A stretch of DNA of 64,000 bases from Bacteroidales bacterium. GTDB taxonomy: Bacteria; Bacteroidota; Bacteroidia; Bacteroidales; UBA3824. Position 1 is the stretch's first letter; each line of letters opens with the position of its first letter. The notes below the pieces were generated by a model. The model made no database searches. It was not told the DNA's origin and worked only from the letters and a program-made list of their open reading frames with translations. Where the stretch lies: the NCBI GenBank assembly GCA_024413595.1, contig JAKSUC010000001.1, forward strand, positions 66,073-130,072, in the 5' to 3' direction. Shown here piece after piece: positions 1-64,000 of the stretch. A program made the translations under genes and the position numbers.

Positions 1-2
1 AT

Positions 3-599
3 TATAACAATATAAATATCGTTTGCAACGAGTTTGATACTTTTATTATTCGTCCATATATGCCACACTCTGTTGTAATCGAAAAAGATGCTAAATTGCT
101 GAGTATCTGTATAAATAAGAATTGTGTAACTCTTAAAAATAAAGAATGTATTATTCAACAAATTAATAACAAAATTAACACCACTGAATTATCAAATATA
201 ATTACTCAACAATTACAAGAAAAACTATTAGAGTCTGTAGAATATATTTTTGAAAGCTCAGATAGTCTTTGTGTTGATATTCCAACCGAAATATTAGAAA
301 TTGCCAACAAAATTGAACAACAAGCTGATTGTTGTATTTCGCTTAATCAACTTTCAGATGAAGTTTTTGTTAGTAAATATCATTTAGTAAGAAAATTCAA
401 AGCAAAATTTGGACTTACTCCGCATCAATTTTTAATTCAAATAAGAATACGAAAATCTCAAAAATCAATAGCTTCTGGCAATAGACTTATCGACGCAGCT
501 CTTGATAATGGCTTTTTTGATTCTAGTCATTTTAGCAAATGTTTCGAAAAAATTGTAGGTGTTTCTCCTTTAAATTATAAGAAAGCGATAAATAAATAG
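3..599 (+). CDS. AraC-family transcriptional regulator, 5' end outside window
   Basis: This is a DNA-binding regulator of the AraC/XylS family. The last 100 or so residues carry the two helix-turn-helix units typical of the family: the first around LNQLSDEVFVSKYHLVRKFK and the second around the AALDNGFFDSSHFSKCFE stretch, followed by the usual G-V-S-P-xx-Y ending. The frame stays open to the left edge of the window. The residues before the first ATG (position 60) read TFIIRPYMPHSV, which looks like the end of an AraC-type cupin sensor domain, so the gene very probably starts outside the window. The next gene encodes a small cupin protein on the same strand and may be its target. The inducer cannot be told from the sequence. 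Confidence 0.85.
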   Translation, partial: YNNINIVCNEFDTFIIRPYMPHSVVIEKDAKLLSICINKNCVTLKNKECIIQQINNKINTTELSNIITQQLQEKLLESVEYIFESSDSLCVDIPTEILEIANKIEQQADCCISLNQLSDEVFVSKYHLVRKFKAKFGLTPHQFLIQIRIRKSQKSIASGNRLIDAALDNGFFDSSHFSKCFEKIVGVSPLNYKKAINK

Positions 600-708
600 T
601 TGAAAGTAAAATAATTTGTGTTTTTATAAAAATGCGCAATTTTTTACAATTTTTAGAAGATTTGACCTTTTATTTTTGCATCATCAAAACAATAAATTTT
701 TCAAGAAA

Positions 709-1092
709 ATGAATACATTTGAAAATTTCAACAATGGCAAATTATTATTGCCAAACAAAGAAGTAAAGTTTGATGAATTAAAATGGAGTCAACATCCAAC
801 TTTTAAAGGTGTAGCTCTGAAACATTTAATTACAGCAAAAGACACCAATGGCGAATTTAGTTATCATCTTGTAAGAATTGATCCAAATTGTGAAATTGGT
901 AATCATATTCATGCCACACAATTAGAAACTCACGAAGTTATAGAAGGTTATGGCATTTGTAGCAATGATGGTGAAAAGTTGGATTATAATCCAGGAACAA
1001 TTTCAATAATTCCTGCAAAAATTAACCATTTAGTAAAAGCAGGAGATAAAGGTTTATTATTATTTGCAAAATTTTTCCCTGCATTGTGCTAA
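709..1092 (+). CDS. Small cupin-domain protein
   Basis: A 127-residue single-domain cupin. The metal-site pattern is visible as NHIHATQLETHEVIEGYG (two His, a Glu and a later His in the NH of PAKINHLVKAG), and the protein ends in a beta-rich stretch. Small cupins of this kind bind a metal or a small ligand, and the substrate is unknown here. I place the start at the ATG at 709. The frame is open back to 616, but the extra residues are low-complexity and Phe-rich, unlike the rest of the protein. The gene lies about 110 bases behind the AraC-type regulator on the same strand, which suggests a regulator-effector pair. A hairpin follows the stop codon. Confidence 0.75.
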   Translation: MNTFENFNNGKLLLPNKEVKFDELKWSQHPTFKGVALKHLITAKDTNGEFSYHLVRIDPNCEIGNHIHATQLETHEVIEGYGICSNDGEKLDYNPGTISIIPAKINHLVKAGDKGLLLFAKFFPALC

Positions 1093-1094
1093 CA

Positions 1095-1130
1095 AAAACA
1101 GCCACAAGTTGGTATCTTGTGGCTGTTTTA
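1095..1130. terminator. Bidirectional hairpin terminator
   Basis: An inverted repeat with arms GCCACAAG and CTTGTGGC, extended by an A-run on the left and a T-run on the right, lies between the convergent cupin and peptide-transporter genes. The symmetric A/T flanks would let it stop transcription from both sides. Confidence 0.8.
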
Positions 1131-1152
1131 ATTTTAATTAAACAATCAAATT

Positions 1153-2766
1153 CTATTGAACGCCTTTCATCATTTTTTTAAGTAATGGGCAAAGTGCAAA
1201 TAATACTATTGAAGCAATACCTGCCATTACAGCAAATAATGTGAAGAAATCAGTTAAATTTGCAATTTCAATTCCTAAAAAATGTTGAGTTTCACCATTT
1301 GTACTAGGTAAAAGTGTTGCTAATTTTCCAGCAAAAATGTTTGAAGCAGCATTACTCATAAACCAAACGCCCATCAATAATGAAGCAAGTCGAGCTGGAG
1401 AAAGTTTATTTACCATTGAAAGTCCTATTGGTGAAAGACTTAATTCGCCAATTGTATGTAAGAAATATAAAGCAAATAACCACCACATTGAAACTTTTGT
1501 AGTTTGATCAGCATCTTTTGTTGCAATTGCTATAACAATATATCCTAAAGATAACAACATCAAACCAATAGCTTGTTTTGCAGGAGAAAAAGGTTCTAAA
1601 TTACGTTTACCTAAAAATTCCCAAAGCATTGCCATAATAGGAGCAAAGCAAACCACTACAATTGGGTTAATTGATTGAAACCATGTTGTTGGCATTGTCC
1701 AATCTCCAATAGTTCTATCTACTTGTTTTTCAGCAAACAATGTTAAAGAAGAACCAGCTTGTTCAAATGCTGACCAGAAAAATATCACAAATACTGCAAT
1801 TATATAAATTACTCCAATTCTACATTTTTCAATTGTTGTAAGTCCTTTATCAGTAATAATAAATATTGGAAGTGCAATTGCTATAGCATAAATTGATGCA
1901 GAAATATAATCGTTGAAACTTTCAGAATTAAAAGCAAATAAAATAAATAAAGCAATAGCTCCTAAAATACAACCCCATAAACGTATAGGTGAATTTTTAA
2001 CATCATTTGAAACACCTTCTTTATTAGCATTTTTTTCAGCCAATTCATCTTTTTCTTTTCTAAGTTCACTTTCTCTAGGAGGTAGTCCAATTTGAAGACC
2101 TTCAGGAGTTTTAAGATATTTGTTTTTAAACAACCAAAATACTAAAATAGAGAAAACCATTGCAACACCAGCACAGAAAAATCCCCATTTAAAACCAGCA
2201 GGATTCATCCAGTTTCCTTCGCCTAAAGAACCACAAATTAATGGAGCAATAAAAGCACCTACATTTATACCCATGTAGAAAATTGTGAAAGCAGAGTCTT
2301 TCCTTGTGTCGGTTTTTTCGTATAAATCGCCAACCATAGTTGAAATATTTGGTTTAAAAAATCCATTACCAAATATCAAACACGCTAATCCTGTAAACAT
2401 CAATATCATAGAAAATGAATTGTCAACAGAAGCGTCAATAGTTCCATTTTCTGCAAAAATTGATTGTTTAACAAAACAAGCAGAAGCAAACATCAAAAAT
2501 TGTCCCACAGCCATAATCAAACCGCCAGCAATAATTGATCGTCGATTTCCCCAATATTTGTCGGCAATATATCCGCCAAGTAAAGGTGTTAAATATACAA
2601 GTCCTGTGTAAGAACCATAAATTTGAGAAGCCATACTATCGTTAAAAAACGCTGCTACCAAGTATAATACAAACAAGGCTCGCATTCCGTAATAGCTAAA
2701 TCTTTCTGCCATTTCAGTTACAAATAGCAAGTAAAGTCCCTTGGGATGACCTTTTGAATTACTCAT
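1153..2766 (-). CDS. POT/PTR-family proton-coupled peptide transporter
   Basis: A 537-residue inner-membrane transporter of the major facilitator superfamily that imports di- and tripeptides with protons. The family signature ExxERFxYYG is at residues 18-27 (E18, E21, R22, F23, Y25, Y26, G27), and the second POT motif FYMGINVG is at about 163-170. Some 12 to 14 hydrophobic segments follow along the length. The start at 2766 is chosen because it leaves a short cytoplasmic N-terminus directly before the ExxER motif and has an AAGGAAA ribosome-binding site. The frame is open to 2871, but those 35 residues have no counterpart in the family. It is the only obvious peptide importer in the window. 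Confidence 0.92.
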   Translation of the reverse strand: MSNSKGHPKGLYLLFVTEMAERFSYYGMRALFVLYLVAAFFNDSMASQIYGSYTGLVYLTPLLGGYIADKYWGNRRSIIAGGLIMAVGQFLMFASACFVKQSIFAENGTIDASVDNSFSMILMFTGLACLIFGNGFFKPNISTMVGDLYEKTDTRKDSAFTIFYMGINVGAFIAPLICGSLGEGNWMNPAGFKWGFFCAGVAMVFSILVFWLFKNKYLKTPEGLQIGLPPRESELRKEKDELAEKNANKEGVSNDVKNSPIRLWGCILGAIALFILFAFNSESFNDYISASIYAIAIALPIFIITDKGLTTIEKCRIGVIYIIAVFVIFFWSAFEQAGSSLTLFAEKQVDRTIGDWTMPTTWFQSINPIVVVCFAPIMAMLWEFLGKRNLEPFSPAKQAIGLMLLSLGYIVIAIATKDADQTTKVSMWWLFALYFLHTIGELSLSPIGLSMVNKLSPARLASLLMGVWFMSNAASNIFAGKLATLLPSTNGETQHFLGIEIANLTDFFTLFAVMAGIASIVLFALCPLLKKMMKGVQ

Positions 2767-2863
2767 AACTTTTTCCTTTTTTTTATTTAAGGCAAAGTTA
2801 AAATTATCTTTGTGTTTAAAGAAAGGTTTTTGAAAAATAAAATGAATATTTTTAGAAATATTT

Positions 2864-2900
2864 TTCGGCAAAATTGAAATTCAATTTTAATTTTGCCGAA
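2864..2900. repeat. Inverted repeat unit 1 (left flank of ATPase gene)
   Basis: A 37-base inverted repeat with outer arms TTCGGCAAAATT and AATTTTGCCGAA. It begins 3 bases beyond the stop codon of the AAA/DUF4143 ATPase gene. Two more units of the same motif lie just upstream of that gene (4140-4174 and 4232-4270). It may double as a terminator for the ATPase gene. Confidence 0.85.
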
Positions 2901-2903
2901 AAA

Positions 2904-4124
2904 TTAGATGTATGATATTGGTACAATTGATAGTTTTTCAGAATATTTTACTATTTTTTCTGCTAAACAAAGAATACATCCTTGTCCCATTGTCATATTT
3001 GGAATGTCTTTTAACACAGGAAAATTTTTTGCCATAGTAGAAGATGGTTGTGCAGATTTTTTAATTTCTATTGGATATATAGTATTGTCTTTAACTATTA
3101 ATAAATCAATTTCTTTTTGATCTCTATCTCGATAATAGTACAGATTTTGAACATCAATTCCAATATTTTTGTAAGATTTATAAATTTCAGAAATAACAAA
3201 TGTTTCAAAAATATTACCTGCCATAGCTCCATTTTTCAATACTTCGGGAGATGTCCAACCAACTAAAAAACATACAAGTCCTGTATCAAGAAAATATATT
3301 TTAGGAGTTTTGATTGTACGTTTAAATATATTATTTTCGTATGGTTTTAAAATATATATTAAACCAGACGATTCAAGAACAGAAATCCAAGCTTGAACTG
3401 TTTGTAATGAAATTCCTATTGAACGTGCAATGTCGTTAGGTATCAATAATTCACCTGTTCTTGAAGCTAATGCAACTAAAAATTTATAAAATAAATTGTC
3501 GTTTTTTATATTTATTATCTCTTTAACATCACGTTGAATATATGATTTTACATACGAATTATAAAAAAAATGCCAATCATTATCTTTATTTATTAGTTCA
3601 GGCATTGAGCCTCTAAATATTTTTTCCCAAATTTCAATATTTGTGTTTAAACAAGATTTTCTATTTTCAAAATAACTATCAGTAGGTAAAAATGGTTCAT
3701 TAAAATTGATTCTTTGTAATTCTCTTATTGAAAAAGGTGGAAGTTCTAAAATTCCAATTCTTCCAGCTAATGATTCTGATACATTTTTCATTAACTGATA
3801 TGTTTGAGAACCTGTTAAGCAATATATTCCTTTAGTATCTTGTTGATCTACAAGATATTTTATTCTTTTAAAAAGATTAGGAGAATATTGAATTTCATCT
3901 ATTATTAAAGGTGTTTTATGGTTTTGAAAAAATTGAACTTCATCATTTTTCGCTAAATCATATTCAATAATATCATCTAGAGTAATATATTCGTAATTAT
4001 CAGATAATAAATGCTTTAATAATGTAGATTTTCCTACTTGACGAGCTCCTGTTAATAAAACAACTTTAAATTGTTTTAAATATTTTAATAAAGTATTTTC
4101 TATTAATCGTGGTAAATAATTCAT
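2904..4124 (-). CDS. AAA ATPase with DUF4143 domain
   Basis: A 406-residue member of the large AAA_14/DUF4143 family. The Walker A motif GARQVGKST is at residues 26-34 and Walker B LIIDEIQ at 73-79. A sensor-like TGSQ and an Arg-rich ELPPFSIREL segment follow. The C-terminal half has the winged-helix part (GISLQTVQAWISVLESSGLI) and the DUF4143 nuclease-like fold with YYYRDRDQKEIDLLI. Members occur in many near-identical copies in Bacteroidota and archaea. Their cellular role is not settled. The gene is bounded on both sides by the same inverted repeat, which suggests it moved as a unit or is controlled through it. No neighbour shares its strand closely enough to be in an operon with it. Confidence 0.85.
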   Translation of the reverse strand: MNYLPRLIENTLLKYLKQFKVVLLTGARQVGKSTLLKHLLSDNYEYITLDDIIEYDLAKNDEVQFFQNHKTPLIIDEIQYSPNLFKRIKYLVDQQDTKGIYCLTGSQTYQLMKNVSESLAGRIGILELPPFSIRELQRINFNEPFLPTDSYFENRKSCLNTNIEIWEKIFRGSMPELINKDNDWHFFYNSYVKSYIQRDVKEIINIKNDNLFYKFLVALASRTGELLIPNDIARSIGISLQTVQAWISVLESSGLIYILKPYENNIFKRTIKTPKIYFLDTGLVCFLVGWTSPEVLKNGAMAGNIFETFVISEIYKSYKNIGIDVQNLYYYRDRDQKEIDLLIVKDNTIYPIEIKKSAQPSSTMAKNFPVLKDIPNMTMGQGCILCLAEKIVKYSEKLSIVPISYI

Positions 4125-4139
4125 ACATCTTCTATTTTA

Positions 4140-4174
4140 TCGGCAAAATTAAAATATAATTTTAATTTTGCCGA
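4140..4174. repeat. Inverted repeat unit 2 (upstream of ATPase gene)
   Basis: A 35-base inverted repeat with arms TCGGCAAAATTAAAAT and TTTTAATTTTGCCGA, nearly perfect. It starts 15 bases upstream of the ATPase start codon, so it should be in its 5' leader or promoter. Confidence 0.85.
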
Positions 4175-4231
4175 AGTTTTTAGCATATTTTATTTTCAGA
4201 AACGTACTTTTACCTATTTTATTATGATATA

Positions 4232-4270
4232 TTTCGGCAAAATTAAAATACAACTTTAATATTGCCGAAA
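4232..4270. repeat. Inverted repeat unit 3 (upstream of ATPase gene)
   Basis: The third copy has arms TTTCGGCAAAATTAAA and TTTAATATTGCCGAAA, with one mismatch in the arm. It lies about 57 bases beyond unit 2 and before the promoter of tRNA-Glu. Confidence 0.85.
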
Positions 4271-4293
4271 TAAATATTTTTCAATAAAAAAAA

Positions 4294-4323
4294 TTGTTTA
4301 ATAAAAAATACTTAGTAAATTTG
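4294..4323 (+). promoter_or_regulatory. Promoter of tRNA-Glu
   Basis: A -33 TTG at 4294-4296 and a -7 box TAAATTTG at 4316-4323 with 19 bases between them match the Bacteroidota sigma-ABfr promoter. The tRNA begins 22 bases after the -7 box. Confidence 0.7.
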
Positions 4324-4344
4324 CAACGAAAAAATAAACATATT

Positions 4345-4416
4345 GGCCCTATCTTCTAACGGTTAGGAAAACAGATTCTCATTCTGTGAATTGGGGTTCG
4401 ATTCCCCATGGGGCTA
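4345..4416 (+). tRNA. tRNA-Glu (anticodon CTC)
   Basis: The cloverleaf can be drawn by hand. The acceptor is GGCCCTA with TGGGGCT, where the first pair is G-U. The D arm is around TTCTAACGGTTAGGAA. The anticodon stem ACAGA/TCTGT encloses the loop TTCTCAT, which gives anticodon CTC. The T arm is TGGGG-TTCGATT-CCCCA. No CCA is encoded. The more common Bacteroidota tRNA-Glu has TTC, so this looks like the minor isoacceptor for GAG codons. Confidence 0.85.
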
Positions 4417-4485
4417 CAAATATTATTTTTATAATAAATTCTCATCTCTTTTATTTTCAATAAATAGTTTTTTATTAGAAAAGTT

Positions 4486-4493
4486 TATCTTTG
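4486..4493 (+). promoter_or_regulatory. -7 box for the purine gene pair
   Basis: TATCTTTG fits the Bacteroidota consensus TAnnTTTG and lies 27 bases before the chosen start codon of the IMP cyclohydrolase gene. Confidence 0.65.
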
Positions 4494-4520
4494 CAAAAAA
4501 TTCAAGATAATTATTATACA

Positions 4521-5237
4521 ATGAAAATAGAAACATTATCAACAGAACTTTCCAAAACTACATACCCAGGTCGTGGTATTGTAATCGGAAAAAGCAAAGA
4601 CAATAAGTACGCTGTTACAGCATACTTTATTATGGGACGTAGCGAAAATTCTAGAAATCGAGTTTTTGTTGAAGACGGCGACGGAATTCGTACACAAGCA
4701 TTTGATCCTTCTAAATTAACTGATCCAAGTTTAATTATTTATGCTCCAGTTCGTGTTTTAGGCAACAATACTATTGTTACAAATGGAGATCAAACCGACA
4801 CTATTTATGATCTTATGAACCAAGAGCAAACTTTTGAAATGTCGCTTCGTACACGTCAATTTGAACCTGATGGACCTAATTTTACTCCTCGTATTTCAGG
4901 AATAATGAATGTTTGTAATGGAAAATATTCTTTTCAAATGTCTATTTTAAAATCAGACAATGGTCGTCCTGAGTCAAATTGTAGATATACATTCTCTTAC
5001 GATAATCCAATTGCTGGTGAAGGTCGTTTTATTCATACTTATATGCAAGATGGAAATCCTTTACCAAGTTTTGAAGGAGAACCTACTTTGGTTGACATTC
5101 AAGGTGATATTGATGAATTTACAAATCTTGTTTGGAACAATTTAAATCCTGATAATAAAGTATCATTATTTACAAGATTTATCGACATTCAAACAGGTAA
5201 ATTTGAGTCTAGAATTATAAATAAAAATACAAAATAA
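4521..5237 (+). CDS. IMP cyclohydrolase, PurO-like (PF07826 type)
   Basis: A 238-residue protein that I recognise as the stand-alone IMP cyclohydrolase family related to archaeal PurO. It closes FAICAR to IMP, the last step of purine synthesis. The N-terminal PGRGIVIGKS segment, the AYFIMGRSENSRNR stretch and the later PRISG and TYMQDG motifs are typical. It does not resemble the N-terminal cyclohydrolase domain of bifunctional PurH. The start at 4521 is used because a -7 promoter box sits at 4486-4493, just before it. The next gene, 3 bases downstream, encodes the formyltransferase that makes its substrate, so the two enzymes together replace PurH. Confidence 0.85.
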   Translation: MKIETLSTELSKTTYPGRGIVIGKSKDNKYAVTAYFIMGRSENSRNRVFVEDGDGIRTQAFDPSKLTDPSLIIYAPVRVLGNNTIVTNGDQTDTIYDLMNQEQTFEMSLRTRQFEPDGPNFTPRISGIMNVCNGKYSFQMSILKSDNGRPESNCRYTFSYDNPIAGEGRFIHTYMQDGNPLPSFEGEPTLVDIQGDIDEFTNLVWNNLNPDNKVSLFTRFIDIQTGKFESRIINKNTK

Positions 5238-5240
5238 GTT

Positions 5241-6419
5241 ATGCAAGAATATCAATTAAAATATGGTTGTAATCCCAACCAAAAACCTGCTCGCATTTAT
5301 ATGAAAAATGGCGAATTACCAGTTGAAGTTCTCAATGGTAGAGCTGGTTACATTAATTTTCTTGATGCTTTTAATGGTTGGCAATTAGTTTCTGAACTAA
5401 AAAAAGCAACAGGTTTAGCTTCTGCAACTTCGTTTAAACATGTTTCTCCTGCTGGAGCTGCTGTTGGATTGCCACTTTCAGATGTTGAGAAAAAAATTTA
5501 TTGGGCAGATGATTTAAACATCGAATTTACACCTCTTGCAAATGCTTATATTCGTGCTCGTGGTGCTGATAGAATGTCTTCGTTTGGTGATTTTATTTCA
5601 TTATCAGACGTTTGTGATAAATCTACTGCTTTAGTTATTAAACGTGAAGTTTCTGATGGCGTTATTGCTCCTGGTTTTACTGATGAGGCATTAGAAATTC
5701 TTAAACAGAAAAAAAATGGTAACTATTGCATCATTAAAATAGATCCTAATTATAAACCAGAACCTATTGAATGTAAAGAAGTTTTTGGAATTACTTTTGA
5801 ACAAGGCAGAAACGAACTTAATATCGATGAAAATTTCTTTAACAATATAGTTACCAACAACAAAGCACTTACCGAACAAGCAAAAATTGACTTAACAATT
5901 GCAATGATAACATTAAAATATACACAGTCAAATTCTGTTTGTTATGTAAAAAATGGACAAGCAATTGGAATTGGAGCTGGTCAACAATCAAGAATACATT
6001 GTACACGTCTTGCAGGACAAAAAGCAGACAATTGGTGGTTGCGTCAATCTCCTCAAGTCCTTGGTCTTCAATTTGTTGATGGTATTAAACGTCCAGATCG
6101 TGACAATACAATTGACATTTATATTTCTGACGATTATATGGATGTTTTAGCAGAAGGTGAATGGCAAAAATTCTTTAAAGTTAAACCTGAAATTTTTACT
6201 CGTGAAGCAAAACGCGCTTGGCTTGATAAAAATACAGATGTTGCTCTTGGTTCTGACGCATTTTTCCCTTTTGGAGACAATATCGAACGTGCTAAAAAAT
6301 CTGGCGTAAAATATGTTGCTCAACCTGGTGGATCGCTTCGTGACGATAATGTTATCGACACTTGTAATAAATATGATATGGTGATGAGTTTTACTGGTAT
6401 TAGATTATTCCATCACTAA
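5241..6419 (+). CDS. AICAR formyltransferase, stand-alone
   Basis: A 392-residue phosphoribosylaminoimidazolecarboxamide formyltransferase, equivalent to the C-terminal domain of PurH. It transfers a formyl group from 10-formyl-tetrahydrofolate to AICAR. The catalytic Lys-His pair is seen in SFKHVSPAGAA at residues 66-67, and the late GSDAFFPFGDNIERA and AQPGGSLRDD segments are strongly conserved in the family. No cyclohydrolase domain is attached. The neighbouring PurO-like gene supplies it, with only 3 bases between the genes, so they are surely co-transcribed. A hairpin terminator follows. Confidence 0.92.
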   Translation: MQEYQLKYGCNPNQKPARIYMKNGELPVEVLNGRAGYINFLDAFNGWQLVSELKKATGLASATSFKHVSPAGAAVGLPLSDVEKKIYWADDLNIEFTPLANAYIRARGADRMSSFGDFISLSDVCDKSTALVIKREVSDGVIAPGFTDEALEILKQKKNGNYCIIKIDPNYKPEPIECKEVFGITFEQGRNELNIDENFFNNIVTNNKALTEQAKIDLTIAMITLKYTQSNSVCYVKNGQAIGIGAGQQSRIHCTRLAGQKADNWWLRQSPQVLGLQFVDGIKRPDRDNTIDIYISDDYMDVLAEGEWQKFFKVKPEIFTREAKRAWLDKNTDVALGSDAFFPFGDNIERAKKSGVKYVAQPGGSLRDDNVIDTCNKYDMVMSFTGIRLFHH

Positions 6420-6450
6420 GATAAATATTTATTAATAAATATTTTATATT

Positions 6451-6488
6451 AATAGGGAGTAAATTTAAAATTTATTCCCTATTTTTAT
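6451..6488 (+). terminator. Terminator of the purine gene pair
   Basis: Arms AATAGGGAGTAAATTT and AATTTATTCCCTATT form a hairpin followed by a run of T. Confidence 0.75.
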
Positions 6489-6529
6489 TTAAATATTTTT
6501 AAATATGTCAAACTATAAAAATAAATAAC

Positions 6530-6988
6530 ATGAGAAAAATTATTTTAATAATCAATCTGTTGATTATGAGTATTTTAGTAAATGCTCAAGATTTTCAAAA
6601 AGTAAAAGACGCTAAGTTGATTACAATTAAATTTGATTTTGAAGATGTACAAATTACCAAACCTAAAGGAATGACTTTAGATGATGCCAAAGTAATATAT
6701 CAAAAAGAATGGACTACCACTTTAGAACGTCAAAAAAAATGGTGTATAGGTTCTTTAAATGATGATTTAAAAGGAAAACTTGTATTTTTTGATAATAATG
6801 ATTATGAAATACAATTAATTTTAAAAGTTAGATTTATTACCGCCGATATTAACAAACCTATTTGTGATGCAATTTTTGTAGACAATTCAGGAACAGAATT
6901 ATATAAATATGAAGGTTTAACCGAAGATGATTTTAATGATATAGGACATAAATTTGCAGCTATTTTAAAAAAACAATTAAAGAAATAA
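6530..6988 (+). CDS. Secreted protein of unknown function
   Basis: A 152-residue protein with a clear signal peptide (MRKIILIINLLIMSILVNAQ, cleavage probably after the Ala of NAQ). The mature part alternates strands and Lys/Asp-rich helices and contains a single Cys pair (KWCIGSL and PICDAIF). I do not recognise a named family. Its order of strands suggests a small alpha/beta lipocalin-like or periplasmic fold, but this is a guess. It stands alone between two terminators. Confidence 0.65.
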   Translation: MRKIILIINLLIMSILVNAQDFQKVKDAKLITIKFDFEDVQITKPKGMTLDDAKVIYQKEWTTTLERQKKWCIGSLNDDLKGKLVFFDNNDYEIQLILKVRFITADINKPICDAIFVDNSGTELYKYEGLTEDDFNDIGHKFAAILKKQLKK

Positions 6989-7010
6989 AAAGTATTTTTA
7001 AGAAAATAAA

Positions 7011-7046
7011 AGAGGCTATTTCATTAGAAATAGCCTCTTTTATTAT
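7011..7046. terminator. Bidirectional hairpin terminator
   Basis: A perfect 12-bp stem (AGAGGCTATTTC / GAAATAGCCTCT) with an ATTA loop, A-rich on the left and T-rich on the right. It lies between two convergent genes. Confidence 0.88.
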
Positions 7047-7065
7047 TTAAAAGTCTAAAAAAATC

Positions 7066-8211
<1,146 letters not shown>

Positions 8212-8473
8212 CTAAATTATATTTTTTTAGTCAAGTTGATACATTAATTATTCTTAAAAATCATATTTAGATTTAACAATATAGAAAAATTTATACAAAT
8301 CACTTTTTTTATGATTTTATTAGTTGTAATATAATTGAATTTTTGAAAAATATTTTTGAATAATATTTATTTATTGTATGAAAATAACAAAAAAATAGGA
8401 AATTTGCATACAACATATCATTTAAATCCGTAAATTTACTAGAAAATTTTATAATTAATTTAAATTCACAAAA

Positions 8474-8830
8474 ATGAAAAAACTATTTTTAATTGCATGT
8501 GCAGCATTATCACTCACATTTGCATCTTGTGGTTCAAAATCTGCAGAAAACACAACAGACCAACAAAACCAAACAACAGAACAAACACAAGTTGTTCAAC
8601 AAGAAGCAGTTCAAGAAGTTGTTAATCAAGTTTTAGTTGATCTTACAAAGAAACTTAATGCTTTTAAAGCAAAAGTTGAAGCATCTTCAAAAGCTGATGC
8701 TGGAAATTTATTAACAGAAGCAAAATCAATTAAAGACGAAATTGATGCAGCTAGCCTTACAGATGAAGAAAAAGCAGGTTTAGTTGAAACTTTCAATGCT
8801 ATTGTTGAGATTGCTAAGAATTTAAAATAA
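8474..8830 (+). CDS. Small lipoprotein with coiled-coil
   Basis: A 118-residue lipoprotein. The lipobox is FASC with the acylated Cys at residue 19. A Gln/Thr/Val-rich linker (residues 25-50) leads to an amphipathic helical region of Lys, Glu and Ala residues that could form a coiled coil. It has no recognisable domain. The next gene, 32 bases on, encodes a small SH3-like protein, so the two may be co-transcribed. Confidence 0.65.
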   Translation: MKKLFLIACAALSLTFASCGSKSAENTTDQQNQTTEQTQVVQQEAVQEVVNQVLVDLTKKLNAFKAKVEASSKADAGNLLTEAKSIKDEIDAASLTDEEKAGLVETFNAIVEIAKNLK

Positions 8831-8862
8831 TTTTTGTAAATAACTCAAAATAATTATTTATT

Positions 8863-9093
8863 ATGGCAACTTATATCGTTAACACAAAAAGTTCTAACCT
8901 AAACGTTAGAAAATATCCTGGTACAGATGCTGCTATTGTTGGCAAACTTGCTAAGGGTGAAGAAGTTGAAGTTGAAGAAATTGTAGACGGTTGGGGTCGT
9001 ATCAAATATAATGATGAAACCGCTTATTGTTCAGCTGAATATCTAAAAGAAAAAGAAGTTACTGCTTCAGATTGGGACAACCTAAAATTCTAA
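8863..9093 (+). CDS. Small bacterial SH3-domain protein
   Basis: A 76-residue protein that is essentially one SH3b domain. The typical line LNVRKYPGTDAAIVGKLAKG is followed by DGWGRIKY and AYCSAEYL. SH3b domains bind peptidoglycan or peptides. There is no signal peptide, so it seems to stay in the cytoplasm or to be exported by another route. It follows the lipoprotein gene closely and ends before a strong terminator. Confidence 0.75.
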   Translation: MATYIVNTKSSNLNVRKYPGTDAAIVGKLAKGEEVEVEEIVDGWGRIKYNDETAYCSAEYLKEKEVTASDWDNLKF

Positions 9094-9123
9094 GCGTGAT
9101 TTAATTCTTATAATCCCTAAATA

Positions 9124-9168
9124 AAAAAATACCATCCATAAATTAGTTTTGTGGATGGTATTTTTTTG
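9124..9168. terminator. Bidirectional hairpin terminator
   Basis: Arms AATACCATCCATAA and TTTGTGGATGGTATT with an A-run before and a T-run after, between convergent genes. Confidence 0.85.
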
Positions 9169-9182
9169 TATTTCAATTTTCT

Positions 9183-10643
9183 TTACTTTTTAATAGGATC
9201 GCTAGTTAAATCAACACCAAGTTTTTTGAAAATTTTACGATCAACTTCGCTAAGCATAACAGTTGTATGAACTTGACAACCTTTAAGTTTAGGTAATTGA
9301 TCAATAGCTTTTTTGCAATTTTCGTCTTTTAAACTTAGCATTGCCAACGCAACAAGAACCTCGTCGGTATGAAGTCGTGGATTTTTGCCATGAAGAAACG
9401 AAACTTTCATATTTTGAATAGGCTCAATCATTTCGGTAGGTATCAATTTTACTTTGTGATTAATACCTGCTAAATGTTTTGTAGCATTTAAAATAAGAGC
9501 AGCACTTGTTCCAAGCAATTCAGAAGTTTGCGAAGTAATTATTTCTCCATCATTAAGTTCAATAGCAGCAGATGGAACTTTAGTTTTTTCGAAACGTTCT
9601 TTTGCTGCAATAGTCACTTTGCGGTCGGCAGTTGTAATTTTAGCCTGTTGCATCAACAATTTAATTTTGTTGACTTCAGTTTCATCACATTTAGCTTCCA
9701 CAAAATTGTTAAGCGAACTATAATAACGACGAATAATTTCTTGTTTAGACGCATAGCTACAAACATCATTGTCAATAATGCAATTTCCCACCATATTCAC
9801 CCCCATGTCGGTAGGAGATTTATAAGGATTTTCGCCATAAATACCTTCAAAAATAGCGTTTAAAACAGGGAAAATTTCAATATCACGATTATAATTAATT
9901 GTAGTTTTTCCGTAAGCTTCAAGATGAAAAGGGTCAATCATGTTAACATCGTTAAGATCAGCAGTAGCAGCTTCGTAAGCCATGTTAACAGGGTGTTTTA
10001 AAGGAATATTCCAAATAGGAAAAGTTTCAAATTTAGCATATCCAGCTTTAATTCCTTTTTTGTTGTCTTGATAAAGTTGACTTAAACAAACAGCCATTTT
10101 ACCACTACCAGGTCCTGGAGCAGTAACAACAACAAGTGGACGAGTAGTTTCTACGTAATCATTTTTACCAAAGCCTTCGTCAGAGTCTATAAGTTCAACA
10201 TTTGTTGGATAGCCTTCAATGGTATAATGAAAATAAGTTTTTATGTTTAAACGTTTTAAACGATTTCTAAAAATCTTAGCGTTTTCTTGCCCTTTGTAGT
10301 GAGTAATAACAACCGAACTTACCATTAACCCACGACTTTGAAATTCGTCTCTAAGACGAAGAACATCTTTATCGTATGTGATACCAAGGTCGCCACGAAC
10401 TTTATTTTTTTCAATATCAATGGCGCTAATCACGATAATAATTTCAGCGCAGTCGCTCAACTGCATCAACATTTTAAGTTTGCTGTCGGGTTCAAAACCA
10501 GGTAAAACACGGCTTGCATGAAAGTCGTCGAAAAGTTTTCCTCCAAATTCGAGGTAAAGTTTATTTCCAAATTTTTGAATTCTCTCTTTGATATGTGCTG
10601 ACTGTATTTTTAAATACTTGTCATTGTCAAAACCGTATTTCAT
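9183..10643 (-). CDS. DUF1846 family protein
   Basis: A 486-residue member of the DUF1846 family (PF08903), which is conserved in length and sequence across Firmicutes and Bacteroidota. The segment VVTAPGPGSGKMAVCLSQLY looks like a nucleotide or phosphate loop, and PTDMGVNMVGNCI and FLHGKNPRLHTDEVLVALAML are family hallmarks. The biochemical role is not established. The start at 10643 (MKYGFDNDKY) is chosen because the family begins with this motif. The frame opens 27 bases earlier, but those residues add nothing recognisable. It stands alone between terminators. Confidence 0.85.
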   Translation of the reverse strand: MKYGFDNDKYLKIQSAHIKERIQKFGNKLYLEFGGKLFDDFHASRVLPGFEPDSKLKMLMQLSDCAEIIIVISAIDIEKNKVRGDLGITYDKDVLRLRDEFQSRGLMVSSVVITHYKGQENAKIFRNRLKRLNIKTYFHYTIEGYPTNVELIDSDEGFGKNDYVETTRPLVVVTAPGPGSGKMAVCLSQLYQDNKKGIKAGYAKFETFPIWNIPLKHPVNMAYEAATADLNDVNMIDPFHLEAYGKTTINYNRDIEIFPVLNAIFEGIYGENPYKSPTDMGVNMVGNCIIDNDVCSYASKQEIIRRYYSSLNNFVEAKCDETEVNKIKLLMQQAKITTADRKVTIAAKERFEKTKVPSAAIELNDGEIITSQTSELLGTSAALILNATKHLAGINHKVKLIPTEMIEPIQNMKVSFLHGKNPRLHTDEVLVALAMLSLKDENCKKAIDQLPKLKGCQVHTTVMLSEVDRKIFKKLGVDLTSDPIKK

Positions 10644-10729
10644 AGTATGCGTTTTTTTTATGACGCGCAAAGTTAAGAATTTTTAGACAATTTTTTGTTT
10701 AAAAAACATTAGAGTTATGCTTATTTTAT

Positions 10730-10764
10730 AAAAAAAGCCGTTGATTAAAGTTAATCAACGGCTT
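10730..10764 (-). terminator. Terminator of beta-barrel protein gene
   Basis: A perfect 14-bp stem (AAGCCGTTGATTAA / TTAATCAACGGCTT) with a two-base loop. On the - strand it is followed by a T-run. Confidence 0.85.
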
Positions 10765-10786
10765 ATATTTTATGAGATTTTTAAAT

Positions 10787-11407
10787 TTAGTCTCTTCCGC
10801 CAAATGATAATCCAATATTGAATTGAGTTACACCTGCTTTATAAGTTTCTTTTGCAACTATCATTTCAACTTCATATTCAGCTGGCAACATCCAACCAAT
10901 ACCGATAGTAAAATGTCCAAAAGCAACACCAATTTCAGGTTTGATTGCAAATTTTGTTACAGGATCAAATTCAAATTCATCATCATTCCCAAGCGATAAT
11001 CCACCCAAACTTGCTGATTTCATATTTCCAACTTTCAAACGACCAACTCCCATGGTGATAGCAGCGTATGGCTTTACAACAGGAGATTTAAGGTCAAATC
11101 TAATTTTACCACCAATTAATCCAAGTTTTGATGCGCTAAAATCTATTGATGCTGTTTCATCTCCTTTTGAAGCACCAAATAAAATATTACCATCTTTTGC
11201 AATACCAATTGATAATTGACCATCAAGAAAACTTGGAACATACATCAAATCTAAAGAATATCCAAGTCCGCCTTTTGCACAATCAGAAAATGCTTCGCCT
11301 TGAGGTGATGCCCAACCTGCTTGTGCGTCAAATCTAATTTGAGAATTTGCTGTGTTAGCAAATGTTAGCAACATAATTGCTACTACAAAGAATTTTACAA
11401 TTTTCAT
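10787..11407 (-). CDS. Outer-membrane beta-barrel protein
   Basis: A 206-residue exported protein. The signal peptide MKIVKFFVVAIMLLTFANTANSQ leads into repeated amphipathic strands (for example KPYAAITMGVGRL, FAIKPEIGVAFGHFTIGIGWML). The protein ends in FNIGLSFGGRD, close to an outer-membrane insertion signal. The size fits an eight-stranded OmpA/OmpW-like barrel. No periplasmic domain is present, and the ligand or function is unknown. It is monocistronic, with a terminator directly behind it. Confidence 0.75.
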   Translation of the reverse strand: MKIVKFFVVAIMLLTFANTANSQIRFDAQAGWASPQGEAFSDCAKGGLGYSLDLMYVPSFLDGQLSIGIAKDGNILFGASKGDETASIDFSASKLGLIGGKIRFDLKSPVVKPYAAITMGVGRLKVGNMKSASLGGLSLGNDDEFEFDPVTKFAIKPEIGVAFGHFTIGIGWMLPAEYEVEMIVAKETYKAGVTQFNIGLSFGGRD

Positions 11408-11493
11408 TTTTTGTTAAGTTTATTAGTTATTAAATAATAATTTCGGTCTTTTATTTAGTTGAAATATTTGGCGTTTTCTGAAAAAAAAAGTTA

Positions 11494-12261
11494 TTAAAAT
11501 TTTTCAGGATTTTCTAACCAATAATCAATCAACATTCTAGCCATAGATAATTTTCTTGGAGTTTCAGGCATATTATATCTATTAAACCATCTGCAATCAG
11601 AAAGTTCTGATTCTTGCATTTTTATTTCTCCGCCATTATATTCAGCAAAAAAACCTACCATTAAACCACTTGGATAAGGCCAAGGTTGAGATTTAAAATA
11701 TTTTATGTTTTTAACTTTTATGCCAGTTTCTTCCAAAACTTCACGTTCTAGGCATTCTTCAAGGCTTTCTCCTGTTTCTAAAAATCCAGAAACAAGACCA
11801 TGAAAATTACCTTTAAAATTTATTCCATGAGTCATAAGAATTTCGTCTTTTCCTTTGCTAATCAAGCAAATAATAGCTGGACTAATAGGCGGCCAAATTT
11901 CGTTGCCACATTCAACACATTTTTTGCTAATGTCAGAACTAAATTCCATTTTGTGACCGCATTTAGGACAGAATTGATATTGATTGTTAAAATAAATAAG
12001 TTCTGATGCTTTGCCAGCCAAGTAATAAAATTTCCAATCAATTTTGTCGTAACTTGCTCGTAGATTGATTGAAATCATATTTTGTGGAATTTGATTTATT
12101 TCAGTTGCAACACATTCTATATTATCTATTTCAGGTAATTGAAAAATGTGATTAGGTGTTTCTGTTGTTGGATTTACACCTTTATATATAGTGTAATTAT
12201 CGTTTAAAATTAATTCTCCATTTGGTAAAAATAAAAACCAATATTTAATATTTTGAGTCAT
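11494..12261 (-). CDS. nudC: NAD(+) diphosphatase / RNA deNADding enzyme NudC
   Basis: A 255-residue Nudix hydrolase that splits NAD(H) into NMN and AMP and can remove NAD caps from RNA. The zinc ribbon has Cys at 98, 101, 115 and 118. The Nudix box starting at G159 contains GESLEECLEREVLEETG with the metal-binding REVLEE core. The NudC-specific SQPWPYPSGLM motif is at 191-201. Length and domain order match the family. It is transcribed away from pgi. Confidence 0.92.
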   Translation of the reverse strand: MTQNIKYWFLFLPNGELILNDNYTIYKGVNPTTETPNHIFQLPEIDNIECVATEINQIPQNMISINLRASYDKIDWKFYYLAGKASELIYFNNQYQFCPKCGHKMEFSSDISKKCVECGNEIWPPISPAIICLISKGKDEILMTHGINFKGNFHGLVSGFLETGESLEECLEREVLEETGIKVKNIKYFKSQPWPYPSGLMVGFFAEYNGGEIKMQESELSDCRWFNRYNMPETPRKLSMARMLIDYWLENPEKF

Positions 12262-12372
12262 GATTAGATTTTTTTTACAAATATAAGCATTTTAAATAGG
12301 GTAGGAGAAGGTAAAAATTATCAAAATTGAAAGTTTATATTAAAATATTATCAAGTATTAAATTTTTTTTTG

Positions 12373-12380
12373 TATTTTTG
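12373..12380 (+). promoter_or_regulatory. -7 box of pgi
   Basis: TATTTTTG fits TAnnTTTG and lies 33 bases before the pgi start. It rules out the longer upstream reading-frame start at 12327. Confidence 0.6.
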
Positions 12381-12413
12381 GCTAATATAACAATTCTAAA
12401 AATATCGATTGTA

Positions 12414-13760
12414 ATGAAATATTTAAATTTAGACATTAGCAAAGCATTCGATTTTGTATCAGAAAATGATTATAACGCTTTGCAAAATAGTGCGTTAGAA
12501 AACAACGCAGCCCTTTATGACAAAACTCTACCTGGTAATGATTTTTTAGGTTGGGCAGATGTTAAAAATATAATAACAGAACAAGAACTCGCTGATATTG
12601 AGAAAAAAGCACAAGAATTACGAAATAAAATTGATGTACTTGTTGTAATAGGTATTGGAGGTTCTTATCTTGGAGCAAAAGCTGTTATAGAAGCATTGAG
12701 TAATAGTTTTTGTCAAATGAATATGCAAAAAGGAAAACCATTAGTTTTATTTGCAGGTCAAAATATTGGAGAAGACTACATTAGCGAATTAATGGATGCT
12801 ATAGCCGATAAGAGTTATGCTTTATGTGTTATTTCAAAAAGTGGAACCACCACTGAACCCGCAATTGCTTTTCGTTTGTTAAAAGCAAAAATCGAAGAAA
12901 AATACGGTAAAACAGAAGCTGCTTCAAGAATTATTGCAATAACAGATAAAGAACGTGGAGCATTAAGAAAATTAGCTGATAATGAAGGTTATACAACATT
13001 TGTGATTGGTGACACTGTTGGCGGAAGATTTTCAGTTTTAACACCTGTTGGATTGTTCCCAATAGCTGTTGCAGGTTTTGATATTCGTGCTTTGTTGCAA
13101 GGAGCTTTTGACATTGAAGCTATTTCTCAAAAATCAAATAGTTTTGATGAAAATATTCCTGCACATTATGCAGTTGTTCGTAACTTGTTGTATCGTAAGA
13201 ATTTTGGTATTGAAATATTAGTAAATTATAATCCAAAACTTCACTATTTTGCAGAATGGTGGAAACAACTTTATGGCGAAAGTGAAGGAAAAGATGGCAA
13301 AGGAATTTTTCCAGCATCAGTAGATTTTACAAGTGATTTACATTCAATGGGTCAATTTATCCAAGAAGGAACCCGTGGTTTGTACGAAACAGTAATCTCA
13401 ATTGCAAATCCTGACAAAAAAGTAGAAATACCAAGTGATGAAAAAAATCTAGATCAATTAAATTTCTTAGCCGGAAAACGAGTTGATGAGGTTAATAAAC
13501 AAGCAGAATTAGGAACACGTCTTGCGCATCTTGATGGTGGTGTTCCTCAAATAAAAATTGAAATTCCTCAATTAAACGAATATTATCTTGGTCAATTGAT
13601 TTATTTCTTTGAAAAAGCTTGTGGAATAAGTGGTTATATATTAGGTGTAAATCCATTTAATCAACCAGGAGTAGAAGCCTACAAGAAAAATATGTTTGCT
13701 TTATTAAACAAACCTGGCTACGAAGAAGCATCTAAAGAAATTCAGAAGAGATTGAAATAA
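12414..13760 (+). CDS. pgi: Glucose-6-phosphate isomerase
   Basis: A 448-residue cytoplasmic isomerase that interconverts glucose-6-phosphate and fructose-6-phosphate in glycolysis and gluconeogenesis. The sugar-phosphate-binding SIS fold shows [13 protein letters not shown] (about 78-90), [13 protein letters not shown], and the PGI signature [27 protein letters not shown] and the late active-site segment follow. The start at 12414 ([12 protein letters not shown]) lies behind a -7 box at 12373-12380, and the length matches the short bacterial type. A hairpin ends the transcript. Confidence 0.95.
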
Positions 13761-13772
13761 TGATATTTAATT

Positions 13773-13821
13773 AATGTTGAAAATATAAAAGTGATAATCA
13801 AACTTTTGTATTTTCAACATT
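13773..13821 (+). terminator. Terminator of pgi
   Basis: A 13-bp stem (AATGTTGAAAATA / TATTTTCAACATT) with a 23-base loop, followed by a short T-rich stretch. Confidence 0.6.
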
Positions 13822-13841
13822 TATTTTAAAATTCTAAAATT

Positions 13842-14120
13842 ATGCATCGTAGATTTTGGAATATTTCGGGAAAAGGCAAAAATTATGAAATCTTGTCAAA
13901 GGTTGAAAAATGTGCCAATAAGTATGGTTATGTTGTTGATTTTAAGAAATTTTCAGAAACGGAATTTTGCATAATAGTAGAGGTTGAAGAACATAAAATA
14001 GAAATTATGTTTCAAGCATTAAAAAAGATAGTAAATATCGAAAAATTTAATGAAATATTTCTTCGCAGAAAAACAGAAGATGAAGTATATTTAAATGTAA
14101 CAGTAAGCGAATTAAATTAA
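13842..14120 (+). CDS. Small basic protein of unknown function
   Basis: A 92-residue cytoplasmic protein with no signal peptide or membrane segment. It begins MHRRFWNISGKG and shows a beta-alpha-beta-like alternation (YGYVVDF, FCIIVEVEEHKIEIMFQALKKI). It is rich in Lys and Glu. I do not recognise a family. It follows pgi at 81 bases beyond a hairpin and faces rnpB convergently. Its stop codon is 7 bases from the RNase P RNA 3' end. Confidence 0.55.
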   Translation: MHRRFWNISGKGKNYEILSKVEKCANKYGYVVDFKKFSETEFCIIVEVEEHKIEIMFQALKKIVNIEKFNEIFLRRKTEDEVYLNVTVSELN

Positions 14121-14127
14121 AAAAAAA

Positions 14128-14467
14128 GAAGCTAGTCTATAAGCCGGATTCTGTTCCGTAAACGGTGTTTGTCATTTATCTAGAATTGCTATTGCTAACA
14201 ATCTCAAACGACCTACCCCCTAACTCGAGCGAGCAACCCGAAAAAGTTAGTATATTTGGTCTTTCAACCCGCCGATACACACTTTTAATGTCACCATCAA
14301 AAGTTGTGGGCTCTTACCCCGCATTCTCACCCTTACCTTTGCAGGCGGTTATTTTCTTCTGTATTTTTCACAACCTTACGGCCATCTTCCAGTTAAGAAG
14401 GGCGGTGCTCTATGTTGCCCGGACTTTCCTCTCGCGCTTTAGCGCCAGCGACAAACCGACCAACTTC
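14128..14467 (-). ncRNA. rnpB: RNase P RNA, class A
   Basis: The RNA component of RNase P, which trims the 5' ends of tRNAs. Read on the - strand, it contains the universal GAGGAAAGTCCGGGC block near its 5' end and the ACAGAATCCGGCTTAT block near its 3' end. The ends pair as helix P1 (GAAGTTGGTC with GACTAGCTTC, including G-U pairs), which sets the borders at about 14467 and 14128. A T-run follows directly and probably ends transcription. Its 5' end is only 4 bases from the 3' end of tRNA-Gly, so the two are probably made as one transcript. Confidence 0.93.
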
Positions 14468-14471
14468 TTAG

Positions 14472-14544
14472 AGCGGGAAACGGGGCTCGAACCCGCGACC
14501 TGTGGCTTGGGAAGCCACCGCTCTACCAACTGAGCTATTCCCGC
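14472..14544 (-). tRNA. tRNA-Gly (anticodon CCC)
   Basis: On the - strand the acceptor GCGGGAA pairs with TTCCCGC and is followed by discriminator U, as is normal for tRNA-Gly. The D arm is TAGCTCAGTTGGTAGAGC. The anticodon stem GTGGC/GCCAC holds the loop TTCCCAA, so the anticodon is CCC. The T arm is GCGGG-TTCGAGC-CCCGT, with a G-U pair. CCA is not encoded. The gene directly precedes rnpB. Confidence 0.92.
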
Positions 14545-14554
14545 ATTTTCTCTG

Positions 14555-14562
14555 CAAAATTA
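14555..14562 (-). promoter_or_regulatory. -7 box for tRNA-Gly and rnpB
   Basis: On the - strand this reads TAATTTTG, a match to TAnnTTTG, 10 bases upstream of the tRNA. No separate promoter fits between the tRNA and rnpB. Confidence 0.6.
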
Positions 14563-14641
14563 TGAATTTTTTTGTTTATATTTTACAATTTATTACTATT
14601 TTTTTTTGATAAAATAATAATATGTTTTTATGATTTTTGTG

Positions 14642-15532
14642 CTATTTTGTAATCTTTAAATATTCTTTCTTTATTTTTTCGGTGATTTCATAGTTTTTTA
14701 GTCCATTCCAAAGAGGTGCCACAAGCATATCTTTTGGTGATTCGCTAACAAAACGTTCAAAGATGATTTCGTTTCCAATTCGTTTTGCATATTCAGCACA
14801 AAATTTTGAGTATTCTTCTACTGTTGGAAGGTGAAAAAGTTCTGGTTGTGAAAAATATTGTTTTTCCATTTCAGTTCCTTTTATTATCTGTAACTGATGG
14901 AGTTTTAATATATTAACAGGTAACGATTTTATAATATCAGCAGTGTTCATCATCATTTCATAAGTTTCACCGGGAAGATACATAATTAAATGTACACAAA
15001 CTTCAAGACCTTTAGCAGCAGCACGTTTTATAGTGTCTTCAGCTTGTTGAAAAGTATGATGACGATTAATCATCTGTAGGGTAGGGTTGTAGCAACTTTC
15101 AACACCAATTTCTAAAACAGTATAATATTTTTTTGAAAAATCTACAAGTAAATCAAGAACTTGATCATCAGCGCAATCAGGACGTGTTGCTACTGTTAAA
15201 CCTATCACATCATCGCGTTTTAATGCAGAATTGTAAATTTCTTTTAATTTATCAATATTTGCGTATGTGTTTGTATATGACTGAAAATAAGCAATATACT
15301 TTTGGCACTTGTATTTCTTTGCAAAAAAAGCAATACCTTCGTCCATTTGTTGTTCAATAGGTTTAGAAGCTTGACCATAAAAAGGACTAAATGTTTTATT
15401 GTTGCAATAAGTGCATCCTCCAACTCCAATTTTACCGTCACGATTAGGACATCCAAAACCTGGATTGAGGGCTATTTTTTGAACCCTCGATCCAAATTTT
15501 TCTTTAATGTATGTTGCGTATTCTCTATACAT
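14642..15532 (-). CDS. TIGR01212/YhcC-type radical SAM protein
   Basis: A 296-residue radical SAM enzyme of the YhcC family. The iron-sulfur cysteines are in an unusual spacing, CPNRDGKIGVGGCTYC: Cys28, Cys40 and Cys43. ATRPDC and LEIGVESC follow as SAM-barrel motifs, and the family-specific LKLHQLQIIKGTEM lies farther on. The reaction is not firmly known. It overlaps the upstream pyrD gene by one base (TAATG), which indicates translational coupling. The two likely share the promoter in front of pyrD. Confidence 0.88.
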   Translation of the reverse strand: MYREYATYIKEKFGSRVQKIALNPGFGCPNRDGKIGVGGCTYCNNKTFSPFYGQASKPIEQQMDEGIAFFAKKYKCQKYIAYFQSYTNTYANIDKLKEIYNSALKRDDVIGLTVATRPDCADDQVLDLLVDFSKKYYTVLEIGVESCYNPTLQMINRHHTFQQAEDTIKRAAAKGLEVCVHLIMYLPGETYEMMMNTADIIKSLPVNILKLHQLQIIKGTEMEKQYFSQPELFHLPTVEEYSKFCAEYAKRIGNEIIFERFVSESPKDMLVAPLWNGLKNYEITEKIKKEYLKITK

Positions 15533-16554
15533 TATAGATTTTTCAAAATACGTTTAACACAAGCAGGACCATTATAAATAAAACTTGTAAAAAGTTCAAC
15601 TAAACAAGCACCTGCTTCTAATTTTTCTTTAACATCGTCAGCGTCAAAAATTCCACCCACACCAATAATAGGAATTTCACCGTTAGTTTTTTCGTGAAGA
15701 TATTTAATAACTTCGGTACTACGTTTTTTTACTGGTTTTCCACTCATTCCGCCGTTACCAAAGCTTTTAATTTCTTCTTCTGAATAATCAATACCACTAC
15801 GTTCAATAGTTGTATTAGTGGCAATAATTCCACTTATACCTGTTTGTTTTACAATTTCAATTATATCGTCTAGTTGACCATTTGTTAAGTCTGGTGCAAT
15901 TTTTAATAGGATAGGTTTTTGCACATCGTATTTTTTATTTTCGTCAGTAATAGCAGTTAGCAATTTAGTAAGAGGTTCTTTATTTTGAAGTTCACGTAAA
16001 TTTGGAGTATTAGGAGAACTGATATTAATAGCAATGTAATCAACATAGTTATGAAGAGCTTTTAAGTCTTTGATATAATCATTAACTGCTTGTTCATTGG
16101 GTGTTACTTTGTTCTTACCAATGTTCCCACCTATGATAACTTTGCTGTATTTTTGTTTAATCTTTTCAACCATTTGTTCAACACCGTTATTGTTAAATCC
16201 CATACGGTTTATAAGACCTTGATTTCTTTTTAGTCTAAACAATCTAGGTTTTGGATTTCCAGGTTGAGCAACAGGAGTAACAGTACCAACTTCGATAAAG
16301 CCGAACCCCATAAATCCTAATATATCAATAGCTTCCGCATCTTTATCAAGACCAGCAGCTAATCCAACAGGATTTGGAAATTTAATACCAAAAACTTCAC
16401 GTTCGTATTTTTTATCATTTTTTTGATACAAAAGACGGATTATAGGATTAAAAATTCTGATTTTTTGAAAAAATCTCAAAACGGCAAAAGTAAAGCCGTG
16501 AATTGTTTCTGGATTAAACAAAAACAATATTGGTCGTATTATATGTTTATACAT
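15532..16554 (-). CDS. pyrD: Dihydroorotate dehydrogenase, class 2 (quinone)
   Basis: A 340-residue membrane-associated enzyme that oxidises dihydroorotate to orotate in pyrimidine synthesis, passing electrons to quinone. The N-terminal helical extension (about 1-45) marks class 2. [11 protein letters not shown], the NRMGFNNNG loop and the [11 protein letters not shown] segment with the catalytic Ser are present, as is the FMN-phosphate site near IGVGGI. The gene ends in a one-base overlap with the radical SAM gene. A good promoter is in front. Confidence 0.95.
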
Positions 16555-16569
16555 GATTTAAATTTTTTG

Positions 16570-16598
16570 CAAAGATAATAATTTGTATGAGTAGACAA
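16570..16598 (-). promoter_or_regulatory. Promoter of pyrD operon
   Basis: On the - strand a -33 TTG (16596-16598) and a -7 box TATCTTTG (16570-16577) are separated by 18 bases, matching the Bacteroidota consensus. Confidence 0.7.
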
Positions 16599-17184
16599 TA
16601 AAAAAACTGAGTATGAAAAAAGACGTGACAAAATGACATTATAATTTAGCTTTACTAAATTCTGATTAAGACTAATAATATGAATTCGAAAATTTTCAGA
16701 AACAAAATTTTTCATAAAATAATGCTTTTCTATAAAAAACAATATCTCAAAATCTGTAAATTATTTGAATAGTTGTTCAGACGAGTTTGATATATTAAAA
16801 TCTCATTGAGTTATTGTTTGTTTGTTTGTTTTGTAATATACTATAAATCAATACATTGTAATGTTAGGAATTTATAATCAAAAATATCAGAAAAATCAAT
16901 ATTGATAATTGTCTTTTGCTTTTTACTAATAGTATAGTTATTCTAAATAATTAAAAATCAATAAGTTAAACACAAAATTACAAGTGTCTATTTATATCGA
17001 ATTGAAAAACAGAAATATTGATATTCGTAACTATAAAAAAACTAAAAAAAATGATAAACTATAAAAAGAAAAATTTTCGACTTTTTTAAGAATGTAAAAA
17101 TATGACTCGCCACTTGAAAGTGGAAGTTACAAAAATAGGCATCATAAAAAATGTGAATTTTTTATGAAAATGATATTTACAAAA
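16599..17184. other. AT-rich intergenic region without a supported gene
   Basis: About 590 bases between the divergent-side end of pyrD and the 3' end of the XRE gene. It contains a short TTTG-repeat tract near 16817 and a small hairpin (CCACTTGAAAGTGG) near 17112. Short open frames here have no coding signs. I see nothing else. Confidence 0.5.
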
Positions 17185-17784
17185 TTATTCGCCAGAAGGA
17201 GAATATAAAGTAAACGTTTTGTTAGAATAGAAAACAATTATTTTTTCAGGATCAGTTTTCATAATATTAACAGGTTCTGATTCTGAAATTTTAGTATTGT
17301 TTTCGATGTTAGTTGTTTCAGTTTTTTCAGGTTCAACAATTTTTGGTTCAACTTTTTTAGGTTCAACTTTAGTCTCTTTTTTAGATTCAAAATTTAATTC
17401 AGTTTGAGTAGATTTTGTGTTTTTTTGTTGAACAGGTTTGTTGATAGTTTGAATATTTTGATTTTGATTATTGATTTGATTGTCAAAATTTATAGTTGTT
17501 TGACCTTGAATAGGTTGAGTAGATTCTTGTTGATTAAAAATAGGCGCCTCTTTTTCTTGGCGGTACATATTTCCAATACCCAAAAACAACCAATCGGAAC
17601 TAATGTTAGGGAATGTTTTTAAAATTTTGACCATAAATTCTTTGCTGGCTTTATTTCTACCAGATACAACATGACTAACACTAGATCTTTGAACTCCTAT
17701 CATATCTGCAAAAGCAGAAGCATTCAGTTGTTCACTTTGCATAATTTCTTGTATACGCAAAATCTCTTTTTCTTCGTCTTCCAT
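17185..17784 (-). CDS. XRE-family transcriptional regulator with disordered tail
   Basis: A 199-residue protein. Residues 10-70 form a Cro/CI helix-turn-helix (LNASAFADMIGVQRSSVSHVVSGR, then FPNISSDWLFLGIGNMY), as in repressors. The next 100 residues are low-complexity, rich in Gln, Asn, Lys, Glu, Pro and Thr, with repeated EPK/VEP units. A short ordered end reads KIIVFYSNKTFTLYSPSGE. Proteins of this plan are common in Bacteroidales, and their regulons are unknown. An inverted repeat (TGTTACAT ... ATGTAACA) overlaps the start codon and similar sites lie upstream, so it probably represses itself. Confidence 0.8.
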   Translation of the reverse strand: MEDEEKEILRIQEIMQSEQLNASAFADMIGVQRSSVSHVVSGRNKASKEFMVKILKTFPNISSDWLFLGIGNMYRQEKEAPIFNQQESTQPIQGQTTINFDNQINNQNQNIQTINKPVQQKNTKSTQTELNFESKKETKVEPKKVEPKIVEPEKTETTNIENNTKISESEPVNIMKTDPEKIIVFYSNKTFTLYSPSGE

Positions 17785-17815
17785 TGTTACATTTTTAATT
17801 GATTATTATGTAACA
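17785..17815. promoter_or_regulatory. Probable operator at XRE start codon
   Basis: Inverted repeat TGTTACAT, 15 bases, ATGTAACA, touching the start codon of the XRE gene. The TGTnACA element recurs in the 24-base repeats at 17879 and 18543. Confidence 0.5.
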
Positions 17816-17878
17816 AATTTAATTAACTTTTGTGACATTTCCAAATAAAAACAAAAATAAATTTAAAAAAATTACAAA

Positions 17879-17902
17879 GTTTACAAATGTAACATTGTAA
17901 AC
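17879..17902. repeat. 24-base near-palindrome, copy 1
   Basis: It begins GTTTACAAATGT and ends AACATTGTAAAC, so the two halves are nearly reverse complements. It is identical base for base to copy 2 at 18543-18566. It lies 95 bases upstream of the XRE start codon. Confidence 0.85.
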
Positions 17903-18542
17903 AGTTTTTAATATTGTAACTATGATTGTGATTTTGTAAACATGTTATAAAAATATATATTATCGTAAGAAATCGTGTATACAATTAGTTTGCCAAAGAT
18001 GTTATTTACAAATCTATACATAAATCATTGAAAATGTGTTATGTTATGAACTATTAAAAAAGCTAAAATATTTTGAATTAATTGCTTAAAAACTATGTTT
18101 TTTTTTAATTATTTTTCTAGTTTGGTCTTTTTTTTGCTGTATATAAGGTGCGAACATTTTAATAATAAGATTTATTGATAATTATTCGCTATGGCTTAAA
18201 AAAGCACTTTAAGAGCCATTTTAGACGCGTTACAGACATTTATTTACTTTAATATGTATAGTATAAATGTTTGAGTTATAATCACTAACGCAAATTAATA
18301 CCTTTCTTAGATGTCTTATTTAACACTCTGTTAACATTAAAGGGTGTTTTCTTAATCGTATTATTTAAATAATCTATATTAAAATACTGGGTATCTGATA
18401 GTTATATTATCTATATATTTTTACCTTGATTTTGTTAACATTGGATTTTTCTGGTTGTTTACCATTATTTTATATGTTATATATTTTTATATCATAGGAA
18501 TTTTGTTGAATATTTAGTAATAATATAGTATATTCTTTGTGT

Positions 18543-18566
18543 GTTTACAAATGTAACATTGTAAAC
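18543..18566. repeat. 24-base near-palindrome, copy 2
   Basis: Exact copy of the 24 bases at 17879-17902, located 664 bases away in the same gene-free region. It is probably a binding site for the neighbouring XRE protein. Confidence 0.85.
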
Positions 18567-19696
18567 AAATTTTAGTTGTATGTTTTTTATGAAAAATACA
18601 TAAATACAATTGTAATATTTATTGTTAATTCTAAGATTAATAATTTTGTCATTTTATTTTTTCAAAATTCTCTATTATTGCATTTGTAATTTTCTTTGAG
18701 TTTTACTTTTGTTATTGATTATTTTTGTATTATGTTGTTTTGTATTCGTTTTTTTATTTTTGTATTTGCTTTATTATTAATTTTTGAATTTTTACTTTTT
18801 TATATTTTTATTTTTTTCTATTTATTTTTTATTTTTTACATGATAATTCTGTTCTTGATTTAGATCTGTTTTTTATTTTTTCTATTTTTTTATTTCTGAT
18901 TTTATTAATTTTATTAATTCTTTTCATGATTGGAATATTTATTTTTTTTATTTTATAAATTGATTTACCAAAATGTATTTAATTTCTATTTTATATTTGT
19001 TAGTTTCTTATTTTCGTAATTGTTTTGCATATTTTTTTTTATACATAGAATTTGTATATAAAATGTTAGTGTAATAGATTGTATATTAAGTTGTTATATA
19101 TCATTAGTATATAGTATTATATTCTTAATATATTATATGATAGATACATCTGACTTTATTGTAAGTTGCAGATATTCAATATTATATTTATTTTTTGTAT
19201 CTTTAAATAAATTAAATATTCTTTATAGTTGTTCAGAAAAATATTTTTATTCAATTTATTTTGAGTTATTCAAAATTCTACACAATTTAAGAATATTATA
19301 TTATTTTATCTTATTTAATATGACAAAATGACAGAAGTTGATTTTATCTTGATATTTCTTTATAAATATTAATTTTTATATCTGTTTAATAAATCTGTGA
19401 AAATATTAAACAAAAATACAGCTTTCTTTATTAATATTTATTAATGTTAAACCAATGTTTATTCGACTTATATTATCAATATGTATTGTTATTTTTTTTA
19501 TTTAACTATTTACTCTGAGTTAAATAAAATGATATTTTATTATTTTTCTTTGTTGTTTTATTGTAATTATTTTATATATTTTTATATTTTTTGTGGTTTA
19601 GCTTTTTTAAAAATTATATTTTCTTTTTTTATTTGTGTATTTTCATATTATTCATCACTTTTGTATTTTAAAAAGAATTTAAAATATTTCAAAAAA

Positions 19697-21790
19697 ATGA
19701 AGCATTCGCGTTCCAATAAAATATCTGTAGATAAAAAAATAGTAAATAAATCAAAATCAGCTATTGAAGTTAATTCTAAAAATGATTTTTTTGAGAAAAA
19801 TAGTAAAATAATAATATGGGTAGTAACAGGTTTATCATTTTTATTTAGTTTATTGTTGTTTAATCCAGATGTTTCGGTTGGTGGCGATGATAGTACCTAT
19901 ATTCAATCGGCATATAATTTAAGTCAAGGTACAAATTTTCCAACATGGCAAGGCCCATTTTATTCATTATTTTTATCATTTTTTGTAAAGATATTTGGAG
20001 TAAATATTATATTGTTAAAAATACTATCTGTATTGTTTTTTACCTTTTCGATATATTTTACATACAAGTTGTTTACAAAATATGGTAATTATTTTTGTGG
20101 AACAATAGCATGTATAATATCATCAGTTTGTTTTACATTGCTAACCTACGCATCAACTACATATTCAGAACCTATTTTTATGTTTATGCAAGTTACTTAT
20201 TTGTATGCGTTGTTTTATTTTTTGGATTTTCAAAAAAGTATGATTGATGCGAATGAACTAAATAAAAATATGATACTTAAAAAATCGCTATTATATATAG
20301 TATTGATTTCGCTATATTGTTATGTGATATATCAAACAAGAACATTGGCTATAATATTGATACCATTAACGATATTATTGTTTATTGTAGAAAAAAGATT
20401 TAGAACAGCAGGTGTTTTTACATTGACAACAGGTTTTGTTTATTTATTAGATTCATTATATAGAAAAATAGTTTGGAATTATGATTCTGTTAGTTTTAAA
20501 GGTCAATTAGATTCAATATTGATGGTAAATCCATATAAACCAGAATTAGGATATGAGAAGTTTTCAGGATTTTTTCAGAGAATAATTGATAATTCTCAAT
20601 TGTATTTTTCTAAGCATATAATGCACATGATAGGATTTAAAAACTATGATGAAAGAACAGTAAGTGTATTTGCAACTGTAATCATAGTATTGTTAATAAT
20701 ATTAATGGGAGTATATGTTTGGAAAAAGAGTAGAAAAATGTTATACATTTATGGATACTTTTTTTCGATGATTTTAGTAACATTCGTAATGCTACAAAAA
20801 TTATGGGATCAAGAAAGATTAATAATGATATATCTTCCATTAATGTTAGGTGTCTTTTTTTATTGTTTGTATAATTGTTTTGACAAAAAAATATTTACAA
20901 AAATTTCAAAATGGTTGGCTGTAATAATAATAATAACCACAATATCACAAACCTTTAAACAAGGGAATTTTGATTTAAGTGATAATTTTGATAGTGGTAA
21001 ATATGCTTCATATACAGACGATTGGCAAAATTATATGTTGGCAAGCAAATGGGTTGGAGAAAATATATCAGAAGATTCACGAGTAATATGTAGAAAACCT
21101 CAAATGTCGTGGATGGCATCTGCTGGAAAAAACATGTTTGTAGGAATTAATAAATTATATAGTAAAGATGCAGATTCTATGAAAAATTATTTGATAGATT
21201 CTTTAAAAGCTACGCATTTTATATTAGCAAATTTACGATTAAATCCATATGTTAAAGATGGACGAACAATTACAACCGTAAAATATTCGTTGATGGCATT
21301 AACATCGAAATATCCATTTATGGTAAAATATTTAAAAACATTTGGAAAATCAGAACCAGCATTTGTATTTCAAGTTGACACATCACAAATACCAAATTAT
21401 ACTAATTTAGATTGTGCAATATTAATAAATCCACAAAATGTATATGCTTGGCAATTGAAATGTATACATTATTTAGATATTAAAAAATATGATATAGCCG
21501 AAAAGTTTATCGAAGAAGGATTAAATTATAATAAAGATAATGGATATTTGTTGGTATTAAAAGGAGTATTATATTTAGATTATGGAAAAAATCAAGAAGC
21601 CCTAAAATATTTTGATCAATCACTAGAAACATTACCTAATAATCCAGATGCTTTTGTAAACAAAGCAATAGCATTGATGAATTTAGGAAGAAAACCAGAA
21701 GCATTAGAAACAATGGCCAAAGCTCGCAGTTTAGGAGTTCAAGGCGTTGAATATGATGAATTAGAAAATAGAATAAGAAATTCAAAATAA
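19697..21790 (+). CDS. GT39-like integral membrane glycosyltransferase with C-terminal TPR
   Basis: A 697-residue inner-membrane protein. After a Lys/Ser-rich cytoplasmic head (1-40), a first membrane helix ends in SVGGDDSTYIQSAYNL, which carries the acidic pair typical of dolichyl/undecaprenyl-phosphate sugar transferases (GT39/PMT family). About ten more hydrophobic helices follow to about 480. The soluble end contains tetratricopeptide repeats (LDCAILINPQNVYAWQLKCI, ALKYFDQSLETLPNNPDAFV). I start it at the ATG at 19697, because the open frame before it (from 19481) is only T-rich low-complexity sequence. It is 3 bases from the next gene, so both belong to one surface-glycan transcript. The sugar and acceptor are unknown. 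Confidence 0.75.
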   Translation: MKHSRSNKISVDKKIVNKSKSAIEVNSKNDFFEKNSKIIIWVVTGLSFLFSLLLFNPDVSVGGDDSTYIQSAYNLSQGTNFPTWQGPFYSLFLSFFVKIFGVNIILLKILSVLFFTFSIYFTYKLFTKYGNYFCGTIACIISSVCFTLLTYASTTYSEPIFMFMQVTYLYALFYFLDFQKSMIDANELNKNMILKKSLLYIVLISLYCYVIYQTRTLAIILIPLTILLFIVEKRFRTAGVFTLTTGFVYLLDSLYRKIVWNYDSVSFKGQLDSILMVNPYKPELGYEKFSGFFQRIIDNSQLYFSKHIMHMIGFKNYDERTVSVFATVIIVLLIILMGVYVWKKSRKMLYIYGYFFSMILVTFVMLQKLWDQERLIMIYLPLMLGVFFYCLYNCFDKKIFTKISKWLAVIIIITTISQTFKQGNFDLSDNFDSGKYASYTDDWQNYMLASKWVGENISEDSRVICRKPQMSWMASAGKNMFVGINKLYSKDADSMKNYLIDSLKATHFILANLRLNPYVKDGRTITTVKYSLMALTSKYPFMVKYLKTFGKSEPAFVFQVDTSQIPNYTNLDCAILINPQNVYAWQLKCIHYLDIKKYDIAEKFIEEGLNYNKDNGYLLVLKGVLYLDYGKNQEALKYFDQSLETLPNNPDAFVNKAIALMNLGRKPEALETMAKARSLGVQGVEYDELENRIRNSK

Positions 21791-21793
21791 AAG

Positions 21794-23224
21794 ATGAACG
21801 AAAAAGTTAAAATAGGAGAGTCTGAAACGCAAAAGATGTATGATTTTTTTGAAAAACATGCAAAAGAAAGAGATAAATGGATAAAACGAAACAAGTTTTA
21901 TCATAAAATGTTAGAAAAACAATTTTCGTTTATCATACCCGAAAATTCAAATGTATTAGAATTAGGTTGTTCAACAGGCAATTTGTTGAATTCTGTAAAA
22001 CCCAAACGAGGATTAGGTGTCGATTTTTCGCCAACATTAATACAAATTGCCTCACAAAAATATCCACATTTAGAATTTAAAGTTGCAGATGTAACAGAAT
22101 TTGAATGTGATTTTATACCAGATTACATTATTATTTCTGATTTAGTAGCATGTCTTGTTGATATTCAGAATTTTTTTCACAAAGTTAGAACATATTGTGG
22201 TAAAAATACAAAGTTGATAATATCAACATATAATTATTTGTGGGAACCAATATTAAAAATAGGAGAATTTTTACATATAAAACTTCGACAACCATTACAA
22301 AATTGGCTGTCGATAACAGATTTAGAAAATATTCTAAATTTAGAAGATTTTGAAATAGTAAAAACCGAAAGTAAGTTATTATTTCCCCAATATATTCCTA
22401 TTGTAAATTTTTTTGAAAATAAAATATTTGCGAATATACCACCCTTTTCGAATTGTAATCTAGTAAATTATTTAACAGTAAAACCAATAATAAAAGATGA
22501 AAATGAGTATTCAGTAACAATTGTAATACCAGCGCGAAATGAGTCGGGAAATATTGAAAATGCAATATTACGAACCCCACAATTTTCATCACATCAAGAA
22601 TTTATATTTATAGAAGGAAATTCACAAGACAACACATACGAAGAATGTTTACGCATAAAAGAAAAATATCCAAACAAAGATATAAAAGTGATGCGTCAAA
22701 CAGGCAAAGGCAAAGGCAATGCAGTAAGAGAAGCATTTGCAAAAGCTAGTGGAGATATTTTGATGATATTAGACGCCGATTTAACAACACCACCAGAAGA
22801 TATGCCCAAATTTTATGAAGCTCTTAGAAGTGGAAAATGTGATTTTGTAAATGGGTGTAGATTGGTTTATCCGATGGAAAAACAAGCCATGAGATTTTTA
22901 AATTTTTTAGCCAATAAATTTTTTGGAATGTTTTTTTCATTTTTACTTGGACAAAGATTAAAAGACACACTTTGTGGAACAAAAGTATTATTTAAAAAAG
23001 ATTATGAAAAAATAGCAGCGAATAGAAGTTATTTTGGTGATTTTGATCCTTTTGGTGATTTTGATTTATTGTTTGGAGCAGCAAAACTAAATTTAAAAAT
23101 ATCAGAAGTGATTGTTAGATATAGAGATAGAGAATATGGTTCGACCCAAATAAGTAGATTTTCGCATGGGTGGTTATTAATAAGAATGAGTTTATTTGCA
23201 GCAAGAAAACTAAAATTTAGATAA
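21794..23224 (+). CDS. Methyltransferase-glycosyltransferase (GT2) fusion protein
   Basis: A 476-residue two-domain protein. The N-terminal part (about 10-230) is a SAM-dependent methyltransferase with motif I VLELGCSTGN at 54-63. The C-terminal part (about 238-476) is a GT-A family 2 glycosyltransferase of the dolichol-phosphate-glucosyltransferase type. It has VTIVIPARNESGNI at 241-254, the metal-binding DAD at 327-329, CGTKVLF and a late RYRDREYGST. No membrane helices are obvious apart from a hydrophobic stretch near FLANKFFGMFFSFLLG. With the GT39-like gene just upstream, a two-step scheme is plausible: this protein would load a sugar on polyprenyl phosphate and the membrane protein would transfer it. 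Confidence 0.85.
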   Translation: MNEKVKIGESETQKMYDFFEKHAKERDKWIKRNKFYHKMLEKQFSFIIPENSNVLELGCSTGNLLNSVKPKRGLGVDFSPTLIQIASQKYPHLEFKVADVTEFECDFIPDYIIISDLVACLVDIQNFFHKVRTYCGKNTKLIISTYNYLWEPILKIGEFLHIKLRQPLQNWLSITDLENILNLEDFEIVKTESKLLFPQYIPIVNFFENKIFANIPPFSNCNLVNYLTVKPIIKDENEYSVTIVIPARNESGNIENAILRTPQFSSHQEFIFIEGNSQDNTYEECLRIKEKYPNKDIKVMRQTGKGKGNAVREAFAKASGDILMILDADLTTPPEDMPKFYEALRSGKCDFVNGCRLVYPMEKQAMRFLNFLANKFFGMFFSFLLGQRLKDTLCGTKVLFKKDYEKIAANRSYFGDFDPFGDFDLLFGAAKLNLKISEVIVRYRDREYGSTQISRFSHGWLLIRMSLFAARKLKFR

Positions 23225-23285
23225 GAATAATCATTAATTTTATTTTTTTTTATGATTTTAGAATAATATCATAACGAAAAAAGTG

Positions 23286-23293
23286 TATTTTTG
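23286..23293 (+). promoter_or_regulatory. -7 box of esterase gene
   Basis: TATTTTTG, a match to TAnnTTTG, 17 bases before the TTG start codon of the esterase gene. Confidence 0.55.
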
Positions 23294-23310
23294 TAAAAAA
23301 AGATTTCGAC

Positions 23311-24141
23311 TTGAAAAATACAATAAAAATAGTATTATTGTTAGTTTTTGTGTTTAGTAATAAATTAGCTAAAACACAAAGTTTGTATGTAGTAAATTCG
23401 CATTGTAAAATGCCGAATGATACAGTAATGGTTTATACACCCAATAAATATAACAATGATAGTATAACAACATATCCAGCAGTAATATTATTAAATGGAT
23501 ATGGAGGAAATTTTCGTCAATGGAGCAAAGTTTCAGATCTTCAATTATATGCAGATGAATATCAAATGATATTAATATGTCCAGATGGATTTTATGACTC
23601 ATGGTATATAGATAGTCCAATAGATACAAATAGTTGTTATTCAACTTATTTTAAACAAGAAATATTACCTTCAATATTTGAACAATATCGAATAGATAAA
23701 AACAATTTATTTATAACAGGATTAAGTATGGGAGGTCATGGAGCATTATATTTATTTATTCAAAATAGTGAATATTTTGCAGCAGTGGGATCAATGAGTG
23801 GAGTTTTAGATTTAAAATATTCATCAGTAGCAAATACAAGTTTGGCAAAAAAAATAGGGCCAAAACAAACAGATAATCCAAATTGGGAAACCTATTCAGT
23901 AATAAACCAAGCCATAAAACTAAAAGAAATAAATAAACCAATAATAATAAATTGTGGTTCAGAAGATTTTTTAATAAAAGTAAATCGAAGATTTGCCACA
24001 AAATGTAAAAATTTAGGAATAAACATAGTATATGCTGAGTCGCCAGGAAAACATGACCGAATATATTGGAAATTAACATTACCAAGTCAATTAATGTTTT
24101 TCAGACAGTTTGTACAAAAAAATAAAAGATATGAATATTAA
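23311..24141 (+). CDS. Secreted alpha/beta-hydrolase (esterase D / CE1 type)
   Basis: A 276-residue exported esterase. The start is probably the TTG at 23311, because it gives a proper signal peptide (KNTIKIVLLLVFVFSNKLAKTQS) and lies right behind a -7 box. No in-frame ATG is available. The hydrolase core shows the oxyanion region LLNGYGGNFRQW, the nucleophile elbow GLSMGGHGAL, an acid near CGSEDFLI and the His in SPGKHDRIYW. It is shorter than the esterase at 7066-8184 and lacks its E-set domain. Its end overlaps engB by 11 bases. The substrate is unknown. Confidence 0.82.
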   Translation: MKNTIKIVLLLVFVFSNKLAKTQSLYVVNSHCKMPNDTVMVYTPNKYNNDSITTYPAVILLNGYGGNFRQWSKVSDLQLYADEYQMILICPDGFYDSWYIDSPIDTNSCYSTYFKQEILPSIFEQYRIDKNNLFITGLSMGGHGALYLFIQNSEYFAAVGSMSGVLDLKYSSVANTSLAKKIGPKQTDNPNWETYSVINQAIKLKEINKPIIINCGSEDFLIKVNRRFATKCKNLGINIVYAESPGKHDRIYWKLTLPSQLMFFRQFVQKNKRYEY

Positions 24142-24775
24142 TAGTGCAAATTTTGTAATGAGTAATACCGATTATAAAAAATGTCCAGAACCGTTATTAC
24201 CAGAATATGCATTTGTTGGAAGAAGTAATGTAGGGAAATCGTCACTTATAAATATGATATGTGGCAATAAAACATTAGCAAAAACTTCATCAACACCAGG
24301 AAAAACACAACTGATAAATCATTTTATAATCAATGAAAATTGGTATCTAGTAGATTTACCTGGGTATGGATATGCAAAAACTGGGAACAATTTAATAGGA
24401 CAATGGAATAAATTTACATCAGCATATTTGCAAAAACGAGAAAATTTAATGTGTACATTTGTTTTAATTGATATAAGATTAGAACCACAAAAAAATGACA
24501 CAGAGTTTATGGAAAATATGGCAATACAAGGACTACCATTTGTAATGGTATTTACCAAAGCAGATAAATTAGGATCTGTAGCAGCCCAACGCAATGTAGA
24601 CAATTATTTAAAAAAGATGGAAGAAACATGGATAGAACTTCCACAATATTTTATAACATCTGCCGAAAAAAAAATAGGAGCTGAAGAAATATTAACATTT
24701 GTGGAAAATACAAATAAATTATTTACACCTCCTAAACAATACACAAAAAACCGAGATTTAAATAGAAAAAAATAA
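24131..24775 (+). CDS. engB: Ribosome-biogenesis GTPase EngB/YsxC
   Basis: A 214-residue circular-style TrmE-Era-EngA-EngB GTPase needed for assembly of the large ribosomal subunit. It has the G1 loop GRSNVGKSS at 30-38, G2 SSTPGKTQ, G3 DLPGYG and G4 TKADK. The start at 24131 (MNINSANFV) is chosen over an upstream TTG because family members begin with this kind of short lead. The gene overlaps the end of the esterase gene by 11 bases. Although it is a core gene, it shares the A-ending codon bias of its neighbours. Confidence 0.94.
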   Translation: MNINSANFVMSNTDYKKCPEPLLPEYAFVGRSNVGKSSLINMICGNKTLAKTSSTPGKTQLINHFIINENWYLVDLPGYGYAKTGNNLIGQWNKFTSAYLQKRENLMCTFVLIDIRLEPQKNDTEFMENMAIQGLPFVMVFTKADKLGSVAAQRNVDNYLKKMEETWIELPQYFITSAEKKIGAEEILTFVENTNKLFTPPKQYTKNRDLNRKK

Positions 24776-24779
24776 AATC

Positions 24780-26078
24780 ATGATTTGGAATGAAACCATC
24801 GAATGTGCCTCACGAGAATATCTAAGTGAGTTACAATCGAAACGTCTTCGTGACTGTGTAAGTAGGGTTTATCATAATGTACCTTACTACAGAACAAGAA
24901 TGCAAGAAGCAGGAATATTACCTGGCGATATTAAAACAATAGAAGATATTGTAAAATTACCATTTACAAATAAACAAGATTTACGAGATAATTATCCATT
25001 TGGAACATTTGCCGTACCAACAAGTGAAATTGTAAGAATTCATGCCTCAACAGGAACAACAGGAAAACCCACAGTTGTAGGACGAACCAGAAAAGATTTG
25101 TCAATTTGGGCAGAATGTGTGGCACGTGCATTAACATTAAGTGGAGTAACAAAAGAAGATATTGTTCAAGTTGCATACGGATATGGATTGTTTACTGGAG
25201 GATTAGGCATACATTACGGAGTAGAAAATTTAGGTGCCGCAGTTGTACCTGCCTCAACAGGAAATACCAAAAAACAAATACAATTACTTCAAGATTTTGG
25301 AACAACAGCCATAGCTTGTACGCCAAGTTACGCATTATATCTAGCTGATACAATAAAAGATATGGGTTTAGATCCCAAAAAAGATTTAAAATTACGAGTA
25401 GGAATATTTGGAGCAGAACCTTGGACCGAAGAAATGCGTAATGAAATAGAAAACAAATTAAATATCAAAGCTCACGATATCTATGGATTAAGCGAAATAA
25501 TGGGTCCAGGCGTTGCTTGTGATTGCGATTATCAAAATGGTTTGCACGTTTGTGAAGATTATTTCTTTCCTGAAATATTAAATCCAGAAACAGGCGAACC
25601 TTGTAAAGACGGCGAAGTTGGCGAACTTGTATTTTCTTCATTTATAGAAGGAATGCCATTATTAAGATATCGTACACATGATTTGTCAAAAATAATACCT
25701 GGACAATGTCAATGTGGACGAACAACTAGAAGAATAGCAAAATTAATGGGTCGTTGCGACGATATGTTAATTATTAGAGGTGTAAATGTATTTCCATCTC
25801 AAGTAGAAAGTGTTTTATTATCTATGCCAGAAGCAACACCACATTATATGTTGACAGTAGATCGTAAAGGATTATTCGACTCTTTAACAATACAAGTAGA
25901 AATAAAAGAAGAATTATATTCTGACAATGTTAAAGATCTCGAAAACTTTCAAAAGAAAATTAAATCAAACATTGAAAGTGTATTAGGAATATCAGTTATA
26001 GTTCAACTTAAAGCACCTAAATCACTTCCAAGATTTGAAGAAGGCAAAGCAAAACGAGTAATAGATAACAGAAAATAA
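24780..26078 (+). CDS. paaK: Phenylacetate-CoA ligase family enzyme
   Basis: A 432-residue AMP-forming acyl-CoA ligase of the PaaK type. The P-loop-like HASTGTTGKPTVVG, the YGLSEIMGPG motif and the C-terminal RGVNVFPSQVE are all present and of normal spacing. Aerobic paa genes are absent here. In anaerobes such ligases, paired with a tandem ACT protein as here, usually activate arylacetates such as phenylacetate or indoleacetate produced by keto-acid oxidoreductases. It follows engB by 4 bases, and an ACT-domain gene follows 26 bases on. Confidence 0.92.
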   Translation: MIWNETIECASREYLSELQSKRLRDCVSRVYHNVPYYRTRMQEAGILPGDIKTIEDIVKLPFTNKQDLRDNYPFGTFAVPTSEIVRIHASTGTTGKPTVVGRTRKDLSIWAECVARALTLSGVTKEDIVQVAYGYGLFTGGLGIHYGVENLGAAVVPASTGNTKKQIQLLQDFGTTAIACTPSYALYLADTIKDMGLDPKKDLKLRVGIFGAEPWTEEMRNEIENKLNIKAHDIYGLSEIMGPGVACDCDYQNGLHVCEDYFFPEILNPETGEPCKDGEVGELVFSSFIEGMPLLRYRTHDLSKIIPGQCQCGRTTRRIAKLMGRCDDMLIIRGVNVFPSQVESVLLSMPEATPHYMLTVDRKGLFDSLTIQVEIKEELYSDNVKDLENFQKKIKSNIESVLGISVIVQLKAPKSLPRFEEGKAKRVIDNRK

Positions 26079-26104
26079 ATATTAACAATTAAAATTATAC
26101 AGCC

Positions 26105-26530
26105 ATGAAAATTAAACAATTATGTGTTTTCTTGGAAAACAAAGTAGGAAGATTTAAAGGTGTAGCCGATATCTTAGGAAAAGCTGGAATAAATATGACA
26201 GCATTTAGTGTAGCAGATACAAGTGATTTTGGAATATTACGAGTAATAGTTTCAGAACCAGAAAAATCGCTACAATTGTTAAAAGAAGCAGGTTATGCAG
26301 CAGGACTAACCGACGTAATTTGTATCAAATGTCCCAATACAGCAGGTTCTTTAGCAAAAGTACTTGATGTATTAAACGAAGAAAATGTACAAATAGAATA
26401 TATGTACGCATTTTCGATGGGAAATATAGCGCAAGTTGTAATTAGACCAGCAGAAATTCAAAATTGTGAAAAAGTTTTAGAAAAACATGGAATAGAACTT
26501 GTTTCTTCTGATAGCCTATATTCTATGTAA
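26105..26530 (+). CDS. Tandem ACT-domain protein
   Basis: A 141-residue protein made of two ACT domains. The first is KQLCVFLENKVGRFKGVADILGKAGINMTAFSV and the second CIKCPNTAGSLAKVLDVLNEENVQIEYMYAF. ACT domains bind amino acids and regulate metabolic enzymes. Proteins of this size commonly follow paaK-like ligase genes in anaerobic bacteria and are thought to sense an aromatic amino acid. The same linkage is seen here. A terminator follows. Confidence 0.88.
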   Translation: MKIKQLCVFLENKVGRFKGVADILGKAGINMTAFSVADTSDFGILRVIVSEPEKSLQLLKEAGYAAGLTDVICIKCPNTAGSLAKVLDVLNEENVQIEYMYAFSMGNIAQVVIRPAEIQNCEKVLEKHGIELVSSDSLYSM

Positions 26531-26548
26531 AAAAACTGAATAAAATAA

Positions 26549-26583
26549 AAAAGAGGGTTCTTTAATAAAGAACCCTTTTTTTG
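26549..26583 (+). terminator. Terminator of paaK-ACT operon
   Basis: Stem GGGTTCTTTA / TAAAGAACCC with a minimal loop, preceded by an A-run and followed by a T-run. Confidence 0.88.
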
Positions 26584-26650
26584 TATAGTTTTTGTTATTG
26601 TTAAGATAAAAAAATAAATAATAATTTTTGCATAAAACATAAAAAAAATG

Positions 26651-26658
26651 TATTTTTG
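26651..26658 (+). promoter_or_regulatory. -7 box of TPR-SpoIIE gene
   Basis: TATTTTTG, a match to TAnnTTTG, 48 bases before the GTG start codon. Confidence 0.55.
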
Positions 26659-26706
26659 AAAATGCAAAATATTTGAATTAATTAACAACATTTCAAATTA
26701 ATTAAA

Positions 26707-28779
26707 GTGAAGATAATAAAAAAAATAATAGGAGTTGTCCTTTTAGGATTAGTCAGTTTAAATTCATATTCACAATTAACTCCTAAAGTTGATAGTTTAA
26801 TAAGGTTATCGACACAAGTGCCTGATACATTATACGATGATATATGTAATGAAATATGTTGGAAAATTAGAAATAGTCATCCAGATATGGCAATACAATA
26901 TGCAATGAAGGCAATAACAACAGCCAAAAAAACAAACGATAATCTTCAACTAGTTAAGGCATATAGTTTTATAGGAGTTTGCCATAGAAATTTAGGAAAT
27001 TATACAGATGCCTTAGATTATTATTATCATGGATTAGAAAAAGCACAAGAATTTGGAGTAAAAGATCAAGAAGCATACGCTCATATAAATCTAGGAAATT
27101 TATTTTTATATCAAGAAAACTATGACGATGCAGAAGATAATTTACGACAAGGACTTGTTATAGGAAACGAAATACAAGACTCATCAGTAATATCATATTG
27201 TTATTTAAATTTAGGAAGAGCTTACTTAGGACGACATCAAATAGATTTAGCCCAAGCAAATTTGGCAAAAGCATTAGAAGTTAGAACATTATCTCATGCC
27301 TCACAAGAAGAAATAACAGTTGTTCGCAAATATATAGGCGACGTTTATTTAGAAAATGGAGATAACGCACAAGCACTTTCATCTTATTTGGAATGTTTAA
27401 AACAAAAAGATTGCATTAGTGATGTTGATTTACAATCAAATATTTATAAAAAAGTTTCTGATATATATATAAACCGCAATTATTTAGACAGTGCATTATA
27501 TTATGGAAAAGAAAGTTTAAATTATGCACAAAAAATAGGCGCAAAATATAGAATAAAAGATGCTTATGAAAATTTAGCAAAAATATATTATGCACAAAAA
27601 GAATATCAATTAGCATCCGAATGTTATCAAAATACAATAGCATATAGAGATAGTGTTTTTCCAGAACAATTAACCCAAAAACTCTTTAATATACAATATT
27701 CATCACAAATAAAAAAACAAGAGTCAACCATATCAACCTTAAACGAAGAAAATGATAAATTATCAGAAGATAAAGCAACACAAAAAAAACATATAAATGC
27801 CTTAGTGATATTTTTAGCAATGGGAACTTTAATATTGATTTTATTATTTACAAATAATAAAAACACAAAAAAACTCAATGCTAGATTAAAATCACAAAAC
27901 GAAGAAATAGAGTCACAAAATATTGAATTAAGCAATAGAAGTAAAGAAATAGCCGCCAAACGAGATGAATTAGAACAACAAAACGAATATATTGAAAAAC
28001 AGAGATTAGTATTAATCGAACAACAAAAACAAATAACAGATAGTATATCATACGCAAAACGAATTCAAAATGCGTTATTTCCTGATTTAAACGAACTTAA
28101 TTCATTTTTTAGTGATTGGTTTTTATATTATTCACCACGCGATGTGGTAAGTGGAGATTTTTATTGGGTATTATCAGACAATGATTATTTAGTATTTGTT
28201 GTAGCAGATTGTACAGGACATGGAGTTCCTGGAGCATTTATGAGTATGCTTGGAATTTGTGCATTACACGAAATAACAGGAATTGGAAAAGAACGCAAAC
28301 CTTCACAAATATTAGAAAACCTTAGAACAATGGTAAAAACTCTACTTCATCAAAACGAAAATGAAAATATGCCAAAAGATGGAATGGATATTTCATTAAT
28401 AGTTGTTGATAAAAAATCTAAAGTATTAGAATATTCAGGAGCAAATTTACCACTTTTGTATATACGTAATGGACAAGAATATCAATTAAAACCAAATAGA
28501 AATCCAATTGGAGTTTATATAAAAGAAAAACCTTTTGAGTCTCAAAAACTTACATTACTAAAAAATGACCAAATATATCTATTTAGTGATGGATATGCTT
28601 CACAATTTGGAGGAGAACACAATATGAAATTAAAATTGTGCGGATTTAGAGATTTATTGCTAAAATCTTGTTCAAAACCAATGGCAGAACAAAAAGAAAT
28701 TTTAGAAAATTCTTTCAAAAAATGGAAAGGAGACTCTGCTCAAATAGATGATATTCTTGTAATTGGATTAAAATTTTAA
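26707..28779 (+). CDS. TPR sensor with SpoIIE-type protein phosphatase
   Basis: A 690-residue membrane signalling protein that starts with GTG. A signal peptide (KIIKKIIGVVLLGLVSLNSYSQ) precedes about six tetratricopeptide repeats (40-320) in the periplasm. A transmembrane helix at about 360-380 (INALVIFLAMGTLILILLF) leads into a long coiled coil (390-450). A PP2C-like SpoIIE/RsbU phosphatase domain runs from about 455 to the end (SGDFYWVL, ADCTGHGVPGAFMSMLG, DGMDISLIVV, LFSDGYASQFGG). Such phosphatases usually act on anti-sigma-factor antagonists. No such partner is next to it, but a universal stress protein gene follows 10 bases on. Confidence 0.88.
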   Translation: MKIIKKIIGVVLLGLVSLNSYSQLTPKVDSLIRLSTQVPDTLYDDICNEICWKIRNSHPDMAIQYAMKAITTAKKTNDNLQLVKAYSFIGVCHRNLGNYTDALDYYYHGLEKAQEFGVKDQEAYAHINLGNLFLYQENYDDAEDNLRQGLVIGNEIQDSSVISYCYLNLGRAYLGRHQIDLAQANLAKALEVRTLSHASQEEITVVRKYIGDVYLENGDNAQALSSYLECLKQKDCISDVDLQSNIYKKVSDIYINRNYLDSALYYGKESLNYAQKIGAKYRIKDAYENLAKIYYAQKEYQLASECYQNTIAYRDSVFPEQLTQKLFNIQYSSQIKKQESTISTLNEENDKLSEDKATQKKHINALVIFLAMGTLILILLFTNNKNTKKLNARLKSQNEEIESQNIELSNRSKEIAAKRDELEQQNEYIEKQRLVLIEQQKQITDSISYAKRIQNALFPDLNELNSFFSDWFLYYSPRDVVSGDFYWVLSDNDYLVFVVADCTGHGVPGAFMSMLGICALHEITGIGKERKPSQILENLRTMVKTLLHQNENENMPKDGMDISLIVVDKKSKVLEYSGANLPLLYIRNGQEYQLKPNRNPIGVYIKEKPFESQKLTLLKNDQIYLFSDGYASQFGGEHNMKLKLCGFRDLLLKSCSKPMAEQKEILENSFKKWKGDSAQIDDILVIGLKF

Positions 28780-28789
28780 AATTTGGAAA

Positions 28790-29551
28790 ATGTGTAATAA
28801 AAAGATACTAATACCAACAGATTATTCAGATATTTGTTACAATGCAGTTTCGTATGGACTCGAATTTTGTCGACATTATGGATATGAAGCTGAATTTTTT
28901 CATGTAAACACAAATAACAATTACGATGAACAAGGCAAAATAAAAAATGAAGAATTAGCAAAATTATATTCCGAAAAATTTAATATAAAATATTCATTCG
29001 TAGAAAAAAAAGGCGATTTATTTGAAGCAATTAGTCAAGAAATCAAATCAAATGAATTTTTATTCATGATTTTAGGTACATACGGTAAAAATGGAATACA
29101 ATTATTAATGGGTAGTTTAGCAGCCAAAATTATTGATTTTGTTAACGTTCCAGTATTAGTAGTTCAATCAAAAAAATTTGTACCTTTTAATAGTATAGTT
29201 TGGCCAGTATCTCGATTGTCGGGAAATGGCAAAGGTGTTAGCAAAATTATCGAAATGGCATCTGCATTAAATGCAAAATTACACATGGTTTATCGTACAG
29301 AAGGTTTTGAAACTGCACGTATTTTTCAAAAAGCATTTAGTAATAAAGTAGATTTTGTTCTTGAAAATTTTGATGAAAGTAAATATAATGGAACTTTTGT
29401 TACTCAAGTATTAGGATATTGTCAACATAATGACATAAATATGATTACCACAGTGTCTAACGAAGTTAAAATGACAACATTTGACACTAGATACGAACAA
29501 TTTTTGTTTAATATTGATCAAATTCCCGTATTGTGTGTTGGCAGAAATTAG
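28790..29551 (+). CDS. Universal stress protein, UspA type
   Basis: A 253-residue protein with a normal Usp domain in the first 140 residues. KILIPTDYSDICYNAVSYGLEFC is the first strand and helix, and GTYGKNGIQLLMGSLAAKIIDFVNVPVLVV is the ATP-binding G-xx-G-9x-GS type loop. The second half is a diverged Usp-like repeat ending IPVLCVGRN. It follows the TPR-phosphatase gene by 10 bases, which suggests a common stress-response transcript. It faces the next operon tail to tail. Confidence 0.85.
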   Translation: MCNKKILIPTDYSDICYNAVSYGLEFCRHYGYEAEFFHVNTNNNYDEQGKIKNEELAKLYSEKFNIKYSFVEKKGDLFEAISQEIKSNEFLFMILGTYGKNGIQLLMGSLAAKIIDFVNVPVLVVQSKKFVPFNSIVWPVSRLSGNGKGVSKIIEMASALNAKLHMVYRTEGFETARIFQKAFSNKVDFVLENFDESKYNGTFVTQVLGYCQHNDINMITTVSNEVKMTTFDTRYEQFLFNIDQIPVLCVGRN

Positions 29552-29556
29552 TGATA

Positions 29557-30270
29557 TTAAAACAAAATTTCAGCCTCATTAAGTCTTTCAATAGTACCTA
29601 AATCTGCCCAACAATCACTATGAATATATCCTGCAATTTTTTCTGATTTTGCAAGACGTAGAAATAATGGTGTAATTGAAAACTTTCCAGTTTCAGTTAT
29701 TTTATCAAAAATTCTTGAATTAATAACAGAAATTCCACTAAAAGCTAAATATTTAGCGTTAAATTCTTGAAAATTTTTAGAAATTTTAGTTTCATTAGTA
29801 TTAAAATTTTTCCAACCACATAATTGTAAATTATTATCAAAAATAAATTTTCGAGAAGTATTTCTGTATTTAATAGCCAAAGTTGCAATATTATCAGAAT
29901 TTAAATGAAAATTATATAATTTTTTTAAATCAATATTACAAGCAATATCAACATTATACAACAAAAAATTATTTTCTTTGATTAATAAATTCTTAGCTTT
30001 TAAAATACCACCACCAGTATCTAACAAACAATCACTTTCGTCAGAAATCAAAATTTCGGCATCATATTTTAAATTACTAATAAAATCTTTCATCATATTC
30101 GAAAAATGATGAACATTAATAATAATTCTATCAAAACCAGCCGAAATAATTTTTTCAATAGCATTTTCAAGCATGGTTTTTCCCTTAAAATTTACCAAAG
30201 CCTTAGGCTTTGTATCTGTTAAAGGAGAAAGTCTAGTGCCGAGACCAGCTGCAAAAATCATTGCTTCCAT
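29557..30270 (-). CDS. Sugar-1-phosphate nucleotidyltransferase (MurU-like)
   Basis: A 237-residue NTP transferase. FAAGLGTRLSPLTDTKPKALVNFKGK is the nucleotide-binding signature, and LLDTGGGI and YNVDIAC carry the sugar and metal sites. The short length and sequence fit N-acetylmuramate-alpha-1-phosphate uridylyltransferase, used in cell-wall recycling, but close relatives use other sugar phosphates. It shares a one-base TAATG overlap with trmD and must be co-transcribed with it. Confidence 0.8.
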   Translation of the reverse strand: MEAMIFAAGLGTRLSPLTDTKPKALVNFKGKTMLENAIEKIISAGFDRIIINVHHFSNMMKDFISNLKYDAEILISDESDCLLDTGGGILKAKNLLIKENNFLLYNVDIACNIDLKKLYNFHLNSDNIATLAIKYRNTSRKFIFDNNLQLCGWKNFNTNETKISKNFQEFNAKYLAFSGISVINSRIFDKITETGKFSITPLFLRLAKSEKIAGYIHSDCWADLGTIERLNEAEILF

Positions 30271-30956
30271 TATAAATCACTATCTTTTAATAAATTAGGA
30301 CGAAGTTGTTTAGTTCTTTCAATAGATTGTTCAAATTGCCATTTATTTATAAGAGCTTCATTTCCAGAAAGTAAAATATCAGGAACTTTCCACCCTTTAT
30401 AATCTGCAGGTCTTGTATAAATAGGAGGAGCTAACAAATTATCTTGAAAACAATCAGAAAGCGCCGACTCATCATCGCTCATTGCTCCTGGAATTAATCT
30501 AACAACACTATCTGTAATAACAGCAGCAGCCAATTCACCACCAGTTAAAACATAATCGCCAATAGATATTTCCTTGGTAATCAAATGTTCACGAACTCTA
30601 TGATCAATACCTTTATAATGTCCACACAAAATAATAATATTCTCTTTGGTAGACAATGTGTTAGCTGTTTTTTGATTTAAAACTTCACCATCTGGAGAAG
30701 TATAAATTATTTCATCATATTTTCGTTGCGAACACAAAAACGAAATAGCCTTGTCGATAGGTTCAATCATCATTACCATTCCAGCATCGCCACCATACTG
30801 ATAATCATCAACAGTACGGCGTTTATCCTTTGTAAAATCTCTTAGATTTACAATGTTGATTTCTACCAAACCTTTGTCTACTGCACGTTTAATAATAGAG
30901 TGACTCAAAGGACTTGATAACAATTCTGGCAAAACAGTAATAATGTCTATTCTCAT
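30270..30956 (-). CDS. trmD: tRNA (guanine-37-N1)-methyltransferase
   Basis: A 228-residue SPOUT methyltransferase that puts a methyl group on G37 of tRNAs reading CNN and GGN-type codons. [25 protein letters not shown] is the family N-terminus, and the trefoil-knot SAM site is [15 protein letters not shown] with [14 protein letters not shown]. It heads a two-gene transcript. In many bacteria trmD sits with ribosomal genes, but here it does not. Confidence 0.95.
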
Positions 30957-30978
30957 TTTATTGAATTTTATTTGATTG

Positions 30979-30986
30979 CAAAAATA
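30979..30986 (-). promoter_or_regulatory. -7 box of trmD operon
   Basis: On the - strand this reads TATTTTTG, 22 bases before the trmD start codon. Confidence 0.6.
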
Positions 30987-31362
30987 TTAAAAAAAAGAAA
31001 TACTCCAAATAGAATAATAATTATAATATTTTTATATTTTTTTATCAATAATCTTTTAATTAATTGCTTTAATTCAATATATCAGTATTTTAATATTGTC
31101 GATTTTCTCTATTTAACATAATCATTATTTTTCGTTTTTTTACAAAAAAACAATAGGGGAGTTATCCGTTAATTTTAATAAAATAAGATTTAATTTGTGC
31201 TTGTTAAAAAGTTGTAAATTAACTATTTAGAATATATAATATTTTTTTTCGATTATTATTTTAAAATAGAATTAAAATAAATTGTTATAAGGTGTTTTTT
31301 CAAAAAAATAATTACCTTTGTGTTACTAACTTAATTTAGATGATTTATTAAATAATTTTATT
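30987..31362. other. AT-rich intergenic region
   Basis: A divergent spacer of about 375 bases. A -7-like TACCTTTG at 31313-31320 fits the gene that starts at 31363. The 17-base string at 31109-31125 recurs at 33251-33267. No gene is supported. Confidence 0.5.
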
Positions 31363-32232
31363 ATGAAATATTTACAATTAAATTTGATTGCAATAATAGC
31401 ATTAATCGTTTCGTGCAATCAAGAACCAGAATATTATAAAACTCTTGAACCAAAACCAGAACTTGAAAAATCAGAAGACACAGCCTTTAAAGAACCTGTT
31501 GTTTTTCGTAACGATGACATTGTATTTCATCAAATTGACGAACACACTTGGCATGGAAATGGACATCTAGTTTATAACGAGTCGGTTTATTTAGTTGAAG
31601 GTGAAGACAAAGCATTATTAATTGACGCAGGTACAAAAATTCAAGCACTTCGCAAAATTTGTCAAAAAATAACCGACAAACCAATTGTTCTTGTTGCAAC
31701 ACATGTTCATGCAGATCATACAGGTGAAGCAATTAATGAATTTGACGAAATTTGGATTAACGCAGCTGATGAAGTTAACGTTCCTTCAAATATGTCTAAT
31801 TATAAAGGAAAAATAAATTACTTAGTAGATGGTTCTTGTTTTGACCTTGGAGGTCGTAAAATTCAAGTTGTTTTTACACCAGGACATACACCAGGATCTA
31901 CAACTTTTATTGATATTGACGCTCATTATGGTTTTAGTGGTGACGCTTTTGGTTCTGGTAATTTGTTAATTTTCACAAATTTATCTACAGTTAAGTATAC
32001 TTCTTTACGTATGCAAAATTTAATTCAAAAGTACAAAATCACACATTTTTATCCAGGACACTATTGGGGTAACAATCTTGAAACTCCACAACGTGTTAGT
32101 GACTTAGCAAAAATTTCAGACGCAATATTAAACGAAACTATAATTCCTGAGTCAAACTTTACAAGTCAATTAAATTTAATTGTTGACACTTTAGGTGTTA
32201 AATTAAATTATTCAAACAACGGAATTTTTTAA
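31363..32232 (+). CDS. Metallo-beta-lactamase-fold hydrolase, lipoprotein
   Basis: A 289-residue exported lipoprotein. The lipobox is LIVSC with Cys18, followed by an acidic linker. The metallo-beta-lactamase fold begins near residue 50. THVHADHTG is the zinc motif HxHxDH, and GHTPGS and the late PGHYWG supply the other His ligands. The substrate cannot be read from sequence, and glyoxalase II-like or lactonase-like hydrolysis is possible. A probable -7 box (TACCTTTG, 31313-31320) lies in front. The next gene, also exported, follows 17 bases on. Confidence 0.82.
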   Translation: MKYLQLNLIAIIALIVSCNQEPEYYKTLEPKPELEKSEDTAFKEPVVFRNDDIVFHQIDEHTWHGNGHLVYNESVYLVEGEDKALLIDAGTKIQALRKICQKITDKPIVLVATHVHADHTGEAINEFDEIWINAADEVNVPSNMSNYKGKINYLVDGSCFDLGGRKIQVVFTPGHTPGSTTFIDIDAHYGFSGDAFGSGNLLIFTNLSTVKYTSLRMQNLIQKYKITHFYPGHYWGNNLETPQRVSDLAKISDAILNETIIPESNFTSQLNLIVDTLGVKLNYSNNGIF

Positions 32233-32249
32233 CATTAATACATAATACA

Positions 32250-33095
32250 ATGAAAAGAATATTAGCATTATTAACATTTGTAGCATTTACATGTAGTATT
32301 TGCACTGCTCAATTTCCTGGTTTTAGATTTCAAAAAAACGAAGAAAAACGCTACACTCTTAATGTTGGACAAGTTACGATGGCAATAGATGCAAACAACG
32401 GAGCAAGAATTATCTCGTTGAAACACGATACCACCGAAATTTTGTCACAAATTAATTTTCCTAATCAATACGGAAGTACATTTTGGACAAGTCCACAAAA
32501 AGAATGGAATTGGCCTCCTGTAAAAGAACATGATATGGCTCCATATCAAGTTGAAGAAAAAGATGGAGCAATTATTATGACAAGTCCTCTTTCAGAAAAA
32601 ATTCCATTGAGAATTATAAAAAAATTTGAAGTTGACCAAAAAGATCAATGTTTTGTTGTAACTTACACAATAGTTAATGAGTCAGATGCAGAAAGAAAAG
32701 TTGCACCATGGGAAATTACCCGTGTATTAGCACATGGTTCAGTTTATTTTGATGCCGACGTTGACGCAATTACTCCTGCTGGATTAATGAATTTTGTAAA
32801 AAAAGACAATTACGCATGGTATGATATAGATTACGTTCAAGGACAAAATCGTAAAATAAATGCTGATGGAAAAGGTTGGTTATCATTTACAAACGGAGAT
32901 TTAATTTTGACAAAAAAATTCCAAGATTTAGACGCAACTCAACCTGCACCAGACGAAGCTGAAATTCAAGTATACGTAAATCAAGGTGACACATACGTTG
33001 AACTTGAAAGTCAAGGTGCTTATACAAATCTAAAACCAAAAGAAGCATTAAATTGGGCAGTTAGATGGTATTTAACAAAAGCTGATAAAAAATAA
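32250..33095 (+). CDS. Secreted DUF4380-like / galactose-mutarotase-fold protein
   Basis: A 281-residue exported protein with signal peptide MKRILALLTFVAFTCSICTAQ. The sequence has the beta-sandwich look of aldose-epimerase-like (supersandwich) proteins: NNGARIISLKH at the first strands, STFWTSPQKEWNWPP, and YTIVNESDAERKVAPWEITRVLAHG. I place it with DUF4380. It probably binds a carbohydrate. It is co-transcribed with the metallo-hydrolase gene and followed by a clear terminator. Confidence 0.7.
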   Translation: MKRILALLTFVAFTCSICTAQFPGFRFQKNEEKRYTLNVGQVTMAIDANNGARIISLKHDTTEILSQINFPNQYGSTFWTSPQKEWNWPPVKEHDMAPYQVEEKDGAIIMTSPLSEKIPLRIIKKFEVDQKDQCFVVTYTIVNESDAERKVAPWEITRVLAHGSVYFDADVDAITPAGLMNFVKKDNYAWYDIDYVQGQNRKINADGKGWLSFTNGDLILTKKFQDLDATQPAPDEAEIQVYVNQGDTYVELESQGAYTNLKPKEALNWAVRWYLTKADKK

Positions 33096-33114
33096 ATCAA
33101 TAATATTTAGATAA

Positions 33115-33148
33115 AAAACTGCGATAATCAAATTATCGCAGTTTTTTT
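33115..33148 (+). terminator. Terminator
   Basis: Stem AACTGCGATAAT / ATTATCGCAGTT with a CAA loop, followed by seven T. Confidence 0.9.
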
Positions 33149-33353
33149 GTATATTATTATTATAAAAATATTTTTATAAATTTTATCTGATAATGTGTTA
33201 TTTAAATACTAAATATTTGTATAATAATAATTTATTTATATCAAAATCTACTATTTAACATAATCATAAGGTGCGATATTTCCAAAAATATTAACTAATA
33301 GGGTAGAGATAATTTTGTAACAAAAGATAAAAAAATTATTAAATTTAAATAAT

Positions 33354-33554
33354 TCATGAAATTTCAGCGGTTGCGTGTTGATGACGCTGTAATAAATTTT
33401 CGTAGTTGACGGTTTCAATATCAGTGAGAGTACATGGAAATTTAACGGCTGGCGTTTCTAATTCGAGTTGTCCCCAATTACGATCAATGTACTTTAGTTC
33501 TGTAATTTCTGCTAAAATATCATTTATTGTTGTTATAATGTAATCTAATTGCAT
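33354..33554 (-). pseudogene. Truncated phage tail-region protein
   Basis: A 66-residue remnant. Its start (MQLDYIITTINDILAEITELKYIDRNWGQLELETPAVKFPCTLTDIE) resembles a small protein that follows the gpG-type morphogenesis gene in Bacteroidota Mu-like prophages. Those relatives are roughly twice as long, as I remember them, so this copy seems cut off at its C-terminus. Its end marks the left border of the prophage remnant. It is 5 bases from the morphogenesis gene. Confidence 0.55.
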
Positions 33555-33559
33555 GACTA

Positions 33560-34102
33560 TTATTTTTTACTATGTTTAATAATTGCATCGGCTAATTTTT
33601 GCATATTGGTATTGATGATATTTTTGATGCGTTTGTCTGTTTCTGGACTAAAGCCAATAAATTGACGTTGTGGGATTGTAATAAAACTACCAATAGGCTT
33701 GAGCGCCATTGCTTTGTAAAAATTAGCTATTTTTGATACTCCTAAAGAAGATTTCATTAATTCACCGTTCTTTTTACGCTTTATTTTTGGTGTTAATTCT
33801 CGATATTTAGCCCAAAAATACTTCTTCATTTTTGGAGTTACTTTTATTTTACCACCTTCGTTTTGAATTTTAGCGTATGGTAAATTAGAGGTCCATTGAA
33901 TAGTGTTGCCGTTGATGGATGCTTTTAAGCTACGGCGTAAAGTGCCTGTTTGCATCATCAATGTGCCACGTATATCTATTTTTCGATTTTTCCAAGGCTT
34001 ATTATTAAAACTTTTTGTTTCAAAACTTTTATCAAATAAGTCTGATAAATCTACGCAAATTTCATAGAGTATTTTTTGTTTTATTTTATCTATTGCTGAC
34101 AT
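33560..34102 (-). CDS. Phage virion morphogenesis protein (Mu gpG/Phage_tail_S type)
   Basis: A 180-residue protein of the phage virion morphogenesis family, related to Mu protein G. The recognisable features are TLMMQTGTLRRSLKASINGNTIQWTSNLPYAKIQNEGGKI, followed by the basic Lys-rich middle and IPQRQFIGFSPETDKRI near the end. It seems intact and has a GGGAATAA leader. It is the only complete phage structural gene in the remnant. A broken second copy of its first 80 bases lies at 35275-35357. Confidence 0.75.
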   Translation of the reverse strand: MSAIDKIKQKILYEICVDLSDLFDKSFETKSFNNKPWKNRKIDIRGTLMMQTGTLRRSLKASINGNTIQWTSNLPYAKIQNEGGKIKVTPKMKKYFWAKYRELTPKIKRKKNGELMKSSLGVSKIANFYKAMALKPIGSFITIPQRQFIGFSPETDKRIKNIINTNMQKLADAIIKHSKK

Positions 34103-34115
34103 GGGAATAAATTAT
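34032..34115. repeat. Direct repeat: start of gpG-type gene, intact copy
   Basis: The leader and first 24 or so codons of the morphogenesis gene. A diverged copy of 83 bases is at 35275-35357. Confidence 0.85.
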
Positions 34116-34135
34116 TAGATGCGAGCGATTGCTCG

Positions 34136-34276
34136 CTATGTTTTTAACTCACAATCATATTTTAATAATGCAATAAACCTTTCTTTATCTTGTTTGATTT
34201 TTGCTAAAGTTTTTGATAACCTTGCATAATTTATTCTACGCTTTTTTTTGTATGTTTTTTCATTTTTTTGTCTTTA
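34136..34276 (-). pseudogene. Small decayed frame behind the nuclease tip
   Basis: On the - strand a 40-codon basic frame (ending RRINYARLSKTLAKIKQDKERF and then LLKYDCELKT) is open but has no in-frame start. The only ATG nearby is one frame off and ends after 10 codons. Its position directly behind the nuclease tip is where an immunity gene would lie, but the remnant is too short to name. Confidence 0.3.
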
Positions 34277-34356
34277 TATTTTGGTAATTAAAATATTGTT
34301 TGTACATTTATGGTGTGATAGGCGTATTTAAGCAATTAATTCCGCCAATGACTCAC

Positions 34357-34379
34357 AACCACCGCAAGGTGGTTTTTTA
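34357..34379 (+). terminator. Hairpin with T-run beyond nuclease tip
   Basis: Stem AACCACC / GGTGGTT with loop GCAA and six T on the + strand. It sits at the end of the nuclease-tip frame, and its polarity would stop transcription entering from the left. Confidence 0.5.
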
Positions 34380-35303
34380 TATATTTATATATATAGGATT
34401 TAAGCCTCCTCGTAATATAATTACAATTATTTTTATAATTACATCTTCACCTCTTGCATTGCAAATTTTTTTATATGAAATTATTGCATCATTAATATTT
34501 TGTTCATTAAACCATTCGGGAACATGATAATATAAACATAAAGCATTAGCATTGCCACCAACATCATTATTATATGATATTAATTGTTTTTGTTTGTCCG
34601 TTAATGAATTAACAATTTTTGTTGTTTTTGAGCATACCGAACGAATGTCCATTAATTCACCATTTATTATTGCATCTAATGAAGAAGCATATTGTCCATT
34701 GGGGCTTTGGGTATTTTCATTTTGAATTATACAACTGCCGCCCATTTTAAAAATTTCATTTTGACAAAAATCTTCCAATTGCGTAGGTGAATATTCAAGT
34801 AATGTTTTTTCATTTTTATGTTTCTTACGACCTTTATGTGTTGCCATTAAACCGCCTGTTTTGGAGTTAAATTTTACATTCTTATAATTTGGATCATTTT
34901 TATATTTTTCGTAATCGGCTTTGTTTTGGTCGTATCGTTTTTTACTTTCGCATTCTTTATTAAATAATTTTCTAATAACATTACATGCTTTACACAAAAT
35001 ATTATCAGGATCATACGCCAAATTCTTACTACCAATGCCTTTTTTACACTCTCCACACCCTTTCGGAAAATACGGATGTTTAGGCGGAAAAATCTTTTCA
35101 ACCTTGCCAGGATTGAAACGGAAAATCTTTTGAGCTGGTTTTGATGTTGCAAATTCACCAGCTTTAATTGCTTCGTTAGTGTTAGTTTCTGGATAACGAT
35201 CTTTAAGAACTTCGACTACTGTGCAACGACAATTCCAACCAAGTGGCGGATAAAAATTGTTCCAGAACTTGTCGTCAAATAAGTCTGATAAATCTACGCA
35301 TAT
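34377..35303 (-). pseudogene. 5'-truncated MuF-type head protein with CdiA-like nuclease tip
   Basis: An open frame of 308 codons without an in-frame ATG. The first 60 or so codons hold the MuF signature WNNFYPPLGWNCRCTVVEV and the linker EKIFPPKHPYFPKGCGEC, as in phage minor head proteins. The rest resembles the CdiA-CT type nuclease tip seen on MuF proteins: FNSKTGGLMATHKGR, then SSLDAIINGELMDIRSV, which looks like the D ... (D/E)-x-K active site of a PD-(D/E)XK enzyme, here with Arg for Lys. The frame begins directly after a piece of the gpG-type gene start, so the 5' two thirds of the MuF gene are lost. The tip could still be translated from a TTG at 35021. Confidence 0.65.
35053..35101. 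repeat. 49-bp linker repeat, copy A
   Basis: Encodes EKIFPPKHPYFPKGCG (with flanking codons) before the CdiA-like tip. It matches copy B at 36375-36423 in 46 of 49 bases. Confidence 0.9.
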
Positions 35304-35357
35304 TTATAGAGTATTTTTGTTTTTTTTTTATCTATTGCTGACATGGGAATAAATTAT
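35275..35357. repeat. Direct repeat: start of gpG-type gene, broken copy
   Basis: An 83-base copy of the gpG-type leader and first codons, with several indels in the A-runs. It begins MSAIDKKKTKILYKYA and stops at codon 17. In another frame it runs VDLSDLFD straight into DKFWNNFYPPLGW of the MuF remnant. Confidence 0.85.
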
Positions 35358-35360
35358 GAG

Positions 35361-35775
35361 TTACGAATTTAAAAAAGCAATGCTTAAAGTATCACCTTGT
35401 TTTGTAAAGCCAAAAAGACCTTTTAATTTACCTTCTTTTAGAAATGGTACACAATTAACAAAGTTTGTTTTAGTCATGTAATACGCATCTCTATTAGCAT
35501 CAATAAAAATAAAACCAATTCCAGAAGTTGAAAAATGGTTGATGCCGTCAAATTTAAGTTCTGCTTCAAAGGTATAATTTGAAGGTTTTAATTCTTCGGC
35601 TTTTTCGTTTATATAATAAGAATGTTCTTTGCCTGTATAAGGTTTTCCATTAATAATTGGAACTTGCCATGTTTTTTTGTCTTTAGTTGTATATTTTGTT
35701 TAGTTCTATCATTTTTTTATATGTTTTTGTTTTTTTATTTGGATTTTGATTTTTTGGTTTGTACTTTTGTGGCAT
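35361..35775 (-). pseudogene. Frameshifted gene behind orphan toxin tip, possible immunity gene
   Basis: The first frame begins at an ATG at 35775 (MPQKYKPKNQNPNKKTKTYKKM) and stops at 35683. The next frame is open from 35699 to 35361 and encodes a beta-rich segment (TWQVPIINGKPYTGKEHSYY, then YTFEAELKFDG, and IAFLNS at the end). A single indel near 35690 would join them into a protein of about 135 residues. It lies immediately downstream of the orphan toxin tip and before the gpG-start fragment, which is the normal slot of an immunity gene. I do not recognise its family. Confidence 0.5.
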
Positions 35776-35800
35776 AGAACGATGGCATTGTCAATCGCTT

Positions 35801-35814
35801 ATGGTGTACACCAT
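35801..35814. promoter_or_regulatory. Perfect 14-base palindrome
   Basis: ATGGTGTACACCAT is a perfect palindrome between the orphan toxin tip and the frameshifted gene. It may be an operator. Confidence 0.35.
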
Positions 35815-35842
35815 ATCGACGTTTTTGTTGTCGTTCTTTTTT

Positions 35843-36424
35843 TTATTCAGGTGGTTCACCTTCTATTAAATCCCATGGCTTGATACTTTCTATTGTATAA
35901 AGAACCTCCCCATAATCTTTATGCATTTTGACATTCGCATAATAAAATTCTCCATTAATTTTTAAAGAATAATAAAGGAAAAATTTTGTTTCTTTATGTT
36001 TTGGCTGCCCATTTTTATCTTTTCTATTTTCCCTCCATCCTTCATATTTCCAATTTTTTAAAGAATCGGGGAAATTAAAATTTTCAATCCAATCACGGAT
36101 GTTTGCATCTTCGATTTGATGTGTTAATACATCAGAAAGGCTACGTCTTAAAAGTATAATATATTTATGTTTAAAATTTTTATTTTCGTATTTAATCCCT
36201 TGAAATTCATTTATTGATTGCTTATTATTATCAATAATTTTTTCAAGTCTTTTCCTTTCTTCTTTTGGGACATTGCCACGTTGTTTTTTAGAATTTAATG
36301 CTTGTATTATTTTGCATAGTTCACATTCTTTTTTGTTAGTATTTGAAACTAAATTCAATCTTTTTGAACAATTGCCACAACCTTTCGGGAAATACGGATG
36401 TTTGGGCGGAAAAATCTTTTCAAA
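35843..36424 (-). pseudogene. Orphan MuF toxin tip, BECR/PBECR-like
   Basis: A frame of 193 codons. It opens right after a stop codon and begins FEKIFPPKHPYFPKGCGNC, the same linker as in the MuF remnant at 34377-35303. No MuF core precedes it. The rest is unrelated to the CdiA-like tip: a short Cys pair (ECELCK), a basic helical part, then ETKFFLYYSLKINGEFYYAN and GEVLYTIESIKPW. This ending looks like the phage-encoded Barnase/EndoU/ColicinE5-D/RelE (PBECR) nucleases, which is an inference from pattern only. It might be started at a TTG at 36358. It is probably a silent cassette. Confidence 0.55.
36375..36423. repeat. 49-bp linker repeat, copy B
   Basis: The 5' end of the orphan tip. It matches copy A (35053-35101) in 46 of 49 bases. 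The similarity to phage sequence stops at its edge, so it marks the right border of the remnant. Confidence 0.9.
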
Positions 36425-36495
36425 CTAATTCAGTAATAATTGTTTTGAAATCTAAATTTATTTTTATTAAAAGAAATAAATTTAACAAAATTTTA

Positions 36496-36503
36496 TAATT
36501 TTG
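36496..36503 (+). promoter_or_regulatory. -7 box of GNAT gene
   Basis: TAATTTTG, a match to TAnnTTTG, 22 bases before the start codon. Confidence 0.55.
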
Positions 36504-36525
36504 AGTAAAATAAACAATATAAACA

Positions 36526-36990
36526 ATGAAATACCAAACAGCAACACTCAAAGACTTGCAAGTTATTTTTGAAATAGTACAAGAGACAATAAAACAAGTA
36601 TATCCAAAATATTATCCAACAGAAGTAGTAAATTTCTTTTTAGAATTACATAGTTTAAAAAATATCGAAAAAGATATTGTTGAAGAAAATGTTGGAATTT
36701 TGATTAATGAAAATATAATAGTAGGAACTGGTTGTTATATCGATAATCATATAACAAGAGTTTATGTGCTTCCAAAATTTCAAGGAAAAGGTTACGGTAC
36801 TTTTATTATGAATACACTTGAAAAATTAATTTCATTAAATCATAATACATCAATTCTTGACGCTTCATTACCAGCTAGTTATTTGTATGAAAAATTAGGT
36901 TATAAAACCATAGAACATTGCAAACAAGAAGTTGAAAATCAAAGAGTTTTGGTTTATGAAGTAATGGAAAAAAAACTTTTAATTATTTAA
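36526..36990 (+). CDS. GNAT-family acetyltransferase
   Basis: A 154-residue N-acetyltransferase. The acetyl-CoA site is in RVYVLPKFQGKGYGTFIMNTLEK (motif A, with Q-G-K-G-Y-G), and ASLPASYLYEKLGYKTIEH is the typical end segment. The acceptor is unknown. It could be a polyamine, because a speD-speE cluster follows 58 bases on, but the gene has its own promoter and the spacing gives only weak support. Confidence 0.85.
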   Translation: MKYQTATLKDLQVIFEIVQETIKQVYPKYYPTEVVNFFLELHSLKNIEKDIVEENVGILINENIIVGTGCYIDNHITRVYVLPKFQGKGYGTFIMNTLEKLISLNHNTSILDASLPASYLYEKLGYKTIEHCKQEVENQRVLVYEVMEKKLLII

Positions 36991-37021
36991 ATTAAAATTA
37001 TTTGATATTTAAAAGATATTT

Positions 37022-37029
37022 TATCTTTG
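37022..37029 (+). promoter_or_regulatory. -7 box of speD-speE-DUF4178 cluster
   Basis: TATCTTTG, a match to TAnnTTTG. The ATG at 37031 would be upstream of the expected transcription start, so the ATG at 37049 is the likelier start of speD. Confidence 0.65.
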
Positions 37030-37048
37030 CATGTTTTTAACAAAAAAA

Positions 37049-37396
37049 ATGGCTCAGCAATTATTAATCGATTATTATGAATGCAACTACAAAGCATTGA
37101 ACGACATTAATTTCCTAAAACATGTTGTTACTGAAATTGTAAAAATAATAGATGCTAAAATTGTAAAAGAAGAATTTCATTTGTTTAAACCATACGGAAT
37201 AACATATTTTGCAATCATTTCTAAATCACATATTTCAATTCATACATGGCCTGAAGATAAAATAGTTGCTGTTGATATTTTTAGTTGTGAAAATATAAAA
37301 GTTGAAAAAATTCTTGAATTTTTATCAAAAGAATTTTCTACAAACAAATATAAATATAATAAAATAGCTAGAATAGTAAAAAATGTCGAAATATAA
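37049..37396 (+). CDS. speD: S-adenosylmethionine decarboxylase-like proenzyme
   Basis: A 115-residue pyruvoyl enzyme of the short SpeD (SpeH) type. It should cut itself at an internal Ser and decarboxylate AdoMet for aminopropyl transfer. The core reads SKSHISIHTWPE, and the catalytic Cys lies in DIFSC. In the standard sequence the residue before the cleavage-site Ser is Glu (ESH). Here it is Lys, so processing or substrate may differ. The start at 37049 is set by the -7 box. The gene overlaps speE by 14 bases. Confidence 0.85.
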   Translation: MAQQLLIDYYECNYKALNDINFLKHVVTEIVKIIDAKIVKEEFHLFKPYGITYFAIISKSHISIHTWPEDKIVAVDIFSCENIKVEKILEFLSKEFSTNKYKYNKIARIVKNVEI

Positions 37397-38885
37397 ACTA
37401 TTGATGCTAACAACCTTAATTATTTCAGGTTGTTCTATTTGTTACGAATTAATAATAAGTGCATTAAGTTCTTATCTTAAAGGAGATAGTGTTTGGCAAT
37501 ATTCTGTAACAATCGGAATTTATATGTCAGCCATGGGACTTGGTTCGTATATTAGTAAATTCTTGAAAAACAATCTTTTCAATTGGTTTGTAGTTGTTGA
37601 AATTGGAGTTGGGGTTTTAGGAGGATTAAGTTCTTTAGTTTTATTTTTGGCAAATATTTATCTTGTATGTTATCAGATAGTTATGTATTTTGAAATTCTT
37701 GTAATAGGAATTTTTGTGGGTATGGAAATACCAATTCTTACAAGAATTATAGAAAATGATGAAAATAATCTTAGAGTTACCATTTCTTCAATATTTTCGT
37801 TTGATTATATTGGAGGATTAATAGGAAGTATCGCATTTCCATTACTTTTGTTACCTCATTTAGGATATTTCTGCACAGCATTTTTAGTAGGTTCTTTAAA
37901 TTTAATTGTTTCATTAATTATTGTTATAAAATATAAAAATCATATATCACATTATTTAACATTTTTATATTTAGCAATTATAATTTTGATAGGAATGTTG
38001 ATAGGCACAATATTTAGCGAAAACATATCAAAATTTGTTGAAGATGGACTTTATAGAGATAAAATAATTTTTATGAAACAATCTAAATATCAACATATTG
38101 TATTAACAAAACATCGTGACGACTTAAGATTATTTATAAATGGCAACGTACAGTTTTCGTCAGTTGACGAATATAGATATCACGAAGCTTTGGTTCATTT
38201 AGCAATGTCGAAAGCTAGCAAAACAGAAAATATTTTGATTTTAGGTGGTGGCGATGGATTGGCTGCTAGAGAAATTTTTAAGTATAATGTTAAAAATCTT
38301 ACACTTGTAGATTTAGACAGTGAAATTATTAAAGTTTGTTCTGAAAATAAAGATATTGTTGAATTAAATAAAAATTCACTTACAGATCCTCGAATACATA
38401 TCATAAATGAAGATGCCTATCAATTTTTACAAGAAACTAATTTGAAATTTGACGTAATAATTGTAGATTTGCCAGACCCAAATTCTGAAATTTTAAACAA
38501 ACTATATACTAATATATTTTATCGACTTTGTAAAAATGTATTAGAAACTTCAGGAATGATGGTTGTTCAATCTACAAGTCCTTATTATGCAGCAAATTCG
38601 TTTTGGTGTATAAACAAAACTATTGAAAGTGAAGGATTTAATGTATTGCCTTATCATTTAGAAATACCAAGTTTTGGAGATTGGGGATTTAATTTAGCAA
38701 GTTTAAAAGAATTTGATAAATCATTTGATTTTAAAGTTAATACAAAATATCTTTCAAACGATAATGTTGAGGCTTTGTTTTTCTTTCATAAAGATGAACA
38801 GCCAAATACTGATATAGAAATTAATTCATTATCCAAACCAATATTATTAAACTATTATTTAAAATCTGAAAAAAATTGGAGGTAA
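37383..38885 (+). CDS. speE: Membrane-anchored spermidine synthase-like aminopropyltransferase
   Basis: A 500-residue protein. The first 215 residues contain about seven membrane helices (from LMLTTLIISGCSICYELIISAL to FLYLAIIILIGMLIGTIF). The rest is a spermidine-synthase fold: QHIVLTKH, LFINGNVQFSSVDEYRYHEALVH, ILILGGGDGLAAREIF (AdoMet-type loop), and IIVDLPDPN. Membrane-fused SpeE proteins of this kind are common in clusters with SpeD and DUF4178 or DUF350, where they are thought to act in a membrane-linked process and not in bulk polyamine synthesis. It overlaps speD by 14 bases. Confidence 0.88.
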   Translation: MSKYKLLMLTTLIISGCSICYELIISALSSYLKGDSVWQYSVTIGIYMSAMGLGSYISKFLKNNLFNWFVVVEIGVGVLGGLSSLVLFLANIYLVCYQIVMYFEILVIGIFVGMEIPILTRIIENDENNLRVTISSIFSFDYIGGLIGSIAFPLLLLPHLGYFCTAFLVGSLNLIVSLIIVIKYKNHISHYLTFLYLAIIILIGMLIGTIFSENISKFVEDGLYRDKIIFMKQSKYQHIVLTKHRDDLRLFINGNVQFSSVDEYRYHEALVHLAMSKASKTENILILGGGDGLAAREIFKYNVKNLTLVDLDSEIIKVCSENKDIVELNKNSLTDPRIHIINEDAYQFLQETNLKFDVIIVDLPDPNSEILNKLYTNIFYRLCKNVLETSGMMVVQSTSPYYAANSFWCINKTIESEGFNVLPYHLEIPSFGDWGFNLASLKEFDKSFDFKVNTKYLSNDNVEALFFFHKDEQPNTDIEINSLSKPILLNYYLKSEKNWR

Positions 38886-38888
38886 TTT

Positions 38889-39989
38889 ATGGAAAATAAT
38901 TTTCAAAACAATATTTCCAACGAACTAAGTGTTGGTGATATAATCAAAATTGAGAATATTTCATATAACATTTTAGGAATCATAAGTTTTAAAGATGCTG
39001 ATAGCACTTGGAAAGAATATAAATTAAAATCTACTTCAGACTCTTCTGAATATTGGCTTAGCATAGATGACAATAAAGACGCTTCTTTATTTACAATGTT
39101 ATCACAAAAACCATCAAATTTTGATTTATATCAACAAACAGAAAATGGAATACAAAACGTTGTTTATTCAGAAGGTGATGTAGATGTAGAAGACGGAGAA
39201 TCGGCTGGTTATCAAGAATATGTTTACAATAATTCAATCTTAGCTGTTGAAACTTGGGACGATGAAATAGAATATTCCATTGGCAAAAAAATAGATTATA
39301 ATTCCATTAAAATTTTTGTAAAAAATAATGAGCAACCCAATTTTAAAAGCAATTTAACCTCATCAACACCAAAAGAAAAAAGTAATAAAGGATGTCTTAT
39401 TATAACAATAGTAGCTGTTATAATAGGAATTATTTATTTTGCAACACGAAAAGATGCAAATCCAATTGTTGAATATTTTGAAAAAACAAATAGCCAAATA
39501 TCATTAAAAACATCTATTACAACACCAGATAAAAATTCAGCTTCAATATATCAACTTTCAATCTCAGAAATAGAACCATTTGTAAAATCTTTGATAGACA
39601 ATCTAGATGGTGAAGTTTTAAATTCAATAGAAGCCACAAACACAGCCGAAGCAGTTGCTCTTAATTCGTCTAATGATTTTTGTTTGATATATAAATCTAC
39701 TGATAATGAATATCTTGCACATGTTTGTTCAAGAAAATATTTGTATGATAATTTAAACGAGCCATTATATCATGCTGATGACTCAACAGAAAGTTTTTAT
39801 CGAGGATATTATACAAATTTATTATTTTCAGAAGATAATTATTCTTATAAAAACACACATACATATTATCATTCATACTTTATATATTCAACCAACGACC
39901 GTTACAATACATATTGCAATAGCGTAAGACAAGCAAGCATAGCCCGAAGAAGTTCAAATGGCGGTGGACATGGTGGCGGTGGCAAATAA
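38889..39989 (+). CDS. DUF4178-domain membrane protein
   Basis: A 366-residue protein. The N-terminal 150 residues form a DUF4178-like domain (GDIIKIENISYNILGIISFKDADSTWKEYKL, with YWLSID). One membrane helix lies at about 171-186 (GCLIITIVAVIIGIIYF), followed by an extracytoplasmic or cytoplasmic part rich in Tyr and Asn and a Gly/His-rich tail. It has an unusually strong ribosome-binding site (GGAGGT) 6 bases before the start, rare in this phylum. The position right behind speE repeats the known speD-speE-DUF4178 association. Its function is unknown. Confidence 0.78.
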   Translation: MENNFQNNISNELSVGDIIKIENISYNILGIISFKDADSTWKEYKLKSTSDSSEYWLSIDDNKDASLFTMLSQKPSNFDLYQQTENGIQNVVYSEGDVDVEDGESAGYQEYVYNNSILAVETWDDEIEYSIGKKIDYNSIKIFVKNNEQPNFKSNLTSSTPKEKSNKGCLIITIVAVIIGIIYFATRKDANPIVEYFEKTNSQISLKTSITTPDKNSASIYQLSISEIEPFVKSLIDNLDGEVLNSIEATNTAEAVALNSSNDFCLIYKSTDNEYLAHVCSRKYLYDNLNEPLYHADDSTESFYRGYYTNLLFSEDNYSYKNTHTYYHSYFIYSTNDRYNTYCNSVRQASIARRSSNGGGHGGGGK

Positions 39990-40011
39990 TCATATTTTAT
40001 TTAATAACAAC

Positions 40012-40062
40012 ATTGTCTGATAATAAAAGTTTAAATTATATTATCAGACAATTTTTTTTTAT
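40012..40062 (+). terminator. Terminator of speD-speE-DUF4178 cluster
   Basis: Stem ATTGTCTGATAATA / TATTATCAGACAAT followed by eight or more T. Confidence 0.85.
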
Positions 40063-40215
40063 AAAATATTGATATCTATTTGCTTATATTAAGCAAAAAT
40101 AATATTTACATAAACTTAATATTTATAAAAATGTATTATAATTAAGAATAATTATTTTCGTATTTTACTAGTTTTAAAAATAAAATAGCGCGCTTTATAA
40201 ATTAACTTGAGCATT

Positions 40216-42429
40216 ATGACCGATAATGAATTAGTTGTAGATGAGTATAAAGAAGAATTATTTAAAAATTTTTTCGCTCAACTACCAGAAAATTTTAAAA
40301 CCGCTGAAATTCACAGCCAAATACGAGCTGTATACGATTTTGCTTACAAAGCACACTATGGTGTAAGACGTAAAGGTGGAAAGCAAGAACCGTATATCAC
40401 TCATCCTGTGTCTGTTGCATTAATTGTGGCCAACGAAATAGGCTTGGGAATTAGCTCTGTTTTGTCAGCTTTGCTTCACGATGTAGTTGAAGATACTGAA
40501 TATACACGTGAAGATATTGCTAGTCAATTTGGTGAATCTATTGCAAACATTGTTGAAGGTTTAACAAAAATTACCAATGTTTACGACGCAAAACAAAATA
40601 CTCAAGCTGAAACTTTCAAAAAAATGCTTTTAAGCATTCCTCACGATGCAAGAGTTGCTTTTATTAAAATTGCTGACCGACTTCATAATATGCGTACAAT
40701 GGACGAAATGCCGGATGGTACTCGTCAAATTAAAGCTGGTGAAAATCTTTATGTTTATGTGCCAATTGCTTATCAATTAGGACTTTATGATATAAAAAAC
40801 GAACTTGAAGACACAAGTTTTAAATATGCTCATCCTGGTAGATATATTGAGATGGCTCAATATGTTGAAGCTACGGCTACTGCACGAAACGAATTAATCT
40901 CTAACTTTAAATTAAGTTTAATGCGTGTTTTGGTTCGTACTGGAATCACTTGTAGATTAGCTGTTATCACAAAATCGTTGTTTACAACATGGTCGATGAT
41001 GCAAGAAACTGGAAAAACATTTCAAGAAATTGATAATTATCAAACTGTTAGAATTGTTTTTGATCCAGAAACCGACGAAGAAGACGAAATTTTTAACACT
41101 CATTATAGATTATACGCATCTGTAATCAACAATTTCCCTGAAAAAACAGATAGCAAACGTGATTATGTGCTTGCTCCAAAGAAAAACGGATTTAAAGCAT
41201 TAGTTTTTCAAGTAATGTTTGGTGGTAATTGGGTTGAAGTTCAAATACTTACAGCCGAAGATGACATGGTTGCGCGTCGTGGATATTCTTTAAAAAAAGC
41301 AAATCGCTCTGGACTTGATGTTTTAAAACAAAATCTTCAAACCTTTGACCCTCACGAAGATGCTTCTGATTTAATGAATCGTTTTCGTAGTTTATCAAGT
41401 ATTTCTACAATATTTGTTTTCACACCCAAAGGAGACATTTTGGAATTACCAAAAGGTTCTACTGTTCTTGACTTTGCCTTTGCTATTCACGATAAAATGG
41501 GGCAACATTGTCTTGGTGCTTCGTTGGGACAAAAAATTGTTCCTATAAATTACGTTCTTAAAACCACCGACCAAGCCACCATTTTAACTTCACCAAGCAC
41601 AAAACCTTGTCCAGAATGGCTTGAATATGCAAAATCTGACAAAGCTCGTCAATGGTTAGAAAATTTCTTTAAACAAAATTCAGAAAAAGACAAATCTGAA
41701 ATAGTTCGTGGTCGTCAAGAGTTTAACAAACTTATGCGCGACAATAGAGTTATTCCTAATTTGATTTTAACTAGCAAAATTTTAGCACATTATAAACTCA
41801 ATAATAATGACGAACTTTATAGAAAAATTGCTCGTCAAGAAATATCTTTCGAAGAACTTATCGATTGCATAAAACGCATAAAATCAATTATTGACGGAAC
41901 AAAACTTCATAGGAGAGAAGGTAACATTTCTGCTCAAAACAATGATAGAAATAGTCGTTTTGTTGAAATTGACTACAAAAAACCTTTATTAATCGACAAA
42001 AATATTCCATATATGTTGTCGGCTTGCTGTTATCCAATTGCGGGTGACGATGCTTTGGCTTGCACTGACGAAGATGGAGTTGTTTTTATTCACAAAAGAG
42101 AATGTGAAAATGCGCGCAAACTTAGTGCTACTAAAGGAAAACAAACTACAAAAGTTATTTGGGGTGAAGATATTGAACCTGCTTTAGCTTCAATTAATGT
42201 TCAAGGTACTGATCGTAAAGGTATTATAAAAGATATTGCAACTCTTCTTTTCGAATCTAATATTGGCATTAAGTCGATAGATATGAGCGAAGACGATGGA
42301 GTTTTTGTTGGTACTATTTTATTATATGTAACAAATACAAGTCAACTTGATATTATTATTTCTCAATTAACTACAATTCAAGGAATTGTAAAAGCTAATA
42401 GAATTAATCATTCTGGTGACCGTTCATAA
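40216..42429 (+). CDS. RelA/SpoT-family (p)ppGpp hydrolase-synthetase
   Basis: A 737-residue long Rel protein. The HD hydrolase domain (about 25-190) has its metal motif intact: ITHPVSVAL, LLHDVVEDTEY and KIADRLHNMRT. A synthetase-like domain follows (about 225-365), then TGS (LELPKGSTVLDFAFAIHDKMG), a zinc-finger-like segment with SACCYPIAGDDALAC and a C-terminal ACT domain. In the synthetase region the conserved NGYxSLH motif is replaced by NGFKALVFQ, so synthesis may be lost or weak. The start at 40216 (MTDNELVVD) is preferred to an upstream TTG. The sigma-factor gene follows 7 bases on. Confidence 0.88.
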   Translation: MTDNELVVDEYKEELFKNFFAQLPENFKTAEIHSQIRAVYDFAYKAHYGVRRKGGKQEPYITHPVSVALIVANEIGLGISSVLSALLHDVVEDTEYTREDIASQFGESIANIVEGLTKITNVYDAKQNTQAETFKKMLLSIPHDARVAFIKIADRLHNMRTMDEMPDGTRQIKAGENLYVYVPIAYQLGLYDIKNELEDTSFKYAHPGRYIEMAQYVEATATARNELISNFKLSLMRVLVRTGITCRLAVITKSLFTTWSMMQETGKTFQEIDNYQTVRIVFDPETDEEDEIFNTHYRLYASVINNFPEKTDSKRDYVLAPKKNGFKALVFQVMFGGNWVEVQILTAEDDMVARRGYSLKKANRSGLDVLKQNLQTFDPHEDASDLMNRFRSLSSISTIFVFTPKGDILELPKGSTVLDFAFAIHDKMGQHCLGASLGQKIVPINYVLKTTDQATILTSPSTKPCPEWLEYAKSDKARQWLENFFKQNSEKDKSEIVRGRQEFNKLMRDNRVIPNLILTSKILAHYKLNNNDELYRKIARQEISFEELIDCIKRIKSIIDGTKLHRREGNISAQNNDRNSRFVEIDYKKPLLIDKNIPYMLSACCYPIAGDDALACTDEDGVVFIHKRECENARKLSATKGKQTTKVIWGEDIEPALASINVQGTDRKGIIKDIATLLFESNIGIKSIDMSEDDGVFVGTILLYVTNTSQLDIIISQLTTIQGIVKANRINHSGDRS

Positions 42430-42436
42430 CAAATAT

Positions 42437-43093
42437 ATGAATAAATATAGTGATTTATCGGATATTCAAATTGTAGATTATTATAAGTCTCACGATGATG
42501 CTAGTTGTGATTGTTTGGGTGAACTATATAAACGCTATACTAAAATTGTATATCTTCTTTGCTTAAAATATCTAAAAGATGTACAATTGGCAGAAGATGC
42601 GGCTAGTCAAATTTTTGAAAATCTTATTTTTTCACTCAGAAAATTTGATATTTCTAATTTTAAATCGTGGCTTTTAACAGTTTGCCGAAATCATTGCTTG
42701 TTTATGTTGCGACAAATCAACAGTTTACAAAATTTTAACATTTTTTATGAAAATAATTCGTCAGAATTTATGGAATTTGAGGCTGATTTTACTCTATATA
42801 GTGAAAACAATAGAGAAAATAGAGTTGAGTTGGTTTTGGATGCTTTAAAACAATTATCCACTGACCAACAAAAATGTTTAAAATTGTTTTATTTTGAGAG
42901 TTGTTCTTATTCTGAAATTGCTGATAAAATAGGGATTGATATAAAAAAAGTTAAATCTCTTATACAAAATGGCAAAAGAAACTTGAAGAACTATATTTTA
43001 GATATTGAAAAAAAATATGATGAAGAAGAATATGAATTTCAAAATACTATTAAACTTTCAACTTTATTTTGGATATTGTTTTTAGGTATTTAA
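42437..43093 (+). CDS. ECF-type RNA polymerase sigma factor
   Basis: A 218-residue sigma-70 family factor. Region 2 lies at about 25-90 (CLGELYKRYTKIVYLLCLKYLKDVQLAEDAASQIFENL and FKSWLLTVCRNHCLFMLR). Region 4 lies at about 130-190 (LDALKQLSTDQQKCLKLFYFESCSYSEIADKIGIDIKKVKSLIQNGKRNL). A hydrophobic C-terminal tail (LSTLFWILFLGI) is unusual. The ATG at 42437 is used; the frame opens a little earlier but would overlap the Rel gene. A zinc-binding membrane protein gene 25 bases downstream is its likely anti-sigma factor. Confidence 0.9.
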   Translation: MNKYSDLSDIQIVDYYKSHDDASCDCLGELYKRYTKIVYLLCLKYLKDVQLAEDAASQIFENLIFSLRKFDISNFKSWLLTVCRNHCLFMLRQINSLQNFNIFYENNSSEFMEFEADFTLYSENNRENRVELVLDALKQLSTDQQKCLKLFYFESCSYSEIADKIGIDIKKVKSLIQNGKRNLKNYILDIEKKYDEEEYEFQNTIKLSTLFWILFLGI

Positions 43094-43118
43094 TTAATAA
43101 AACTAAATTTTTTATATC

Positions 43119-44090
43119 ATGAAAACAATTAATATTATAGAAGATGGAAATGGATGTATTTCTATTGACGCTTTAGAACAATATGTTAATGGTACATTGT
43201 CTGAATCTCAAAAAAATAGCATTGATGCTCACATTGCTAAATGTCAAGATTGTGCTGATATGTTAGATGGGTTAAAAATTGCGAAAGAGGCTGATATTAA
43301 TATTGATAATGTAGTTTATAATATTAACAATAAAGTAGATAAAATTGTTATGGAAAAAGAATCTAACAACTCTAAGAGCAATTCGTCTGTGTATTATTTA
43401 ATTTCAGCTATAGCTGTTGCAGCTTCTATTGTTGCTGTTTATTTTGCTTTTAATATTATTAATAACAACGTAGACAATTTTAGCCCAAATGATATTGCGG
43501 TTAATGCTAATTCTATTAATACAGAATTAGAAAATAATGAAGCTATCGAAAATCTAGATGCTGACGAAATAGATAATTCTGATTTTATTTCTCAAGAAAC
43601 TGAAGTTCAATCAAAACCTATGATGAAAAAATCAATAGGTTTTAATAAACCTGAAAAAAAAATTGAAACTTCTGAAATAGTTACTCGTGGCGAAGGGGTG
43701 GCTATTACAAAATCTAAATCTGTTTCTAATAGCAATGCTAAAATTCCACCTGAACAATTAGAAAAAATTATTAATCTTATTTCTCAAGGTGAATATTTTG
43801 ATGCAAAAAACATTTTAGAAGATATTCTTAACGAAGATCCTGAAAATTCTGAAGCTTATAAATACTTAGGTATTTGTAATTTAAATTTAGAATATTACAA
43901 ACAAGCTTTAAATAATTTTGACGCTGTAAATCCTTCTTCTGATGAAGAAAAATACGAAGTTATGTATTATCAAGCAATGTGTTATGTTTCGTTAAATAAT
44001 AATCAAAAAGCTAAAAGTATTTTAGAAATTGTCAGAGACAATAGTAATAATTTTGCAAATCTTGCTTCTACGATGCTAGAATCTTTATAA
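43119..44090 (+). CDS. Anti-sigma factor with zinc-finger, membrane helix and TPR
   Basis: A 323-residue single-pass membrane protein. The cytoplasmic N-terminus has an anti-sigma zinc-binding element (His38, Cys42 and Cys45 in HIAKCQDC). One membrane helix lies at about 92-113 (VYYLISAIAVAASIVAVYFAF). The outside part has an acidic linker followed by tetratricopeptide-like repeats (LISQGEYFDAKNILEDIL, AYKYLGICNLNLEYYKQAL, YYQAMCYVSLNNNQKAKSIL). It is paired with the ECF sigma gene just upstream. The TPR part may sense an envelope condition. A terminator follows. Confidence 0.85.
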   Translation: MKTINIIEDGNGCISIDALEQYVNGTLSESQKNSIDAHIAKCQDCADMLDGLKIAKEADINIDNVVYNINNKVDKIVMEKESNNSKSNSSVYYLISAIAVAASIVAVYFAFNIINNNVDNFSPNDIAVNANSINTELENNEAIENLDADEIDNSDFISQETEVQSKPMMKKSIGFNKPEKKIETSEIVTRGEGVAITKSKSVSNSNAKIPPEQLEKIINLISQGEYFDAKNILEDILNEDPENSEAYKYLGICNLNLEYYKQALNNFDAVNPSSDEEKYEVMYYQAMCYVSLNNNQKAKSILEIVRDNSNNFANLASTMLESL

Positions 44091-44111
44091 TATATTGATT
44101 GATATAAAAAG

Positions 44112-44142
44112 AAGCCTCTCATTTTTGAGAGGCTTTTTTTAT
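44112..44142. terminator. Bidirectional hairpin terminator
   Basis: Stem AAGCCTCTC / GAGAGGCTT with ATTTTT loop, A-rich before and T-run after, between convergent genes. Confidence 0.88.
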
Positions 44143-44612
44143 ATAAGTTCTTTTATTATTCCATCACAAACGTCTTCTACCAATTCTATTACTTTATAAA
44201 AATCTTTTTGACTTCCATAATAAGGATCTGGAACGCAATCAAATCCATTTTCATAAGTAAAATAATCTGACGCAGGGCGTATTTTGTTTCGTAAATTGGG
44301 TGAGGGACAAATATTTTTAAGTTTTATAACATTTTCTTTGTCCATACCAATTATCAAATCAAAATCATAAAAATCTTGTTCTGAAATTTTTCTTGCTCTA
44401 TGATTTAGGAAATATCCTTTTTTGGCTCCTGCCGAAATCATTCGCGAATCTGGTTGTTCGCCTGTATGATACGATATTAATCCTGCTGAATCTACTTTGA
44501 TATTTGTTAAACCGTTTTTTTCTGCTTTTTTTTGCATAACGCATTCTCCAATAGGGCTTCTACAAATATTTCCCAAACATACAAACAATATTTTATATTC
44601 TTTATTTTCCAT
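44139..44612 (-). CDS. Low-molecular-weight protein-tyrosine phosphatase
   Basis: A 157-residue phosphatase of the LMW-PTP/arsenate-reductase fold. The active-site loop CLGNICRSP runs from Cys12 to Arg18 (C-x5-R), and the general acid is in VPDPYYGS near residue 126. It may act on tyrosine kinases of polysaccharide export or on other phosphoproteins. It lies 4 bases behind the large PEP-synthase-like gene on the same strand, so the two are co-transcribed. Confidence 0.92.
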   Translation of the reverse strand: MENKEYKILFVCLGNICRSPIGECVMQKKAEKNGLTNIKVDSAGLISYHTGEQPDSRMISAGAKKGYFLNHRARKISEQDFYDFDLIIGMDKENVIKLKNICPSPNLRNKIRPASDYFTYENGFDCVPDPYYGSQKDFYKVIELVEDVCDGIIKELI

Positions 44613-44616
44613 TTTT

Positions 44617-47600
44617 TTAATTTAATATTATTCCTGCTTCATTTTTCTTTCCATTCATTATAATTGTAAATGGTTTTTCAAATCTTACATGTTTAAAATA
44701 TTTTGTTTGATGAATAATTTTTTGATTTTCAAGTATTTCTCTGTGAATAAAACATGTACGACTTTCGTTTTTAACTGCAAAATAACCTACATTCATTGAT
44801 GTTATATTATGAAAGAAATGTGAACCATGTGAAAAATCTAGTGGATAGTTTTCTAAACTTGTTTCTACAATTACTGCTGCATTTGTAATTTGTGACCATT
44901 GAACAGGTATTCCTAAAAATCTATCACTTGAACCCCAACGTCCTGGTCCTATCAATACATATTTTCGTTTTTCATCTGCAAGCATTGCATTTAGATTATC
45001 TATTTCCTTGGCCATTTCTTGTGTTTCTAGTTTTGTAAATTTTGACTCGTCAACAAATATTACATCATTTATTGTTTCTATTTTACCATTTCCTAAACTT
45101 TGATCTGTATACAATAACATATTATCTTTGTTGTATTCTTCAATATTTATGTTAGAATTTATAAAATTACTAACCATTGGTTTTATTTGAAGAAGATAAA
45201 ACGAAGGTTTCCCATTTTTGTTTTTATTTAAATTTACTGCAAATTCTATTTCAACTGGAGATCCAAATGCGTCTTTCACTGCATTAAGAATCAAGTCGAT
45301 AGTTTCTGCCAATGGAAAATAATTATATTGTAAAATATTTGCAAAATTCACAATTCTAGCTCCATATCCATCAAGTCCTGGTGTAATTGAATCGTTGTCA
45401 TAATTATAAACCGAAGCCAAATGTTTCAACGAACCATGTTTTTCTGCGTCCGAAATATTCAAAAGTTTTAGAGCTGCCAATTCGCCATTTTTAAGCAAAT
45501 CTATTTCTCGTTTACTACAATCCAAAGCATAAAATTTAGTTTGCGTTGATTTTAGTAAATCGTTTGTAGTATACATAGATACATCGGGATATTTAGGAGA
45601 AAATCTGTAAGCTGGCCAACCTCCAACTACATAACAGCCAAGTCCAACTCCTGCAACTGCATAACCTTCTTCTGGTTTCATATTTGCTACTGGATAAAAA
45701 TTATAACTTTGAGCAACGCCGCTTATATGTGGATAAAAATATTGTCCAAAACGACTTCCTACTACTTCTTGAATTATAATTGCCATTTTTTCTTCTTCAA
45801 TATTATGTTGAACGGCATTATAATAATTGCGTGCTGTTTCGCTATAAACTGAGGCATAAATCAATTTTACTGCCTTACAAACAAGTTCTAATGTTGCTTC
45901 TTTATCATCTTTTTCGTTTGGAATTATGTAGGTGTCAAAAACTCCTGCAAATGGTTGACTAACTGAATCTTCTGATGTACTTGATGATCTTATTGCTAGT
46001 GGATTATCTGTTTGACTAATAATGGTTTTGATACGTTCTCTTATTGTATCACTTAAATGTCCTTTATAAAACAATTCTCTTATTTTTTCATAAGAAATTG
46101 ATTTATCTATAAGCTTAGAAAACAAATCGTTATGACTAATAAATTTTCTAAATTCATCTGTTCCAATCACAACTGTTACTGGAGCAAGAATATTTATTCG
46201 TTCTGACAATTTATTTGCTTCTAGATTATAAATTAAAGTGTCGATAAAAGCCAAACCACGACCTTTTCCTCCAAGCGAACCTGGGGCAAGTGCTATTATA
46301 TTTCGTTCGTCAATACTTGATGTTTCATCAAATGACAGTATTTTTCCTCGTTTTTTATCGGCTCTATAATCGTTTATAGCTTTTAATATTTGAGGACGAA
46401 CAATGCTAACATCGTTTATACTATTCATTTTTAATGAATTAATTGTTTTTGCCAATTGTATTTCGCCTCGTGCCATTAACCAAATCGAAAATTGATTTTT
46501 TACTGCATGACGGAATATTGACTCTTCGGGCATTTCTTTTAACATTAATTCAAATTCTCGAATCGAACGTGCTCTGCCTAATATATCTCCAGCTCTATTT
46601 CTAAATATAAAATCTCCAAATCCAAGATATTTAATAAGATAGCGTTTTAATTCATCAAGAAGTGAATCACTATTTTTATTTACAAAAAATACCTTTTCTT
46701 CTTTGTAAAGGTCTGTTCCCAAATCTCTTAATTCTTCTGTACTTTGAAAAATAACTGGAACTGTATACACTTTGCTACGCATATATTTTACAAACTTTAA
46801 ACCTGCGGTTCGGTCGAGTTTCCCGTTCCAATCAAATTCAACATCTGAAATCACGCACATTAAATGGTCTTTATACTTATTAAATATAGCTATTGCTTCT
46901 TCATAATTTCGAGCATGAAGAATTTTTGGACGTGATCTCATTTTCACTATTTTGTCTAGTTCTCGTTTTTCAACCTCTTGTATTATTTTTTCTTCTTGTC
47001 CAAACACTATACTATATAGCATTTCTAAATATTTTGAATAATAAATTGGCGAATCTTCAATCAATAAAATTACTCTAACAAGTCCTATTTGTGTATCATT
47101 CTCAACATTTATACTATCTTCGCGAATTTTAACTATTGTAAAGAAAATATTACTATCGCCACTCCATACAAATATTTTATCTATGCTATTTACAGTTGGA
47201 ACAAGTTCTTCGTAATGTTTTACTTCCTCTTTTTTATTTACTAATAAATAAATTGGAATATTTTCATTAATAGAACGTAATTCTTGACTTAGTTCTACTG
47301 TTTTTTCAGAACTCATTCCTGGCATAATAATCACCATGTCGATATTTGCATTTGACATAGCATCAATTGCCTCTTCTTTTGAACTTACACCTGTTATTCG
47401 TGGCAAAGTATAAAGACTAAATTGATGAACATCACCTAAAAATTTTTCAAAAAATGAGTCTTCATTTTCAAGCACAAAAGCATCATAAAGTGTTGCAACA
47501 AACAATACATGCATTACTTTATATTTCATCATATCTAGATAAATATATTTATCTATCATTTGTTGATTAAAGTATGCTTGAAGTGGTTTGTGACTTTTGG

Positions 47601-48801
47601 TTAAACTTCTTCTAAAATTATCTTCTTTTTTAACAAATGCTTGAATTTCTGCTGTTCTATGAATTATTGATCTTCCTTTATTATTATTAATAAATCCAGT
47701 TACTAGTTGAGATATATTTTTAAGCATTTCAATCTCTTCTTCTTGAAATTCAACTTCGTTTGGAAAATCTTTATAATAAAAAATTTCAATACTACCTTTA
47801 TTACTATCAATAGTTACAAATTGTTCTTTCATCGCAATTGGCGATGCTTCAAAATAATCGCTAACATATTCTTTACCTTCAAATCTTATTCTTGCGCAAG
47901 AATATTCGCTATATCGCATTCCTGAAGGTAAAAGTTTACATATTTCATATAATGTATGATCAATATCTTTCCCTTGTTGAATAATTTCTGTGGTTTTGGT
48001 TATAGTATTTAATTCTTTTATTCTACGTCCTAAAATTCGATTTACTTTTCTAATATTCTCATTACTTGCAGCTCCTGCAATCAAAACTGCCAAATTGCTT
48101 AACAAATAATGTTCTTCTGGCAAAAATTGTCCTTCTCCACCAGGCATATTAGGAAATTTTTTCTTATAATAAACCTCTATAGAACAATTTGTTCCATCTT
48201 CTCCTGTATAAGTTTTGGTTAATCCTTTCCCTATTTGTTCAAATTCTGAAGTTTTAAATGTTTTGCCATTATATGTAATTCTTACCATTGCGTATTTGGG
48301 ATGTTGAAAAGCATTGGGCAATGAATCACATATTTGACGCAAAGCTGGGTGAATATCTTCTGTTGGATTGCCAAGCAATATTGAAGCTTGACGCATACTA
48401 TCTAGTTCTTTTAATCGTTCGGCGTATTTATCACTTAAATTATTTAAATCAAATGCTAGTGTTTGTTGCTTTATTATTTTAAGCATAACATTTGTGATTT
48501 TTTCAAATTTTTCGCTTACATTATCTTTATCTATTATTTTATTTTTATTAATAAAAATAGCCAAATTATCAAAATCATTTATTCTAAATTCGGTTTCACT
48601 TGGTTTTCGGGTTGTTCCAAGTGGATAAAATATTGCTTTAAAAGCAATTTTCATTTCAAATTTATATTGTGATAATTTTTCATTTATGGTATTACACCAT
48701 TCTGTAAAGAATGTTTCTAAACTATAATTCGGAGGATAATTTTTTGACGAAGTCTCAATTATAGCATTGTAATAATCTTCAAAAAAATTAATATTTGTCA
48801 T
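44617..48801 (-). CDS. Multidomain GAF / receiver / PEP-synthase-N signalling protein
   Basis: A 1394-residue cytoplasmic protein. Two similar GAF-like repeats lie at about 135-260 (DIHPALRQICDSLPNAFQHP) and 270-375 (DIDHTLYEICKLLPSGMRYS). A degenerate receiver-like part is at about 425-570. A better receiver follows at about 590-735, with LLIEDSP and the acceptor region ISDVEFDW. From about 860 to 1190 there is a PEP/pyruvate-binding ATP-grasp domain as in PEP synthase and PPDK (LGGKGRGLAFIDTLI, NPLAIRSSSTSEDS), followed by a conserved end (GPGRWGSSDRFLG). The swivelling His domain and the PEP/pyruvate TIM barrel of true PEP synthase are absent, so it is not a PEP synthase. It is co-transcribed with the LMW phosphatase. 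Confidence 0.82.
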   Translation of the reverse strand: MTNINFFEDYYNAIIETSSKNYPPNYSLETFFTEWCNTINEKLSQYKFEMKIAFKAIFYPLGTTRKPSETEFRINDFDNLAIFINKNKIIDKDNVSEKFEKITNVMLKIIKQQTLAFDLNNLSDKYAERLKELDSMRQASILLGNPTEDIHPALRQICDSLPNAFQHPKYAMVRITYNGKTFKTSEFEQIGKGLTKTYTGEDGTNCSIEVYYKKKFPNMPGGEGQFLPEEHYLLSNLAVLIAGAASNENIRKVNRILGRRIKELNTITKTTEIIQQGKDIDHTLYEICKLLPSGMRYSEYSCARIRFEGKEYVSDYFEASPIAMKEQFVTIDSNKGSIEIFYYKDFPNEVEFQEEEIEMLKNISQLVTGFINNNKGRSIIHRTAEIQAFVKKEDNFRRSLTKSHKPLQAYFNQQMIDKYIYLDMMKYKVMHVLFVATLYDAFVLENEDSFFEKFLGDVHQFSLYTLPRITGVSSKEEAIDAMSNANIDMVIIMPGMSSEKTVELSQELRSINENIPIYLLVNKKEEVKHYEELVPTVNSIDKIFVWSGDSNIFFTIVKIREDSINVENDTQIGLVRVILLIEDSPIYYSKYLEMLYSIVFGQEEKIIQEVEKRELDKIVKMRSRPKILHARNYEEAIAIFNKYKDHLMCVISDVEFDWNGKLDRTAGLKFVKYMRSKVYTVPVIFQSTEELRDLGTDLYKEEKVFFVNKNSDSLLDELKRYLIKYLGFGDFIFRNRAGDILGRARSIREFELMLKEMPEESIFRHAVKNQFSIWLMARGEIQLAKTINSLKMNSINDVSIVRPQILKAINDYRADKKRGKILSFDETSSIDERNIIALAPGSLGGKGRGLAFIDTLIYNLEANKLSERINILAPVTVVIGTDEFRKFISHNDLFSKLIDKSISYEKIRELFYKGHLSDTIRERIKTIISQTDNPLAIRSSSTSEDSVSQPFAGVFDTYIIPNEKDDKEATLELVCKAVKLIYASVYSETARNYYNAVQHNIEEEKMAIIIQEVVGSRFGQYFYPHISGVAQSYNFYPVANMKPEEGYAVAGVGLGCYVVGGWPAYRFSPKYPDVSMYTTNDLLKSTQTKFYALDCSKREIDLLKNGELAALKLLNISDAEKHGSLKHLASVYNYDNDSITPGLDGYGARIVNFANILQYNYFPLAETIDLILNAVKDAFGSPVEIEFAVNLNKNKNGKPSFYLLQIKPMVSNFINSNINIEEYNKDNMLLYTDQSLGNGKIETINDVIFVDESKFTKLETQEMAKEIDNLNAMLADEKRKYVLIGPGRWGSSDRFLGIPVQWSQITNAAVIVETSLENYPLDFSHGSHFFHNITSMNVGYFAVKNESRTCFIHREILENQKIIHQTKYFKHVRFEKPFTIIMNGKKNEAGIILN

Positions 48802-48905
48802 ATTAGTAAAAATTCATTATTCAAAAACAAAATAACGTAATTTCTCAATCAAAAGCAATTTTTATGTATTAATTAATGAAAAAAATATTTATTTTAGCAA
48901 AATAA

Positions 48906-50933
<2,028 letters not shown>

Positions 50934-51199
50934 CTATTGATTATATTCGTAAAATAAACAATACAAAAACTGTAAGTATTACTCTGATTTAGAATCAAAT
51001 TTTGCTTATTTTTTATTAATTCAAAACAATATAAAATATTGATAATTAATATGTTTATTAGTAAATTAATAGAGTTAACAAAAAAAAAACATAGAAAACC
51101 TAAAAATCAAAGCAAAAAAGTTTGTTCAATTCAATAAAAATCACGTAATTTGCAGTCCGTAAAAATAAAGAGATAATTAAGAAATAAAACGAAATAGAA

Positions 51200-51442
51200 A
51201 TGTCACGTATTTGCGAAATCACAGGTAAGCGAGTTCAGAGAGGAAACAATGTTTCTCACTCAAACAGAAAAACTAAGAAAACATTTTACCCAAATTTACA
51301 ATGGAAAAAATTCTATCTTGAAGAAGAAGATCGTTGGGTAACATTAAAAGTATCAACAGCCGGAATCAGAAACATTAGCAGAAAAGGATTGAAAGCTTGT
51401 TTAGACAATGCAGTTGAAAACGGATTAATCCTTGGTTATTAA
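51200..51442 (+). CDS. rpmB: Ribosomal protein bL28
   Basis: An 80-residue large-subunit protein with the normal [20 protein letters not shown] start, basic middle and [14 protein letters not shown] end. It begins the rpmB-rpmG-DUF4295 group. It lacks zinc-binding Cys pairs, so this is the Cys-minus form. Confidence 0.96.
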
Positions 51443-51470
51443 TTATTAATTTTTGACAAATTAGAAAAAA

Positions 51471-51653
51471 ATGGCAAAAAATAAGAATAGAGTGCAAGTT
51501 ATACTTGAATGCACTGAACAAAAAGAAGCAGGTGTTGCTGGAATGTCTCGTTACATTACCACTAAAAATAAGAAAAATACACCAGCTCGTCTTGAGCTTA
51601 AAAAATACAATCCGTATTTGAAAAAATATACTATTCATCGTGAAATAAAGTAA
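51471..51653 (+). CDS. rpmG: Ribosomal protein bL33
   Basis: A 60-residue large-subunit protein ([21 protein letters not shown], then [33 protein letters not shown]). It has a single Cys and no zinc ribbon. It lies 28 bases behind rpmB and 13 bases before the DUF4295 gene. Confidence 0.95.
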
Positions 51654-51666
51654 AAATAGATAGAAA

Positions 51667-51831
51667 ATGGCAAAGAAAGTAGTTGCAACTCTTAAAAAAG
51701 AAGACGAATCAAAACCAGCTCTTACTAAAATTATTAAAGCTGTAAGATCTCCAAAAACTGGTGCTTATTGCTTCAAAGAAGCAATTGTTCTTCAAACTAA
51801 AGCTAAAGAAGCACTCAAAGATCTTAAATAA
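51667..51831 (+). CDS. DUF4295 family small protein
   Basis: A 54-residue basic protein (MAKKVVATLKKEDESKPALT, ending KAKEALKDLK). DUF4295 proteins are specific to Bacteroidota and always follow bL33, and they are thought to be ribosome-associated. It lies 13 bases behind rpmG, so it belongs to the same transcript. A hairpin follows. Confidence 0.88.
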   Translation: MAKKVVATLKKEDESKPALTKIIKAVRSPKTGAYCFKEAIVLQTKAKEALKDLK

Positions 51832-51854
51832 GATTTTTGAAGTTTAAAATATAG

Positions 51855-51882
51855 AAGCCGGTGCATAGCCGGCTTTTGTATT
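51855..51882 (+). terminator. Terminator of ribosomal block
   Basis: Stem AAGCCGG / CCGGCTT with a 7-base loop and TTT after it. Confidence 0.75.
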
Positions 51883-52110
51883 TTGTACTTATTCGTTTAA
51901 ATTTGGTATTAAATATTATTTTTTTGTTTTATATTATTAAAGTTTGAGAATATTTTTCTAATTACTTTTAATACTTTTATTTTTTTACTTTTTTCTTTTA
52001 TTTACAAACACTTGCATTTTAAAAAGATATTTTATAAATTTACAAGTGAAAGTATAATTAAAGTGGTTGTTACATAATCCATTATTAATCAACATTCTAA
52101 AAAATTTATT

Positions 52111-53061
52111 ATGGGACTTTTTGGATTGTTTTCTAAAGAAAAAAAAGAAAGTTTAGACTCTGGTTTAGCAAAAACCAAAGAAAGTGTTTTTAAAAAAATT
52201 CAACGAGCTGTTGTTGGTAAATCTAAAATTGACGATGAAGTACTTGATAATCTCGAAGATGCTTTAATTACTTCTGACGTTGGGGTGGCCACAACTATCA
52301 AAATTATTGAACGTTTACAAGAAAAAGTTGCCCAAGATAAATATCTTAATACTTCTGAATTAAACAAAATTTTAAAAGAAGTTGTTATTTCATTACTTAA
52401 TGAAAATAAAGATAATAATTTTACTGACAGTATAGCAACCAAAGATGGAAGTCCTTATGTGATTATGGTTGTTGGTGTTAATGGTGCTGGAAAAACTACA
52501 ACTATAGGTAAACTTGCCAACCAATTTAAAATGGCTGGTAAAAAAGTTTGTCTTGGTGCCGCTGATACTTTTAGAGCTGCTGCTGTTGAACAACTTGAAG
52601 TTTGGGCTCAACGTGCTGATGTTCCGATTATTAAACAATCCATGGGGGCTGATCCTGCTTCTGTTGCTTTTGATACTTTAAATTCTGCTGTGGCAAACAA
52701 AGCCGATGTAGTTTTAATTGATACTGCTGGGCGTCTTCATAATAAAATTAATTTAATGAACGAACTCTCTAAAATTAAGAGAGTTATGACTAAAGTTATT
52801 CCAGATGCTCCTCACGAAGTTCTTCTTGTTCTTGATGGTAGTACTGGACAAAATGCTTTTGAACAAGCTAAACAATTTACTCTTGCAACTGAAGTTTCTG
52901 CTATTGCACTTACAAAACTTGACGGAACTGCAAAAGGTGGTGTTGTTTTAGGTATTAGTGATCAATTTAAAATTCCTGTAAAATATATTGGAGTAGGAGA
53001 AAAAGTTACTGATTTACAATTGTTTGATAAAGAGCAATTTGTCGACTCTCTTTTCAACTAA
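52111..53061 (+). CDS. ftsY: Signal recognition particle receptor FtsY
   Basis: A 316-residue SRP receptor that docks ribosome-bound SRP at the membrane. A short amphipathic N-terminus (MGLFGLFSKEKKESLDSGLA) replaces the long acidic A domain of other bacteria. The NG domain has GVNGAGKTTT (G1, about 122-131), DTFRAAAVEQL, DTAGR (G3), TKLDGTAKGG (G4) and GVGEKVTDLQLFD at the end. Its place behind rpmB-rpmG-DUF4295 is the usual one in this phylum. Confidence 0.95.
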   Translation: MGLFGLFSKEKKESLDSGLAKTKESVFKKIQRAVVGKSKIDDEVLDNLEDALITSDVGVATTIKIIERLQEKVAQDKYLNTSELNKILKEVVISLLNENKDNNFTDSIATKDGSPYVIMVVGVNGAGKTTTIGKLANQFKMAGKKVCLGAADTFRAAAVEQLEVWAQRADVPIIKQSMGADPASVAFDTLNSAVANKADVVLIDTAGRLHNKINLMNELSKIKRVMTKVIPDAPHEVLLVLDGSTGQNAFEQAKQFTLATEVSAIALTKLDGTAKGGVVLGISDQFKIPVKYIGVGEKVTDLQLFDKEQFVDSLFN

Positions 53062-53073
53062 AATTTAATTATT

Positions 53074-54024
53074 TTGTCTACAAAATATTCTATTTATATG
53101 GCACCGCTTCAGGGATATACTGACGCGGTGTTTCGTTTTGCTCACGAAAAATTTTTTGGAGGTGTTGATAAATATTTTACTCCTTTTTTTCGTGTTGAAA
53201 ATTCAGAAATTCGTCGTCGTGAAATTCGTGATTTAGAATTTGCTAAAAAATTAGGTGACGATTTTTCTAATTTAATTCCTCAAATTATAGTTTCTGAAAA
53301 ATCTGAACTTGACATACTCGTAAAATTTTTATCAGATTTTGGATTTAAAAATATCGATTTAAATTTTGGATGTCCTTATCCTGTTTTGAATCGAAAATTT
53401 AAAGGTGCCGGAATTCTTCCATATCCTGAAAAATTTTCTGAAATTGTAAATTCTCTGACAAAATATTCAGATGTGAAGTTTTCTATAAAAATGAGATTAG
53501 GCTTGTCTTCATCAAAAGAATGTCTAAAACTTATTGAAATCATAAATCAATTTCCTTTCGATTTTGTAACCATTCATCCACGAACTGCACAACAACAATA
53601 TTCTGGTGAGGTTGATGAAAACGCATTTTTTGAATTTGCATCTCAATTAAAAACTCGGGTTATTTTTAATGGCAATCTAACAAATTTAAACGAAATCGAA
53701 AGTTGTATTCAAAAATTCCCTTTTGTTTATGCTTTGATGATTGGACGTGGTATTTTAGCTGATCCTTTTTTAGCTAAAAAATATAAATCTGTAGAAAATT
53801 TTGAAGAAAATCAAAAAGAAGTTCTTTTAAAATTTCATAATTGTTTAATTGATAATTATTTACGTTTTTCTGAAGGTGGAGACAAACAAGTATTAGAAAA
53901 AATGAAAACTTTATGGGATTATTTTCTTCCAAATTCAGACCATAAGACTTGTAAAAATATTTCAAAGAGTAGAACTCTTCAAGAATATATTGGTTTTGTT
54001 AATATTTTAATAAATAAATTATAG
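53074..54024 (+). CDS. tRNA-dihydrouridine synthase
   Basis: A 316-residue FMN enzyme that reduces uridines in the tRNA D loop. MAPLQGYTDAVFR near the N-terminus, IDLNFGCPYP with the catalytic Cys, KMRLG and HPRTAQQQYSG, and the flavin-binding IGRGILADP are all present. It probably starts with TTG at 53074, because the alternative ATG at 53098 would remove the first beta strand. It lies 12 bases behind ftsY and is co-transcribed. Confidence 0.9.
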   Translation: MSTKYSIYMAPLQGYTDAVFRFAHEKFFGGVDKYFTPFFRVENSEIRRREIRDLEFAKKLGDDFSNLIPQIIVSEKSELDILVKFLSDFGFKNIDLNFGCPYPVLNRKFKGAGILPYPEKFSEIVNSLTKYSDVKFSIKMRLGLSSSKECLKLIEIINQFPFDFVTIHPRTAQQQYSGEVDENAFFEFASQLKTRVIFNGNLTNLNEIESCIQKFPFVYALMIGRGILADPFLAKKYKSVENFEENQKEVLLKFHNCLIDNYLRFSEGGDKQVLEKMKTLWDYFLPNSDHKTCKNISKSRTLQEYIGFVNILINKL

Positions 54025-54074
54025 TAGCATCAAATTTTTAAAATTTAAACAAATACCGAAATTAACAAAATAAA

Positions 54075-54105
54075 AAAAAGCAACTTGAAAAAAGTTGCTT
54101 TTTTT
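54075..54105. terminator. Hairpin terminator between dus and tmRNA
   Basis: Stem AAGCAACTT / AAGTTGCTT flanked by an A-run and a T-run. It can serve both the dus transcript and the convergent tmRNA gene. Confidence 0.85.
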
Positions 54106-54106
54106 G

Positions 54107-54504
54107 TGGAGCTGCGGGGGGTCGAACCCCGGTCCGAACATGAGACCCGTATGCTTTCTACATGCTTATCTTTTATTTAATTTTCGTAAACAATCTGCTA
54201 AAAAGCCCGCCAATTGTTTCTTATCCTCTAAAATTTCATTACAATTCCGAGAAAAAATCGTAACTATTCTGCATATTTTTGCACCTCCATATCGCTTAGG
54301 TTGCAGACTTTACCTGCGGGAGATGTCTTGTTTCCAAACCTTGTTCGGAAATAATGCTAATCTACTATACTTCAATTAGGCAGCAAGAGCATAATCGTAA
54401 TTATTGCCAATTAATTGTTTTGTAACCTTTTTTACGGAATTTGTTACCTGTTCCGACATGCTTACACGCTGACCTTGCACGCCGTCAAAACCAAAGTCAG
54501 CCCC
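54107..54504 (-). ncRNA. ssrA: tmRNA
   Basis: Transfer-messenger RNA that rescues stalled ribosomes. On the - strand the 5' end GGGGCTG pairs with CAGCTCC at the 3' end, forming the tRNA-like acceptor, and the T arm is around CGGGGTTCGACCCC. The tag frame ends in GNNYDYALAA followed by TAA, with GGC as the likely resume codon. Pseudoknot-forming pairs surround it. The encoded 3' end reads CAGCTCCA without a CCA. Length is about 398 bases. Confidence 0.92.
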
Positions 54505-54516
54505 TTAATTATTTCA

Positions 54517-54524
54517 CAAATTTA
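54517..54524 (-). promoter_or_regulatory. -7 box of tmRNA gene
   Basis: TAAATTTG on the - strand, 12 bases before the RNA. An inverted repeat AGGTATTT / AAATACCT at 54524-54546 lies over the promoter spacer and may be an operator or a weak terminator of the upstream gene. Confidence 0.6.
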
Positions 54525-54573
54525 GGTATTTTTTTATTAAATACCTATTTTTTTTATAAAATTTTTAAATTTA

Positions 54574-55170
54574 TTACAATCCTTCACATAAATCATAATT
54601 TCGAGTTAAAATTTCGTTTTGAATTGCTTCATACATTTTTGCAAATCGTTTTGATAAACTTGGTATTCGATAATCTTCAAAACTTAAATCGTCTTCAACT
54701 CTTATTTTTTGAATATCATTGTTGATTATGTTAATAAGCTGTGAATAAGTGATTTGGTAATGTGCACACATATCATATTTGTTCATTTTTAAAGCTTGAT
54801 TAAAATGTGCATGAGCAAAATTAAATGTATTGTGTATTGTATCTGATACTATTTCACTATCAGAATATGCAGAAATCTCAACTATTTGATTATTCTTTAG
54901 TTTGAAAAGCATTTTTCGATTTTTGCTTATTGGTGCTTTGGGATAGTTTGCAAAATAATGAAGAAAATATGCAGTGTCAGACGGTGTAAATTCTACTTCA
55001 AGTTTAAATGTATAATCAATTGGATTTTCGGCAATTATACTTCTAACAAAATCTTTTTGTTTGTCGCTGATAATGTAAGTGCTTGAATATCTGTTGCCCC
55101 ATATATCTTGAGCCATACACGAACTTGTAGATATTACAAAAATAATGATTGTTAATATTTTATTTTTCAT
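54574..55170 (-). CDS. Secreted protein of unknown function
   Basis: A 198-residue exported protein (signal peptide MKNKILTIIIFVISTSSCMAQ). The mature part begins DIWGNRYSST and has a helix-rich middle (FNFAHAHFNQALKMNKYDMC) and a Tyr/Asp-rich tail. No family is recognised. It lies behind porV but beyond a hairpin terminator, so it is probably separate. Confidence 0.65.
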   Translation of the reverse strand: MKNKILTIIIFVISTSSCMAQDIWGNRYSSTYIISDKQKDFVRSIIAENPIDYTFKLEVEFTPSDTAYFLHYFANYPKAPISKNRKMLFKLKNNQIVEISAYSDSEIVSDTIHNTFNFAHAHFNQALKMNKYDMCAHYQITYSQLINIINNDIQKIRVEDDLSFEDYRIPSLSKRFAKMYEAIQNEILTRNYDLCEGL

Positions 55171-55200
55171 TTTTATTTTAATGATTTGGTTATTATATAC

Positions 55201-55235
55201 AAAAATCCTTGCAAATTGATATCTGCAAGGATTTT
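55201..55235 (-). terminator. Terminator of porV
   Basis: Stem AAAAATCCTTGCA / TGCAAGGATTTTT with a 9-base loop, just after the porV stop codon. Confidence 0.85.
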
Positions 55236-55256
55236 TACTTTTAATTTTTTATTTTA

Positions 55257-56447
55257 TTATTTTTTAAATTTATCAAAGTTAAGACCTAAAGTAAATCTAA
55301 CTGTATTTTGAAGTGGATTTGAAGATGTTGTTGTTACTAAATATGAAAAATCAAATGAGAAAACATTTAATTTTAAACCAACTCCAAATGTTAAATATTT
55401 ACGTCCTCCCTTTTCTTTGCTTTCTGTAAAATAACCCATTCTACCTGCAAATGTTTTTGAATACCAATATTCTAATCCCATAGAATACGAAATTTCTTTA
55501 AGTTCTTCGCTAAATCCATCAGGTGCATCACCAAATGATTGAAAAATTCCTACTGGAACTGAAACATCGTCGTCTTTTCCTGCAATTATGTTATCATTAG
55601 TTTCGTCATAAATTGGAGGTGTTGGAACTAAAAGTTTATTTAAGTCGAATGTAAACAATAAACTATTATATTGATCCATATCAATTTTATATCCTGCTCC
55701 AAGTTTCATATTGGTAGGTATAAAGTTTGAATTATTTGAAGTATAACTTATCTTTGTTCCTATATTACTGATATTTGCACCAAGTGAAAGTGTATGAGTT
55801 TTATTTCCTGTTTCAAATTCTTTTTTGTAATATATAGATAAATCACCTGCTACAGAATGGCCTGCGTGAGTTTCTTCTGAATTATTTACTGTTATTCCAC
55901 CTGTTAAATTGCTATAAATATATCTCATTGTTAAACCGCCAGAAAGATTTTCTGCCATTTTTAATGAATAAGAAATGTCTATTGCAAATTCTTTTGGGTT
56001 AAATTGTTTTAATGTAGCACCTTCTATGTCAGTAAAAGTCATATCACCTAAAGAAAAATATGTTAAAGAATAACCTAAGGCTTGATTTCTTTTAAATTTA
56101 TTAAATCCAGCCAAGTATGATATACTCATATCGTCAACATAATTTTTAAGCCAAGGCGTATATGATAATGAAATACCAGTTTTTTCTTCTGCAAAAACAT
56201 ATTTTGAGGCATTCCAATGTTGTGAATTTATGTCTGGCGAAGTTGCAACGCCAGCATCTCCTAATGCTCCTGATCTTGAATCTGGAGCTATCAACAAAAA
56301 TGATGCTGCTGTTGAAATAATATTAGATTTATCTTTCCTTCCAATTGGGTCTTGGTTTGGAGTGATTTGGGCTTGTGATGTAATTGTAGATGCCAATATT
56401 GTGGCTATCAAAATTTTAAATTTTAAAAGGTTATTTGCTGTTTTCAT
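55257..56447 (-). CDS. porV: Type IX secretion outer-membrane protein PorV
   Basis: A 396-residue outer-membrane beta-barrel (PorV/LptO family) that takes cargo proteins from the type IX channel to the PorU sortase. After the signal peptide (MKTANNLLKFKILIATILASTITSQAQ) comes the characteristic segment FLLIAPDSRSGALGDAGVATSPDINSQHWNASK. Repeated barrel strands follow, with a C-terminal strand TVRFTLGLNFDKFKK. The start at 56447 is chosen for its signal peptide. It lies 53 bases behind porU. Confidence 0.92.
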   Translation of the reverse strand: MKTANNLLKFKILIATILASTITSQAQITPNQDPIGRKDKSNIISTAASFLLIAPDSRSGALGDAGVATSPDINSQHWNASKYVFAEEKTGISLSYTPWLKNYVDDMSISYLAGFNKFKRNQALGYSLTYFSLGDMTFTDIEGATLKQFNPKEFAIDISYSLKMAENLSGGLTMRYIYSNLTGGITVNNSEETHAGHSVAGDLSIYYKKEFETGNKTHTLSLGANISNIGTKISYTSNNSNFIPTNMKLGAGYKIDMDQYNSLLFTFDLNKLLVPTPPIYDETNDNIIAGKDDDVSVPVGIFQSFGDAPDGFSEELKEISYSMGLEYWYSKTFAGRMGYFTESKEKGGRKYLTFGVGLKLNVFSFDFSYLVTTTSSNPLQNTVRFTLGLNFDKFKK

Positions 56448-56500
56448 TTTATTATAATTATTCACTTCTATAACGAATTGGTATAAAAAATATTTCAAAT

Positions 56501-59500
56501 TTATTTTAAATATAATAATTTTTCGTATGCTGACGTTTTTTTGCCTTCTGAGTCTTTGATTTTTAAACGATAAATATACGTTCCTCTTGCAATTTTATCG
56601 CCAAAATCATCTAATCCGTCCCATTTTATTGGGTCGCTAAGATTTTTATTGTTCGACATTATGCCTATTATTGTTTTTATCTGTTTTCCTGATATACTGA
56701 ATATTGTAAGTTCATAATCTATAATACTTTGTGGAGCATTATGTTCAAAATAGAACGATGTTATATCTGTAAACGGATTGGGATAATTTAATAATCTTGT
56801 TATTTTTAGATTTTCGTTTTTAGTTACTTCAAATGTGTATTCTATTTCGTTTGAATTATTGTAATTGTCCCAGGCTTTTACTTTTATTGTGTGAATTCCT
56901 TCTTTTATATTTGTTAATTTATATTCTACACTTCCTGATGTATAGCTATTTACGTTGTTTTTATAATATTTATTTAGTGAAATAGATTGATTGTTGTCTA
57001 TTGATAATGAAATATTATGACCATTATTGTCTGAGGTTGTATTTATTCCTGAAGTGTCTGACAAAGAAATTGTTAATATTGGTGAATTATTGATTTTTAT
57101 TCCATTTTCAAAATCTTTGTTGTTGACATATAATTTTATTTCTGGTCCTATTATATCATTTTCAGGATTTGAACTGCTTAATCCAACTAATATATTTTTA
57201 TAACTATCTGATGCAGAATAATTTCCATTTTCTGCATATAAACTAATTTTTGTGCTATCTACTTTATAATCAATATCTTTTGGAACAATAAAGTTTATTG
57301 TAAATGTTCCATTATTTACTGTTGAATATCCTTCAAAAATTTTATTTTTATAAGTTTTATATTCAAAAATTCCATGTCCATCGTTGTTTAAAGTTTTAAT
57401 TGTTGTTTCTTTGTCAAAAAATATTGTATGAGCAGAACCATTAAAACTATTTACTATATTATTTTGATAATCAATAATTTGACATTCAATTTTGCATTTA
57501 TCAAGAGCTTTTAAAGTATCAGTAAAATTGTTGAAATCTATATCATTTATTTTCAGGATTTTAATTTTATTATCAGGTTCTTTTAAAACAATAGCTGGAT
57601 CGCCTAAAAGCATAAAAGAGTGCATGTTAATATCATTTGTTGCGTTTTTTGCTTTTTTTACAACATCACCTAATCTAATTTTGTTATTGTTTTCTGAATT
57701 AAAAAAATTTTTAAAAAGATTAAAATTCAGATTAAAGTTTTGTTCTGCGTATGCAACACGAGCCGCTGTTACCATTGCAATTGCGCCTCCATTAGGATTA
57801 TTTAAACATTTTTCGGCTGGACAATCTTTGTTTTTGTCGGTTTGGCGATCATAATTATCAAAATGTCCAATGTCACAAGAAGAGGTAATAAATATTGGTA
57901 AATTATTAATATTGATTAATTTTTCAATATCAGCATTTGTTAAAATTCGTTCATCTGCCAAAAAATTTACACCTCCATGACCTGTATAATTTATAATTTT
58001 TGCTCCTTCGTTAAATCTGTTTATAATATCTTCTCTTGCTGATGGATAAGATATTAGTCCTGCACTTTGTTCTTGTTTATATGCGTCTATATAAATTTTT
58101 TGAATATCATAATTTGGATAATTTGTTTCTGTAAAAGTTGCAATTTTATCTGCTTGACTTAAATGGAGATTATTATTTTCGTCGTCGGCAATAAAAGTAA
58201 TCCATTTTTGATATTTTTCAAATTTTTGATTAGAATAAATTTCAATTTTATTGGTAGCTGTAGAAGCATCTGTTTCGTTTTTAATTGGAATTCGTCCAAC
58301 TGCAATATCCAAATTTCCAAAATATTCACCTTCATCATCATCAAGTAGTGCAAAATAATCATCTGTAACAAAAGATGTTATATTTTCTTCGTCTAACGAA
58401 TATGGACATTGATATGTTGGAATTATATTAGTGTTGTTTTCGGTATTTGAAATGTTATCTACAGAACCATCGCCAAATAATAAAACATATTTTAGAGTTT
58501 TTCCATTGTCTTTTTTATAAATATATCTGATAAAATTTCTAATAGCTGAAACATCTCTCATTCCACACGAAAATTCATTATAAATTTGTTCTGTTGTTAC
58601 AGTCATAGTAGATAAATCTGCGGAATGAATTTGAGAAATTTTTTCTGCCCATTTATAAAATCTTTGAGGAGATATAATTATAAATTCTGTTGGATTTTTT
58701 GCGTGAAGATTTTGATTATTAACTATTTGTTCTGATTTTTCTAAATATATAGGTTCAAAAGCATCTTTTTCTTGAAAAATTACATATTCATGCAGATTTT
58801 CGGATTTTGCAGTAAATATTAGTTTTTCTTGATTTATATTATATGCTATATTATAAGGTGTGGTACTTTGTGTAATATCCCAAATTATGCAATTATTGTT
58901 TCCTGATTGAATATAATATTCAGAAAAATTGTTTTTTGTTGAATTTTTATCTCTGAAAATCAGTTGTTTATCATTATATTTGATTAAGCCTCTTGTATTT
59001 AAAATTATATAATCTAAATATCCTTCTGCTGACGAAGTTGGTTTATTAAATGTGATATTAACATTTTGAATATCAGAATTTTGTTGAGTAAATTCGAATA
59101 TTTCAGTTTTAGTGTCGGCGTATAATGTTGTTCCCGAAATAGAATTACATTTAATAGTTTGTTCATTTGTAGAATTAAATAAAATAGTATAACTACTTTC
59201 TAAAGAAGATCTTGCAATAACAGAAATTTTTGCTTTTCCTTTTGAATTATTAGCAATAGCGGGTAATTTAATTTCAAAATTTTGAGAATTAGCATAATAG
59301 AAATTTTCTCCATACCAATTTCTACCTGACATTTTAAGATTGATTTTTTCAGTTTCGTGAATTGCAAAATAATCAGACTCAGTTATTTGGATAGGATTAT
59401 TTGGTGATAATGTTTCAGTATTATCAATTTTATTATTATAATTTGTATTAACATCACTTAAAAAATAATAAGCATTATTATCATAAAGATGATTTTTAAC

Positions 59501-59923
59501 TTCAAAAAAATCATCTTTTTCATTATAATACCAAATATCTTTAGCTTTTGCATAAAAATAAATAGCATTATCACCGTATTTAACTTTATTTTCAATTAAA
59601 TCAGAAGGAATTTTTTCGTTATTATAAAATGGAAGCATTCCAAAATCATTACCAAACACTCTCACTTGCAAAGGATTATCAAATCCAAGTTCTTTTAATT
59701 TTTGAAAAGGAATTTTGTAAACACCATCTTCATTAATAGCAATTTTTATCCATTTACCATTTTGAAGTATCGAAGAACTACAAGGTTTATAATAATTATT
59801 ATTTGGATCAATATCTGGATTATTGCCCGAATTTTGCGCTCTTAAAACGTTACAACACAATAAAATATATGAAATTAAAACAAATTTATTCAATGGTCTT
59901 ATTTTTTTGAATATTGTTAACAA
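56501..59923 (-). CDS. porU: Type IX secretion system sortase PorU (peptidase C25)
   Basis: A 1140-residue gingipain-like cysteine protease that cuts the C-terminal sorting signal of type IX cargo and attaches the proteins to the surface. The C25 core contains the catalytic His in NYTGHGG and Cys in ITSSCDIG. The N-terminal 350 residues are a jelly-roll region, and the C-terminus has Ig-like and FlgD-like parts (YPNPFTDITSFYFEHN, RGTYIYRLKIKD). The ATG at 59923 overlaps cca by 38 bases; a TTG at 59893 would give a shorter signal peptide (NKFVLISYILLCCNVLRAQ). Followed by porV, its partner. Confidence 0.92.
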   Translation of the reverse strand: MLTIFKKIRPLNKFVLISYILLCCNVLRAQNSGNNPDIDPNNNYYKPCSSSILQNGKWIKIAINEDGVYKIPFQKLKELGFDNPLQVRVFGNDFGMLPFYNNEKIPSDLIENKVKYGDNAIYFYAKAKDIWYYNEKDDFFEVKNHLYDNNAYYFLSDVNTNYNNKIDNTETLSPNNPIQITESDYFAIHETEKINLKMSGRNWYGENFYYANSQNFEIKLPAIANNSKGKAKISVIARSSLESSYTILFNSTNEQTIKCNSISGTTLYADTKTEIFEFTQQNSDIQNVNITFNKPTSSAEGYLDYIILNTRGLIKYNDKQLIFRDKNSTKNNFSEYYIQSGNNNCIIWDITQSTTPYNIAYNINQEKLIFTAKSENLHEYVIFQEKDAFEPIYLEKSEQIVNNQNLHAKNPTEFIIISPQRFYKWAEKISQIHSADLSTMTVTTEQIYNEFSCGMRDVSAIRNFIRYIYKKDNGKTLKYVLLFGDGSVDNISNTENNTNIIPTYQCPYSLDEENITSFVTDDYFALLDDDEGEYFGNLDIAVGRIPIKNETDASTATNKIEIYSNQKFEKYQKWITFIADDENNNLHLSQADKIATFTETNYPNYDIQKIYIDAYKQEQSAGLISYPSAREDIINRFNEGAKIINYTGHGGVNFLADERILTNADIEKLININNLPIFITSSCDIGHFDNYDRQTDKNKDCPAEKCLNNPNGGAIAMVTAARVAYAEQNFNLNFNLFKNFFNSENNNKIRLGDVVKKAKNATNDINMHSFMLLGDPAIVLKEPDNKIKILKINDIDFNNFTDTLKALDKCKIECQIIDYQNNIVNSFNGSAHTIFFDKETTIKTLNNDGHGIFEYKTYKNKIFEGYSTVNNGTFTINFIVPKDIDYKVDSTKISLYAENGNYSASDSYKNILVGLSSSNPENDIIGPEIKLYVNNKDFENGIKINNSPILTISLSDTSGINTTSDNNGHNISLSIDNNQSISLNKYYKNNVNSYTSGSVEYKLTNIKEGIHTIKVKAWDNYNNSNEIEYTFEVTKNENLKITRLLNYPNPFTDITSFYFEHNAPQSIIDYELTIFSISGKQIKTIIGIMSNNKNLSDPIKWDGLDDFGDKIARGTYIYRLKIKDSEGKKTSAYEKLLYLK

Positions 59924-61328
59924 TTTTTAGACCGTATTCTTCACCTTTTTTTATCATAAGTTGGTATGCTGCTTCAAAAGAATTGTCTATAATTCCATCT
60001 AAAATAGAATTCTTTATACATTCTTTGATATCACCAACAATTTTACATGGACTAAGAGAAAATGTATTCATGATATAATTTCCATCAATTGGAGGTTGCC
60101 AATTACGTCTAAAGTCTTTTTTCTCAAGGTCTTTGATTTTTTGACGAACAATTTTATAATTGTTTAGAAACTTTATTTTTTTCTCTTCAATTTTAGAAGT
60201 GATGTCAGCTTCACACAAAATCATTAAATCATCTAAATCTTCTCCTGCATCATACATTAATCTACGAACAGCCGAATCTGTAATTTCGTTGTTTGAAATA
60301 GGAATAGCACGATGATGCATTCCAACCATTTTTTGAACATATTTCATTTTGTCGTTGAGAGGCATTTTTAATGATTTGAAAATTGCAGGAATCATTTTTG
60401 CACCAATAAATTCGTGACTATGAAATGTCCAAGTTCCATTTACAAATTTTTTTACATTTGGTTTTGCAATATCATGAAATAGTGCCGACCATCTAAGCCA
60501 TATATTATCGCTCATACTTGCAACATTATCAACTACTTGCATTGTATGATTAAAATTATCTTTATGAGCGCGACCTTCTTTTATTTCTATTCCTTTAAGT
60601 TTTATTAATTGAGGTAAAATTAATTCTAGCAATCCTGTTTTTTCAAGCAGAATAAAACCTTTTGAAGGTTTTTCTGTTGCCATAATTTTATTAAGTTCCT
60701 CTACTATACGTTCTTTTGAAATTATTTCTAATCTTTGCTTATTTTTGGTGATAGCTTCTTCGGTTTTGTGATCAATTGTAAAATTTAATCGACAAGCAAA
60801 TCTAATAGCTCGTAACATTCTTAATGGATCGTCCGAAAAAGTAATATCTGGATCTAAAGGTGTTTTGATGATTTTTTCTTCTAAATCATTAAGTCCATTA
60901 AAAGGATCTGTTAAATCACCGTAATTGTTTGAGTTTAAAGAAATTGCAAGTGCATTGATTGTAAAATCGCGTCTTAATTGATCGTCGTGAATTGTTCCAT
61001 TTTCAACAATTGGTTTTCTTGAATTTCTATCATACGACTCTTTGCGAGCTCCAACAAATTCAAGTTCAATACCTTTATATTTAAACATTGCTGTTCCAAA
61101 ATTTTTGTAATAAGCAATATCGCGTTTAATTTTTAATTTTTCGGCAACTTTTTGTGCTAATTCAATACCACTGCCTGCAACTACAAAATCTATATCTTTT
61201 GATTTTATACCAAGTAATAAATCCCTTACATATCCTCCTATAACATAGGTTTCAAGTTTATTATCTTTTGCAACTTGTGATATATAGTCAAATATTGGAT
61301 TGTCTAATTTATGCCTCAAATTTGTCAT
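59886..61328 (-). CDS. cca: CCA tRNA nucleotidyltransferase / poly(A) polymerase family with HD domain
   Basis: A 480-residue class II nucleotidyltransferase. YVIGGYVRDLLLG and KDIDFVVAG (metal Asp pair) form the head. RRDFTINALAISL and DPLRMLRAIRFACRLNF are the neck and nucleotide-selection motifs. An HD domain follows (LFHDIAKP). It should add or repair the CCA end of tRNAs, which fits the lack of encoded CCA in both tRNAs of this window. It overlaps porU by 38 bases. Confidence 0.9.
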   Translation of the reverse strand: MTNLRHKLDNPIFDYISQVAKDNKLETYVIGGYVRDLLLGIKSKDIDFVVAGSGIELAQKVAEKLKIKRDIAYYKNFGTAMFKYKGIELEFVGARKESYDRNSRKPIVENGTIHDDQLRRDFTINALAISLNSNNYGDLTDPFNGLNDLEEKIIKTPLDPDITFSDDPLRMLRAIRFACRLNFTIDHKTEEAITKNKQRLEIISKERIVEELNKIMATEKPSKGFILLEKTGLLELILPQLIKLKGIEIKEGRAHKDNFNHTMQVVDNVASMSDNIWLRWSALFHDIAKPNVKKFVNGTWTFHSHEFIGAKMIPAIFKSLKMPLNDKMKYVQKMVGMHHRAIPISNNEITDSAVRRLMYDAGEDLDDLMILCEADITSKIEEKKIKFLNNYKIVRQKIKDLEKKDFRRNWQPPIDGNYIMNTFSLSPCKIVGDIKECIKNSILDGIIDNSFEAAYQLMIKKGEEYGLKIVNNIQKNKTIE

Positions 61329-61372
61329 TTTTCTCTCTAAATTTTTGAGTGCAAAGGTATAAAATTTTTGAG

Positions 61373-61504
61373 TTAATCTTGATTACCTCTTTTGTTTTTG
61401 GTAGAATAGTTTTTCTTAATTGCAAACACACTATAGACTATTGCAATAAGAATCAAAACCAATAGAAAAGAATCAATAATATTGTCTAAAATTATTAATG
61501 TCAT
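61373..61504 (-). CDS. Small single-pass membrane protein
   Basis: A 43-residue frame with an ATG at 61504 and an AAAGAAA stretch before it. A hydrophobic helix (IIDSFLLVLILIAIVYSVFA, residues 9-28) is followed by a basic tail (KKNYSTKNKRGNQD). The positive-inside pattern fits a small membrane protein. It lies 44 bases before cca on the same strand. I do not recognise it, and small frames like this can be chance. Confidence 0.45.
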   Translation of the reverse strand: MTLIILDNIIDSFLLVLILIAIVYSVFAIKKNYSTKNKRGNQD

Positions 61505-61658
61505 TTTTTTCTTTTTATTTTTTATTTTATATACGTTATAAATTATAAAAAAGTATTTTATTTTTTAAATTTAGTATTTACTTAATATTCGAAAATTAAT
61601 TTTTTTACAAAAAAAAGAAAAATTAAGTCGGTATATTTTTTGCCTTTTATTTAATAAA

Positions 61659-61689
61659 TTGCAGTAATTATACTTTTTTTATAAATTTG
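61659..61689 (+). promoter_or_regulatory. Promoter of propeller-protein gene
   Basis: A -33 TTG at 61659-61661 and -7 TAAATTTG at 61682-61689, spaced by 20 bases. Confidence 0.7.
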
Positions 61690-61734
61690 CATACATTTAT
61701 AATTTAATCGGCATAAAAAATCAATATGTAATAA

Positions 61735-63213
61735 ATGAGTAAGTGTCTTAAAATCATATTATTAATAGTTATATTTAGTAACTCATTCACTGCTTTTTCG
61801 CAATATAAAACCGAATGGGCTCAAACATTTGGTGGTGATGGTTGGGACGAAGCAAACACTTGTATCGAAACTCGAGATGGTGATTATCTAGTTGGAGGGT
61901 TTGCTCGTTGGCAAGAACATCATCTTTGGTTAGTAAAAATGCACCCTGACGGAACTGGACGTTGGGGAAAAACTTACGCAGATTTTTTTACTTCCGCTGC
62001 AAATAGCATGGTTCAAACTTATGATAGCAGTATAGTTATCACTGGCTACACCATTAGAAAACGTGAATTTCAAAGTAACCTTTTGGTTATGAAAATCGAC
62101 ACTGTTGGTAATGTTTTGTGGCAAAAAGTTTATGGTGAAGATGGTGATGAACAAGGTTACAAAATTATTGAAACCAAAGATCATGGTTATGCAATTTGCG
62201 GATTTACAAGCTCTAATAACGACGCTGCTCCATCTTGGTATATGTTGCGACTTGACGAAAATGGCAACAAACTTTGGGACAAGCAATTTATGGGTGGCGA
62301 AGAAAATCGTGCTATGTCTATTGCTGAAACATACGATGGTGGATTTGTGGTTACTGGATATATTGGTCAAAAAAGTGGCGGGCGTAAAAATATGGTTGTC
62401 ATTAAATTAGATAGTGAAGGTGAAGAACAATGGTTAAATTGGTATGATTTTAACGATTGGTGTTCTGGGTCTTCGGTTATTTCTACAAGAGATAGCAATA
62501 TTGTTGTTGCTGGTTTCACTCGTGTTAATTCTATTACTGATTACGATGCTTTAATCATGAAATTAAATAGTGATGGCGACTCTTTATGGGTTCAAACTTG
62601 GGGAAATGGCGATTGGGAAGAAGCCACGGATGTTATTGAAACATACGATAATGCGTTTGTGATGTGTGGTTTTTCTAAATCTAACATTCGTGACAATTCA
62701 AATTTTTTTATGGTTAAATACGACTCGCGAGGTAATCAAATGTGGAGCAATATTTTTAAACGAAAAAGTCAAGACTATCCTAAAGAATTGGTTGAAACTA
62801 GAGATAATGGACTTTTGTTAGCTGGAACAACAAATTCTTTTGGAAAAGGGTGGGATATGGCTGTTTTAAAAATGTATAACATTGAACGAACAGATTTACA
62901 ATTTTCGTTTCCTTCTGACTCAATTTCGTCTACCTTAAACGAATCTATTGATATAACATTGTGTCTTAATAGTTTTGGTATTCCAAATAGTGTAAAAGTT
63001 TTTGTAAACGACAATATGCAAGTGTATGTTAATGAATTTCATAAACCGTCAGATGCTGAAAAACGTGATGGTTGTGATTTCCCGCTTTCTTATAATGTTA
63101 ATTTAAATTATGGTATTAATACTGTTAAATTTGTTGTTAAAGATTACAAAAACTATGAATTTGAAAAACAAATTATTGTTTATCGACTTCCAAAATACGA
63201 ATTTGTAAGGTGA
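61735..63213 (+). CDS. Secreted beta-propeller-like repeat protein
   Basis: A 492-residue exported protein. After the signal peptide (MSKCLKIILLIVIFSNSFTAFSQ) come about seven repeats of 45-55 residues with the pattern W-x-x-x-G(G/N), then E-T-x-D-G/N-x-(Y/F)-(V/L)-x-(A/G)-G-F/Y, then K-(L/M/I)-(D/N). An example is IIETKDHGYAICGFTSS. This fits a beta-propeller of the kind common in secreted Bacteroidota proteins. The last 100 residues form a different beta-sandwich-like part and lack the usual type IX sorting signal. The next gene follows 37 bases on. Confidence 0.75.
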   Translation: MSKCLKIILLIVIFSNSFTAFSQYKTEWAQTFGGDGWDEANTCIETRDGDYLVGGFARWQEHHLWLVKMHPDGTGRWGKTYADFFTSAANSMVQTYDSSIVITGYTIRKREFQSNLLVMKIDTVGNVLWQKVYGEDGDEQGYKIIETKDHGYAICGFTSSNNDAAPSWYMLRLDENGNKLWDKQFMGGEENRAMSIAETYDGGFVVTGYIGQKSGGRKNMVVIKLDSEGEEQWLNWYDFNDWCSGSSVISTRDSNIVVAGFTRVNSITDYDALIMKLNSDGDSLWVQTWGNGDWEEATDVIETYDNAFVMCGFSKSNIRDNSNFFMVKYDSRGNQMWSNIFKRKSQDYPKELVETRDNGLLLAGTTNSFGKGWDMAVLKMYNIERTDLQFSFPSDSISSTLNESIDITLCLNSFGIPNSVKVFVNDNMQVYVNEFHKPSDAEKRDGCDFPLSYNVNLNYGINTVKFVVKDYKNYEFEKQIIVYRLPKYEFVR

Positions 63214-63250
63214 AACCGTTTTTTATGTGTCAACTAAATTAATAAAAATT

Positions 63251-63808
63251 ATGAAAATAAACCTAAAATTATTTTTTATTTCATTATGTGTTTTATTGAT
63301 TAATAATCAAGCATTTTCACAGAAAAAAAACGATAACACAACTTATTTTTGGTTTAATGTAAAAATTTTTAACAAGTTTGAAAAACAAACTCATCTAAAA
63401 GAATACGCATTAAGAACAATTTCGCCAAAAATTTCAAATGGAAATTCAAAAGCTTTTTCAAAAGCATTATGGAGTGGAGCTGTTAAAGGAACTTCAATTG
63501 CTGTTGGACCTTTTAAATCGTATAGCGAAGCTGAATATGCTTATTCTCTTTACAAAATTGTAAATGATACAATTAAAGAAAGACCTACTGATATAAAATA
63601 TTCTTGGTTTTTAGTTAAAGTCAATATTGCTGAACGTAGTCATAGTTATAAATTTGAACGTATGGCGGCTCGTGTGGCTGACGGAACTGCCAAAGATTTT
63701 AGTGAAGTTATGCGTGAAAGTTTGGCTTTTAAAGCATTGGTGATTGGTCCTTTTAAAGATGCTATCGACGCTGAAGAAGCTAAAACTATTTATCGTTTAG
63801 AAGAATAA
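63251..63808 (+). CDS. Secreted protein with two SPOR-like repeats
   Basis: A 185-residue exported protein. The start at 63251 gives a signal peptide (MKINLKLFFISLCVLLINNQAFSQ). Two repeats follow, each a strand-helix-strand unit closing with a VGPFKSYSEAEYAYSLYK or IGPFKDAIDAEEAKTIYR segment, which is typical of SPOR-type peptidoglycan-binding domains. It may bind peptidoglycan at the division site. It follows the propeller gene closely. Confidence 0.65.
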   Translation: MKINLKLFFISLCVLLINNQAFSQKKNDNTTYFWFNVKIFNKFEKQTHLKEYALRTISPKISNGNSKAFSKALWSGAVKGTSIAVGPFKSYSEAEYAYSLYKIVNDTIKERPTDIKYSWFLVKVNIAERSHSYKFERMAARVADGTAKDFSEVMRESLAFKALVIGPFKDAIDAEEAKTIYRLEE

Positions 63809-63819
63809 AATTTTATTAT

Positions 63820-64000
63820 ATGGATACTATTTTTGAAAAAAATACAATTGAATTTGTAACCGTTTCTAACGAATATTGTGCTTTTGTTGAAAAAGCTAAC
63901 AAAATTGAAAAATCTGAATTCGTTACTAAATTACAGAAAATTTTACCGTTGTTATATTTAAAAGCAACTATGTTGCCTACATCAGAAATGGATTTGGAAG
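63820..64000 (+). CDS. DUF5063-like protein, 3' end outside window
   Basis: The first 60 codons of a gene. The sequence (MDTIFEKNTIEFVTVSNEYC ... ILPLLYLKATMLP) resembles the DUF5063 family, found in Bacteroidota. It has no signal peptide. It starts 11 bases after the SPOR-like gene, so it is probably in the same operon. Function unknown. Confidence 0.65.
   Translation, partial: MDTIFEKNTIEFVTVSNEYCAFVEKANKIEKSEFVTKLQKILPLLYLKATMLPTSEMDLE

Follow-up and report, generated by a model that had tools for sequence, protein, structure and literature searches.

In this study, we examined an ATPase gene that is surrounded by three copies of one palindrome, together with its relatives in the same genus and beyond. 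From the comparison of these sequences, we consider it reasonably likely that the palindrome is the cognate site of the ATPase it accompanies and serves as its autoregulatory operator, and that the gene and its sites form an exchangeable cassette. Palindromes were enriched ahead of genes of this family, they shared a common register across distant relatives, and their sequence tracked that of the protein.

The window gene and its palindromes

The window, which is the whole 64-kb stretch of DNA analysed, carries the gene on the minus strand (2904..4124). It encodes a protein of 406 aa with the domains AAA_14 and DUF4143, a family of very common, uncharacterised ATPase-nucleases that is thought to have a role in antiviral defence. 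Pfam matched DUF4143 at 4e-46 and AAA_14 at 2e-30, both above the curated cut-offs, and the PADLOC model of phage-defence candidate PDC-S01 matched at 4e-108. The AlphaFold2 model of the protein reached a pLDDT of 92.8 and a pTM of 0.92. According to Pfam and the alignments, the AAA_14 ATPase domain spans residues 19-136 (3717..4070, minus), with Walker A at G26-K32 and Walker B at D76 E77; the residues of both are conserved in the family alignments (A1, which covers the genus, and A2). Inside DUF4143, the alignments indicated the pattern D340...E353-x-K355 (3060..3107, minus), which we take to be a PD-(D/E)XK nuclease motif. All three residues are invariant in A1; A2 shows D340 as invariant and E353 and K355 as conserved at 90% or more. 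Residues about 209-259 (3348..3500, minus) probably form a winged helix-turn-helix, judged from the model and the sequence, and this is the proposed DNA reader. The modelled secondary structure of the region consists of helices at 209-220, 229-236 and 240-252 and a strand at 256-259, and the only library match was to cas_HTH at residues 202-258, which is weak and far under its cut-off. Foldseek with the window model gave 2qen, a Walker-type archaeal ATPase, as the best match, followed by STAND, RuvB, ORC and Can2 (CARF-nuclease) chains. A profile search for sequence relatives in the PDB gave 0 matches.

The three palindromes are near-perfect and 37 bp long, with the arms TTCGGCAAAATT/AATTTTGCCGAA and 0 or 1 arm mismatches; their coordinates are given without strand. 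The 3' copy (2864..2900), recognised by arm match and hairpin fold, lies 3 bases past the stop codon. The proximal 5' copy (4139..4175), 14 bases ahead of the start codon, is the proposed operator, and its half-site falls in the family register by eye. The distal 5' copy (4233..4269) is the second upstream and the best matrix-scored site of the gene; it was recognised by arm match, fold and matrix. A sequence-only reading had reported the repeat on both sides of the gene, close to its stop and start codons, and once farther upstream, and these coordinates confirm it. The same reading had seen no further copy in the window, and this was borne out, as every other site has at least two mismatches to the arm. 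No promoter of the window gene was settled when the upstream region was read by eye. Elsewhere in the window, two pairs of direct repeats (34061-34124 / 35303-35366 and 35040-35104 / 36362-36426) are 86-89% identical and suggest tandem duplication.

The copies fold into hairpins on both strands, with energies of -16.7 to -21.9 kcal/mol and z-scores of -5.1 to -7.6, and each time 0 of 200 shuffles was as good. At up to 3 mismatches, the own genome (3.94 Mb, 195 contigs) contains exactly three copies, all at the window gene (reversed control: 0). The search of 17 congeners at the same threshold found 0 copies, and its reversed control gave 1 match in one genome (G005). The exact pattern TTCGGCAAAA-N15-20-TTTTGCCGAA, which just one of the three copies satisfies, occurred in one of the 395 genomes searched from the phylum, taken to be Bacteroidota, and this was the own genome; its reversed control also occurred in 1 of 395 (G021). 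With three copies in the own genome, none in 17 congeners and one genome in 395, a genome-wide REP-like repeat was ruled out.

Palindromes in the genus and in distant relatives

Across the 18 genomes of the genus, the profile PF13635 had 408 matches, with 2 to 53 per genome. We examined 116 unique ORFs: every one of the own genome and, from the others, chiefly those with the best scores. Of these, 104 (103 for the matrix) passed the length and flank filters. The start codon of each gene was taken as the first or nearest ATG, a rule that may have misplaced some of them. The control genes numbered 133 without those near known palindromes and 156 with them kept. A palindrome scoring at least 15 within 110 nt of the start codon was found for 34/104 DUF4143 genes and 2/133 controls (p=5e-12); against the larger control set the same count compares with 2/156 (p=2e-13). 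Palindromes in both flanks occurred in 10 of the 104 and in 0 of the 133. At score 13, 65 of the 104 genes showed no 5' palindrome, and the motif was mostly absent from the clades of 430-450 aa.

The same-genus relatives carry different palindromes at equivalent positions, and the window protein is 35-46% identical to the relatives that bear them. The group A palindrome, TTGGACAAATTTAAAGT-N3-ACTTTAAATTTGTCCAA, lies ahead of the ATG and, where the contig covers it, directly past the stop codon. Group B has GACAAATTGAAAGTT-N-AACTTTCAATTTGTC, group C a GCAAATTTACTTTT-type and group D a TACAAATTYGGAAT-type palindrome. The prediction that the window repeat itself would flank most DUF4143 genes therefore fails: clades have palindromes of their own, many genes have none that was detected, and copies at both ends are a minority. 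A second, unrelated palindrome of the GATACTACCGCCAAATCTC type was seen near group-C ATPase genes (L035, L036, L044). Other repeats were also observed in the own genome, where one DUF4143 gene (L022) is flanked by 114-bp direct repeats, another (L020) has repeated units of about 36 bp on either side, and an ATPase_2/DUF234 gene (L029) is flanked by 86-bp direct repeats.

Searching named genomes with a profile yielded 80 more distant relatives, many of them from Bacillota, Spirochaetota and Pseudomonadota and some from archaea; 73 of these loci were usable for the palindrome count and 72 for the flank-repeat count. Within 100 nt of the ATG, a palindrome scoring at least 15 preceded 20/73 relatives and 1/118 control ORFs, and at a score of at least 13 the counts were 29/73 and 2/118, leaving 44 of the 73 without a palindrome at that score. 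The closest match of the window gene, at 54% aa identity, is in an Acidaminococcaceae MAG of the Bacillota (L192), and its palindrome TTCGGCTAAAATG...CATTTTTGCCGAA (TTCGGC...GCCGAA type) sits 13 nt before the ATG. Genes of Lachnospiraceae (L230, L232) and of Adlercreutzia equolifaciens (L227) likewise have TTCGGC...GCCGAA upstream, and half-sites of a related form are readable in L194, L199 and L206. Palindromes matching the window type thus precede relatives in Bacillota and Actinomycetota. In L192 (about 310-1690), near-identical 38-bp direct repeats stand on either side of the gene and its palindrome, such as an insertion with a long target duplication would leave. Among viral-contig homologues, 4 of 20 have a palindrome within 200 nt 5'. 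The exact patterns of groups A and E gave 0 matches in viral contigs, in a search that would miss variants, and a phage-borne palindrome was left unsupported.

In the tree, the window gene groups with rows from Bacillota and Mycoplasmatota (SH-aLRT 97, four-row set) and not with group D of its own genus. This position makes it likely that the window gene was acquired by transfer, for which a tree alone is no proof.

The register of the palindromes was determined by an ungapped centre alignment of 76 half-sites from 38 distant genes (of 73 examined), which were chosen for the presence of a palindrome and not for its sequence. The half-site consensus TTTTGGCTAATTTGGAATTT contained 10.55 bits, compared with a mean of 3.3 and a maximum of 4.0 when letters were permuted per gene with both arms treated alike. 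When each 50%-identity cluster was represented by one gene (18 genes), the value was 11.55 bits vs 4.2 (maximum 5.9). A matrix was then built from 36 genes outside the genus, leaving out two Bacteroidota-labelled rows, L212 (Paludibacteraceae, close to group D) and L269. The upstream regions of the genus DUF4143 genes scored over those of the controls (AUC 0.69, p=7e-8, 103 vs 156), and the window gene ranked 4th of 103. Ten of the 103 genes, and 2 of the 156 controls, lay above the 99th percentile of the controls; since only these ten did so, the shared code belongs to some clades and not to all DUF4143 genes. The full matrix recovered groups C, A and B in the same register.

Among the 66 palindrome-bearing genes of 177, protein distance and palindrome similarity were correlated at r=-0.58 in a Mantel test, and 0 of 2000 permutations were as low. 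For pairs with less than 50% aa identity, r was -0.25. Part of the correlation comes from shared descent. That some relatives in distant bacteria have matching palindromes close ahead of the start codon suggests that each protein has its own DNA site, and on these comparisons the palindrome element is family-wide, though not universal. A literature search by title and start of abstract, with most subscription journals and all preprints outside its reach, found nothing on a cis palindrome of PDC-S01, DUF4143 or AAA_14.

Presence and absence of the gene between palindromes

Group A palindromes were found in 31 copies in 16 of the 18 genomes, and the reversed control found none; for groups A and B the copies per genome ranged from 0 to 3. 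The analysis covered 29 of the 31 copies (G003:C22 and G016:C313 were not among them), and palindromes from one locus in several genomes are not independent. Ten copies bound a full group-A ATPase, in five genomes, and in L182, at a contig end, two more adjoin or lie close to a truncated one. The other 17 had no group-A ATPase in the fetched stretch, some of them being near contig ends, and a pure operator does not predict these copies. Group A copies at different loci have about 100 bp of sequence in common.

At locus II, one genome (L172, G017) has the cassette and another (L173, G001) has one palindrome in its place; with flank identities of 96.7% and 95.6%, the two sides join exactly at that palindrome. 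The left flank of this locus (L173, 8300-9000) is from a multi-copy gene family that most congeners possess, so palindrome-free genomes are unreadable as clean empty sites. At locus III (L169 vs L176), identity in the right flank is 96% as far as the palindrome, and the left flank is about 80% identical over some 100 bp, with an indel farther out. At locus I (L168 vs L175 and L177), the neighbourhood is shared, several hundred bases by the palindrome differ, and the junction is inexact. The sequence-only reading had named insertion points marked by the repeat as support. Filled and empty sites were found in group A relatives only, exact at locus II, close at locus III and inexact at locus I; an insertion- or excision-like polymorphism was seen for the cassette of a relative rather than for the window copy. 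A peptide-transporter locus considered as the empty site of the window copy was dropped, as the neighbouring transporter gene is non-syntenic in the congeners compared.

For group B, the left flank of L309 and L307 is 93.8% identical through the palindrome, after which the gene is absent and the right flank is 74% identical. Comparison of L303 with L313 and L304 showed a palindrome, then remnants of the first codons of the ATPase, then other DNA. Because L313 and L304 retain these codons of the group-B ATPase, the single palindrome there is a scar. With the palindromes themselves included, repeats in both flanks (score at least 25) were found for 12/104 genus and 4/72 distant DUF4143 genes and for 0/158 controls. 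From these comparisons, the gene and palindrome behave as a cassette that is gained or lost. Deletion via recombination between the copies could account for all of the cassette observations, and active insertion by the protein is possible.

At a fourth locus (IV), one palindrome pair holds other genes: in L174 (8633-9348) a PIN_3-domain gene and, upstream of it, a small gene, and in L184 (7358-8073) a different pair of this kind. These gene pairs are probable toxin-antitoxin systems. In L182, the ATPase adjoins one of these palindromes.

Proposed operator, alternatives and significance

In the 38 distant palindromes, the left half-site sometimes includes a hexamer resembling a -10 box, with one resembling a -35 box located 16-18 bp farther upstream. 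A sigma70-like match of at least 9/12 at the left arm was found in 8/38 on the sense strand vs 2/38 on the antisense strand, leaving 30 of the 38 without one. The sense match was better in 21 and worse in 5 of the 38 (paired p=4e-4), and L194, L226 and L235 are examples with TTGACA. Most group A 5' copies that adjoin an ATPase have TAATTTTG, which we take to resemble the consensus of the Bacteroidota -7 box; the 3' copies and most single copies have AAAATTGG or similar. Such promoter-like boxes at the palindrome arm give the layout of an operator at a promoter. At the family level, the palindrome lies at the promoter or start and its sequence follows the protein. The sequence-only reading had proposed that the repeat either travels with the gene or is a specific operator or RNA element. 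This inference stands: palindromes of this type are found ahead of relatives in other phyla and are very rare elsewhere in the genomes searched; the position at the start codon and, for some relatives, the overlap with the promoter point to the operator.

One protein combines the AAA_14 ATPase, the probable winged helix-turn-helix and the PD-(D/E)XK-type nuclease domain, and we propose that a dimer or larger oligomer of it would read both half-sites of the palindrome. Placed between promoter and start codon, the palindrome would act as an operator through which the protein limits its own synthesis. The gene and palindrome would be inherited and transferred jointly, so that the site keeps pace with the protein. 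A second palindrome past the gene, as here and in some relatives, would make the gene and its sites a cassette. Crossing-over between the copies could then lead to loss, and probably gain, of the cassette, with one palindrome left behind.

Some of the same observations would be expected if the palindromes were attachment or cut sites on which the ATPase-nuclease acts to insert its own gene, with any operator role secondary. Such homing fits the group A gene lying between two copies in five genomes, the gene-free palindrome at locus II (L172/L173), the roughly 100 bp common to group A copies at different loci, the repeats in both flanks of 12/104 and 4/72 genes vs 0/158 controls (a count that includes the palindromes) and the placement of the window gene among Bacillota in the tree. 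Against it, both copies are present in few distant relatives (4/72 with any flank repeat at score 25 or more), some single palindromes are scars (L313, L304), there are 0-3 palindromes per genome with no amplification, and identical junctions are also expected from homologous recombination between repeats. We regard this explanation as rather unlikely. Equally doubtful is its fuller form, in which PDC-S01-type ATPase-nucleases would be single-gene mobile elements that use their own palindrome as operator and landing site and home into resident copies, and gene-free palindromes would be waiting or vacated sites open to other cargo, such as the PIN-domain gene pairs.

The strong hairpins, and the ends of the 38 distant copies 1-52 nt ahead of the ATG, would also suit a hairpin in the 5' leader that limits translation or stabilises the mRNA, with the 3' copy doing the same at the other end. 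Pairing holds for 93.4% of cells across the 29 group A copies, and at 7 pairs both sides have changed, a number that 0 of 500 shuffles reached; the covariation score is 0.109 vs at most 0.042 for slid partners. Two group A copies in the L169 genome have arms that are different yet symmetric, and the outer arms vary symmetrically in group A while the protein remains about 80% identical. These symmetric changes agree with an RNA element, but slid partners also reach 6 pairs and 18 two-sided cells, and symmetric change at this protein identity fits hairpin pairing under selection or self-templated mutation as well as a site read by a protein dimer. A half-site register and consensus fixed across phyla, and a left arm that overlaps -10-like boxes in some relatives, are not what an RNA element would lead one to expect, and we hold it to be quite improbable. 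As for ordinary intrinsic terminators or chance AT-rich hairpins, the 3' copy does sit past the stop codon, but the same sequence stands upstream of the start as well. Hairpins at the 3' end were hardly enriched in the genus (15/104 vs 9/133, p=0.08; at score 19, 9 vs 3, p=0.035), in contrast to those at the 5' end, and the palindrome sequence is conserved along with the protein. The fold z-scores, the 5' enrichment in the genus and in distant relatives and the shared register led us to reject this barely credible explanation. The autoregulatory operator within an exchangeable cassette remains the reading that we prefer.

Several known systems resemble this arrangement in part. Homing endonuclease genes are nuclease genes that are present or absent at a defined site, as is the gene here; the difference is that an intact palindrome stands on both sides after insertion. 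RAYT transposases are associated with cognate extragenic REP palindromes, and the likeness lies in a gene with cognate palindromes and in single palindromes elsewhere. The window family, in contrast, has AAA_14 and DUF4143 and no tyrosine (Y1 HUH) transposase. REPs usually exceed 100 copies per genome, according to PMC2817692, whereas the palindromes here number 3 in the own genome and 0-3 per genome for groups A and B. RptR, described in PMC12255303 as a repressor of restriction-modification systems, offers another likeness, in that DNA-binding control dedicated to a defence gene is also proposed here, but the candidate reader in our case is the ATPase-nuclease itself.

PMC12988326 ranks PDC-S01 fourth by frequency among the defence systems of prokaryotes, counting 9986 copies in Archaea and 29,494 in Bacteria, and states that most PDCs still await validation. 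In PMC13356809, it is the most frequent individual locus in the rumen genomes surveyed. The window protein likewise belongs to this family and has the PD-(D/E)XK-type motif, and its antiviral role is that of a candidate. The passages on PDC-S01 in the two papers say nothing of a cis palindrome or a cassette. A cognate DNA site shared throughout the family would give a biochemical handle on these proteins, with a ready substrate for binding, cleavage and reporter assays for each palindrome-bearing protein, and cognate palindromes may explain the spread and exchange of PDC-S01 genes between genomes.
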